The notes under the pieces were generated by a model. The model did no database searches. It worked only from the letters and a program-made list of their open reading frames with translations, and was not told the DNA's origin. Shown here one piece after another: positions 1 through 33,832 of a DNA stretch of 33,832 nucleotides (its first letter is position 1; each line of letters starts with the position of its first letter). The stretch is from Candidatus Caldatribacterium sp. Lineage in GTDB: Bacteria > Atribacterota > Atribacteria > Atribacterales > Caldatribacteriaceae. Position numbers and translations under genes: made by a program. The DNA lies in the NCBI GenBank assembly GCA_014359405.1, contig JACIZN010000003.1:1-33832 (forward strand). Reading direction: 5' to 3'.

Positions 1-888
1 CACAAATACAATGCAGCACTTCTCGTGTTGTGCAATCTCTCCCGCTATCTTTTTATCCTGTCGTGTGACTCCCTGGAAAGGATCAACGACAAGGATGCAG
101 AGTTCCGCATCGGCAATGCGCTCCACTGTTCGAAAGGTCGCATAGAGCGTCACCCGATCCTTAATGTTTTTCCTTCGGGGTAACCCCGCCGTATCCACAA
201 GGCGGTAACGACCATAAGCGCTCAGGAGAGGCGCCTCAATGGCATCGCGAGTTGTGCCGGGGGTTGGGCTCACAATAGCCCGTTCCTCCCCAAGGAGGCT
301 GTTGAAAAGAGTCGACTTCCCTACGTTCGGTTTCCCCACAATGGCTATGGGGATACCATCCTGGGGTGGTGCGCTGCTTTTCCAATCCTTGAGTTCTCGG
401 AAAATTGCCTCTTTGAGGCGTGGAATGCCATCCCCATGTTTTGCCGAAATCTGGAAAATTTTTTCTCCCCCCAGGGCAAGGACCTCCGGAGGAAGAGGCT
501 CATGAGTGCGACCTTCGCGTTTGTTGACCACGAGAAAGAAGGGACGGTTCTTCTTTCGAAGTTTTGCGGCAATCTCAAACTCCACCTGGGTCAACGGTTC
601 TTGCCCATCAATCACAAAGAGCACAAGATGAGCAGCATCCAGGATTTTCCAAACCCGTTCCTCCACGTGTTTTTGGATTTCTCCACCGTCCCCAAGAGAT
701 ATCCCTCCGGTATCCACGAGGCGCACCCAAATGCCTTTAATGGGGACCACCCGCTCAATCCAATCCCTCGTGACCCCCGGCGTGGGATCGACTATAGCCA
801 CTCGCTCTTTGGAAAAGAGGTTGAAGAGCGTCGATTTCCCAACGTTTACCCTTCCCACAAGGACGCAGAGAGGGAAATTTTCCCTCAT
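1..888 (-). CDS. der: Ribosome-assembly GTPase Der (EngA), 3' end cut by window edge
   Basis: Double-GTPase that acts in 50S ribosome maturation. 296 codons are visible and the gene runs off the left edge, losing the end of the second G domain and the KH-like domain. The first G domain has a P-loop GRVNVGKST (residues 12-20), a DTGG switch II and an SAK motif. The second has GKPNVGKST (about 185-193), PGTTRD and DTAG. The G4 motif of the first domain reads NKRE instead of NKxD, which is unusual at the guanine-specificity position; the G4 of the second domain is outside the window. ATG at 888 is preceded by a GAGGTGAG ribosome-binding site and starts 10 bases after the ispH stop, so the gene is probably co-transcribed with ispH and cmk. 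Identification is secure from the paired G domains. Confidence 0.95.
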   Translation of the reverse strand, partial: MRENFPLCVLVGRVNVGKSTLFNLFSKERVAIVDPTPGVTRDWIERVVPIKGIWVRLVDTGGISLGDGGEIQKHVEERVWKILDAAHLVLFVIDGQEPLTQVEFEIAAKLRKKNRPFFLVVNKREGRTHEPLPPEVLALGGEKIFQISAKHGDGIPRLKEAIFRELKDWKSSAPPQDGIPIAIVGKPNVGKSTLFNSLLGEERAIVSPTPGTTRDAIEAPLLSAYGRYRLVDTAGLPRRKNIKDRVTLYATFRTVERIADAELCILVVDPFQGVTRQDKKIAGEIAQHEKCCIVFV

Positions 889-898
889 GTCCTCACCT

Positions 899-1753
899 CT
901 AGAGCTCCCGAAGATACGCAACGACTTCTGCAACTATAGAATCAGGCGTTGATGTTCCACTCACCACAAAAAACGACTTTCCAGAGGGAAGGGAAAGCGA
1001 CTCGAGTTCTCCTCTATTTTCCACCCAGAACACCTGGGCTCCTTTTCTCGAGGCAAGAAGGAAAAGTGAACGCGTATTGGCACTGTGCTTCCCCCCCACC
1101 ACAATGACCACATCCTCAGGATTCTCCTCTATGGCCTTTTCAAGTTCTCTCTGTCGTACCTCCGTTTCACCACAAAGGGTTGGCACAATGCGCACCCAGG
1201 AAAGGGCTTCACGCTCCACCCAGTCCTCAAACTCTTTGAAAATGGCACTCGGAAAGGTTGTCTGGGCAAGAACCGCTACAGGGAAAGGAGAAACTCCCTC
1301 GAACACCCTCTGCCACTCAGCTTCACTGGAAACAACAGAAATCTCACCTTTGAGGTAACTCAGGAGAGCCTGTACCTCAGGATGCGATCGCTCTCCAAAA
1401 AGGACGATTCTATACCCTTCTGCCTCAAGCTGCTGGGCAAGGACCTGAACCCTTTTCACCTTTGGGCAGGTTGTGTCCACCACTTTTTTGCTCCTCTTGA
1501 GGAGGTCCTCCATGAGGCTCTTCGGCGTCCCATGAGAGCGGGTCACAACCGTTGCCCCTTGCGGAATGTCTTCGGGAGAGAGGGCGATTCTTGCCCCTTT
1601 TGCAAGGAGCAGCTCCACAGCATCACGGTTGTGAATGAGCTCCCCAAGAAGAAATACGGAATTCTCTTCTTCCAGCGCTCTCTCAGCAAGGGTGAACGCC
1701 CGTCGAACTCCCTCACAGAAACCCAAAGAGGGAGCAACACGAACCTTTGCCAT
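899..1753 (-). CDS. ispH: 4-hydroxy-3-methylbut-2-enyl diphosphate reductase IspH (LytB)
   Basis: Last enzyme of the MEP pathway; an iron-sulfur reductase that makes IPP and DMAPP. The three cluster-binding cysteines are visible: C13 in GFCEGV, C96 in DTTCPKV and C194 in PTLCGETEVRQ. TRSHG, HPEV and the C-terminal STPDSIV segment also match the family. At 284 residues the length is normal. I chose ATG 1753 over ATG 1759 because a GGTGA element lies six bases upstream of 1753. Either start lies inside the end of cmk, giving a 41-47 base overlap and so likely translational coupling. Together with ispA further upstream it shows that isoprenoids are made by the MEP route. Confidence 0.96.
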   Translation of the reverse strand: MAKVRVAPSLGFCEGVRRAFTLAERALEEENSVFLLGELIHNRDAVELLLAKGARIALSPEDIPQGATVVTRSHGTPKSLMEDLLKRSKKVVDTTCPKVKRVQVLAQQLEAEGYRIVLFGERSHPEVQALLSYLKGEISVVSSEAEWQRVFEGVSPFPVAVLAQTTFPSAIFKEFEDWVEREALSWVRIVPTLCGETEVRQRELEKAIEENPEDVVIVVGGKHSANTRSLFLLASRKGAQVFWVENRGELESLSLPSGKSFFVVSGTSTPDSIVAEVVAYLREL

Positions 1754-2417
1754 CCTCATTCACCACAAGAGCGTAAATTTTTCCCACCACTTCCTCGATG
1801 GTTAGAAACGACGTATCCACAAGTATAGCATCCTCTGCTCTTTTGAGAGGCGCACACTCCCTCTGAGAGTCAATGGCGTCCCTCTCCAGAACATTTTTAA
1901 GAACCAGTTTGTAGTCAATATTCTTCCCCCGGAGGCGGAGCTCCTTCCACCGCCGCTTTGCTCTAATTTCGGCTCGGGCGGTGAGAAAGATCTTCAAATC
2001 CGCCTCTGGAAGAATAACCGTTCCAATATCTCGCCCCTCTACCACCGAGGGGCGAGAAAGGGCAATTCTTCGCTGCACTTCCCGAAGAAAGTCCCGAACC
2101 ACCCGCATCCTCGCTACATAAGACACAGAAGCATCGACAAGGGGGGTACGAATCTCAAGGGAAACATCTCTTCCGTTTAAGAGCACTTTCGTCCCACAGG
2201 AGGAAACAACATCAATAGACACCGAGTCCAAAAGGCGAGAAACTTCCTCTTCCTGTGCGGTTTTCAGAGGTATACCGCTTTCAAGAAGGTAAAGCGTCAC
2301 AGTCCGGTACAGAGCACCCGTATCAAGGTACAGATACCCGAGCCGTTCTGCAAGGAGTCTCGCCACCGTACTTTTCCCCGCCCCTGCAGGACCATCAATG
2401 GCAATGTGCCGCTTCAC
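1713..2417 (-). CDS. cmk: Cytidylate kinase
   Basis: Phosphorylates CMP and dCMP to the diphosphates using ATP. The N-terminus has the kinase P-loop GPAGAGKST (residues 9-17), followed by LDTGALYR and, mid-protein, VEGRDIGTVILPEADLKIFL, all hallmarks of bacterial Cmk. The length is 234 residues. The last roughly 18 residues (ending SLFGFL) look unlike the family and are encoded where the gene overlaps the start of ispH, so the tail is probably a non-conserved extension created by the overlap. The start is a GTG five bases after the aroA stop. The order aroA-cmk-ispH-der resembles arrangements seen in Firmicutes-like genomes. Confidence 0.96.
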   Translation of the reverse strand: MKRHIAIDGPAGAGKSTVARLLAERLGYLYLDTGALYRTVTLYLLESGIPLKTAQEEEVSRLLDSVSIDVVSSCGTKVLLNGRDVSLEIRTPLVDASVSYVARMRVVRDFLREVQRRIALSRPSVVEGRDIGTVILPEADLKIFLTARAEIRAKRRWKELRLRGKNIDYKLVLKNVLERDAIDSQRECAPLKRAEDAILVDTSFLTIEEVVGKIYALVVNEDGKGSCCSLFGFL

Positions 2418-2422
2418 CGTCT

Positions 2423-3748
2423 TCAGGAAACCTCCTCGAAAGTAATGGTCGTAATTCCAAGCCTTTCAAGGTCAGCAAAAAAGGTGGGGTAACTCACATC
2501 CACACAGTCGACATCCTCGATAACTATCCCTTCAGAGCTCAAAAGACCAGCTATGGTAAAACTCATGGCAATTCGGTGATCCCCAAAGCTCTGTACTACT
2601 CCTCTCTGAAAGGCGTTTGGACCATGGATGATGAGCCCATCCTCTTTCTCTTCAACTCTAACCCCCAGAGCCAGAAGTCCACTGGCTATAGCTCGAATCC
2701 GGTCACTCTCCTTCACCCGAAGCTCTTGTGCTCCAGAAATGATTGTCGTTCCCTTAGCCTTCGCCGCAAGAACAGCAAGAATGGGAATTTCATCAATCAG
2801 AAGAGGGATTTCCTCAGGAGTTACAGAGGTCGCCTGGAGCTCTGAAGAGGTGACAAGGATATCTCCCCGAAGCTCTCCAAAAGTCTCCCTCTTTGAGAGA
2901 ATCGAGTACCTTCCACCCATGCGATCAAGGCACCGCAGAAAGCCTGTTCTTGTGGGGTTCAGACCCACATCCTGAATGAGGAGAGAAGCTTCAGGAAGAC
3001 AGAGAGCAAGAACCATGAGAAAGGCTGCAGAGGAAATGTCTCCGGGAAGGTCAAAAGACGAAGCCCGAATCGTCTGAGGAGGCTCGATGGTGATTGCTCC
3101 GTTCTCCTTGCGAACCGGTACTCCAACGTGCCGGAGCATGTTCTCGGTGTGATCCCGAGACGGAAGGGGCTCGAAGATGGTAGAAGGTCCGTCTCCCCAC
3201 AGGGCAGCGAAAAGGAGTGCCGATTTCACCTGGGCACTTGGAACCTCAAGGAAGTAAGAGAAAGGAGTAATGCGTTTTTTGCCCCGAACAAAAAGCGGTG
3301 GAAAACGATCCCCTCCTCTCCCTCCAATATCAACTCCTGCTTTTCTCAGTGGTTCAATAATCCGACGCATAGGCCGGCGGCGAAGGCTTGCATCCCCAGT
3401 GAGGATTGTCAATCCCTCGATTCCCGCCGCAATTCCCGCCGCAAGACGGATGGTTGTCCCTGAGTTTTCGGCATTGAGCACATCCTCCGGCTCACGGAGG
3501 GAGGTGAAACCCCCACTTCGAAGGATTACCTTCTCCTCTTCGGGAAATGTATAAACCTCAACACCCAGAGCGCGAACGCAGGAAAGAGTGGCCAAGCAAT
3601 CCCGACAGAAGGAAAAGCCCGTAACAGTTGTCTCTCCCTCGCTCAAGGCACCAATGAAAGCTGCTCGATGGCTCAAGGACTTATCCCGGGGGCAGGCAAT
3701 GCTTCCTCGAAGCTGGCCCCGAAACGGAGCAACAAAGGCTCGTTTCAC
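2423..3748 (-). CDS. aroA: 3-phosphoshikimate 1-carboxyvinyltransferase (EPSP synthase)
   Basis: Sixth shikimate step: transfers enolpyruvyl from PEP to shikimate-3-phosphate. 441 residues, full length. Visible signatures are CPRDKSLSHRA near the N-terminus, ENSGTTIRLAAG (active-site glycine conserved), RRRPM, PSRDHTENML, LRVKESDRI and FGDHRIAMS near the C-terminus. The PRDKS and AENSGT variants replace the commoner PGDKS and AGNSGT, with no obvious loss of catalytic residues. The GTG start overlaps the aroH stop by four bases (GTGA). It sits beside chorismate mutase, whereas aroB, aroQ and aroK are about 20 kb upstream in the same run of genes, so the pathway is split into two blocks. Confidence 0.97.
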   Translation of the reverse strand: MKRAFVAPFRGQLRGSIACPRDKSLSHRAAFIGALSEGETTVTGFSFCRDCLATLSCVRALGVEVYTFPEEEKVILRSGGFTSLREPEDVLNAENSGTTIRLAAGIAAGIEGLTILTGDASLRRRPMRRIIEPLRKAGVDIGGRGGDRFPPLFVRGKKRITPFSYFLEVPSAQVKSALLFAALWGDGPSTIFEPLPSRDHTENMLRHVGVPVRKENGAITIEPPQTIRASSFDLPGDISSAAFLMVLALCLPEASLLIQDVGLNPTRTGFLRCLDRMGGRYSILSKRETFGELRGDILVTSSELQATSVTPEEIPLLIDEIPILAVLAAKAKGTTIISGAQELRVKESDRIRAIASGLLALGVRVEEKEDGLIIHGPNAFQRGVVQSFGDHRIAMSFTIAGLLSSEGIVIEDVDCVDVSYPTFFADLERLGITTITFEEVS

Positions 3749-4128
3749 CTCTCTCTTCCCTCCTCAACGAGATCTCGCCGCAGCATCCGGGCATCGCGAA
3801 GGTACACATGCCGAATTTCCTGAGGCTCTTTCGAGGTGTAGGCAAGAACGAGCATTCTGATACACCGCTTGAGAGCTCCCCGAACATCCATCTCCTGGGC
3901 ACAGAGAATGGGGATGTACCGGAAGGGCTCCTGTTCCCTAATAGCTTCAGCAGGAAAAACCGACGTAAGGTCTGGGGTAGCCGTGATGAAGATACCCACA
4001 ACGTCCTCAGGGAAGAGGCCATTTGCGGTAAGAATGGAAGTAAAGAGCTCAAGACTTGCGCGCTTGACCTCTTCCTGTTCATCACGCTCTACTGTTGTTG
4101 CTCCTCGAATGCCACGAACCATCTTCAT
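3745..4128 (-). CDS. aroH: Chorismate mutase, AroH (monofunctional) class
   Basis: Converts chorismate to prephenate for phenylalanine and tyrosine synthesis. The 127-residue protein has the Bacillus AroH pattern almost end to end: VRGIRGATTVERD at the N-terminus, ITATPDLTSVFPAEAIR in the middle, QEMDVRGALKRCIR, then IRHVYLRDARMLRRDL. The arginines and the Cys-Ile-Arg segment that line the AroH active site are present. It is a free-standing enzyme, not fused to DAHP synthase or prephenate dehydratase. The ATG overlaps the stop of the upstream adenosyltransferase by one base (TAATG), and its own stop overlaps the aroA GTG. Confidence 0.96.
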   Translation of the reverse strand: MKMVRGIRGATTVERDEQEEVKRASLELFTSILTANGLFPEDVVGIFITATPDLTSVFPAEAIREQEPFRYIPILCAQEMDVRGALKRCIRMLVLAYTSKEPQEIRHVYLRDARMLRRDLVEEGRER

Positions 4129-4652
4129 TAGTACTCAAACCCCTTCCGTGCTGGTATGCCCTGCTCAAGGGGGTGGCGGACATTTCTCACCTCTGAAACG
4201 AGATCCGCAGCGGCTAAGAGCTCCTCAGGCGCTTTTCTCCCTGTAAGGACAACCTCCACCCATGGTTTTCTCGAGGAGAGGACAAGGTGGAATTCCTCCC
4301 AGGAGATAAGACCCCAGGAAAAAGCGTACAGGAACTCGTCGAGAATGACAAGGTCATAAGCCCCATCAAGAAGTGCTCCTCGAGCAAGGTACCAGCCACA
4401 GAGGAACTCTCGAACTTTTTCCTGGCTCGGCTTGCCCCCACATACGAAATCTTCAGTTCCGAACTGGTAGTACTCCACCCCCGGGATACACTGCACTGCT
4501 GCTATCTCTCCCGAAAACCTTCCTTTGAAGAAGGCAAGGAAAAGCACTTTCTTTCCGTGTCCAGAGGCTCTGAGGAGTACCCCCAGGGCTGCTGAAGTTT
4601 TCCCTTTTCCATCGCCAAAGAAAACCTCCACAAGTCCTCTTTCCCTGCTCAC
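4128..4652 (-). CDS. cobO: Cob(I)yrinic acid a,c-diamide adenosyltransferase (CobO/BtuR type)
   Basis: Transfers the adenosyl group of ATP to cobalt(I) corrinoids, making coenzyme B12-type cofactors. The P-loop GDGKGKTSAALG (about residues 13-24) has the CobA/CobO form, DLVILDEFLYAF supplies the acidic Walker B segment, and VVLTGRKAPEELLAAADLVSEV followed by the HPLEQGIPARKGFEY end are typical of the family. 174 residues is normal. The GTG start overlaps the rluB-type stop (GTGA). No other corrinoid gene is near; it lies between an RNA-modifying enzyme and chorismate mutase, so it probably serves salvage rather than a local biosynthetic cluster. Confidence 0.93.
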   Translation of the reverse strand: MSRERGLVEVFFGDGKGKTSAALGVLLRASGHGKKVLFLAFFKGRFSGEIAAVQCIPGVEYYQFGTEDFVCGGKPSQEKVREFLCGWYLARGALLDGAYDLVILDEFLYAFSWGLISWEEFHLVLSSRKPWVEVVLTGRKAPEELLAAADLVSEVRNVRHPLEQGIPARKGFEY

Positions 4653-5380
4653 CCTTGACTCCTCTCTTCAAGATACTTCAAAAGTTTTTCTTCCTCATCT
4701 TTCCGGAGGTAGCGCCACTTCCCGGGAGGAAGTTCTGGATCAAGAACAAGAGGACCCATACCCACCCGGATGAGTCGCACCACCGGGAAACCTATGGAAT
4801 CAAAGAGAATCCGAACTTCGTGCTTTTTACCCTCTGTGAGCACAACAGCAACAAGAGACGTACCTCCGGAAACGTCGAGTATCTCTCCGGAAACTATGCG
4901 GTACGTTTCTCCTCCCCGCAAGATGCCTTCCCTGAGCCGCTTGAGGTCTCTCTCTTCCACCTCTCCCTGAACATACACGAGGTAACGCTTCTCAACTCCA
5001 AACTTAGGATGCGTAAAGACATAGGTGAGAAAGCCGTCATTGGTCAAAAGAAGGAGTCCTTCGCTGTCGCGGTCCAAGCGTCCAACAGGGAATACCCGAT
5101 ACGGCACATCCCGGATGAGCTCTGCAATTGTCTTTCTCCCATAAGGATCGCTCAGGGTGGTAAGATACCCAGGTGGCTTATGGAGCTCAATGTACACCAT
5201 GCGATTTTCAAGCCGAACCGGAACGTTATCGACGAGGATTACGTCGTTTTCAGAGACGCGAGTAGCCGGATTCGTGACCACAACACCGTTCACAGTTACC
5301 CTGCCTTCGGCAATGAGCTGGTCACATTTTCTCCGAGAAGCCACCCCTGCACGGGCAAGAAACTTATTGAGCCTTTCCAT
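4649..5380 (-). CDS. RluB/RsuA-type rRNA pseudouridine synthase
   Basis: Isomerises a uridine in ribosomal RNA to pseudouridine. An N-terminal S4 RNA-binding domain (LNKFLARAGVASRRKCDQL, then VTVNG) is followed by the catalytic domain with GRLDRDSEGLLLLTND, whose aspartate is the nucleophile, and by KKHEVRILFDSIGFPVVRLIR, typical of the RsuA/RluB/RluE/RluF branch. I start it at ATG 5380 (243 residues) because GGAG sits seven bases upstream. An in-frame TTG at 5395 would add five non-conserved residues. The gene overlaps scpB by 17 bases; scpA-scpB-rluB is a widespread order, which supports RluB (23S rRNA) over RsuA. Confidence 0.93.
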   Translation of the reverse strand: MERLNKFLARAGVASRRKCDQLIAEGRVTVNGVVVTNPATRVSENDVILVDNVPVRLENRMVYIELHKPPGYLTTLSDPYGRKTIAELIRDVPYRVFPVGRLDRDSEGLLLLTNDGFLTYVFTHPKFGVEKRYLVYVQGEVEERDLKRLREGILRGGETYRIVSGEILDVSGGTSLVAVVLTEGKKHEVRILFDSIGFPVVRLIRVGMGPLVLDPELPPGKWRYLRKDEEEKLLKYLEERSQG

Positions 5381-5924
5381 ACCCCTTCTCCGCAAGAAGG
5401 CGCTTCAGCTTTTCAAGCTCTTCTTCGCCCTCAAGACCGAGAATCTCGAAGAACTTTTCGGTTACTCGGTAGAGAAAAGGACGACCCGGAGCACTACTCC
5501 TGCCGCAAACGGTAATAAGACCCATTTCAAGAAGGCTGCGGATTGCCTGGGTCGAATCCACCCCTCTTTTCAGATCAATATCACCCTTCGTCACCGGCTG
5601 GTAGAGAGAAACAATGGCCAGCGTCTCAAGGGCACTACGAGAAATTGTTCTTCCTGAAGAGAGGCGGAGACGCTCTCGGAGAAGTTCCCCATACTCAGGT
5701 TTCACAACCATCTGCCATCCTCTGCCAATTCGCCGAATGCACAGGGCTCCATCGCGTTCCTCGTACATTTTCTGGAGCTCTGAAAGGACGGCAAGGATTT
5801 CTTTCTGTTCCCGACCCGTTACCCGTTCCATATCCCTTAAACTCACAGGATGTGGGGAAGAAAAAAGAAAACCCTCAAGGAGATTCCGGAGAAACTTCAA
5901 GTCTTCCAAGGAAGATCTCCCCAT
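5364..5924 (-). CDS. scpB: Segregation and condensation protein ScpB
   Basis: Kleisin-associated winged-helix protein of the SMC-ScpAB condensin complex. 186 residues form two winged-helix domains. The second carries the signature RSALETLAIVSLYQPVTKG, the IDLKRGVDS segment and GLITVCGRSSAPGRPFLYRVT, which match ScpB closely. The C-terminal tail is charged (about 20 residues). The ATG lies within the end of scpA, a 50-base overlap that suggests coupled translation of the two partners. ScpB is ordinary while its partner ScpA is not (see that entry). Confidence 0.94.
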   Translation of the reverse strand: MGRSSLEDLKFLRNLLEGFLFSSPHPVSLRDMERVTGREQKEILAVLSELQKMYEERDGALCIRRIGRGWQMVVKPEYGELLRERLRLSSGRTISRSALETLAIVSLYQPVTKGDIDLKRGVDSTQAIRSLLEMGLITVCGRSSAPGRPFLYRVTEKFFEILGLEGEEELEKLKRLLAEKGYGKAQ

Positions 5925-6489
5925 TTTCTCCCCGCTTCAGGTAGAGGATATTCCTGAAAACAAGGTCTAAGAGTATGAGGAACGTAGCGATAACCGTTTT
6001 TCTCGTTTCGCAGTCCTCGAAGAACTTCTGCATCGGGAGAAGAGCATGCTTGGCACAAAGAGAAAGGATGAACTCTCGACGTTCCTCAAGAAGGCTCTCA
6101 AACTCCGCATCGGGAAGAAAGTCCTTTTCCCTCCCCCCAAGGTACTGGAAGTAGAGTTCAACAAGGTCCTGAAGACTGAGATCTCCAACCTCTGGTTCTG
6201 CGTCTTTTTTGAAAAGCTTTTTACGGGACAAGGGGGCTTTAAGAACGTTCTCCTCCCGCTTCCTGAGAGCTTCAAGGGCTTCCACAAAAGCCTCGAGAAA
6301 ATCCTCTCTCTCTTTCTCCTCCTCCTTTTCCTCGGGGCTTTCTCCTTCTTCGCTCTCCTCTTCTAAGACCTTTAAGAGCTCCCCTTCGAGAAAGAGGAGA
6401 AGCTCCTCAAGAACCCTTACTTTCTTTGCAAACGATGTGCACTCCTTGAGACGATTCTCCCAGTGCCTGCTACTCCCGGGGAACTCCAT
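5875..6489 (-). CDS. scpA: ScpA-like kleisin, short at the N-terminus
   Basis: Kleisin of the SMC complex by position and C-terminal similarity. The last 60 residues (EERREFILSLC, MQKFFEDC, RKTVIATFLILLDLVFRNILYLKR, then GEIFL) match the ScpA winged helix that binds the SMC head. The middle holds a Glu/Lys-rich stretch (residues about 44-62), then LEAFVEALEALRKRE and a DLSLQDL segment that match the ScpA linker. What is missing is the usual first 70-80 residues, including the FxGPLDLLL motif and the helices that bind the SMC neck. ATG 6489 gives 204 residues. The open frame continues further upstream, but only through the trpS coding region and without ScpA-like sequence. The start lacks a strong ribosome-binding site, so it is tentative. 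Confidence 0.75.
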   Translation of the reverse strand: MEFPGSSRHWENRLKECTSFAKKVRVLEELLLFLEGELLKVLEEESEEGESPEEKEEEKEREDFLEAFVEALEALRKREENVLKAPLSRKKLFKKDAEPEVGDLSLQDLVELYFQYLGGREKDFLPDAEFESLLEERREFILSLCAKHALLPMQKFFEDCETRKTVIATFLILLDLVFRNILYLKRGENGEIFLGRLEVSPESP

Positions 6490-7471
6490 AGTGGATACGC
6501 ATGGCTTGTCGGGCTTCCTCAAGCGTTTCTCGGGCGAGACGACGAGCCTTCCTGCTCCCTTCAATGAGTATCTCTCGCACGAATCCAGGACTCTTCTCGT
6601 ACCTTTCCCGATAGGGAGCAATGTTCTTCAAAAACTCCACAAGAAGCCCCCCGAGTTCCCTCTTACAGGCAACGCACCCAAGGGAACCTTTCCGGCAATC
6701 CTCCTCAATTTCTGTGCTCCTTGGATTCCCAACCGTTCTGTGAAAGGCAAAAACGTTGCACCGTTCGGGATGTCCGGGGTCACCTTTTCGGATTTTCTCA
6801 GGATCGGTGAACATAGCCATGACTTTCCGCTGCACTTCCTCAGCGCTTGCGGAAAGGTCAATCTGGTTGCCCAGGCTTTTGCTCATTTTCCTCCCATCAA
6901 TGCCGAGAATGCGGGGAGATTCGGTCAAGAGGGCCTGGGGTTCCGGAAAGACCGGACCGTACAGAGCGTTGAACCTTCGAGCGATCTCCCGGGTGATTTC
7001 GATATGGGGTACCTGGTCTTCTCCCACGGGGACTTTGGTCGCCTTGTAGATCAAAATATCCGAGGCCATGAGCACCGGATACCCGAGATGCCCATACCCG
7101 ACCGCTTCCTTAAGACCCATGTCCTGCAACTGTTGCTTGAGAACCGGGTTACGTTCAAGCCACCCCACAGGGGTGATCATGGAAAAGAGGAGATGGAGTT
7201 CCGCATGTTCTGGTACAAGGGATTGAACCATAATGAGGCATTTCTCCGGATCTACACCCACACTGAGCCAGTCGGTGACCATGTCTACGATGTTCTTCTC
7301 AAGCTCCGCAGTATTCTCAAAAGACGTTGTCAAAGCATGCCAGTCTGCCACACCAAAAATGCAGGAGTACTCGTTTTGCAACTCAATCCAGTTCCGCAAG
7401 ACTCCAAGGTAATGGCCGATATGCATTTTTCCTGTTGGACGCATGCCACTAAAAATTCGCTCTCTCTCCAT
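6470..7471 (-). CDS. trpS: Tryptophanyl-tRNA synthetase, [4Fe-4S]-type
   Basis: Class I aminoacyl-tRNA synthetase that charges tRNA-Trp. 333 residues. It shows HIGH within TGKMHIGHYLG (HIGH at residues 17-20), KMSKS (195-199), GVADWHAL and GYPVLMASDILIYKA. Near the C-terminus are C238, C259, C266 and C269, a C-x20-C-x6-C-x2-C pattern close to the C-x22-C-x6-C-x2-C cluster ligands described for Thermotoga maritima TrpRS. An iron-sulfur cluster in the anticodon-binding region is therefore likely. The ATG overlaps the end of the upstream fusion gene by 23 bases. The product is soluble and cytoplasmic. Confidence 0.97.
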   Translation of the reverse strand: MERERIFSGMRPTGKMHIGHYLGVLRNWIELQNEYSCIFGVADWHALTTSFENTAELEKNIVDMVTDWLSVGVDPEKCLIMVQSLVPEHAELHLLFSMITPVGWLERNPVLKQQLQDMGLKEAVGYGHLGYPVLMASDILIYKATKVPVGEDQVPHIEITREIARRFNALYGPVFPEPQALLTESPRILGIDGRKMSKSLGNQIDLSASAEEVQRKVMAMFTDPEKIRKGDPGHPERCNVFAFHRTVGNPRSTEIEEDCRKGSLGCVACKRELGGLLVEFLKNIAPYRERYEKSPGFVREILIEGSRKARRLARETLEEARQAMRIHYGVPRE

Positions 7472-10052
7472 TCCTCATCCTCTCCAGAAAACAACGTACG
7501 AATCTTTCTCCCTCCTCAGGAGTGCGGATTTCCCCATCAATCTGAGCAAGAAGAAGCTCCTGGAGAATTCTACCACATATTGGGCCCTCGGGAACGCCAA
7601 GGGCCTGAAGTGAACGGCCATCAAGGAGAGGTTTGGCCATCCTCCACTCCTTGAGGTACCTCTCGACCCTTTCTGCCACTACACTACCAGAGTACTCTGC
7701 AACGAGAAGGAGGAGGAATTCAAAGGGCAACGAAGAGCAGAGGGAGTAGACTTCTGAATTCTTCAGGGATTCACGGCGAAGCTCTTGCACCACCCGTTCC
7801 CTCTCTCGCAGGAACAGGGAGATCTTCTGGACGCTCTTTTTGGAAAGGGAGAGCCGGACTCGCAAATCCTCAAGGTACCTCGGATCCATAGAGCCAAAAA
7901 GGGGGGAAAGCTTCAAGAGCAATGGGTCACCTGAAGAGGTATCGTAAGTAGAAAAAAGGGCAAGGAGCCGCTCGTAGATTTTCTCAAAGTCTTTCTTCCA
8001 GATGCACCCGGGAAGAATTGAAGGGAACATATCGAGCTGGTACATCCGTAGAAGATACCGGGGAAAGTCGGGGAGAGCAAGAATGAGCTGGAGTTCCTCC
8101 TTGAGTCGGTCAGGTTTGATTCGGGTAAGAAAGCTCTCCCGCACTGTCTGCTTGAGAAGGCTCATGGTAAAAGGTTCAATGGAGAAACCGTACTTCCCCT
8201 CAAAACGCACGGCCCGAATTGCCCGGGCGGGGTCCTCCACAAAGCTCAAGGGATGAAGCACCCGCAGGATCCCCCGTTCCAGATCCTTCAAGCCCCCAAA
8301 GAAATCAAAGAGGTCCCCAAAGTCTTCAGGGTGCAGGCTTATCGCCATAGCATTCACCGTAAAGTCCCGCCGGAAGAGATCCCGCCGAAGGTTTGCGTAC
8401 TCCACCTGGGGAGGTGCACCGGGGAAGGCGTAGAATTCGTGCCGGGCTGAAGCAAGGTCAATCCTCTTTCCGTCCTTCAAAAAGAGAATGGCTGTCCCAA
8501 AGGGGGGATATGGAACAACCTTTCCCCCGAGGCGCTGCCTGAGAAGGTGGGCAAAAGCGATGGCATTTCCTTCAACCACGATGTCAAGGTCCTCATTGGG
8601 AACGCCAAGAATGATATCTCGAACTACTCCCCCCACGAGGTATGCTCTGACCCCAGCGCGCCTTGCCACTTCAGCTACAGTTTCAAGAAGGCTCAGGTTC
8701 TCTGGCCCAAAGTGGAGGTAGAGCCTTTCTGTAAGGGAGACCCGGGACATCCGGCGGATGAGGAGGTTCTCTTTCTCGTGCATGGCTCGGAGAACATCGC
8801 TTCGGGTGATGATGCCGAGGATTCTCCCATTCTTCACCACAGGAATCCTTCCCACATCCTTTTCCACCATAAGGTTTCGGACCTCCACGAGGGATGCTTC
8901 TGGTCCCACGGCCACAAGGTCTGTTGACATGAAGCTACGCACCGGAGCCCTTTTGAGACCATGGTGCACAGCCTTCTCCACGTCCCTCCGGGCAATGAGT
9001 CCCACAATTTTCCCCTCCCCATCCACTACCGGCAGTCCTGAAAAGCCAAAACGTACAAGGAGGGCAAAGGCTTCTTCCATTGTGGTTTCAGGGGTCACTG
9101 TCCTTACCGGATGAGACATGATATCCACCGCACGGGTCAGAGAAACGGAACGGCGCAAAAGGGACCGAATCTCTTCCTGTACTTCTTCGGGACTTCGGTT
9201 ACGAAACGTCGCAGAAGCCGCGCTCTGATGCCCCCCTCCTCCAATACTCCCAAGAATTTCATTGAGACGAACTTCGCTGAGGCGGCTCCGAGCAATGACA
9301 TGAACCTTATTTTCCATAGCAAAGATTCCGAAAAATACCTCAATGTCCTCCAGTTCCATAAGTCGATGCACGATGAGGGATACTCCCTCGACATATTCGG
9401 GAAAGGAGAGAACACAAAAATGCACCGGTACCCCGTTGATGTCTTCCACGGTGAGCGAGCGCATCATATCCTTAAGGATTTGCTCTTGTTGCTCCGTGAG
9501 GACCACTCGGGTGAAACGGGGAACGTAGCTCACCAGGGCTCCCTGGGAGAGGAGAAAAGAGGCAGCCTTGAGGTCTTCTGCCGTCGTTGTGGGAAAGGTA
9601 AAGGATCCGGTATCCTCATAGATGCCAAGAAGAAGAAGGGTTGCCTCAATAGGAGAAAGAGGAATAGAGGCTTCCTGAATCCTTTCAACGAGAATCGTTG
9701 TGCAGGCACCAGAGACCCGCAGGAAGGCGTTCGGTGGAATTTCACTCTCTTCCACCGGATGGTGATCGAAGATGAAGAAATCCACACGGCCACTTTTGAT
9801 GAGATGCCCCGCCTTGCTCAACCGCTCAAGGTATACCGTATCCACCACGTAGATAGTGGTGACCGCACTCCAGTCCACATCCTTCTCGGTAAGGTGGGAA
9901 AAGAAGGTTCCGTACAGGGAGAGGAAGTGCCGAACGTTCGGATTAACTGTTCCCCAGAGAACAATCTGTGTCCCCGGAAAGAGTTTGGTTACCGCAAACA
10001 TTGACGCAAAAGCGTCAAAGTCCGTACCTTCATGACTTACAACGATTTTCAT
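7449..10052 (-). CDS. DHH phosphoesterase - CBS pair - tRNA nucleotidyltransferase fusion
   Basis: 867-residue three-part enzyme. Residues 1-300 are a DHH/DHHA1 phosphoesterase with an intact-looking active site: D11 and D13 in TDFDAF, D71 in VVDT, DHH at 96-98, EDTGSF around 146-151 and GGGGHQSAA at 271-279. Residues about 305-430 are two CBS domains. From about 465 comes a class II poly(A) polymerase/CCA-adding domain with GGVVRD, the D488/D490 metal pair, RIDLASAR and RRDFTVNAMA. Similar fusions occur in Aquifex and Firmicutes, where such proteins can be A-adding or CCA-adding enzymes; the sequence alone does not tell which. ATG 10052 has an AAGGAG site seven bases upstream; an earlier ATG at 10133 adds only sequence overlapping the phosphorylase gene. 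Confidence 0.92.
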   Translation of the reverse strand: MKIVVSHEGTDFDAFASMFAVTKLFPGTQIVLWGTVNPNVRHFLSLYGTFFSHLTEKDVDWSAVTTIYVVDTVYLERLSKAGHLIKSGRVDFFIFDHHPVEESEIPPNAFLRVSGACTTILVERIQEASIPLSPIEATLLLLGIYEDTGSFTFPTTTAEDLKAASFLLSQGALVSYVPRFTRVVLTEQQEQILKDMMRSLTVEDINGVPVHFCVLSFPEYVEGVSLIVHRLMELEDIEVFFGIFAMENKVHVIARSRLSEVRLNEILGSIGGGGHQSAASATFRNRSPEEVQEEIRSLLRRSVSLTRAVDIMSHPVRTVTPETTMEEAFALLVRFGFSGLPVVDGEGKIVGLIARRDVEKAVHHGLKRAPVRSFMSTDLVAVGPEASLVEVRNLMVEKDVGRIPVVKNGRILGIITRSDVLRAMHEKENLLIRRMSRVSLTERLYLHFGPENLSLLETVAEVARRAGVRAYLVGGVVRDIILGVPNEDLDIVVEGNAIAFAHLLRQRLGGKVVPYPPFGTAILFLKDGKRIDLASARHEFYAFPGAPPQVEYANLRRDLFRRDFTVNAMAISLHPEDFGDLFDFFGGLKDLERGILRVLHPLSFVEDPARAIRAVRFEGKYGFSIEPFTMSLLKQTVRESFLTRIKPDRLKEELQLILALPDFPRYLLRMYQLDMFPSILPGCIWKKDFEKIYERLLALFSTYDTSSGDPLLLKLSPLFGSMDPRYLEDLRVRLSLSKKSVQKISLFLRERERVVQELRRESLKNSEVYSLCSSLPFEFLLLLVAEYSGSVVAERVERYLKEWRMAKPLLDGRSLQALGVPEGPICGRILQELLLAQIDGEIRTPEEGERFVRCFLERMRNGERANF

Positions 10053-10839
10053 GGAGAATCTCCTTGATAAGACGACTAAGAAATGTATGGAGAATCGGTT
10101 TTTTACGCTCCGCAAGGGAGAGAACTTCCTCATGGGAAAGGGAAGAAGAAGACAAGCCGGTTCCCCAATTCGTTACAAGGGAAAGCCCAAGAACCTTCAT
10201 GCCAAGTCCTGTAGCCCACTTTGCCTCCTTTACGGTGGACATCCCTACTGCGTGTCCTCCAAGGTATCCGAGCATTCGGATTTCTGCTGCTGTCTCAAAG
10301 GACGGTCCAAGAACCCCTACGTACACACCCCGGGTTGCCTCAAGGTCACAGGACCTCGCACAGGAAAGGGCAAGCTCCTGCAGACCTTCGTCAAACCGTG
10401 CCCGAGAAAGACAATCCGGAATGAAAGTCCAGTCAATCTGGTCCGAAATAACAAGAAGGCTTCCTGGAGGAAGAAAAGGAGAAAGGCTACCCGCCGCATT
10501 CGTGAGCACAACGATTCGCACCCCAAGGAGATACGCAAAGGTGAGGGGAAGGAGGACCTCGGGCAGTCCATACCCCTCGTAGAGGTGCACGCGCCCTTCG
10601 ATGAAGAGGACAGTCCCCTCAGGAAAACGCGTAAAGCGGAGAACACCCTGATGGCCAGAAACACCTGTACGGAGTGAAGGATGGAGGTCGGAAAAGGGAA
10701 TCGACCCTTTTGTCTCTCCCTCGGTATATCCACCCCACCCGGAGCCAGCAACAACAGCACAAAGGGGCCTTTCTCCGGTGGAAAATGCAAGCTCTTCAAG
10801 GTGCCTGCGGATTTCCTCAGGATACAAAAGAGGTAGCAA
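10030..10839 (-). CDS. Purine-nucleoside phosphorylase, PunA type
   Basis: Phosphorolysis of purine nucleosides to base plus ribose-1-phosphate. Motifs in order are AVVAGSGWGG (phosphate-binding Gly-Ser-Gly), FIEGRVHLYEGYG, VLTNAAGSL, VLGPSFETAAEIR, HAVGMSTV and the SLSHEEVL end, all in trimeric PNP order. The frame stays open upstream to an ATG at 11022, but that part overlaps deoB for about 200 bases and is not conserved. TTG 10839 gives 269 residues, close to the usual 271, with a GGGGGA element about five bases upstream; GTG 10857 is an alternative. The deoB-pnp pairing makes a coherent salvage unit, since DeoB interconverts the ribose-1-phosphate released here. SFETAAE replaces the usual YETPAE. 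Confidence 0.88.
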   Translation of the reverse strand: MLPLLYPEEIRRHLEELAFSTGERPLCAVVAGSGWGGYTEGETKGSIPFSDLHPSLRTGVSGHQGVLRFTRFPEGTVLFIEGRVHLYEGYGLPEVLLPLTFAYLLGVRIVVLTNAAGSLSPFLPPGSLLVISDQIDWTFIPDCLSRARFDEGLQELALSCARSCDLEATRGVYVGVLGPSFETAAEIRMLGYLGGHAVGMSTVKEAKWATGLGMKVLGLSLVTNWGTGLSSSSLSHEEVLSLAERKKPILHTFLSRLIKEILHENRCKS

Positions 10840-11983
10840 AGCTTTCCCCCGGACCACGCCAACCAACTCCGAAAAGTTCGGCAAGAGTCGCTGCAACATC
10901 GGCAAAGGTCTTCCGCACTTCCAAGGGTTTCCCCTGAGGGAAGGAAGGGGAAAACACAAGAAGAAGGGCGTATTCCCTGGAATGGTCGGTGCTTGGTGTT
11001 GTGGGGTCGCAACCATGATCACTTGTCACAATGAGGACGTCATCCCTTCGAAGAAGAGAAAGAAAAACACCAAGTCCTCTGTCCCAATCCTCAAGGGCCT
11101 GAGCAAAACCCTGGGGATTGTTACGATGCCCATAGAGGGTGTCAAAGTCGTTGAAATTCGCCCAGACAAGGGCAACATCATCTCTTCCTGTTGCTTCCTG
11201 GAGAGCAGAGAAAGCCTCTTTGTTCCCCTTAGCAGGGATACTCTCTCCAACACCATGTCCTGCAAAGATATCCCATATTTTTCCGATGCCCAGGACCTTT
11301 TTCCCACACCGGGAAAGAACATCAAGAATCGTTTCTCGAGGGGGAGGAAGGGAGAAATCCCGGCGGTTCGGAGTACGCCAGAACGACCCCGGCTCTCCCC
11401 GGAACGGGCGAGCAATAACCCGGGCCACAGCATGTTCTCCCGTCATAATGGCACGAATCTTCTCGCACATGGCGTAGAGCTCCGGCAAAGGGATGATTTC
11501 CTCATGGGCTGCGACCTGAAGAACACTATCCGCTGAAGTGTACACGATGGGAAAGCCGGTACGGAGGTGCTCTACTCCAAGCTCCTCAATGATGACCGTT
11601 CCTGAGGCCGGTTTGTTCCCAAGAATGGGCCGTCCAATGGTCTTTTCAATGCGCTCCACCACTTCCTTTGGGAAGCCCCGGGGGTATACGGGGAAAGGCC
11701 GATCGAGGATAACCCCTGCTATCTCCCAGTGGCCGCTTGTGGTGTCCTTTCCCGGGGACTGCTCGAGCATCTTACCGTAGCAACCCAAAGGAGTGGAACA
11801 AGGGGGAACTCCCGGAATCTCGTCAATCATTCCAAGCCCAAGCCGGGCAAGGTGAGGGAGAGAAAGTCCACCCACTGCTTGAGCAGTGTTTCGCAAGGTG
11901 TGGCTTCCCTCATCCCCGTAGAGATGGGCATCCGGCAGCGCACCAGCTCCAACGCCGTCAAGGAGCGCAATGAAGACCCTCAC
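10817..11983 (-). CDS. deoB: Phosphopentomutase
   Basis: Interconverts ribose-1-phosphate and ribose-5-phosphate (and the deoxy forms) in nucleoside salvage. 388 residues, full length, alkaline-phosphatase superfamily. Visible features are the metal-binding LLDGVGAGALPDA at the N-terminus, GKDTTSGHWEIAG with the phosphorylated threonine, ILGNKPASGT, YTSADSVLQVAAHE, FNDFDTLYGHRN and the C-terminal TSDHGCDPTTPSTDHSREY metal site. The GTG start overlaps the NUDIX gene stop (GTGA), and its end overlaps the start of the phosphorylase gene, so the three are almost certainly one translational unit. Confidence 0.97.
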   Translation of the reverse strand: MRVFIALLDGVGAGALPDAHLYGDEGSHTLRNTAQAVGGLSLPHLARLGLGMIDEIPGVPPCSTPLGCYGKMLEQSPGKDTTSGHWEIAGVILDRPFPVYPRGFPKEVVERIEKTIGRPILGNKPASGTVIIEELGVEHLRTGFPIVYTSADSVLQVAAHEEIIPLPELYAMCEKIRAIMTGEHAVARVIARPFRGEPGSFWRTPNRRDFSLPPPRETILDVLSRCGKKVLGIGKIWDIFAGHGVGESIPAKGNKEAFSALQEATGRDDVALVWANFNDFDTLYGHRNNPQGFAQALEDWDRGLGVFLSLLRRDDVLIVTSDHGCDPTTPSTDHSREYALLLVFSPSFPQGKPLEVRKTFADVAATLAELFGVGWRGPGESFATSFVS

Positions 11984-12546
11984 ATCTTTTCACCAAGCCA
12001 GTACTGGAGGCCTATTATGGTCTTGGCATCCTTGATGACTCCTCTTCCTAGAAGATCGAGAACTTCTCCCTTCGAAGCCTCCAGATAGTAAATAACCTCG
12101 TCCTCGTCCCCCAGACGAGCGTTCCCCTGAACAGGACGGGCATTCTTCGCCCGGAAAAAATGAATGACCTCACTGCTGTACCCCGGGGCAAGGCAAACCG
12201 GGAAAAGGTACGACCATTCCTCCGAGTGGAACCCCGTCTCCTCCTCGAGTTCTCGTTTTGCACAGAGGAGAGGATCCTCGCCCTCTTCGAGGGTTCCTGC
12301 AGGAATTTCCCAGAGCCACTCCCCAAGAGGGGCACGGAACTGCTTGATAAGGAGCACCTTATTTTCAGGGGTCGTGGCCACAATAGTTACCGCCCCCCGG
12401 TGACGGACAAAAATGCGCTCTATTCCTCCCTGGTACACCCTCCGGACAACCTGGAAGACCCTCGTGCTGAGGAGGACTTCCTCCTTCTCAACCTCTGGCT
12501 CTGAAAGCTTGATGCGGCTACCTTCATAAGGGAAAAACACGACCAT
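11980..12546 (-). CDS. NUDIX hydrolase, ADP-ribose pyrophosphatase-like
   Basis: Hydrolyses a nucleoside diphosphate linked to another moiety; by family most likely ADP-ribose to AMP plus ribose-5-phosphate. 188 residues. The complete NUDIX box G-x5-E-x7-RE-x2-EE-x-G is visible in the segment starting GTLEEGEDPLLCAKRELEEE. It is preceded by LIKQFRAPLGEWLWEIPAG, which is characteristic of the ADP-ribose pyrophosphatase subfamily, and followed by CLAPGYSSEVIHFFRA. It overlaps the CBS-ACT gene by 23 bases and deoB by four. Producing ribose-5-phosphate would fit its place before deoB and the phosphorylase; that link is inference. Confidence 0.9.
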   Translation of the reverse strand: MVVFFPYEGSRIKLSEPEVEKEEVLLSTRVFQVVRRVYQGGIERIFVRHRGAVTIVATTPENKVLLIKQFRAPLGEWLWEIPAGTLEEGEDPLLCAKRELEEETGFHSEEWSYLFPVCLAPGYSSEVIHFFRAKNARPVQGNARLGDEDEVIYYLEASKGEVLDLLGRGVIKDAKTIIGLQYWLGEKM

Positions 12547-13201
12547 TCTCTCCTTTAGGGGTGACCCAGACGTGTTTCACAGCAACACCTTTTTCCTTGA
12601 GCCCTGTCACAACTCCCTCCGGATTGAGGGTGTTGAGGCGCAGAACAACGTAGCGGTACTCGGGTTTACCTTCCTCGTAGAAAGTGGCAAGACTCAGGAT
12701 GTTCAATCCATGTTCTTTGATGATACCGGTTACCTCGTGAAGCGCACCGGGTCTTTGAGGAAGCTCAAGGGTAATCCGTGTTCCCCCCTCCTGGACACCA
12801 AGGGTTTCAACGAAAACCTCGAAAATGTCCGATTCCGTGATGATGCCCGCAACTCTCTCCCCTTCCAGTACCGGCAATCCCCCAATCTGGTTCCTTTGCA
12901 TGATGAGCGCCGCCTCCTCAATCGGAACGTCAGGGGACACGGTGATGACATTCCGGGTCATGATTTCGGCCACAGTCATCTTGCTCAAAAGGTAGGTGAG
13001 CTCAAAACGACTCAGGGTCGTTGCCTTCGAAGGCGAAGCCTCGAGAAGATCGTTGTAGGTGACAATTCCCACAAGCCTCCCACCATCGACCACCGGAAGC
13101 CTCCGTACCCTGCTCTCCCGCATAATCTTCTGAGCCTCGAGAATGGTGGTCGAACTGGGAATGGTAACAACCTCCCGAGTCATTCTGTCCCGGACGAGCA
13201 T
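12524..13201 (-). CDS. CBS-domain pair with C-terminal ACT domain (AcuB-like)
   Basis: Probable small-molecule sensor. The first CBS domain (VRDRMTREVVTIP to VGIVTYNDLLEA) and the second (VAEIMTRNVITVSPDVPIEE to VAGIITESDIFEV) are followed from about residue 140 by an ACT-like domain (ITLELPQRPGALHEVTGII, then LNILSL). CBS pairs usually bind adenine nucleotides and ACT domains amino acids or similar ligands. The architecture is that of AcuB-type proteins, but no deacetylase partner is near. ATG 13201 starts just before the conserved CBS segment with a G-rich site upstream; ATG 13210 or 13231 are less likely. It directly follows the oxidoreductase gamma subunit, so a regulatory link with 2-oxoacid metabolism is possible but unproven. 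Confidence 0.85.
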   Translation of the reverse strand: MLVRDRMTREVVTIPSSTTILEAQKIMRESRVRRLPVVDGGRLVGIVTYNDLLEASPSKATTLSRFELTYLLSKMTVAEIMTRNVITVSPDVPIEEAALIMQRNQIGGLPVLEGERVAGIITESDIFEVFVETLGVQEGGTRITLELPQRPGALHEVTGIIKEHGLNILSLATFYEEGKPEYRYVVLRLNTLNPEGVVTGLKEKGVAVKHVWVTPKGENGRVFPL

Positions 13202-13755
13202 AGGTCCCATTCCCCCTTCACGAATTCCCATCCAATTTCAAAAGCCTTAAGGTTCAGGGTGTAAAGGCTTTCCCGCTTCCCCCGCAAGACCTCAGCAAGG
13301 GCCTGCTCTGCGCTTTCTCTCTGCACCACGGGGCACTTGGCAAGGAGAGCTCCAAGGACAATGGTGTTCGTAACTTCTGCGCCGTCAAGGTGAATTCTGG
13401 CTAAGTCATTCGCCGGGACAGAGAGTACTTCGAGATCCTCTCGAGGGCAACGCGCCTTAACGAGCGAAGCGTTCACCACCAGAAGCCCTCCGGGACGAAC
13501 AGAGGGAGTAAAGCGATGGAAAGAAGGTTCATTCATGGCAATGCAGATATCGGGATGATCGGAAATGGTAGCGCCAATTTCCTCCTCAGAGATAATCACG
13601 GTACAGTTTGCCGTTCCTCCCCGCATCTCTGGTCCATAGGATGGGTACCAGCTCACCTCGTACCCTTCGAGCATTCCTGCTATGGCTAAAGCCCTTCCCA
13701 GAAAGAGAATCCCCTGCCCCCCAAAACCGGCAATGAGAATTTCATAGTGCTTCAT
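13180..13755 (-). CDS. 2-oxoacid:ferredoxin oxidoreductase, gamma subunit
   Basis: Gamma subunit of a CoA-acylating 2-oxoacid oxidoreductase. 191 residues. The N-terminal IAGFGGQGILFLGRALA, then SWYPSYGPEMRGGTANCTVI and EVTNTIVLGALL, are the standard gamma-chain motifs. It overlaps the beta-subunit gene by 14 bases, and its own end overlaps the CBS-ACT start. The set ferredoxin-alpha-beta-gamma (delta-A-B-C order) is complete within 13.2-15.8 kb. Substrate could be 2-oxoisovalerate (VOR) or 2-oxoglutarate (KOR); the gamma chain does not discriminate. Confidence 0.93.
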   Translation of the reverse strand: MKHYEILIAGFGGQGILFLGRALAIAGMLEGYEVSWYPSYGPEMRGGTANCTVIISEEEIGATISDHPDICIAMNEPSFHRFTPSVRPGGLLVVNASLVKARCPREDLEVLSVPANDLARIHLDGAEVTNTIVLGALLAKCPVVQRESAEQALAEVLRGKRESLYTLNLKAFEIGWEFVKGEWDLCSSGTE

Positions 13756-14500
13756 GGGGCAGGCACTCCTTTACCTTGAGCTCTCCAAGGGGGAAATAGG
13801 GAATCATGTGCTGTTCAAGCCAATCCACCGCTTCTTTTGGGCTCATCCCCCAGTTTGTCGGACAGGGGGAAAGGATTTCCACAAGAGAAAACCCCTTTTT
13901 CTCTATCTGGGTGAGAAAAGCCCTGCGAATGCACTCCTTGGCCTGACGGATGAACTGGGGACGGGTAAGGGCTACCCGAGCAATGTACGCACTGCCTTCG
14001 GCAACACTCAGGCATTCCCCAAGGCGGAAGGGAAAACCATGGACCTCCGGTTTCCTTCCAAGAGGCGTGGTTTTGGTCTTTTGCCCCACAAGCGTCGTGG
14101 GAGCCATCTGTCCGCCTGTCATGCCAAAGACGGCGTTGTTCACAAAGAAAGCGGTGATGAGCTCCCCTCGGTTGGCCACATGGATAATCTCTGCAGTCCC
14201 AATGGCAGCAATATCCCCATCGCCCTGGTAGGAAAAAACCACCCGGTCAGGAAGGGCTCTTTTGATTCCCGTGGCGATTGCCGGAGCCCTTCCATGAGCT
14301 CCCACGACAAAATCCACGTCGATGAACTCGTAGATGTACACGGAACACCCTATGGGTCCCACCCCAATGGTGCGGTCAGCAATGCCGAGCTCATCAATAA
14401 CTTCGGCAATGAGCCTTTGCGCAAGCCCGTGGTGGCACCCAGGACAGTACGTAAAGGGCTTTTCAAGGAGTGTCTTCGGCCGCTCAAAAACCACCTTCAT
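13742..14500 (-). CDS. 2-oxoacid:ferredoxin oxidoreductase, beta (TPP-binding) subunit
   Basis: Thiamine-diphosphate subunit of the oxidoreductase. 252 residues. CPGCHHGL near the N-terminus, GPIGCS, HGRAPAIATGIKRA, the TPP/Mg motif YQGDGDIAAIGTAE and NNAVFGMTGGQMAPTT are typical of KorB/VorB-type beta chains. The start is ATG 14500, which overlaps the alpha stop by four bases; an ATG at 14530 would add ten residues from the alpha coding region. CPTNWG near the C-terminus is also conserved. It is part of a four-gene complex that oxidises a 2-oxoacid, makes acyl-CoA and reduces ferredoxin, consistent with anaerobic metabolism. Confidence 0.94.
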   Translation of the reverse strand: MKVVFERPKTLLEKPFTYCPGCHHGLAQRLIAEVIDELGIADRTIGVGPIGCSVYIYEFIDVDFVVGAHGRAPAIATGIKRALPDRVVFSYQGDGDIAAIGTAEIIHVANRGELITAFFVNNAVFGMTGGQMAPTTLVGQKTKTTPLGRKPEVHGFPFRLGECLSVAEGSAYIARVALTRPQFIRQAKECIRRAFLTQIEKKGFSLVEILSPCPTNWGMSPKEAVDWLEQHMIPYFPLGELKVKECLPHEAL

Positions 14501-15564
14501 ACCCGCACCCCCTTCCTCAGGAGGCGGCAAACGTACTCGAGAATCTCCTCAACGGTAGGAATCACGCCGCCGGTATGTCCAAGGAAGAACACAGGAACTT
14601 CTCCCTGCACGGCAAGTTCCACATCCTCAAGCATCTGCCCAAGGTTCATCTCCACCACAAGAACTGCCCGTGCTTTCCGGGCCCATTCCTGAAGTGCCCT
14701 CTTCGGGAAGGGGAAGAGGGTAATTGGCCGAAAGAGCGCAAGCTTCAAACCTCTTTTCTCTCCCTCTCGAACAACGCTTCTCAAGATGCGTCCTACCGTT
14801 CCAAAGCCCACAAGAAGAACCTCGGGTTCCGGATTTCCAAAGGTAGCGTAATCAACATCCTCTTCCTCGAGCTTGCGGTACTTCTTCTGCAGCCTCAGGT
14901 TCAGCTCCTCAAGACCTTTTGGATCGAGATCCAGGCACACAATCCATTTCCGAGGACCATCTCCCTTTCCCCGTACGGCCCAATCCTTGGGAGGAAGAGG
15001 AGGAAATTCAGGTTCCCTGAACACAACCGGCTCCATCATCTGTCCAAGCATTCCATCCCCGAGAATCTCTACGGGATTGCGATACTTATCAGCAAGGTAA
15101 AAGGCCCGGTAGGTAAGATCCACAAGCTCCTGCACCGTGGAAGGCGCAAGAACGATGAGCCGGTAATCTCCGTGGCCGCCTCCTTTGACCGCCTGGAAGT
15201 AATCGCTCTGCGCCGGCTGAATGTTCCCAACCCCTGGACCTCCCCGGCTCATATTCACCACAACGCAGGGAAGTTCTGCTGCAGCAATGCAGGAAAGGCC
15301 CTCCTGCATAAGGCTGATACCAGGACCTGAGGAAGAAGTCATCACCCGCGCGCCTGTGGCAGCTGCTCCGTACACCATGTGGATTGCGGCGACTTCGCTT
15401 TCGGCCTGCAGGAAAACACCCCCAACCTGAGGAAGGCGAAAAGAGAGGTACTCACTGATTTCATTTTGAGGAGTTATAGGATACCCAAAGTACAGGCGGC
15501 ATCCTGCTCGAACTGCCGCCTCAGCTACTGCTTCATTCCCCCGCATAAGGATTTTCTTCTCCAT
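14497..15564 (-). CDS. vorB: 2-oxoacid:ferredoxin oxidoreductase, alpha subunit (VorB/KorA type)
   Basis: Alpha subunit carrying the pyrimidine-binding and CoA-side domains. 355 residues from ATG 15564, five bases after the ferredoxin stop; the in-frame extension to 15636 lies inside the ferredoxin gene and is not conserved. Motifs are GNEAVAEAAVRAGCR, GYPITPQNE, QAESEVAAIHMVYGAAATGARVMTSSSGPG, RGGPGVGNIQPAQSDYFQA and GGHGDYRLIVLAPSTVQE. This sequence style is usually annotated as 3-methyl-2-oxobutanoate (valine-derived) dehydrogenase, but close relatives use 2-oxoglutarate, so the substrate is open. The C-terminal transketolase-like domain (VLLVGFGTVG, ALFRPITLFPFP) is complete. Confidence 0.93.
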   Translation of the reverse strand: MEKKILMRGNEAVAEAAVRAGCRLYFGYPITPQNEISEYLSFRLPQVGGVFLQAESEVAAIHMVYGAAATGARVMTSSSGPGISLMQEGLSCIAAAELPCVVVNMSRGGPGVGNIQPAQSDYFQAVKGGGHGDYRLIVLAPSTVQELVDLTYRAFYLADKYRNPVEILGDGMLGQMMEPVVFREPEFPPLPPKDWAVRGKGDGPRKWIVCLDLDPKGLEELNLRLQKKYRKLEEEDVDYATFGNPEPEVLLVGFGTVGRILRSVVREGEKRGLKLALFRPITLFPFPKRALQEWARKARAVLVVEMNLGQMLEDVELAVQGEVPVFFLGHTGGVIPTVEEILEYVCRLLRKGVRV

Positions 15565-15569
15565 GAGAC

Positions 15570-15782
15570 TCACTCCCTGTACACGGCAATGGCCACGTCC
15601 GGGCAGACCTGGGCACAGAAGCCGCAACCAATACATTTCTCCGGATCCTGAACGGTTACGGGGTAGTACCCACGGGAGTTGAAATCACGGGAAATCACGA
15701 GAATCCCTTTCGGACAGGCATACGTGCAGAGCGCACAACCCTTGCAGAACTCCCGATTGATGATGACTCTTGACGGGGTCAC
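15570..15782 (-). CDS. 2[4Fe-4S] ferredoxin subunit of 2-oxoacid oxidoreductase
   Basis: Delta/ferredoxin subunit that takes electrons from the oxidoreductase. 70 residues with two full 4Fe-4S motifs, CKGCALCTYACPKG near residue 13 and CIGCGFCAQVCPDV near residue 50. The GTG start lies four bases after the stop of the preceding ATPase gene, and the stop is five bases before the alpha ATG, so it is the first gene of the ferredoxin-alpha-beta-gamma set. Alternative use as a free ferredoxin is possible, but the tight order favours a subunit. Confidence 0.94.
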   Translation of the reverse strand: MTPSRVIINREFCKGCALCTYACPKGILVISRDFNSRGYYPVTVQDPEKCIGCGFCAQVCPDVAIAVYRE

Positions 15783-15786
15783 CGGA

Positions 15787-16506
15787 TCAATCCTCCTCTC
15801 CCCATGGAATCATGAGGAAGCGGGAAATGGCAAAGACCGCACTTTCCTCCCATTCTATAGAGCGGTAACAATCCTTTTTCTCTTCCCAGAGGCTGGCAAA
15901 AAAGATGGGAAGCCGAAGAATCTCTCCAAGAGATTTCGTCCTTTGCCACCCTTCCCTGAGAAGAGAAGAATCCGTTTCCCGCATAAGGTGCGTGTTAGCA
16001 ACAAGGGAGGCAAAGGAAATACCGTAGCGCCTTTTCATGTCTTCCACAAAGCTGACGTAACTTGCAATTTCCTCAAAGAAAGGCCGCGCGAAATTCACAA
16101 CAAGAGTCACATGGGTATTCCCTTTCTCCCAGAAGGGCTTCAGACTCCGAAAGAGGCGCAAACCCTTCTCATCTCTTCCAAGATCCACCACAAGACGTAG
16201 TCCATTCCCCACCTGGGAGAAGAGGTCAACAAGGTCTTTTGTAAAAAGAGGTGTTTCTGTGTAAGAGGCCTTCCCTTTGTGGGGGAAAAGGAGATGAGAG
16301 ATGCCAAATCGTGGACTCCGCAGGGTAAAGTCCCCCTTCGAAAAATCAAGGTCCAGAAGGGCACAGGGGATGCCTCTCTTTTCAAGGAAAACACAGAAAT
16401 TTGCCGCGACCTCGCTTTTTCCTGTGCCTCCTGGGCCAGAAAAAACAAAAACTTCGCCTTCTGCCACAATTTCCTCAAGAACTCTGCTCGACTTCAAGAG
16501 TTCCAC
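15787..16506 (-). CDS. MinD/ParA-like P-loop ATPase, function unknown
   Basis: 239-residue nucleotide-binding protein of the SIMIBI (MinD/ParA/ArsA) type. The P-loop GPGGTGKS (residues 24-31) keeps the double glycine and GKS but lacks the signature lysine of the deviant Walker A motif (KGGxGK), having proline there. ALLDLDFSKGDF (about 49-60) matches the Walker A' region, and a VVDLGRDEKGLRLF segment and VTLVVNFARPF follow. GTG 16506 is chosen because GAGGAGAG lies six bases upstream; it overlaps recN by 32 bases. The gene sits four bases before the ferredoxin of the 2-oxoacid oxidoreductase, so a maturation or metal/cofactor role for that enzyme is possible, but there is no direct evidence. 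Confidence 0.8.
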   Translation of the reverse strand: MELLKSSRVLEEIVAEGEVFVFSGPGGTGKSEVAANFCVFLEKRGIPCALLDLDFSKGDFTLRSPRFGISHLLFPHKGKASYTETPLFTKDLVDLFSQVGNGLRLVVDLGRDEKGLRLFRSLKPFWEKGNTHVTLVVNFARPFFEEIASYVSFVEDMKRRYGISFASLVANTHLMRETDSSLLREGWQRTKSLGEILRLPIFFASLWEEKKDCYRSIEWEESAVFAISRFLMIPWGEED

Positions 16507-18154
16507 TCTGGGCTCTCCTCATAAGGATTTCGGCATACTCAAGGCTTGGGGCTCTTCTACCTTCGTCGCCCATCATGCGAGCAATTTCCTCAAGGCGAGC
16601 TTCCCGGGAGGAAAGGGGTGTCACCTCAACCCATGCCCGGTCCTGAGTATAGAACTTCTCCACTTTCAGGTGATGGTCAGCAAAGCTTGCAATCTGCGGC
16701 AGATGGGTGATACACAGGACCTGGTGCGCCCTTGCGAGCTTTTTCAGCTTATCCCCAACCCCGAAGGCCGTAACGCCTCCAATACCCTGGTCAATTTCAT
16801 CAAACACAAGCACCGGAGTTCCCCAAAAAGCAGAGGCAATACTCTTGAGAGCGAGAATAATTCGGGAGAGTTCTCCTCCCGAGGCCACACCGAGAACCGG
16901 AAGGGGACGTACTCCAGGATTTAGGGAAACGCAAAGCTCTACCTCGTCAATCCCCTCGGGGTGAGGAGAATCCCTTCTCTGGAGAAGGATTTCCAAAGTA
17001 GCATTCGGCAAGGCAAGGGTTTTCAACTCCTCCATGAGCCTTTCTTTCAGGACCTCAAAGGCGCGGCGCCGTTCCGCAGAAAGTTCTCCCCCAAGGAGAA
17101 GAAGTTCCCGCATCAAAAGCTCTATACGCTCCTCTAATTTCCTCTTCCGATGGAGTTCCTCCTCAAGAACTCTTTTCCTCGCCTCAAGACCCTCTAAAAA
17201 CTTCACAAACTCAGTGGTCGTAAAGAAACGATACTTCCTCTTCAAACGCTCAATTTCAGCTATCGCTTGTTCCACTACCTCCACTCTCTCCGGAGAGAAG
17301 GAAAAAGCCTCTTCCATAGTCTGCACACAACGTAGTGCCTCTTCAAGTTCAACCTTTACCCGCTCCAGGATTTCTTGAACTTCCGGGGAGAGGTCCTGAA
17401 AGAGAGCGCGAATGTGGGAGAGCTTCCTGAGTATTCCTCCCTCTCCCAGGACGTTTTCTGAAAAAACCCTTGCAGCTTCAAGGTATTTCTGGGCCTGGGA
17501 AATCCGCCCAAATTCCTCTTCAAGGGCAAGAATTCCCTCCGGCGTGAACCCTAAGCGACCAACTTCTTCAAGAGCCTCTTCAATATCCGCAAGTTCTTTC
17601 TCCTGGCCTTTTTCAAGGAGAGCAAGCTCCCTTTCAAGAAGCCTTCTTTCCTCAAAGCGAGTCTCATACTCCTTTTTGACCTTTTTCCCCTCCTCCGAAA
17701 GGAAGAAATCGAGCACCCGGAGCATGTTAGAGGGGCTCAAAAAAGAAGTGTGCTCCCTCTGTCCACAGATATCCACAAGACTTGAGGCCACATCTCGGAG
17801 AATCCCAAGGGGAACAGGTCTCCCGTTGATTCGGGCTCGGCTCTTTCCCTCACAGGTAAACTCCCGGGAGAGAACCACAAAATTCCCGGTCTCAAGAGGG
17901 ATACCGAGTTCCTCAATTCTACGTCTCGCCTCTTCGGCGCTTTCCAAAGAGAAACAGCCTTCTACAGCTGCCTTTGAGCTTCCCGGACGAACCCATTCCT
18001 CCCTTGCCCGGGCTCCCAAAAGGAGAGAAAGGGCATTGACAAGGAGCGATTTTCCGGTGCCGGTTTCCCCCGTGATGACATTGAGCCCCGGGGCAAAGGT
18101 TATCTCCTGGTACTCCACAAGGATAAAATCACGAATGACCAAGGTCCTCAGCAT
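16475..18154 (-). CDS. recN: DNA repair ATPase RecN
   Basis: SMC-like protein that acts early at double-strand breaks. 559 residues, full length. The N-terminal Walker A GETGTGKS follows the VIRDFILVEYQEITFAPGLNVI segment. QREHTSFLSPSNMLRVLDFF, a long coiled coil (about residues 155-390, rich in Glu, Arg and Leu), the ABC signature GVASGGELSRIILALK, the Walker B VLVFDEIDQGIGG and the ITHLPQIASFADHHL switch are all in the RecN order. The ATG overlaps the nadK stop by seven bases; nadK followed by recN is a common bacterial pair. The C-terminal end overlaps the start of the next ATPase gene. Confidence 0.97.
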   Translation of the reverse strand: MLRTLVIRDFILVEYQEITFAPGLNVITGETGTGKSLLVNALSLLLGARAREEWVRPGSSKAAVEGCFSLESAEEARRRIEELGIPLETGNFVVLSREFTCEGKSRARINGRPVPLGILRDVASSLVDICGQREHTSFLSPSNMLRVLDFFLSEEGKKVKKEYETRFEERRLLERELALLEKGQEKELADIEEALEEVGRLGFTPEGILALEEEFGRISQAQKYLEAARVFSENVLGEGGILRKLSHIRALFQDLSPEVQEILERVKVELEEALRCVQTMEEAFSFSPERVEVVEQAIAEIERLKRKYRFFTTTEFVKFLEGLEARKRVLEEELHRKRKLEERIELLMRELLLLGGELSAERRRAFEVLKERLMEELKTLALPNATLEILLQRRDSPHPEGIDEVELCVSLNPGVRPLPVLGVASGGELSRIILALKSIASAFWGTPVLVFDEIDQGIGGVTAFGVGDKLKKLARAHQVLCITHLPQIASFADHHLKVEKFYTQDRAWVEVTPLSSREARLEEIARMMGDEGRRAPSLEYAEILMRRAQSGTLEVEQSS

Positions 18155-19011
18155 TCCTGCTCCACTCGCTTCCGAATATCCATGCCCCAGGAAAGCTTAT
18201 TCCGCAAAAGGGCGTAGAAGGGTCGCCCTGGAGAGAGATGGGCGAACCTCGCAGAAAATGGCGACCGGTACACAGTAATGTACTCTCCCCTTTTGAGGGC
18301 ATATCCTCTCTGCCCATCAAGCGTCACCATCGTCCCCTCCTTAAGGGATTCAAGAACCACACGGATGCAGGAAGAGGGTGGAACCACAATAGATCTGGCG
18401 TACAGCGTATGAGCACAAATCGGTGTGACGATGAAAAGCTCAAGACCCGGGAATACCACTGGTCCACCAGCCGAGAGGGAATACGCACTTGAGCCCGTGG
18501 GGGAGGCAACGATGAGTCCATCAGCTGGAAAAGAGGCCAGAAACTCTCCGTCGATATACGTGGAAAGACGAATCATCTGGGCAAAGGGACCACGGTAGAT
18601 AACGACATCGTTAAGGGCAAAGTCCTCTTCTTCCTGGCCATCTCCATGGGTAACACGACAGTGAAGCATCATTCGCTCTTCAATGGTAAAAGCTCCCGAA
18701 GCAATCTGCTCCGCAGCTTTGTCCATTTCCTCTACACTTACTTCTGCAAGGAATCCAAGGCCTCCGAGATCCACCCCAAGAAGGGGAACCCCAAAAGGGG
18801 CGTACAGATGACACGCCGCAAGGAACGTTCCATCCCCTCCCACAACGAGGACGAGATCGGGAGGGAGAATTTCCCCTTCCCCTTCCCTTACCAAAAGGGC
18901 ATTAATGCCCCGTTTCTCGAGGAGTCTAATGAACTTCCAGGCGTTATCAATGACGAAACTGTCTTTCCTTCGCACGAACACATGGACACTGTTTACGTCC
19001 ACTTGCCCCAT
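18148..19011 (-). CDS. nadK: NAD kinase
   Basis: Phosphorylates NAD to NADP. 287 residues from ATG 19011. The GGDGT motif is at residues 58-62, followed by LLGVDLGGLGFLAEV, the FALNDVVIYRG substrate motif, DGLIVASPTGSSAYSLSAGGPVV and ICAHTLYARSIVVP, all typical of NadK. A start at 19056 would add 15 residues inside the upstream gene and is unlikely; an AGGA sequence lies just before 19011. The gene overlaps the upstream nuclease-like gene by 19 bases and recN by seven. Confidence 0.95.
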   Translation of the reverse strand: MGQVDVNSVHVFVRRKDSFVIDNAWKFIRLLEKRGINALLVREGEGEILPPDLVLVVGGDGTFLAACHLYAPFGVPLLGVDLGGLGFLAEVSVEEMDKAAEQIASGAFTIEERMMLHCRVTHGDGQEEEDFALNDVVIYRGPFAQMIRLSTYIDGEFLASFPADGLIVASPTGSSAYSLSAGGPVVFPGLELFIVTPICAHTLYARSIVVPPSSCIRVVLESLKEGTMVTLDGQRGYALKRGEYITVYRSPFSARFAHLSPGRPFYALLRNKLSWGMDIRKRVEQEC

Positions 19012-19520
19012 CGTCCTATGAGAAATCCCCCCAGGAAAAATACTGCCCACATCCATCGCATCCTTTTCAAGGGCGAAAAGACCCAGGGAAAGGACACCTC
19101 ATGCACCTTTCCCCCTTCCCCGTCCACAAAGAGCACCGAGCAGGGAGCAAAAAGGAGCGCGTACTCAAGGAGTTGTCTCCGTACGGAGGGATTTTCAGGA
19201 GTCTCTGCCTGCTTTCCTGTTTTGACTTCGGCAACATACTTTTTCCCTTCTCGCTCGAGGAGGTAATCAATCCGGACCCGAAAGGGAACCCTCCGCCCAT
19301 CGACCAGGAAGAAGGCCTCCTTCTCAACCTGCTCTCCCACGCAGCGAAAGCCTTTCTCTTCAAGAAAGTGAACGGCTCTTCTCTCAAGTGTCCGGGCCCG
19401 CTGCAGGGAACGTCGCAGAACCCGCCTCCGCCTCCAAGCTTCGATACGCAGCGTGCCCCAGACGACAACCGCAACAAAAAATGCAAGGAGAACAGCAACC
19501 TCAAACACCGAAAAATTCAT
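18993..19520 (-). CDS. Membrane-anchored PD-(D/E)XK nuclease-like protein, function unknown
   Basis: 175 residues. A hydrophobic N-terminal helix (about residues 8-22) is followed by a very basic segment (WRRRRVLRRSLQRAR). A compact domain with RecB-like motifs comes next: E46 in the first helix, D85 in IDYLL, E98 and K100 in AEVKTGK, and a Q116-x3-Y120 pattern in QLLEYALLF. A second hydrophobic stretch lies at about 156-168. This predicts a PD-(D/E)XK fold held at the inner membrane, with positive charge next to the helix suggesting a cytoplasmic catalytic domain. Nuclease activity is inferred from motifs only; such folds can be inactive. The gene overlaps tlyA by 20 bases and nadK by 19. 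I do not recognise a named family. Confidence 0.75.
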   Translation of the reverse strand: MNFSVFEVAVLLAFFVAVVVWGTLRIEAWRRRRVLRRSLQRARTLERRAVHFLEEKGFRCVGEQVEKEAFFLVDGRRVPFRVRIDYLLEREGKKYVAEVKTGKQAETPENPSVRRQLLEYALLFAPCSVLFVDGEGGKVHEVSFPWVFSPLKRMRWMWAVFFLGGFLIGRWGKWT

Positions 19521-20310
19521 GCGCGCTCTGCACCACTTTTAGTATTATACTGCTTTTTTCTACCCCCGTTAAGGACGGTTTCCCTTTTCGAAGGTGCGCG
19601 AAGAATTCAATATTCCCCCGGGGACCAAGAAGAGGAGAAAAGGTCAGAGAACAAAGCCCAAGCCCCTTTTCTTCGGCAACGCCAAGAACCGTCTCGAGAA
19701 CCTCCCTGTGGGTCTCTGGGTCTTTTACGACTCCCCTTTTGACCTTTCCTCTTCCCGCCTCAAACTGGGGCTTCACAAGGGCAATAACCATTCCCTGATC
19801 CTTCAAAATGGAAGCTATAGCCTCCCAGAGGAGTCTCAGGGAGATGAAGGATACATCCACCGTCACCCCATCCACCTGTTCCCCAATCTCCTCAGGGGTG
19901 AGGTAACGGGCGTTGCACCCTTCAAGGAGCACAACCTGAGGGGAAGCACGGAGTTTTTCGTGGAGTTGCCCTCGCCCTACATCGATTGCATAGACCTTTG
20001 CGGCTCCATGCTGCAAAAGACAGTCGGTGAAACCCCCGGTAGAAGCTCCGATGTCGGCAAAAGTGAGACCTGAAGGGTCAATCTGAAATGCCCGGAGTGC
20101 CCACTCAAGCTTTTCCCCACCTCGACTCACGTACTTTGGTGGCTCAAGGAGCACAAGAGGAGCATCTTCGGGAACAAGGGTTGAGGGCTTGAGGATTCCG
20201 GAAAATCCCTCCACCCGAACTTTTCCCCCAAGAATGAGACGTTGCGCTTTTTCCCTGCTCTCGCAAAGACCGCGCTGTGTCAAAAGAACATCAAGGCGAA
20301 CCCGATTCAT
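19501..20310 (-). CDS. tlyA: TlyA rRNA 2'-O-methyltransferase
   Basis: Ribose methylation of rRNA cytidines (16S C1409 and/or 23S C1920 in characterised members). 269 residues: an N-terminal S4 RNA-binding domain (RLDVLLTQRGLCESREKAQRL, then GKVRVEG), then an FtsJ/RrmJ methyltransferase domain with YVSRGGEKLEWALRAF, the SAM-binding DIGASTGGFTDCLLQHGA, VYAIDVGRGQLHEKLR, VDVSFISL and the catalytic-lysine region LVKPQFEAGR. The length suggests the TlyA-II type (longer N-terminus), although this subdivision is uncertain. It starts three bases after the ispA stop; the ispA-tlyA-nadK-recN order is a common bacterial arrangement, here with one extra gene. Confidence 0.94.
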   Translation of the reverse strand: MNRVRLDVLLTQRGLCESREKAQRLILGGKVRVEGFSGILKPSTLVPEDAPLVLLEPPKYVSRGGEKLEWALRAFQIDPSGLTFADIGASTGGFTDCLLQHGAAKVYAIDVGRGQLHEKLRASPQVVLLEGCNARYLTPEEIGEQVDGVTVDVSFISLRLLWEAIASILKDQGMVIALVKPQFEAGRGKVKRGVVKDPETHREVLETVLGVAEEKGLGLCSLTFSPLLGPRGNIEFFAHLRKGKPSLTGVEKSSIILKVVQSAHEFFGV

Positions 20311-20313
20311 CCC

Positions 20314-21201
20314 TCAGCGGTCCCTGGTAACAACAAAGTGCGATAGAGCAAGAAGCGTTGTAAAATCCCGAGGCAGAGAGACAAGAATGTGGCAGGCTCT
20401 CTCGAAGAGATCGTTCATGATTTTTTCTGCCTTTGCTATGCCCCACACCCGAACAAGGGTTGCTTTCCCCTGCACCAAATCCTTTCCCGCAGTCTTCCCA
20501 AGACGAGCGCTTTCCTGCGTAACATCGAGGAGGTCATCCTTTATCTGGAAACATTCCCCAAGAAGGAGTCCAAAGCGAGCAAGAAGATTCCTCTCCTTTC
20601 TGGGGGCGCCTCCGAGAATCCCTCCGCAGAGAATCGGAGCCTGAATGAAACGGGCAGTTTTGCGATGGTATATCTCGAACACTTCCTGCTCAGTTACCTC
20701 CTTACCCTGGTAGAGGAGATCGAGAACCTGTCCACCAACCATTCCTTGATTGCCCAGAGCCTCAAGAAGCACCTGCAAGATAGCGGTGACCTTACGGGTA
20801 CCAAAGGTCTTAAGAAACACCCGATCCCCCACAAACATCCGAAACCCTTCCACAAGGAGAGCGTCCCCAGCAAGAACTCCCATGGCTTCCCCAAAGGCCC
20901 TGTGGAGGCTCGGCTTCCCTCTCCGGAAATCGTCGTTGTCCATACAGGGGAGATCGTCGTGCACCAGGGAGAAGGAATGAATCATCTCAATTCCTGCCGC
21001 TAAAGGAAGCACCTTTTCTTCGGGAATACCATAGGCCTGAGCAGTAGCAAAAAGAAGTGAAGCTCTGAGCTTTTTCCCTCCGGTCGCCCCGTACACCACT
21101 GAATCCCAGAGAATCTGGGGAACCCCCGTGCGCGGGAGATGCTCCCTTGTGAATTCCTCAACAAGCTGGGCATTTCTTGCAAGGAGTTCCTCAACACTCA
21201 T
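20314..21201 (-). CDS. ispA: Type II short-chain polyprenyl diphosphate synthase (FPP synthase-like)
   Basis: Condenses IPP with DMAPP/GPP to farnesyl (or geranylgeranyl) diphosphate. 295 residues. The first aspartate-rich motif DDLPCMDNDD starts at residue 82 and has the two-residue insert of bacterial type II enzymes. The second is DDLLDVT, preceded by GECFQIK. GGKKLRASLLF is also conserved. An aromatic Phe five positions before the first motif (F77) suggests a short product, hence FPP, but GGPP cannot be excluded. ATG 21201 has AAGGAG nine bases upstream. The usual neighbour dxs is replaced directly by tlyA. Confidence 0.92.
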   Translation of the reverse strand: MSVEELLARNAQLVEEFTREHLPRTGVPQILWDSVVYGATGGKKLRASLLFATAQAYGIPEEKVLPLAAGIEMIHSFSLVHDDLPCMDNDDFRRGKPSLHRAFGEAMGVLAGDALLVEGFRMFVGDRVFLKTFGTRKVTAILQVLLEALGNQGMVGGQVLDLLYQGKEVTEQEVFEIYHRKTARFIQAPILCGGILGGAPRKERNLLARFGLLLGECFQIKDDLLDVTQESARLGKTAGKDLVQGKATLVRVWGIAKAEKIMNDLFERACHILVSLPRDFTTLLALSHFVVTRDR

Positions 21202-21215
21202 TCTTCTTAACTCCT

Positions 21216-21629
21216 TTAGGCTTTCTTACTCTTCTCAAGCTGTCGCACCAAGCGGCCTAAAACCCCATTCACAAACTTTCCAGACTCCTCCGTACCATAC
21301 TTTTTCCCCAACTCCACGGCTTCATTGATGGAGACACTGGATGGTACTTCAGGTAAAAAGAAGATCTCATACGTAGCAATACGGAGGATGTTTCGATCAA
21401 TAGTCGCCATGCGGTGGAGTGGCCATTCCTCGGTCACTTCTGAAATCAGCTGGTCGATTTCCCTCTCCTTCTCCTCAACTCCCCTAACCAGGGTTAGGAA
21501 GAAGTTCCGGGTATCCTCATCCCAGGAAGGCGGCAAAGACACGTAAGGGAGAATATCGTCAACCCTTCTCCGACGCAAATCCTTCTCAAAAAGGACCCGC
21601 AGAGCCAGCTCTCGAGCCTTCCTCCTCAT
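21216..21629 (-). CDS. nusB: Transcription antitermination factor NusB
   Basis: RNA-binding factor for antitermination of rRNA operons together with NusE/S10. 137 residues, normal length. The N-terminal RRKARELALRVLFEKD, the NFFLTLVRGVEEKEREIDQLI segment, RMATIDRNILRIATYEIFF and PSSVSINEAVELGKKYGTEESGKFVNGVLGRL follow the NusB family through its length. The ATG overlaps the Asp23-family stop by four bases (ATGA). The efp-asp23-nusB-ispA order is a widespread Firmicutes-like housekeeping arrangement. Confidence 0.97.
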   Translation of the reverse strand: MRRKARELALRVLFEKDLRRRRVDDILPYVSLPPSWDEDTRNFFLTLVRGVEEKEREIDQLISEVTEEWPLHRMATIDRNILRIATYEIFFLPEVPSSVSINEAVELGKKYGTEESGKFVNGVLGRLVRQLEKSKKA

Positions 21630-21979
21630 GTCCCTTTGACCCCTTGGAGGGAAAAGGCTCCCACCCTCCCGGCTTCAAAGCCCTGCACATAGATGTTAAT
21701 GTGTTCTACTTTGAGGAGAGTCTCTTTTTCGATTTTTTCCTTGATTTTCTTCTGGACTTCCCAGGCTGTCTCGGGTACCCTCCGCTCAAGGGTAAAAATG
21801 AGGAAGAGATTGAGAGACACAAACTCCTTTCGTGCCTCGACACGGATACTCTCCTCAGGACTTTTCTCAAGAGAACCTACACCGCTAATACTTTGCAACA
21901 CCTGTTCCACAAGCTTTTGGAGAACCCTGGGAGAGTACAGGATTCTTCCGTCCTCAAGAAGGACCTCAAAACCCCGCAA
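21626..21979 (-). CDS. Asp23/Gls24 family protein
   Basis: 117-residue protein. The N-terminal part (RILYSPRVLQKLVEQVLQSI, then GVGSL) and the C-terminal segment with ETAWEVQKKIKEKIEKET followed by VEHINIYVQGF match the Asp23/Gls24 (DUF322) fold, in which an amphipathic helix is followed by a conserved NxxVxGV-like end. The start is a TTG preceded by a strong GAGGGG site; no ATG is available nearby. Its position between efp and nusB is the usual one for this family in Firmicutes, where members are linked to envelope stress. Here the genome also encodes a secretin, so the role may differ. Residue identity is moderate. Confidence 0.85.
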   Translation of the reverse strand: MRGFEVLLEDGRILYSPRVLQKLVEQVLQSISGVGSLEKSPEESIRVEARKEFVSLNLFLIFTLERRVPETAWEVQKKIKEKIEKETLLKVEHINIYVQGFEAGRVGAFSLQGVKGT

Positions 21980-21991
21980 TCCACCACCCCT

Positions 21992-22558
21992 CTACACCCG
22001 CTCCAAGTACTCCCGCGTCCGCGTGTCAATACGCACACGATCCCCCCGGTTAACAAAGAGGGGCACCTGAATGACAAGGCCTGTCTCAAGCGTTGCCGGT
22101 TTTGAACCCCCAGAGGCAGTATCTCCTCGAACCCCAGGTGGTGTGTCAACGACTTCAAGGTCCACAAAGGGAGGGACATTCACTGCGATGTATCTCCCCT
22201 CGTACACGAGGAGTTCTACCTCGAGATTTTCAACGAGGAAATCCTGGTTCTCGCCCACAATCTCCTCGGGAAGGACAACCTCTTCATACGTCTCGAGGTT
22301 GAGGAAATGGAAATCCGACCCAGAACGGTACATGAACTGGGCTTTCTTCCCCTCAAGTAGAGCTCGAGCGACCTTCTCACCTGCCCTGAAGCTTCGCTCC
22401 ACCACAAGCCCGGTATTCAGGTCCTTAAGCTTTGTCTTAATAATAGCCCCCCATTTGCCGACTTTTGTGTGTTGGAAAGCCGTCACAATGTAGAGGTTCC
22501 CATCGACCTCGATGCAGGTTCCCACTCGGAGATCGTTACTCGAGATGAAATCGGGCAT
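21992..22558 (-). CDS. efp: Translation elongation factor P
   Basis: Relieves ribosome stalling at polyproline runs. 188 residues with the three beta-barrel domains of EF-P; the C-terminal TPPGVRGDTASGGSKPATLETGLVIQVPLF signature is complete (residues about 140-170). The domain I tip loop reads HTKVGKWGA (residues 30-38). The modifiable lysine position (K35 by alignment) is present, but its flanks are Val for Pro and Trp for Gly compared with the usual KPGKGxA. That may mean a different modification or none. ATG 22558 is 17 bases after the peptidase stop. Confidence 0.96.
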   Translation of the reverse strand: MPDFISSNDLRVGTCIEVDGNLYIVTAFQHTKVGKWGAIIKTKLKDLNTGLVVERSFRAGEKVARALLEGKKAQFMYRSGSDFHFLNLETYEEVVLPEEIVGENQDFLVENLEVELLVYEGRYIAVNVPPFVDLEVVDTPPGVRGDTASGGSKPATLETGLVIQVPLFVNRGDRVRIDTRTREYLERV

Positions 22559-22575
22559 CGTTTTCGCCTCCTTCC

Positions 22576-23631
22576 CTAAAAGAAAGTTTCAGGGAGTGTA
22601 TCTAAGGTCTCACAACCGTGCTCGGTGATAAGCACCATGTGTTCAAGACGCACGCCACCCCATTCGGGAATGTATATTCCGGGCTCAACAGTCACAACCA
22701 TCCCTGAACGAAGCACAGTCCTACTCCTTGTGTTGAGCTTGGGTTCTTCATGAACATCGATGCCGACTCCATGTCCGAGGCTATGGGTGAAGTACTGTTC
22801 AATTCCCTTCTCTTGAAAGAACTCTCGTACCTTCTGATCCACAAGACCTCCCTCCACTCCCTCGCGAAGGGAGGAGAGGGCAATTTGCTGTGCCTCACGA
22901 AGAACCGAAAGAATTTCTCCGAAGCGGGGGTCTGTAACCTCACCCACCGGGATAACTCTTGTGAGATCCGCACAGTACCCATCGACCCGTACTCCCCAAT
23001 CAATCAGGACCCACTTCCCCTTCTCGACCTTGCAGGAAGTCGGACGGGCATGGGGAAGGGAACTCCGCTTCCCAAAAGCCACAATAGTCGGAAAGGCTAC
23101 CCCTTCACCCCCAAGCTTTCGCATCTCGTACTCAAGTTCAGCGGCAATATCCCTCTCCTCTACTCCTTCCTGGATAAAGGGAAGCACCTTTCGAAAGGCA
23201 TTTTCTGCAATCGCGATGGCCCGTTGAATGATTCTGAGCTCTTCTTCGTCCTTAACAGCACGAAAAGTATACACCGGAGAGGGAGAGAAAGAAACAGGAC
23301 ATCGTTTCTCCTCAAAGCGACGGGCAAAACTCACGCTTGCTGCATCCTCAACGGTGAGACGATCAAAGTGAAGGGAGAAAAAGACATCGCATATAGCTTC
23401 CACCACATCGTGCTCAAATTCTACAATCTCTGCCTCTATGGCAAGCTCCTCACGGCTTTGGATGGCGTACCTCCCATCGCAGAAGAAAAAGGGCTTACCC
23501 TCGGGGGGCACAAGCAAAAACCCCAGTGACCCGCGAAACCCCGAGAGGTAGAAGAGATTCCCCGGGGAGAGAACAAGGAGTGGAGCTTCCAGTGTCTCTT
23601 GCAACCGCTCAAGACGTCTCTTGAACACCAT
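22576..23631 (-). CDS. M24 family Xaa-Pro aminopeptidase
   Basis: Metalloaminopeptidase removing N-terminal residues before proline. 351 residues: an N-terminal creatinase-like domain (LYLSGFRGSLGFLLV) and a C-terminal pita-bread domain with metal ligands in LIDWGVRVDGYCADLTR (two Asp), HSLGHGVGIDVHE (His), VVTVEPGIYIPEWGGVRLEHMVLIT (two Glu). YHTFRAVKDEEE-like and EELRIIQRAIAIAENAF segments are also typical. The gene commonly stands upstream of efp in Firmicutes-like genomes, as here (17-base gap). The ATG overlaps the aroQ stop by 23 bases. Confidence 0.94.
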   Translation of the reverse strand: MVFKRRLERLQETLEAPLLVLSPGNLFYLSGFRGSLGFLLVPPEGKPFFFCDGRYAIQSREELAIEAEIVEFEHDVVEAICDVFFSLHFDRLTVEDAASVSFARRFEEKRCPVSFSPSPVYTFRAVKDEEELRIIQRAIAIAENAFRKVLPFIQEGVEERDIAAELEYEMRKLGGEGVAFPTIVAFGKRSSLPHARPTSCKVEKGKWVLIDWGVRVDGYCADLTRVIPVGEVTDPRFGEILSVLREAQQIALSSLREGVEGGLVDQKVREFFQEKGIEQYFTHSLGHGVGIDVHEEPKLNTRSRTVLRSGMVVTVEPGIYIPEWGGVRLEHMVLITEHGCETLDTLPETFF

Positions 23632-24064
23632 TTCCTCTCCCCCTCAGCACAAAAGCTTCCATCGCCAGAATGTACCCAAAATACCCAAGGCCGGTAATTT
23701 GTCCCCAGCAGACCGGCGCAGTAACCGAATGGTGACGAAACTCTTCCCGAGCGTAAATGTTCGACATATGGACTTCAATAGCTGGAATACCCACCGCTTT
23801 CAGAGCATCCCTTATGGCAATACTGTAGTGAGTATACGCTCCAGGATTAATGATGATTCCATCCCACTTTCCCCGTGCTTCGTGAATCTTGTCAATGATT
23901 GCTCCCTCGTGGTTCGACTGAAAAACCTCTAACTCCATTCCTCGTCGTTTCGCCTCTTCCGCAAGGAGACTGACCAGCTCTTTAAACGAAAGCGTCCCGT
24001 AGATATTCCGCTCTCGTTCTCCAAGAAGATTCAGATTCGGCCCAAGGATGCAAAGGAGTCTCAC
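23609..24064 (-). CDS. aroQ: Type II 3-dehydroquinate dehydratase
   Basis: Third shikimate step: dehydrates 3-dehydroquinate. 151 residues. The N-terminal ILGPNLNLLGERERNIYGTLS contains the catalytic tyrosine, QSNHEGAIIDKIHEA, IINPGAYTHYSIAIRDAL, EVHMSNIYAREEFRHHSV and GLGYFGYILAMEA follow, all diagnostic of the type II (dodecameric) enzyme. The GTG start overlaps the aroB stop (GTGA). It forms a tight aroK-aroB-aroQ set, next to the M24 peptidase and efp, a neighbourhood shared with many Firmicutes. Confidence 0.97.
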   Translation of the reverse strand: MRLLCILGPNLNLLGERERNIYGTLSFKELVSLLAEEAKRRGMELEVFQSNHEGAIIDKIHEARGKWDGIIINPGAYTHYSIAIRDALKAVGIPAIEVHMSNIYAREEFRHHSVTAPVCWGQITGLGYFGYILAMEAFVLRGRGNGVQETS

Positions 24065-25161
24065 ACCTGCACCTCACAGAGTTCTGGAAGAATCTGAAGC
24101 ACCATCTCTTCTTCCACTTCTACCCCTAAAATCGGCTTTCCCGGACACTCAAGAAGGGTAAAGCGCACCTTCCCTCCTCCCTTCTTTTTATCCCTCCGAA
24201 GGGCAGAGAGAAATTCCTCTGCTCCAACTTTTCGAGGAACCCGGAGAGGAAGCCCAAACTCCTCAAGCATCCTCCTCTGCAAATCACACATCTTTTCAGT
24301 ACTCACTCCAATCCTCACCGCCAGGATTGCTTCCCCAAGCATTCCTACACCGACTGCTTCCCCATGACGGAGAACCCCATATCCTGTGGCCTTCTCAAGG
24401 GCATGCCCTATGGTGTGCCCATAATTGAGGACACTTCGTAAACCCTTCTCCTTTTCATCCCTCTCAACAATCCCCTTCTTGTAGGCAATGGCTCTCGCAA
24501 CCGTCTCCTCAAGAACACGCTCTTCTCTTTGCAGGATTTCCCTTCTGTTGGCGAGAAGAAAAGACACGAACTCTTCCCCTTCAAGGAGCGCTGCCTTTAC
24601 CACTTCAGCAAGGCCTTCCCGATACTCCCGCTCCGGAAGGGTAGAGAGAAAGGAAAGGTCCACAAGAACTCCCGAGGGCTGGTAGAAAGTCCCGACGAGA
24701 TTCTTCCCCTCCTCAAGGTTTACTCCCGTTTTCCCGCCTACGGAACTGTCCACCTGAGCAAGAAGGCTTGTGGGGATTTGGTAGTACGCAATGCCCCGAA
24801 GAAATGTCGAGGCCACAAATCCCCCAAGGTCTGTAACCACTCCTCCCCCAAGGGTAAGGAGGAAGGATTTCCGGTCAAGGTCAAGGGCAAGGAGCCTGTG
24901 GTACACTTCTTCAACGGTCTTGAGGTTCTTATGCTCCTCTCCATCAGGGATAGCAATAGTGTCAACAGTATATCCATGACGGGCAAAGAACTCCTGCACC
25001 TTCTCCGCATAAAGTTCCCCCACCCGGTCATTCGTGAGTATGACACCCCGAGGGGAAGGAAAGAGGATACGAGATAGCCACCCATCCCAGGAAAAGAGGG
25101 AGGCATCGATGAGCACTCGGTACGTTCTTCCCTCAGGTAAGGACACCACAATCTCGCGCAC
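24061..25161 (-). CDS. aroB: 3-dehydroquinate synthase
   Basis: Second shikimate step: converts DAHP to 3-dehydroquinate with NAD and a divalent metal. 366 residues. IPDGEEHKNLKTVEEVYHRLL, TLGGGVVTDLGGFVASTFLRGI, PTSLLAQVDSSVGGKTGVN, GLAEVVKAALL, LNYGHTIGHALE (metal His) and HGEAVGVGM are visible. The start is GTG 25161, overlapping the end of aroK by 29 bases, with AGGGAG ten bases upstream. The C-terminal 40 residues (VRFTLLECPGKPILGVEVEEE) are a normal lid region. Confidence 0.97.
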   Translation of the reverse strand: MREIVVSLPEGRTYRVLIDASLFSWDGWLSRILFPSPRGVILTNDRVGELYAEKVQEFFARHGYTVDTIAIPDGEEHKNLKTVEEVYHRLLALDLDRKSFLLTLGGGVVTDLGGFVASTFLRGIAYYQIPTSLLAQVDSSVGGKTGVNLEEGKNLVGTFYQPSGVLVDLSFLSTLPEREYREGLAEVVKAALLEGEEFVSFLLANRREILQREERVLEETVARAIAYKKGIVERDEKEKGLRSVLNYGHTIGHALEKATGYGVLRHGEAVGVGMLGEAILAVRIGVSTEKMCDLQRRMLEEFGLPLRVPRKVGAEEFLSALRRDKKKGGGKVRFTLLECPGKPILGVEVEEEMVLQILPELCEVQV

Positions 25162-25666
25162 GACGGATAATCTCCCTGGCCACTTCCTCTTCGGTCAAGA
25201 AATCCGCATCAATTATAACATGGGCCTTCTCGTAGTAGGGAAGTCTCGCTAAGTAGAGAGCCTCGAGCTCTTCAAAGGTTGCGTACTTCCTGAGGAGGGG
25301 ACGATGCGAACTTCCCCGGATACGTTCAAAAAGAAGGGGGAAGGAAACGCGAAGGAAGACGGTCAGGAAGTGTTCCCAGAGAATGGCCCTATTCCTCTCT
25401 CGCAACGGAAGACCCCCACCGGTGGCAAGGACAAGATTTCGCTCTTTCACCAGTTCCTCAAGGACTTCTGTTTCGAGTTCACGAAAATACTCCTCACCGT
25501 AGCGAGAGAAGATTTCCGGAATGGAAAGACCCACTCGTTCTTCGATGACTCTATCGGTGTCGTAGAACCGCCAGCCGGTTATCTCCGCCACCCTTTGGCC
25601 AACAGTGGTCTTGCCACATCCCATGAAACCAAGAAGGGCGATACCGGAACGCACGGGATTTCTCAA
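25133..25666 (-). CDS. aroK: Shikimate kinase
   Basis: Fifth shikimate step: phosphorylates shikimate. 177 residues. P-loop GFMGCGKTTVG, DTDRVIEERVGLSIPEIFSRYGEEYFRELE (shikimate-binding Asp and Arg), ATGGGLP (shikimate-binding glycines) and RPLL (LID) are all present. The start is a TTG overlapping the lipoprotein stop (TTGA); a GTG at 25654 giving four fewer residues is equally possible, because neither has a good ribosome-binding site. Shikimate kinase next to type IV pilus genes is also seen in Proteobacteria and Deinococcus-Thermus, so this linkage is not unique. Confidence 0.95.
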   Translation of the reverse strand: MRNPVRSGIALLGFMGCGKTTVGQRVAEITGWRFYDTDRVIEERVGLSIPEIFSRYGEEYFRELETEVLEELVKERNLVLATGGGLPLRERNRAILWEHFLTVFLRVSFPLLFERIRGSSHRPLLRKYATFEELEALYLARLPYYEKAHVIIDADFLTEEEVAREIIRRARDCGVLT

Positions 25667-26547
25667 TCAGATTCAGGCTGGCATATTTCTTGCACTTCTT
25701 CCCTCTTGGTGGTTACCGTCAACACGCCCCCGTTGATGTCGTACACCACGGCGACAGCAGCAACGGTATCGCTGAGGCTCACTGGTACGCTCTCCGATAT
25801 AAAGGGCGGCGTTGTATCTACCCCTGCAGGTTCACCGTTGATAGAGAACACCACTTTCGTAACCATTGAAGCATCGTCCACCTTTAGATAGCAGCCAACA
25901 CGGAACGAATCGGAACAACCGGCGGGACAGTCAGCTGCACTACAGAAAAACTCAAGCGTTAAATCAAGCAAGCCCTCGAGTATGCTGAACGCAAGGTCTC
26001 CCCCTCGATACTGCACCGAGTGCGTCGCATAATCCACGCCGTAAAAGGTTACGCTGACAATCACCCCAGGTATGCGGTTTGACCTCAGGTACGCCTCCAC
26101 ATCCGGCGGGAGGAGGTCAACCGACCATTTCACAGAGGCAGTTTCTACACCGGCAACAGAGGCCATGGGCGTTTGGGGAGGAATAACGTCGATACTCATC
26201 TCTATAGTTCTCGTCAACGACGCAAGCGCTGTTCCATCGGTCTTTTTATACTCTAAGCGGCATTGAGTGATTTTCACTCCGACTCTGTTCAAAGGAGTAA
26301 AGGTGAACTCAGTCCATCCCCAGTTTCTCGAGAACCCGGACTCAGAATCAGAATCGGAATCAGACTCAGAATCAGTTTCCCCTGCAAGTGCCGCAGAAAG
26401 AGAGGAAACCTTCACATCTGCGACGATACTCACCTTTGCCTTGGGAAACATAGGGTTATCCGAAAACCAGCCGCAACCTGGGAGAAAAAGAAAGAGCAAA
26501 GCCGCCACGCTCACGGTAAGGCAGATAAAAAATGCTTTCCTCCTCAT
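25663..26547 (-). CDS. Predicted lipoprotein with a Ser-Asp/Glu repeat, function unknown
   Basis: 294 residues. A signal peptide with hydrophobic core (about residues 5-23) ends in FLPGC, a plausible but imperfect lipobox with Pro at -2 and Cys at 25. A short acidic Ser-Asp/Glu repeat at about residues 58-70 is encoded by six hexanucleotide units. The rest is beta-rich and includes a cluster of four cysteines (about residues 200-221). No family recognised. ATG 26547 is preceded by AAGGAGG, a very strong ribosome-binding site. It lies 12 bases downstream of the secretin gene, so a role as secretin pilotin or assembly partner is an attractive guess, but there is no motif to support it. Confidence 0.75.
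   Translation of the reverse strand: MRRKAFFICLTVSVAALLFLFLPGCGWFSDNPMFPKAKVSIVADVKVSSLSAALAGETDSESDSDSDSESGFSRNWGWTEFTFTPLNRVGVKITQCRLEYKKTDGTALASLTRTIEMSIDVIPPQTPMASVAGVETASVKWSVDLLPPDVEAYLRSNRIPGVIVSVTFYGVDYATHSVQYRGGDLAFSILEGLLDLTLEFFCSAADCPAGCSDSFRVGCYLKVDDASMVTKVVFSINGEPAGVDTTPPFISESVPVSLSDTVAAVAVVYDINGGVLTVTTKREEVQEICQPESD
26338..26373 (-). repeat. Six tandem GA(T/G)TC(T/C) hexamers within the lipoprotein gene
   Basis: On the minus strand six consecutive hexamers of the form GAT-TC(T/C) or GAG-TC(T/C) encode alternating Asp/Glu and Ser. Unit changes (GAT to GAG and TCT to TCC) show it is not a perfect repeat. It could change length by whole units without shifting the frame, so any variation would lengthen or shorten a linker rather than switch the gene off. 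The repeat is acidic and flexible, like the Ser-Asp linkers of surface proteins, but very short. Confidence 0.8.
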
Positions 26548-26559
26548 CCTTTCCCTCCT

Positions 26560-28260
26560 TCAGTACTCAATGACGTGAGGAGTGAGGAAGACAACGAGCT
26601 CCGTCTCCTTGTGGGTCCTGCTCCGAAGCACAAAGAGGTTTCCGAGGAGAGGAAGCTCGCTGAGGATAGGTATTCGGGTGATTCTCTCGATGTCCTCGCT
26701 CCGGATGAGCCCGCCGATGACCAAAGTTTCTCCAGGACGTAGCCGGGCAGTGGTATCGGCGTTTTTGACCGTCTTCTGGGGATCCCTAAATGTCAAGCCA
26801 GCCAAAACGTACTCTCGCTCGATATAGGTGCTTACTTCAGGCTTGGCATGGACCACAACTGTCCCTTCCTGGGTAAGAACTGGGGTTACCTTAAGGGTGA
26901 TTCCTACCTCCAGAAATTGCAGTTTTCCCGGAATAAGACGTCCTTCCTCATCGATTTCAAGATCGCGGTAAGGGATAGCGTCTCCCACATGAATTGTTGC
27001 CGTCTTACCACTCAACGTCAGAATCCTCGGGTTTCCAACTAATCTTGCCAGATTCTTCTTCTCCAAGGCTTTAATGGTCATTTCCACAAGGTCCTGGCGC
27101 TCCATAGGTCCACCGATGCTGAGTTCCCCAAAGGTGATTTCCCCTTCCTTTCCACCGACGGTCCAGGTTACCCCAAGGTCTTTTACTTTCTCTCGGTTAA
27201 TTTCCACAAGCTTTGCATCGATCATGACTTGAGGGAGTTTCCGGTCGAGATTAGAGAGCAACTCTGCAACGGCCTTCATTTCCTCTGGAGTTCCCCGAAC
27301 GACGAAAGCTTTCTGGGCAAAGTCGTAGTTCACCCGTTCCTCCTCGGGTATAACAATCTTGAGGAGTTCTCTAACTTTCTTAAGCTGCTCCTCGTCTTCG
27401 TAGATGTTATTGGAAAGGTAAAAAACTCTTGTCTCGAGGGCAACGTCTATTTTCTCCAGAGTTTCCGCAACTTTCTGGAACTCCTCCTCCCTTCCCCGAA
27501 TGACAAGTGCTCGACCTACGGTGTCAACAGCAACGCGTTCTGGTGGAACGATGAGGCTAATAATTTCTTTTGCTTTCTCGGGATCGATGCTCTTCAAGGG
27601 AAACCGCTGAATCCTCAGAAGCCCAAAGTTCTCCTCAAGCTTACTCTTCTCCGCCACGATAATGTTGTTCCCAAAGCGCACCTGACCAAGTCCCTTCATG
27701 GTGAGAATGTATCCCAAGGCCTGCTCGAAAGTGAGGTTTTCAAAGGAGAGCGTAATGGTTCCCTGCACAGAGTCATCCACGACGATATTCACACCTTTAG
27801 CCTTGGCAAGGGCAAGGAGAACGTCCCTGATATCGGCATCTCGGAAACTAAAGGAGAAGCGTTCTTCCTCTCCCGGGGGAGCAAAAGGACCCTTGAAGAG
27901 GACACTCACGAGCCGACCACCTGCTTCGTCGTACACCTCGTAAGGGACAGAATCCTTCAGCTCTATCCAGATTCTGAGGTTCCCCTCCTCTTCCCGGAAG
28001 ATAATACTCTGCACCGGGCCAATATGCATCGGCCGCTCGGCATAGGGAACCCCTCTTTTGGCTCCAGCAATATCAAGGACAACGTGGTACGGATCGGGAG
28101 AGACATCCTCCCAGGTACAGGGAGCGTCGAACTTAAAAGTGAGCTTGATTTCATTGCTATCGGCCCGGAAGAAGAAATCCCGAAGCTCAAGAGGCAATGC
28201 CGGAGAGACGAAAAGGCTAAGGCAAAGGAGCGCAAAAAGTACTATTCTTCGAGCGAAAAT
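26560..28260 (-). CDS. pilQ: Type IV pilus secretin PilQ, predicted ATT start
   Basis: Outer-membrane ring of a type IV pilus or type II secretion system. Domains in order: an AMIN-like N-terminal domain (about residues 22-125), a secretin/TonB short N domain (FRDADIRDVLLALAKAKGVNIVV), two NolW/N1-type repeats (VAVDTVGRALVIRGREEEF and NYDFAQKAFVVRGTPEEM), then the secretin core ending GETLVIGGLIRS and PLLGNLFVLRS. The first in-frame conventional start is TTG 28197, which removes any signal peptide. The frame upstream encodes FARRIVLFALLCLSLFVSPA, a clear signal peptide, but holds no ATG, GTG, TTG or CTG. ATT at 28258-28260 follows GGGGAGGGA by six bases, so I propose an ATT start giving 566 residues. 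It overlaps the PilP-like gene by 19 bases. Confidence 0.88.
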   Translation of the reverse strand: MFARRIVLFALLCLSLFVSPALPLELRDFFFRADSNEIKLTFKFDAPCTWEDVSPDPYHVVLDIAGAKRGVPYAERPMHIGPVQSIIFREEEGNLRIWIELKDSVPYEVYDEAGGRLVSVLFKGPFAPPGEEERFSFSFRDADIRDVLLALAKAKGVNIVVDDSVQGTITLSFENLTFEQALGYILTMKGLGQVRFGNNIIVAEKSKLEENFGLLRIQRFPLKSIDPEKAKEIISLIVPPERVAVDTVGRALVIRGREEEFQKVAETLEKIDVALETRVFYLSNNIYEDEEQLKKVRELLKIVIPEEERVNYDFAQKAFVVRGTPEEMKAVAELLSNLDRKLPQVMIDAKLVEINREKVKDLGVTWTVGGKEGEITFGELSIGGPMERQDLVEMTIKALEKKNLARLVGNPRILTLSGKTATIHVGDAIPYRDLEIDEEGRLIPGKLQFLEVGITLKVTPVLTQEGTVVVHAKPEVSTYIEREYVLAGLTFRDPQKTVKNADTTARLRPGETLVIGGLIRSEDIERITRIPILSELPLLGNLFVLRSRTHKETELVVFLTPHVIEY

Positions 28261-28745
28261 ACGAATTCCCTCCCCTGATATGTAAGCACAACTTGCTTTT
28301 TGTCTACTTTAACCAACCTGAGCTCCCCTGACAAGGGCTTTTCAGGTGTGAGGAAGAAAATTTCCCCGTCAACCTCCACTACGACAACCTGATTTTTGGG
28401 AGACAGAACAACACCCTTGATGGTAATAGTGGGAAATACCTCCTCCTCAGGAACTCCGGAAGAGACCACCACCTCTTCTCCTCCAAAGGCTGAAGGAGCT
28501 TCTTCAAAAACAAAGATGTCTCGCAGGTTCGCAATCTCTTCCTCCCCAAGAGGGGCGAGAAAAATTTCCTTTTGGGTGACTTCGGGAGATTCGGGGAGAG
28601 AAAAAACAAGTCCCCTTGCCCCTGGGTTTTCCGGAACAGGCAAGGAAGACGCCTGGAGCACTTCAACAAGACGGAGGCTCCAAAAACCAAGAACCCCAAC
28701 CGCAGAAGCCAGAGCTATAATGAAAAACACATCCCTTCCCTTCAT
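28242..28745 (-). CDS. pilP: PilP/GspC-like inner-membrane pilus protein
   Basis: 167 residues. An N-terminal membrane helix (about residues 7-28) is followed by a low-complexity periplasmic linker and a C-terminal beta domain (about 105-167) with the GspC/PilP-type pattern ITIKGVVLSPKNQVVVVEVDGEIFFL and a terminal QVVLTYQGREFVF strand. This domain in relatives contacts the secretin N-domains. It lacks the lipoprotein signal of Proteobacterial PilP, so it is anchored by a helix as in GspC. The ATG overlaps the PilO stop (ATGA), and the gene overlaps the secretin start. Identity as PilP rests on position and pattern. Confidence 0.75.
   Translation of the reverse strand: MKGRDVFFIIALASAVGVLGFWSLRLVEVLQASSLPVPENPGARGLVFSLPESPEVTQKEIFLAPLGEEEIANLRDIFVFEEAPSAFGGEEVVVSSGVPEEEVFPTITIKGVVLSPKNQVVVVEVDGEIFFLTPEKPLSGELRLVKVDKKQVVLTYQGREFVFSLEE
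28267..28275 (-). promoter_or_regulatory. Strong ribosome-binding site of the secretin ATT start
   Basis: On the minus strand a GGGGAGGGA element ends six bases before the ATT codon at 28258-28260. It is the strongest ribosome-binding-like sequence near the beginning of the secretin frame and sits correctly for ATT, not for TTG 28197, where it would be some 70 bases too far. It lies in the last codons of the PilP-like gene. Confidence 0.6.
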
Positions 28746-29275
28746 TTTTTCTTCTGCCCCCCGAGGAGATAGGTGGAAAGGGAGAAGTCCACTCGGAAAG
28801 CTTCCTGCTCACTCTGGAAAGAAAACCCCTGGACCTGGATGAGACGAGGAGACTGACGGAGGTAGTTGAGGAAGGAAAGAAAGCTGTGGAAAGAGGTTCG
28901 AACCGAACCAGAGAAGGGTATTTCCGTGTAGCCTTCTTGGGGCTGCAACGGCTCGGGTTTCAAAGAGAGGAGTTCAAGAGAGGAAAGGAAGGCAGCGTCT
29001 TCGACGATGATGAGGAGGTCCGGAATGTCCTTCTCCTCGGGGAGACGGCGCGAAAGAACCTGTACAAGGCTCTCGAGATCCTCGAGTTTTTTCTCCAGCC
29101 TCCGCAGCTCTGCCACTCTCTTCTCGAGAGCAGTCACCTCCTGGTGGAGCCTCTTCCTCTCTTCCTCGAGGCTTCGAAACCGGTCTTGCAGGGGAAAGAG
29201 TGCAAAGTACAGAAAACCAAAGAGGCAACCTGTCCAGAGGAGGAGGTATACTGCCCAGTGGTTTTGGATTCTCAT
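28742..29275 (-). CDS. pilO: PilO-like pilus assembly protein
   Basis: 177 residues: a single N-terminal membrane helix (about residues 8-28), a coiled coil with heptad Leu/Glu/Lys (about 33-75), then a ferredoxin-like periplasmic domain (about 80-170) with a PDLLIIVEDAA segment and VRTSFHSFLSFLNYLRQSPRLIQV, the usual PilO pattern. PilO pairs with PilN to form the inner-membrane platform. The ATG overlaps the pilN stop (ATGA). Sequence is divergent, so PilO is a structural and positional call. Confidence 0.85.
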   Translation of the reverse strand: MRIQNHWAVYLLLWTGCLFGFLYFALFPLQDRFRSLEEERKRLHQEVTALEKRVAELRRLEKKLEDLESLVQVLSRRLPEEKDIPDLLIIVEDAAFLSSLELLSLKPEPLQPQEGYTEIPFSGSVRTSFHSFLSFLNYLRQSPRLIQVQGFSFQSEQEAFRVDFSLSTYLLGGQKKK

Positions 29276-29826
29276 CGACCCTTCAGCTCCAGCATCAGGC
29301 CAAACTCATAGAGATTGTCTCTGCCAAGAGCAAGCGAGGTGAACTCCACATTTGCAAAAAGTTCCGAGTGCTGGGAAAGACCGCTTATGAATTCTGCAAT
29401 GCTTGCCACGGTCCTTGCCCGACCCCGACACTCAACCTTCTCCGAAGAGCAACGGATTTCCGAAAGAGCGAGGTCAGAAGGCATGTTTTCCTCAAGAACC
29501 ACAAAGAACCGGAGCCAATCCTGTTCTCTCTTGACAAGCGACTCAAGGAGATGAACCCGTTCCTCAACCCGGGCAACCTCCTCCTGAACCTTCCTGAGTC
29601 TCTGCTCCTCTTCTCGAAGGCGAGCTACCTGAAGCTGCAGTGTTCCAACCTCCTGACTGAGGGCTTCAACCCGTATGCTCAAAAGGCCATAGGAAAAAAG
29701 GTAGAAAGATGAGAACACCAGTAGCACAATGACGAAAAAGAGCCGAATCCAATTTGGAGTCCTTCGAGCAACGTACTTTTTGGGAAGGAGATTGAGGGCA
29801 ACTCGATAGGGGACTCTCACTTCCAT
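29272..29826 (-). CDS. pilN: PilN-like pilus assembly protein
   Basis: 184 residues. A short cytoplasmic N-terminus with YRVALNLLPKKY resembles the PilN INLLP motif that binds PilM; then one membrane helix (about residues 26-48), a coiled coil (about 52-100) and a periplasmic domain with LSEIRCSSEKVECRGRARTVASIAEFISGLSQ, the Fimbrial assembly (PilN) pattern. The ATG overlaps the pilM stop region by ten bases. Both the binding motif and the neighbouring PilM support the assignment. Confidence 0.9.
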   Translation of the reverse strand: MEVRVPYRVALNLLPKKYVARRTPNWIRLFFVIVLLVFSSFYLFSYGLLSIRVEALSQEVGTLQLQVARLREEEQRLRKVQEEVARVEERVHLLESLVKREQDWLRFFVVLEENMPSDLALSEIRCSSEKVECRGRARTVASIAEFISGLSQHSELFANVEFTSLALGRDNLYEFGLMLELKGR

Positions 29827-30779
29827 AGCGATGCTCCCACCGCTGCAAGAAATCGCTCTGAAGGGATTGACTCCTTGCCTTCAAGAAAAAGTGGTCGCAA
29901 CGGTTGAAAGGTTAGAGAAAGCCCCTCGCTCAGGTAGTCTCGAAGGGGTTTACACAGCGCTCCGCCACCTGAAAGGAAAATCTTCTCGAGTAAGCGAGAC
30001 CCAAACTCTGCCTGGAAAAAGGTGAAGGAACGCTTGAGTTCGAGAAAGAGATCCTGTGAAGCTAAGGGTACAGCCTCCTCAAGTTGATACGGAGCTTCGC
30101 TTCGGCGGAGAATTTCAAGCGTTTCCACTGGAGAAAGATGGAATTTCTTCTGGAGAACATCCCAGATTTTTCGCATACCCCAACCAAAATTCCGGGAAAA
30201 GAGAACGTTCTGGTCCCCGAAGCAAACGATTGTGGTTTTCTCAAAGCCCACATCAACCAAGGTGAAAGCAACTTCAAAAAGTTCCGGATGAAGGCTTAGG
30301 AAACCCTTTGTGAGGCTCATAACATGGGGCTCTACGGCTTCTACCCATATCCCGGCCCGGGCAAAAGTGTCCACGTACGCCTCTACAGCAGGTGAAGGAA
30401 CGGCGGCAAAGAGCACATCCATACTCCCATTGTCTCTTTTGAGGATGCTCCAGCTCACCTGGAAACTCTCCTCTCCAGGGATAAGAGAATGGGCTTCCCA
30501 CTGAATTGCGTTTTCAAGCTCTTCAGGAGACATTTCGGGGAAATTCATCCGCTGCAAGACCATCTGAGGATAGGAAAAGGAGAACACTGCCTCTTTTGGG
30601 AGGCGGTTCCGCTGAAGGAAAAGGCGAACATCCGATGGCGAAAATGCAGGATTCTCCGCTTCTCCTGTAAAGATGACAAGCTCTCCAACCTTTTCAATCG
30701 TAAAGCTCGAACCTTGCCGCTCACTCAGGCAAAATTTCAGGGAGTAAGAACCGGTGTCAATACCAAGCACGCTCTTCAC
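29817..30779 (-). CDS. pilM: PilM actin-like pilus assembly ATPase
   Basis: Cytoplasmic actin-fold protein that binds the PilN tail. 320 residues: GIDTGSYSLKF phosphate-1 motif at the N-terminus, LPKEAVFSFSY, MSPEELENAIQWEAHSLIP (typical PilM), VEAVEPHVMSLTKGF, TLVDVGFEKTTIVCF phosphate-2 motif and FLSGGGALCKPLRDYLSEGL adenosine motif. The start is a GTG immediately after the stop of the preceding pilin-like gene. The ribosome-binding site is poor, and translational coupling is likely. PilM-N-O-P-Q appears in canonical order. Confidence 0.94.
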   Translation of the reverse strand: MKSVLGIDTGSYSLKFCLSERQGSSFTIEKVGELVIFTGEAENPAFSPSDVRLFLQRNRLPKEAVFSFSYPQMVLQRMNFPEMSPEELENAIQWEAHSLIPGEESFQVSWSILKRDNGSMDVLFAAVPSPAVEAYVDTFARAGIWVEAVEPHVMSLTKGFLSLHPELFEVAFTLVDVGFEKTTIVCFGDQNVLFSRNFGWGMRKIWDVLQKKFHLSPVETLEILRRSEAPYQLEEAVPLASQDLFLELKRSFTFFQAEFGSRLLEKIFLSGGGALCKPLRDYLSEGLSLTFQPLRPLFLEGKESIPSERFLAAVGASLWK

Positions 30780-31196
30780 TCACTTCAAGAAAGGTCGAAT
30801 GAACTCGTTTTCAGCTGCAACCACGACAACTCTATCCCCTTCCCACCGAATCCGGGCTTGAAGTACTACGGTTGTACCCCCCTTTGGTTTTACAGTAATT
30901 GTATCACTACTGATAGTGAAGGTGTAGGAAGGCACAAAAACTGAGGGAATATCCTCTCCCGTAAACCCCTTACCCCTTTCCTCAAGAAGGGCTACCGCCT
31001 CGACGAGAACACCTTCTCTCTCATACTCCCTCCGGCACTCTTCAACGTAAGATGCAACAACGCGACCATGGAGAGCAACTTCTGAGAAGAAAGGAACAAG
31101 GAAAGAGGCAACAAAAAGAACAAAAATACAGGCCACAATGGAAACGTTTCCTCTTTCTCTATTTCGTAAAGTATTCCGGCGCAACTTCAAGAACAT
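30780..31196 (-). CDS. PilX-like minor pilin, degenerate prepilin signal
   Basis: 138 residues from ATG 31196, with an AGGGA site nine bases upstream; earlier in-frame codons lie inside the neighbouring pilin gene. The N-terminus ends in RERGNVSIVACIFVLFVASF, a basic leader, Gly and a hydrophobic helix, like PilX-type proteins, which often lack the Glu5 of classic pilins. Residues about 30-125 are beta-rich and unrecognised. It ends exactly where pilM begins. Whether it is cut by a prepilin peptidase cannot be told from the sequence. Confidence 0.7.
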   Translation of the reverse strand: MFLKLRRNTLRNRERGNVSIVACIFVLFVASFLVPFFSEVALHGRVVASYVEECRREYEREGVLVEAVALLEERGKGFTGEDIPSVFVPSYTFTISSDTITVKPKGGTTVVLQARIRWEGDRVVVVAAENEFIRPFLK

Positions 31197-31608
31197 AAGT
31201 TCTGTCCCTAAAGGCAAGGGTCGTCTGGAGAAGGTTTCCGGAGAGAGTAAAGACTGCATCTGTGCAATCCCCAGCAAGGGGGTTTGCCGTTGTTCCTCTC
31301 TGGTAGCCCAGAAAGAAGGTACCGCCAGACCTGTACAAGGTAACCAAATTGTTCCCCAAAAGAACGTGCAACTTCTTCCCCTTCTCTACGGGTACGACGT
31401 TACTCCCATACCGTACAAAGTGGAAAACAGCGTGTATCGCAGAAAGGGCATACTCTTTCTCTTCGATATCCGCAAGACTCGAGACAAAAGTCCTCACACA
31501 CCAAGCGCTAATCCCGAAAGCTCCACAGATAACCATCATACCGATGGTTACACTCAAAAGAACCTCAAGGAGCATGAATCCTCTTCTTTCGGAGCGTCCG
31601 CAGTACAA
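31159..31608 (-). CDS. PilW-like minor pilin
   Basis: 149 residues if started at TTG 31608, which has GAGGA just upstream. The conserved part is RRGFMLLEVLLSVTIGMMVICGAF, a full type IV prepilin motif (Gly-Phe then Glu5) followed by a membrane helix. The start is the weakest point: ATG 31692 would give a long leader inside the preceding gene. The body has no recognised domain, but length and position fit PilW/PilJ-type minor pilins. It overlaps the next minor pilin gene by 38 bases. Confidence 0.8.
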   Translation of the reverse strand: MYCGRSERRGFMLLEVLLSVTIGMMVICGAFGISAWCVRTFVSSLADIEEKEYALSAIHAVFHFVRYGSNVVPVEKGKKLHVLLGNNLVTLYRSGGTFFLGYQRGTTANPLAGDCTDAVFTLSGNLLQTTLAFRDRTYVLEVAPEYFTK

Positions 31609-31933
31609 GAATCCTCTGCCCGTTTTCCTTCTCCACCAAAACCTCAAGGAGGAACGTTGAGGGAGTGAATTCCTGGACATTCCACCGAACAATGCATCTC
31701 CCCTCCTTCCTTGATGACGCCACCGGGTTCTCGTCCACCTTCAATGCTTCTATGGTGTTCACAGCATGCAGCAGAGCCTCGGTCTTCAGTTCCGCCAGCT
31801 CCCGAAATTTCACAGAATTTCGAACCCCTGCAAGAGCAATCCCCAAAAGGGCAAGGAGAAAACCCAGAGCCATAATACTTCCAAGAAGCATTGCCCCGTA
31901 GTTCCCCTTACATCGGCGGTGGTGGTGTGTCAC
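31565..31933 (-). CDS. PilV-like minor pilin, degenerate prepilin signal
   Basis: 122 residues from GTG 31933, which is preceded by GGAGGGTG seven bases upstream. A basic, histidine-rich leader (THHHRRCKGNYG) leads into a membrane helix (AMLLGSIMALGFLLALLGIA). The usual Glu5 is Gly and the GF cleavage pair is GA, so processing is uncertain. The rest includes VNTIEALKVDENPV, a PilV-like feature seen loosely. It overlaps the neighbouring GspH-like gene by 26 bases. PilV is a positional guess. Confidence 0.65.
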   Translation of the reverse strand: MTHHHRRCKGNYGAMLLGSIMALGFLLALLGIALAGVRNSVKFRELAELKTEALLHAVNTIEALKVDENPVASSRKEGRCIVRWNVQEFTPSTFLLEVLVEKENGQRILVLRTLRKKRIHAP

Positions 31934-32357
31934 TGAGACGCACCCTCCCCGTGACTGGAGCAACAATAACGTACTTTCGCTCTGTTTTCGTTCTCAGCAC
32001 AACAGTCCCTCCACATTGGGGCGTTCCCCGCGAGAAAAACAAGAGCTCGTGGGATGGAAAATTCGTAGTGTACAGAGAAACGCCATCCGGCATTCTGTGC
32101 CTCATTAACCCCCTCTTCCCCCGGAAAACCACGGAATTGCCCACAATGTCAAAGAGAACCCTTGTCTGCATCCCTTCCTCTATGGCCTCAATACGAGCCA
32201 GACGAATGACGCTTGCCACCTGGTAGGCTGTACCGAGAAGGAGTAATTTTTCCCGGAGACGGGAAAGGACAGGAACGGTAAGAACAAGAAGAAGGGAAGA
32301 AATTGCAACTGCAAGAATGGCTTCAAAAAGCGCAAACCCTTGCCTCTTCAAAGTCAC
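31908..32357 (-). CDS. GspH/FimT-like minor pilin
   Basis: 149 residues. The N-terminus KRQGFALFEAILAVAISSLLLVLTVPVL is a textbook prepilin leader (Gly-Phe cut site, Glu5) and helix, followed by the FimT/GspH pattern AYQVASVIRLARIEAIEEGMQTRV and a beta-rich C-terminus. The start is GTG 32357; a TTG two codons downstream (32351) is an alternative, and neither has a clear ribosome-binding site. As the first of the four pilin-like genes it probably forms, with the others, the initiating minor pilin complex. No major pilin gene and no PilB/PilT/PilC gene is in the window. Confidence 0.87.
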   Translation of the reverse strand: MTLKRQGFALFEAILAVAISSLLLVLTVPVLSRLREKLLLLGTAYQVASVIRLARIEAIEEGMQTRVLFDIVGNSVVFRGKRGLMRHRMPDGVSLYTTNFPSHELLFFSRGTPQCGGTVVLRTKTERKYVIVAPVTGRVRLSDTPPPPM

Positions 32358-32368
32358 AATTCAGGCCA

Positions 32369-32758
32369 TTACCATCCCCTGGTTTCTATTTCCTCAAAGG
32401 CTTTCTTTGCCAAACCTCCGGCAATATGAACCCCTTTCGTTTCCCTATCCTCTGCCTCGAGTTTTTCCTCAAGGTATTGGAGCGCTCTCTCAGGATCCGC
32501 CCGGAGGATGTTCCGCACCGTCTGCACACTAATGCCGAGCTCCTCAGCAATTTCTTCCGGCGTCTTCTCGAAGACCCGATAGAGCACGAGAACTAAAGCA
32601 GCCTCAAGGAGGGAAGATACCCATGTTAGGCGCTGGTAGAGGATAATCTTTCTCGGTCCTCCAAGGAGACGGAGGCTCCGTTCGAAAACCCGGTACGCCA
32701 ACTCTTCCTCCACAATGTTCCGAAACTTTCCAAAGCTCTCAAGCGATACTTCTTTCAC
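32369..32758 (-). CDS. HTH regulator paired with KaiC-like ATPase
   Basis: 129-residue protein. The C-terminal half holds a helix-turn-helix of the sigma-70 region 4/transposase type (TPEEIAEELGISVQTVRNIL, about residues 66-85) followed by an acidic tail. The N-terminal half is helical (FRNIVEEELAYRVFERSLRLLGG). This matches the probable regulatory domain that habitually sits next to KaiC-domain proteins in thermophiles (the TIGR03879-type domain by my recollection). The GTG start overlaps the KaiC stop (GTGA). It may act as the output of the ATPase, perhaps on this operon, but the target is unknown. Confidence 0.75.
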   Translation of the reverse strand: MKEVSLESFGKFRNIVEEELAYRVFERSLRLLGGPRKIILYQRLTWVSSLLEAALVLVLYRVFEKTPEEIAEELGISVQTVRNILRADPERALQYLEEKLEAEDRETKGVHIAGGLAKKAFEEIETRGW

Positions 32759-33627
32759 GCTTCACCCCTCCCTTCCTGGAAGAGCGGTCCCTTTAAGGAG
32801 AAAACTCCCTCCTCGGTAATCTCAGCAAGATAGGTCCTCGTATCGTGTCCGCAGACTCTGCATCCATCAATCCGAAGAGTTCGCACAACATCCCCCACTG
32901 GTCTTCCATACAGAGTACTTGCTTGTTTTGTGGCCACAACAAACTTAGAGAGAACAATCGTGCAGTCCACGATGTGAGGAACCGCGTATCCTCCTGCTGC
33001 TTCTGCAGAGGTTTCCTCGTGACTTGACCGTTTCTGAGAGACAAAAAGTGCCGTCTGGTAAAGTGATTTCACGGTATGGTAGAGTCTTCGAACAATGCTC
33101 CGAGCCATCATTTCCTTCCCTTCGTAGAGACCGGTTATGGAATCGATAACCACGTGCTGCACTTTTTCCCGCTGCACAACCCGTTCGATAAGGGCAGAAA
33201 GAGCAAGAACATCCTCCCGTAACTCAAAATGCTTCGCTGCATCGACAAGGAGAATGTTCTCTGTGGCTTTCTCCCAGGGGATATCAAGAACCCTTGCTCG
33301 CTCGCGAACGCTCTGGACAAGGAAAGGTCCCGGCAGCTCCACGGTGACGAAGAGAACCTTTTCCCCTCTTTTTGCTTGAGTAAGCGCAAACTGCTCGGCT
33401 ATAAGGGATTTGCCGGTATCCGGAACCCCGGTAAGGTGAATTACCGCAAAACGAGGGAAGCCAGGGAGAGGAATCCTCTTGGGCTTATCCTTCTCGAAGG
33501 CCAGGCGGAAGAAAAGTGAGTCAAGGCCGGGAACTCCTGTGGGAACTCCTTCAAGGGGAGGAGCTTCCTTTGCGAGCTCGGAAAGAGAGTACAAACCTTC
33601 GGCAGCAGCTTCTCTCTTGGCTTTCAT
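32755..33627 (-). CDS. KaiC-like RecA-fold ATPase (AF_0795-like family)
   Basis: 290-residue single-domain KaiC-like protein. Walker A GVPDTGKS (residues 67-74), a Glu97 at the position following the second strand (VTVELPG), Walker B VVIDSITGL (about 159-167) and a conserved QKRSSHEE loop are visible. A CRVCGHDT segment near the C-terminus resembles the AF_0795 KaiC subfamily of archaea and thermophilic bacteria. It is the first gene behind the only substantial promoter-like gap. Regulatory or signalling functions are usual for this class, but no substrate is known. It overlaps its HTH partner by four bases. Confidence 0.85.
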   Translation of the reverse strand: MKAKREAAAEGLYSLSELAKEAPPLEGVPTGVPGLDSLFFRLAFEKDKPKRIPLPGFPRFAVIHLTGVPDTGKSLIAEQFALTQAKRGEKVLFVTVELPGPFLVQSVRERARVLDIPWEKATENILLVDAAKHFELREDVLALSALIERVVQREKVQHVVIDSITGLYEGKEMMARSIVRRLYHTVKSLYQTALFVSQKRSSHEETSAEAAGGYAVPHIVDCTIVLSKFVVATKQASTLYGRPVGDVVRTLRIDGCRVCGHDTRTYLAEITEEGVFSLKGPLFQEGRGEA

Positions 33628-33657
33628 GGCGCATATCCTAATCTCGATTTTACTCAG

Positions 33658-33687
33658 ATTCTACCTAAATGAGTCCTCAAAAAACAA
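33658..33687 (-). promoter_or_regulatory. Candidate sigma-70 promoter for the KaiC-led operon
   Basis: On the minus strand TTGTTT (33687-33682) and TAGAAT (33663-33658) are separated by 18 bases, a fair -35/-10 pair. They lie 31 bases upstream of the KaiC ATG in the only sizeable gene-free gap of the window. The intervening and flanking bases are AT-rich. As no other gap of comparable size exists, this could drive much of the downstream run. Promoter calls by eye are weak evidence. Confidence 0.45.
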
Positions 33688-33699
33688 GAGGCCTTGAGG
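33675..33699 (-). terminator. Weak hairpin, possible terminator of the upstream gene
   Basis: CCTCAA and TTGAGG arms (6 bp) flank a 13-base loop. On the minus strand a smaller CAAG/CTTG hairpin (33696-33685) is followed by six Ts. It lies 22 bases after the stop of the partial upstream gene, so it could end that transcript, but it overlaps the -35 of the candidate promoter. Stem is short; confidence is low. Confidence 0.25.
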
Positions 33700-33720
33700 G
33701 GATTTTTCATAGTGTCTCGT

Positions 33721-33831
33721 TTATTGTGTCCGGCCAGCATTGTAGCTCCCCGTCTCGATTTCCGCAAATCCCCTGAGCTTTCGCGCTCCCCAGGCCTCGT
33801 CCAGATAACTCAAAACCAGGTACAAAAGCTT
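33721..33831 (-). CDS. C-terminal end of an unidentified gene cut by the window edge
   Basis: An open frame enters from the right edge and ends at TAA (33723-33721), giving 36 residues that finish EIETGSYNAGRTQ. The composition looks protein-like (LDEAWGARKLRGFAEIE), but the piece is too short to assign. A second open frame in the same direction (stop TGA) crosses the region, so even the frame is not certain. The gene would be the upstream neighbour of the KaiC operon. Confidence 0.45.
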   Translation of the reverse strand, partial: KLLYLVLSYLDEAWGARKLRGFAEIETGSYNAGRTQ

Positions 33832-33832
33832 T

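Follow-up and report, generated by a model that had tools for sequence, protein, structure and literature searches.

A putative PD-(D/E)XK nuclease with predicted membrane helices at both ends, from the tlyA-nadK locus of Atribacterota and some Bacillota

Gene X and its genomic surroundings

The window, that is the whole stretch of 33,832 nucleotides of Candidatus Caldatribacterium sp. that was analysed, carries on its minus strand a gene between tlyA and nadK, here called gene X. A sequence-only reading of this DNA had proposed a small membrane protein at 18993-19520 without giving a strand, and the gene is confirmed at that position. The tlyA and nadK neighbours that it named were also borne out by Pfam, and the frame taken to be recN is the second gene 3' of gene X. 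The features of the locus are as follows.

16475..18154, minus strand: recN, second gene downstream of gene X and kept in orthologous loci (a frame taken to be recN from the sequence-only reading)
18148..19056, minus strand: nadK, downstream of gene X, NAD kinase (Pfam); the listed frame overlaps gene X by 64 bp
18993..19520, minus strand: gene X, predicted 175-aa membrane-anchored PD-(D/E)XK protein, with an ATG start and a TAA stop at 18993-18995
19501..20310, minus strand: tlyA, upstream of gene X, member of an rRNA methyltransferase family with S4 and FtsJ domains (Pfam); 20-bp overlap with gene X
20314..21201, minus strand: ispA-like polyprenyl synthetase gene, upstream of tlyA (Pfam)

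The overlap between nadK and gene X shrinks to 19 bp if nadK starts at an internal ATG at 19011. Gene X is presumably co-transcribed with tlyA and nadK. NusB is also among the products identified by Pfam around it, no helicase is among the identified neighbours, and the pilus block named in the sequence-only reading is represented by a secretin gene at 26560-28197 (same strand, approximately 7 kb upstream; Pfam). Directly 3' of recN lies a frame of 239 aa resembling ParA/MinD-like P-loop ATPases (window 15787-16506, minus strand). Gene X is a real gene: an artefactual ORF is ruled out by homologues in 36 of the 61 genomes of the Atribacterota search, with an internal stop in only one of them (G007). 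On another contig of the window's genome, an 82-bp stretch shares 98% identity with the 3' part of gene X (G000:C41:10323-10409, L205); it lies next to a stretch of Ns and to sequence resembling a repeat, and seems to be an artefact introduced when the draft genome was assembled or scaffolded.

Predicted fold, active site and membrane topology

The protein was divided into four parts, which correspond to these positions of the window.

19443..19505, minus strand: N-terminal membrane helix, approximately residues 6-26, from the hydropathy of orthologues; it begins a continuous model helix of residues 5-55
19386..19433, minus strand: cationic juxtamembrane stretch, approximately residues 30-45, from flank charges (positive-inside signal)
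19083..19385, minus strand: PD-(D/E)XK domain, approximately residues 46-146, from invariant columns, the Pfam match (residues 41-125) and the fold search
18999..19076, minus strand: C-terminal membrane helix (model helix 149-174), from the model and the hydropathy of orthologues

The hydrophobic helices at both ends and the cationic stretch that the sequence-only reading described are present. An AlphaFold2 model, calculated from an alignment of 75 homologues of several phyla that had been fetched by motif, reached a mean pLDDT of 94.4 and contains the full alpha/beta core of the PD-(D/E)XK fold that had been suspected. Its elements are a helix (5-55), five strands (59-63, 66-73, 76-83, 86-90 and 93-100), a helix (111-123), two strands (128-133 and 138-142) and a last helix (149-174), so that the whole protein consists of a helix, a nuclease core and a second helix. 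Within the domain the motifs run in the order E46; D85; E98-x-K100-x-G; R114-R115-Q116-x-L-E119-Y120.

An alignment of 27 Atribacterota homologues, reaching down to 25% identity, showed E46, A49, L53, G57, Q64, R83, D85, L87, E98, V99, K100, G102, R114, R115, Q116, L118, E119, Y120, F144 and G165 to be invariant; the five residues picked out beforehand (D85, E98, K100, Q116 and Y120) were numbered correctly and are all among them. D85, E98, K100 and Q116 are intact in all 29 scorable Atribacterota homologues, one further locus (L011) being cut at a contig end; these residue counts, like those of synteny below, rest on 30 loci of the 36 positive genomes. Among the 75 homologues, a set fetched by motif, D85, K100, G102, R114-R115-Q116 and E119-Y120 are invariant and position 98 is E or D. 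Intactness in 80 of 80 loci kept from the motif-pattern fetch holds by construction and is not evidence.

The window protein matches Pfam family PDDEXK_1 over residues 41-125 (E=2.8e-5); its score of 24.6 bits is slightly higher than the family's cut-off of 22 bits. Searched with its sequence, PDB gave three chance-level rows only (best E=0.3); with the profile A2, the best match was to an Rhs protein, in its C-terminal region (E=9.1e-5), and SSO0001 Cas4 was found at 0.023. Foldseek placed DinG (Finegoldia), AdnAB, SSO0001 Cas4, ACE1 and AddAB as the best solved matches of the model (E from 1e-4). With VIA, the model aligned to AdnAB (Z 8.2, 115 residues aligned, 4.1 A), SSO0001 Cas4 (Z 7.8), Dna2 (Z 7.7) and a splicing endonuclease (Z 8.3, but at an rmsd of 5.9 A), values of 7-8 lying in the range that the program's own warning calls possibly common; the sequence motif agrees nonetheless. 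A predicted PD-(D/E)XK fold with an intact active site and an anchor in the membrane is supported.

The net charge of the 15-residue flanks averages +5.8 after the first membrane helix and -0.3 before it (n=154, the proteins with a detected first helix out of 170). Because of this difference, the positive-inside rule makes it most likely that the nuclease domain is cytoplasmic and that both ends of the protein lie outside. The charge bias therefore speaks against the earlier suggestion that the protein acts on extracellular DNA. The copy in the window probably has nuclease activity and is predicted to sit at the inner face of the membrane.

Distribution and synteny in Atribacterota

The 36 positive genomes are spread over families f1 (that of the window, 11/12), f2 (1/1), f4 (2/2), f5 (9/10) and f7 (13/14); none was found in f3 (0/10), f6 (0/1) or the genomes of other phyla in this search (0/11). 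The order ispA-tlyA-X-nadK-recN holds in 30 loci for each of these genes that was found there; ispA gave no BLAST match in the more distant Atribacterota loci, and some pieces are cut at their ends. Gene X is single copy in 13 of the 13 genomes checked. In f3, tlyA and nadK are separated by 44-107 bp (match to match), with no gene between, in eight of the nine loci fetched with NadK, the ninth being cut.

In the f1 genome G007, gene X is broken by one stop and a frame change into two frames (G007:C8:38248-38666, L031). The same genome encodes a UvrD helicase (945 aa, L208) that is joined to a PD-(D/E)XK domain. The f3 loci from which gene X is cleanly absent (L032-L038 and L040) come from genomes that mostly carry an AddA-type frame, for example the AddB-AddA pair L206.

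Distribution in Bacillota and other phyla

Gene X is not peculiar to the window: the family occurs at this locus across Atribacterota and Bacillota, and scattered members in other phyla lie elsewhere in the genome. The motif-pattern fetch found 146 relatives, of which 80 were kept. The Bacillota relatives among them have the operon; Thermosediminibacter, Heliorestis and Desulforadius, for example, are cultured organisms with an intact form. Another 29 of the 80, by title or tree label from Myxococcota, Planctomycetota, Pseudomonadota, Bacteroidota, Fibrobacterota and Chlamydiota, have no tlyA, nadK, recN or ispA in the fetched flanks.

Sampling of 299 genomes of the Bacillota, the phylum of Thermosediminibacter, gave gene X in 64 by profile search, with one copy in each, and in 68 when the profile included forms that have lost the motif; with the wider profile, one genome (G355) showed two pieces of gene X on two contigs. 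tlyA itself was found in 284 of the 299. Nearly all of the 68 have gene X beside tlyA, nadK or both. At 52 of the 60 loci fetched, tlyA and nadK flank gene X on the same strand, tlyA lying approximately 1.8-2.1 kb away in two of these (L122 and L161); the remaining eight show one flank only within the piece, with a tlyA match 16-17 kb off in G111 and G188. Of 20 control genomes negative for gene X, 19 show tlyA-nadK without it, and one has no nadK nearby. The site between tlyA and nadK is thus a regular one for this family in Atribacterota and in part of the Bacillota. The sequence-only reading had said that most bacteria have no gene here; this is so, but Atribacterota and some of the Bacillota depart from it. 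In three genomes of 6.4-7.3 Mb (L178, L203 and L204) a homologue without the motif follows tlyA, with no NadK match in the piece, and its protein seems to end without the C-terminal membrane helix.

By tblastn, the window protein had no match among phages (50,697 records) or plasmids (72,556 records). Viral contigs were scanned by motif, an approach that would overlook degenerate forms, and no relative was found. On these searches a mobile or viral origin was rejected.

Repeated loss of the active site

The catalytic residues were expected to be kept across homologues, which holds for Atribacterota and fails for much of the Bacillota. The 68 positive Bacillota genomes comprise 35 with an intact motif (33 in the scored set, with L056 and L062 added), 31 in which it is wholly or partly lost (26 by script, with L138, which has gaps at scored columns, and L201-L204 assigned by eye) and two not judged (G285, which was not fetched, and G355, split over contigs); the class called motif-less includes L123, which misses one of the four scored positions only. 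When six catalytic positions were followed in 60 Bacillota orthologues, all six were present in 32, five in one, four in three, and three or fewer in 24. Such all-or-none retention is expected if the six positions are held together by catalysis, and it argues that the intact forms, including that of the window, are likely to cut nucleic acid.

The motif-less forms keep much else. Hydropathy detected the N-terminal helix in 23 of 27 of them (32 of 33 intact orthologues) and the C-terminal helix in 22 of 27 (29 of 33). A basic residue at the position of R114 is kept in 25 of the 27, and K100 and Q116 in three each. The profiles of motif-less and intact forms match at E=5e-37 over 143 columns, the motif-less profile containing 21 of the 27 such forms. 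Among six motif-less pairs tried, two were saturated (L132/L136 and L175/L176); dN/dS was 0.22 for both L179/L180 and L139/L179 (dS <1 in each), and 0.05 and 0.09 for L127/L128 and L126/L127, at high dS values of 1.4 and 2.3, respectively. Intact pairs with measurable dS gave 0.13, 0.13 and 0.21. On these ratios and the open frames, pseudogenes were rejected as an explanation.

On a tree of TlyA and NadK covering 100 loci, the intact/motif-less label needs seven changes, and strongly supported branches force at least three changes for the motif-less group; this is a quick tree with SH-aLRT supports only, no mixture model and a long-branch warning, built from the 100 of 114 loci that had both proteins. 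A second tree, of only 111 columns, has many open forks and does not unite the Atribacterota copies. Since the motif-less proteins retain their place, their fold and, for the most part, their anchors but have given up catalysis, they are, judged by their sequences, pseudonucleases and not pseudogenes, with several independent losses. The repeated loss of the active site shows catalysis to be dispensable in these related lineages, and this points to a second, catalysis-independent role in the Bacillota concerned.

Comparison with known systems

By fold, the model lies closest to AdnAB, SSO0001 Cas4 and Dna2. The nuclease domains of RecB, AddA, AdnAB, Dna2 and DinG (PDDEXK_1, PF12705) share with it the core fold and the order E ... 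D ... E-x-K ... Q-x-x-x-Y. Unlike the RecB-type enzymes, the X protein is free-standing, has two predicted membrane helices and lacks a helicase domain; PF12705 matched only 9 of the 75 homologues at E<=1e-3.

In Cas4 proteins, an iron-sulphur cluster is bound by four conserved cysteines. Cas4 and solo-Cas4 proteins (SSO0001, ACE1) resemble the X protein in being single-domain PD-(D/E)XK proteins (fold matches 4ic1 and 9iab), and weak PADLOC Cas4 matches were obtained for 38 of the 75 homologues. In contrast to Cas4, there is no cysteine among its invariant or nearly invariant columns, and the gene stands in ispA-tlyA-X-nadK-recN and not beside cas genes. The window protein scores 21.6 bits against the NCBIfam Cas4 cut-off of 65 (TIGR00372) and 15 bits against 22.7 for PF01930. 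A true cas4 is encoded on another contig of the window's genome (G000:C11, L210), beside a type I-B-like cas1 and a cas3-like fragment. A role as the Cas4 of CRISPR adaptation is ruled out by the NCBIfam score, the gene order and this separate cas4. In the main text of a phylogenomic survey of Cas4 (PMC5704561), the word 'transmembrane' does not occur.

By working principle, the closest parallels are SmdA and SNIPE. SmdA of staphylococci is described as a membrane protein needed for septum formation, in which the NERD domain is degenerate (PMC9040797). SmdA and NERD proteins share with the predicted X protein the succession of a membrane helix, a long helix and a nuclease-like domain, which may be degenerate, in the cytoplasm; SmdA differs in its single membrane helix and monocistronic gene, according to the same source. 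The NERD profile (PF08378) matched 13 of the 75 homologues at E<=1e-3, and the window protein not even at E<=10. SNIPE is, like the predicted X protein, a membrane-bound nuclease facing the cytoplasm, but it is described as the product of a defence gene with a GIY-YIG fold and DUF4041 (PMC13190303); neither was found in the Pfam scan of the window protein. A restriction-endonuclease-like domain together with a membrane segment is also found in RmuC and in Mrr-type proteins with membrane helices. Neither appeared among the Pfam matches of the window protein and the 75 homologues.

Possible functions

The intact X protein is, somewhat more probably than otherwise, a single-domain metal-dependent nuclease of the RecB/Cas4 branch that would be clamped by a helix at either end and would trim DNA at the inner face of the cytoplasmic membrane, with a role beyond catalysis. 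The two helices would hold the catalytic domain against the membrane and off the nucleoid, so that only DNA located at the membrane would become a substrate: DNA entering the cell, or DNA at membrane-bound sites of replication, segregation or division. Most likely it would cut or trim ends, flaps or single strands reaching the membrane. Persistence of a membrane-bound pseudonuclease in several Bacillota lineages suggests that the tethered domain also binds or acts as a scaffold. The computations establish the gene with its predicted fold, conserved active site and two hydrophobic helices, its synteny and single copy, and the repeated disappearance of the active site; the topology, catalysis, a DNA substrate and the site of action are deduced from these. 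As a counterpoint, the ten genomes of f3 live without gene X. The operon itself says little about function, because it is a mixed housekeeping one. A link to DNA uptake, which the earlier reading had offered as a suggestion on account of the pilus genes, finds no support in the occurrence of comEC (PF03772), a competence gene present in nine of ten f3 genomes, which have no gene X, and in ten of twelve genomes of the X-bearing f1.

The order in which these two activities matter could be the reverse, with the X protein mainly a membrane factor binding DNA or protein and tying nucleoid, division or envelope proteins to the membrane in an SmdA-like way, its ancestral catalysis having been dropped several times. 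The 31 of 66 judged Bacillota orthologues without an active site, mostly in the same place, with both helices and under purifying selection, favour this, as do the basic residue at position 114, kept where K100 and Q116 are mostly gone, the precedent described for the degenerate NERD domain of SmdA (PMC9040797) and the NERD matches among the homologues. It is nevertheless considered rather unlikely: pure scaffolding does not explain why all catalytic residues are kept in Atribacterota and in approximately half of the judged Bacillota, and no division or envelope partner gene adjoins gene X in the tlyA-nadK operon. A role in defence at the site of entry, where the nuclease would cut the DNA of phages or plasmids on its way through the membrane, has a parallel in SNIPE, whose principle and described topology (N-terminus out, a helix, then a cytoplasmic nuclease; PMC13190303) agree with those predicted here; weak PADLOC similarity of homologues to Cas4 and DruK and the patchy presence in other phyla are also consistent with it. 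This role is improbable for a protein without a recognition domain of the SNIPE type, and the conversions to pseudonucleases are hard to reconcile with defence. Inherited vertically, in single copy and fixed in the chromosomal housekeeping operon ispA-tlyA-nadK-recN, gene X does not look like a mobile defence gene.

It could also be supposed that the X protein is a nuclease of repair or recombination that partly replaces helicase-nucleases of the AddAB type. Within the window's order, an AddA-type frame was found in none of 15 genomes of the X-bearing families f1, f2 and f4, against seven of ten of the X-less f3, and recN belongs to the operon. In essence these counts amount to a single phylogenetic contrast; two f3 genomes (G013 and G019) are also without an AddA-type frame, many f5 and f7 genomes carry both gene X and AddAB, and a membrane clamp would be unexpected for a substitute of AddAB, which acts in the cytoplasm on chromosome ends. 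The complementarity is therefore a lead, not a result, and this explanation is thought very improbable.

Significance of the family

No paper on this family or on the tlyA-X-nadK locus was found in the open-access literature searched. Going further than the favoured reading, of a membrane-clamped nuclease that trims DNA, it may tentatively be proposed that gene X represents an undescribed, ancient two-helix family of the RecB/Cas4 type which permanently belongs to the tlyA-nadK operon in Atribacterota and many Clostridia-like Bacillota and handles DNA at the inner side of the membrane. The family would have been converted repeatedly from nuclease to pseudonuclease while keeping both its locus and its anchors; its essential job would then be to hold or sense, at the membrane, DNA or a partner, and cutting would be optional. 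This is possible, although doubtful.

Bacteria keep potent nucleases off their own chromosome, and clamping a nuclease to the membrane at both ends would be a simple way of limiting it to DNA located there. The family is a natural experiment, with one locus and one set of anchors in which the active site is present or absent. Comparison of intact and motif-less forms would separate a role in cutting from one in binding, and could reveal the DNA or the partner that is served by a position at the membrane.

Follow-up and report, generated by a model that had tools for sequence, protein, structure and literature searches.

The PilQ-type secretin gene of Caldatribacterium and its relatives very probably starts at a conserved AUU codon

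To our knowledge, few bacterial genes beyond infC retain AUU, AUC or AUA start codons over long evolutionary time, and for pcnB we know of no codon imposed by an overlapping gene. The infC gene, which encodes initiation factor IF3, starts with AUU in Escherichia coli, with AUC in Streptomyces and with AUA in Staphylococcus aureus. According to Binns and Masters (2002), as cited in PMC13009471, pcnB of E. coli has an AUU start and is translationally limited; as described in PMC13009471, the S. aureus genes ccpN (AUA) and cvfC1 (AUU) have conserved starts, strong Shine-Dalgarno (SD) sequences and a lowered yield. In Streptomyces, sigR starts with GTC in 32 of 34 species and with GTT in two, and its repression by IF3 was shown (PMC5472188). 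Here we describe a gene from the Atribacterota, a phylum with cultured members (PMC11227167), that, judging from the conservation of its start region, is a new addition to this class of conserved non-canonical start codons. A literature search for ATT-started secretins and for start codons in Atribacterota found no earlier report.

The secretin gene and the pil operon

The window, that is, the whole stretch of 33,832 nucleotides analyzed here, belongs to a draft genome of Candidatus Caldatribacterium sp. (195 contigs, 97% complete; contig JACIZN010000003.1). The features discussed below are the following:

29817..30779, minus strand: pilM (Pfam PF11104, 2.6e-20)
29272..29826, minus strand: pilN (Pfam PF05137, 1.9e-7)
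28742..29275, minus strand: pilO (Pfam PF04350, 9.7e-22)
28242..28745, minus strand: pilP-like gene taken from the open reading frame list and placed after pilMNO, with an ATG start and a TAG stop at 28244-28242
28267..28275, minus strand: SD sequence GGGGAGGGA, containing GGAGGGA in all 18 species compared
28258..28260, minus strand: putative ATT start codon, identical in 18 of 18 order-level species, its three bases unchanged
26560..28260, minus strand: PilQ-type secretin coding sequence, 566 codons counted from the ATT plus a stop, identified by its open frame and by Pfam and PDB matches
28189..28260, minus strand: predicted signal peptide of about 24 residues with a basic end (FARR), a hydrophobic core and an SPA-type end; its limit was placed by eye and is approximate

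The open secretin frame spans positions 26560-28311 of the minus strand, running from a TAA (28311-28309) through SRQKASCAYISGEG-I-R-I-FARRIVLFALLCLSLFVSPALPLELRDFF to a stop at 26560-26562. Its product matches the Pfam models Secretin (4e-38), STN (N0/STN), Secretin_N and AMIN, and among PDB structures it is closest to PilQ chains (about 1e-38). The pilM, pilN and pilO genes adjoin this locus, as in a pilMNOPQ operon. The product of the pilP-like gene (hereafter pilP) has a fitting size, a fitting place and an N-terminal hydrophobic segment, with no Pfam match; the gene aligns with those of relatives, including the one from the sister class, and is conserved within the phylum. In the window, pilMNOPQ is followed by aroK, aroB and aroQ-like genes identified by eye (23609-30779 for the whole array), a neighborhood matching the pilMNOPQ-aroKB arrangement of Proteobacteria. 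Directly after the secretin gene lies a gene (25663-26547) for a putative lipoprotein that has an acidic DSESDSDSDSESG run and matches no Pfam model.

A PilQ secretin must be exported, and the secretin frame holds no ATG, GTG, TTG or CTG between the upstream TAA and the TTG at 28197-28195. The earlier note had claimed as much, and had added that this TTG falls after the signal peptide and that ATT 28258-28260 sits six bases past a strong SD; reading of the minus strand and its translation bore out all three points. Two further near-cognate codons occur in the frame, ATT 28266-28264 and ATA 28245-28243. The distance from GGAGG is 8 nt for ATT 28260, which is normal, and 2 nt for ATT 28266. A standard anti-SD sequence, GGATCACCTCCTTT, was found in the genome, and the secretin layout, GGGAGG-GAATTCGT-ATT, is nearly the same as that of infC in this genome, GGGAGG-CGATTCGT-ATC. 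RNA folding around the secretin start revealed no special structure (z = 0.54). Gene finders that accept only ATG, GTG and TTG would truncate the secretin throughout the order and lose its signal peptide, thereby hiding the protein from export predictions.

Conservation of the start region across the order

We compared the start region in 18 species of the same order, comprising Caldatribacterium and its relatives from four families of Atribacterota, all of which hold this region. Of the 25 genomes of the order, 18 yielded the secretin gene, among them every one of the 12 with at least 90% completeness and at most 5% contamination, and secretin identity ranges from 56 to 100% among the 18 species. 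In one of the genomes (G009, contig 158; locus L015) the secretin frame runs on for about 320 codons past the usual end, giving 891 codons, and in the draft genome G002 (loci L010 and L037) a shift around residue 474-482 interrupts it. Genome G009 also carries a second, partial pil operon (contig 37, L116) with the same ATT.

The earlier note had proposed a comparison with related genomes, and the outcome is uniform: GGAGGGA-N6-ATT is found at the same place in 18 of 18 species. Shared ancestry means that the 18 species are not independent cases, and for this reason a count of changes was also made on a tree. The ATT and positions -14 to -7, which cover the SD, show zero inferred changes, and the six spacer bases between them show 3, 4, 1, 5, 6 and 6. 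An unchanging SD and ATT beside a changing spacer is, on comparative grounds, the mark of a selected translation start, on top of any protein constraint. Outside the order, in the sister class, the secretin starts with an ATG at a more downstream site, where a longer PilP tail ends.

These comparisons bear directly on the other ways of reading the locus. A sequencing or assembly error that turned a true ATG into ATT might be entertained for a draft of 195 contigs, and the earlier note had listed it as an alternative; the same ATT is nevertheless present in 18 separately assembled species, two of them (G014 and G017) represented by single-contig genomes, so that this explanation is excluded for practical purposes and we consider it vanishingly improbable. 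Translation from the conventional downstream TTG 28197, yielding a protein without a signal peptide, would use the first codon acceptable to a standard gene finder. This TTG (28195..28197, minus strand) is unconserved and absent in many relatives, however, and in one of them (G024, locus L022) the first 60 codons contain no ATG, GTG, TTG or CTG at all. Upstream of it, the signal-peptide sequence varies among relatives and the basic and hydrophobic pattern is retained, as would be expected of a protein that needs export. A start at TTG is thus extremely unlikely.

The two other near-cognate codons fare no better. ATA 28243..28245 (minus strand), which the earlier note had offered as another possible start, is excluded since it is missing at that place in several relatives (GTA in L007, for example), and ATT 28264..28266 (minus strand), only 2 nt from GGAGG, is replaced by GTT, ACT, GCT or AAT in relatives. 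A separate start might also be dispensed with altogether if a -1 frameshift on pilP produced a PilP-secretin fusion; the secretin frame is indeed -1 relative to pilP, and both frames are open across the overlap. Such a fusion, however, would require neither the ATT nor an invariant SD spacing and would bury the signal peptide in the middle of the protein, and no consistent slippery site is seen, the bases before GGG being CAG, GAT or AAA. We regard the fusion as highly unlikely. With ATT present in 18 of 18 species at a fixed SD spacing and its rivals unconserved, the secretin is very probably translated from ATT 28260-28258.

The overlapping pilP gene and the role of the AUU

The final 19 nt of pilP (28242-28260), which begin with the ATT and end with the TAG stop, overlap the secretin gene; the overlap measures 19 nt in 15 of the 18 species and 13 nt in the other three. 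Conservation of the ATT could in principle reflect the PilP protein, and codon choice in pilP offers a separate view. Six different residues (V, T, A, R, S and Q) occur at the pilP codon contributing the A of ATT, with at least 8 inferred amino-acid changes on the tree, and its third base is always A. Among 64 pilP columns with at least three residues, no other keeps its third base constant. The following codon, which supplies the TT, is TTT in 7 species and TTA in 11, never TTC, CTN or TTG, whereas leucine in a similar F/L column, two codons further along, is encoded by CTC, CTG or CTT and never by TTA. In the same secretin genes, TTA accounts for 2-39% of leucine codons, ACA for 3-24% of threonine codons and GTA for 5-38% of valine codons. 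Such a choice of pilP codons makes sense only if the ATT itself is under selection. Together with the order-wide conservation, it lends strong support to the central claim of the earlier note, initiation at ATT 28258-28260, and it means that the case for the secretin AUU, which is preserved across four families, can also be made from the codons used in the overlapping gene.

How such a start might work can be outlined from the layout. The AUU (28260-28258) is presumably decoded by initiator fMet-tRNA, with the strong SD, embedded in GRE codons of the upstream pilP, guiding the ribosome to it. Because the AUU lies within the last pilP codons, ribosomes that end pilP at TAG 28244-28242, roughly a dozen bases beyond the ATT, would be within reach of the secretin start and could re-initiate at the SD and AUU. 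Secretin synthesis would then be coupled to that of PilP through a weak start. IF3 probably discriminates against the AUU, the AUC or AUA start of infC in this order being indirect support, and the yield of secretin might thereby be held low and track initiation-factor status; that IF3 would set this yield is suggested by analogy with infC, sigR, cvfC1 and ccpN. By the same analogies, a weak start holding the secretin below PilMNOP is plausible, and secretin dosage matters for the cell envelope. We judge the chances that the AUU has an IF3-limited, low-yield role to be evenly balanced.

An alternative accepts the AUU start and denies it any regulatory role. With the SD embedded in pilP, the start would have fallen on a codon bound to phenylalanine or leucine (TTN), where an NTG start would demand cysteine or tryptophan in PilP; ATT would simply be the best start that the site allows, and good enough. 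The PilP residue at this site is indeed F or L in 18 of 18 species and leucine in the sister class, where the ATG start of the secretin lies downstream, at the end of the longer PilP tail. On the other hand, neighboring secretin codons could gain an ATG at the price of one cysteine in the highly variable PilP columns 147 and 149, which is not seen in any of the 18 species. Constraint of this kind explains an ATT at the site and explains less well why the start never shifted by one codon. We consider it quite possible that constraint is the whole explanation, while stopping short of calling it likely; constraint and regulation are also compatible and can act together.

Other non-canonical starts and comparison with known systems

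Non-canonical starts in the order were surveyed in 400 kb from each of the single-contig genomes G014 and G017, which belong to different families, by examining 161 orthologous pairs for SD-supported starts. In this sample of each genome, only infC, pnp and the secretin gene have non-canonical starts in both. Non-canonical starts are thus rare here, yet the secretin is not the sole case. Within the order, infC starts with ATC or ATA (L053, L047-L069). The pnp gene, which encodes polynucleotide phosphorylase, has an ATA after an AGGAGG-type site in most genera and species (L125-L146 and L149; for example, L083:12965), and GTG is found at the homologous position in the genus of the window, which supports ATA as the start. 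This ATA is probably a second conserved non-canonical start. In one genus, g8, TTG or GTG codons occur close by, and pnp may start there at ATA or at one of them. In the same genus, a cvpA-like gene (L162, L167, L168, L170, L171 and L172) shows AGGAGG-ATTNTA followed by ATC or ATT, and its first 30 or so codons include no canonical start; in other genera the start is TTG or ATG. It is conceivable, if rather unlikely, that infC, pnp and the secretin gene, with cvpA in one genus, make up a small near-cognate set whose translation moves jointly with IF3 or ribosome status. If true, this would tie pilus assembly and RNA decay to the stringency of translation initiation.

Among the known systems, infC resembles the secretin gene in that its near-cognate start is conserved and preceded by a strong SD, and the order's own infC is closely similar in layout. 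Unlike infC, which encodes the codon-sensing factor, the secretin is a structural part of the pilus and its start lies inside an upstream gene. In pcnB, an AUU start again occurs in a gene unrelated to IF3, although the gene and the lineage are different. The sigR gene shares a lineage-wide conserved non-canonical start and a strong SD with the secretin gene; it differs in codon and function, and its case was demonstrated experimentally, whereas that of the secretin is comparative (PMC5472188). The ccpN and cvfC1 genes encode a regulator and a small protein in Firmicutes, and the excerpt of PMC13009471 describes no embedding of their starts in a preceding gene, in contrast to the secretin. By these analogies, the secretin start is best read as a weak AUU start, probably coupled to pilP, in the class of infC, pcnB, sigR and ccpN.
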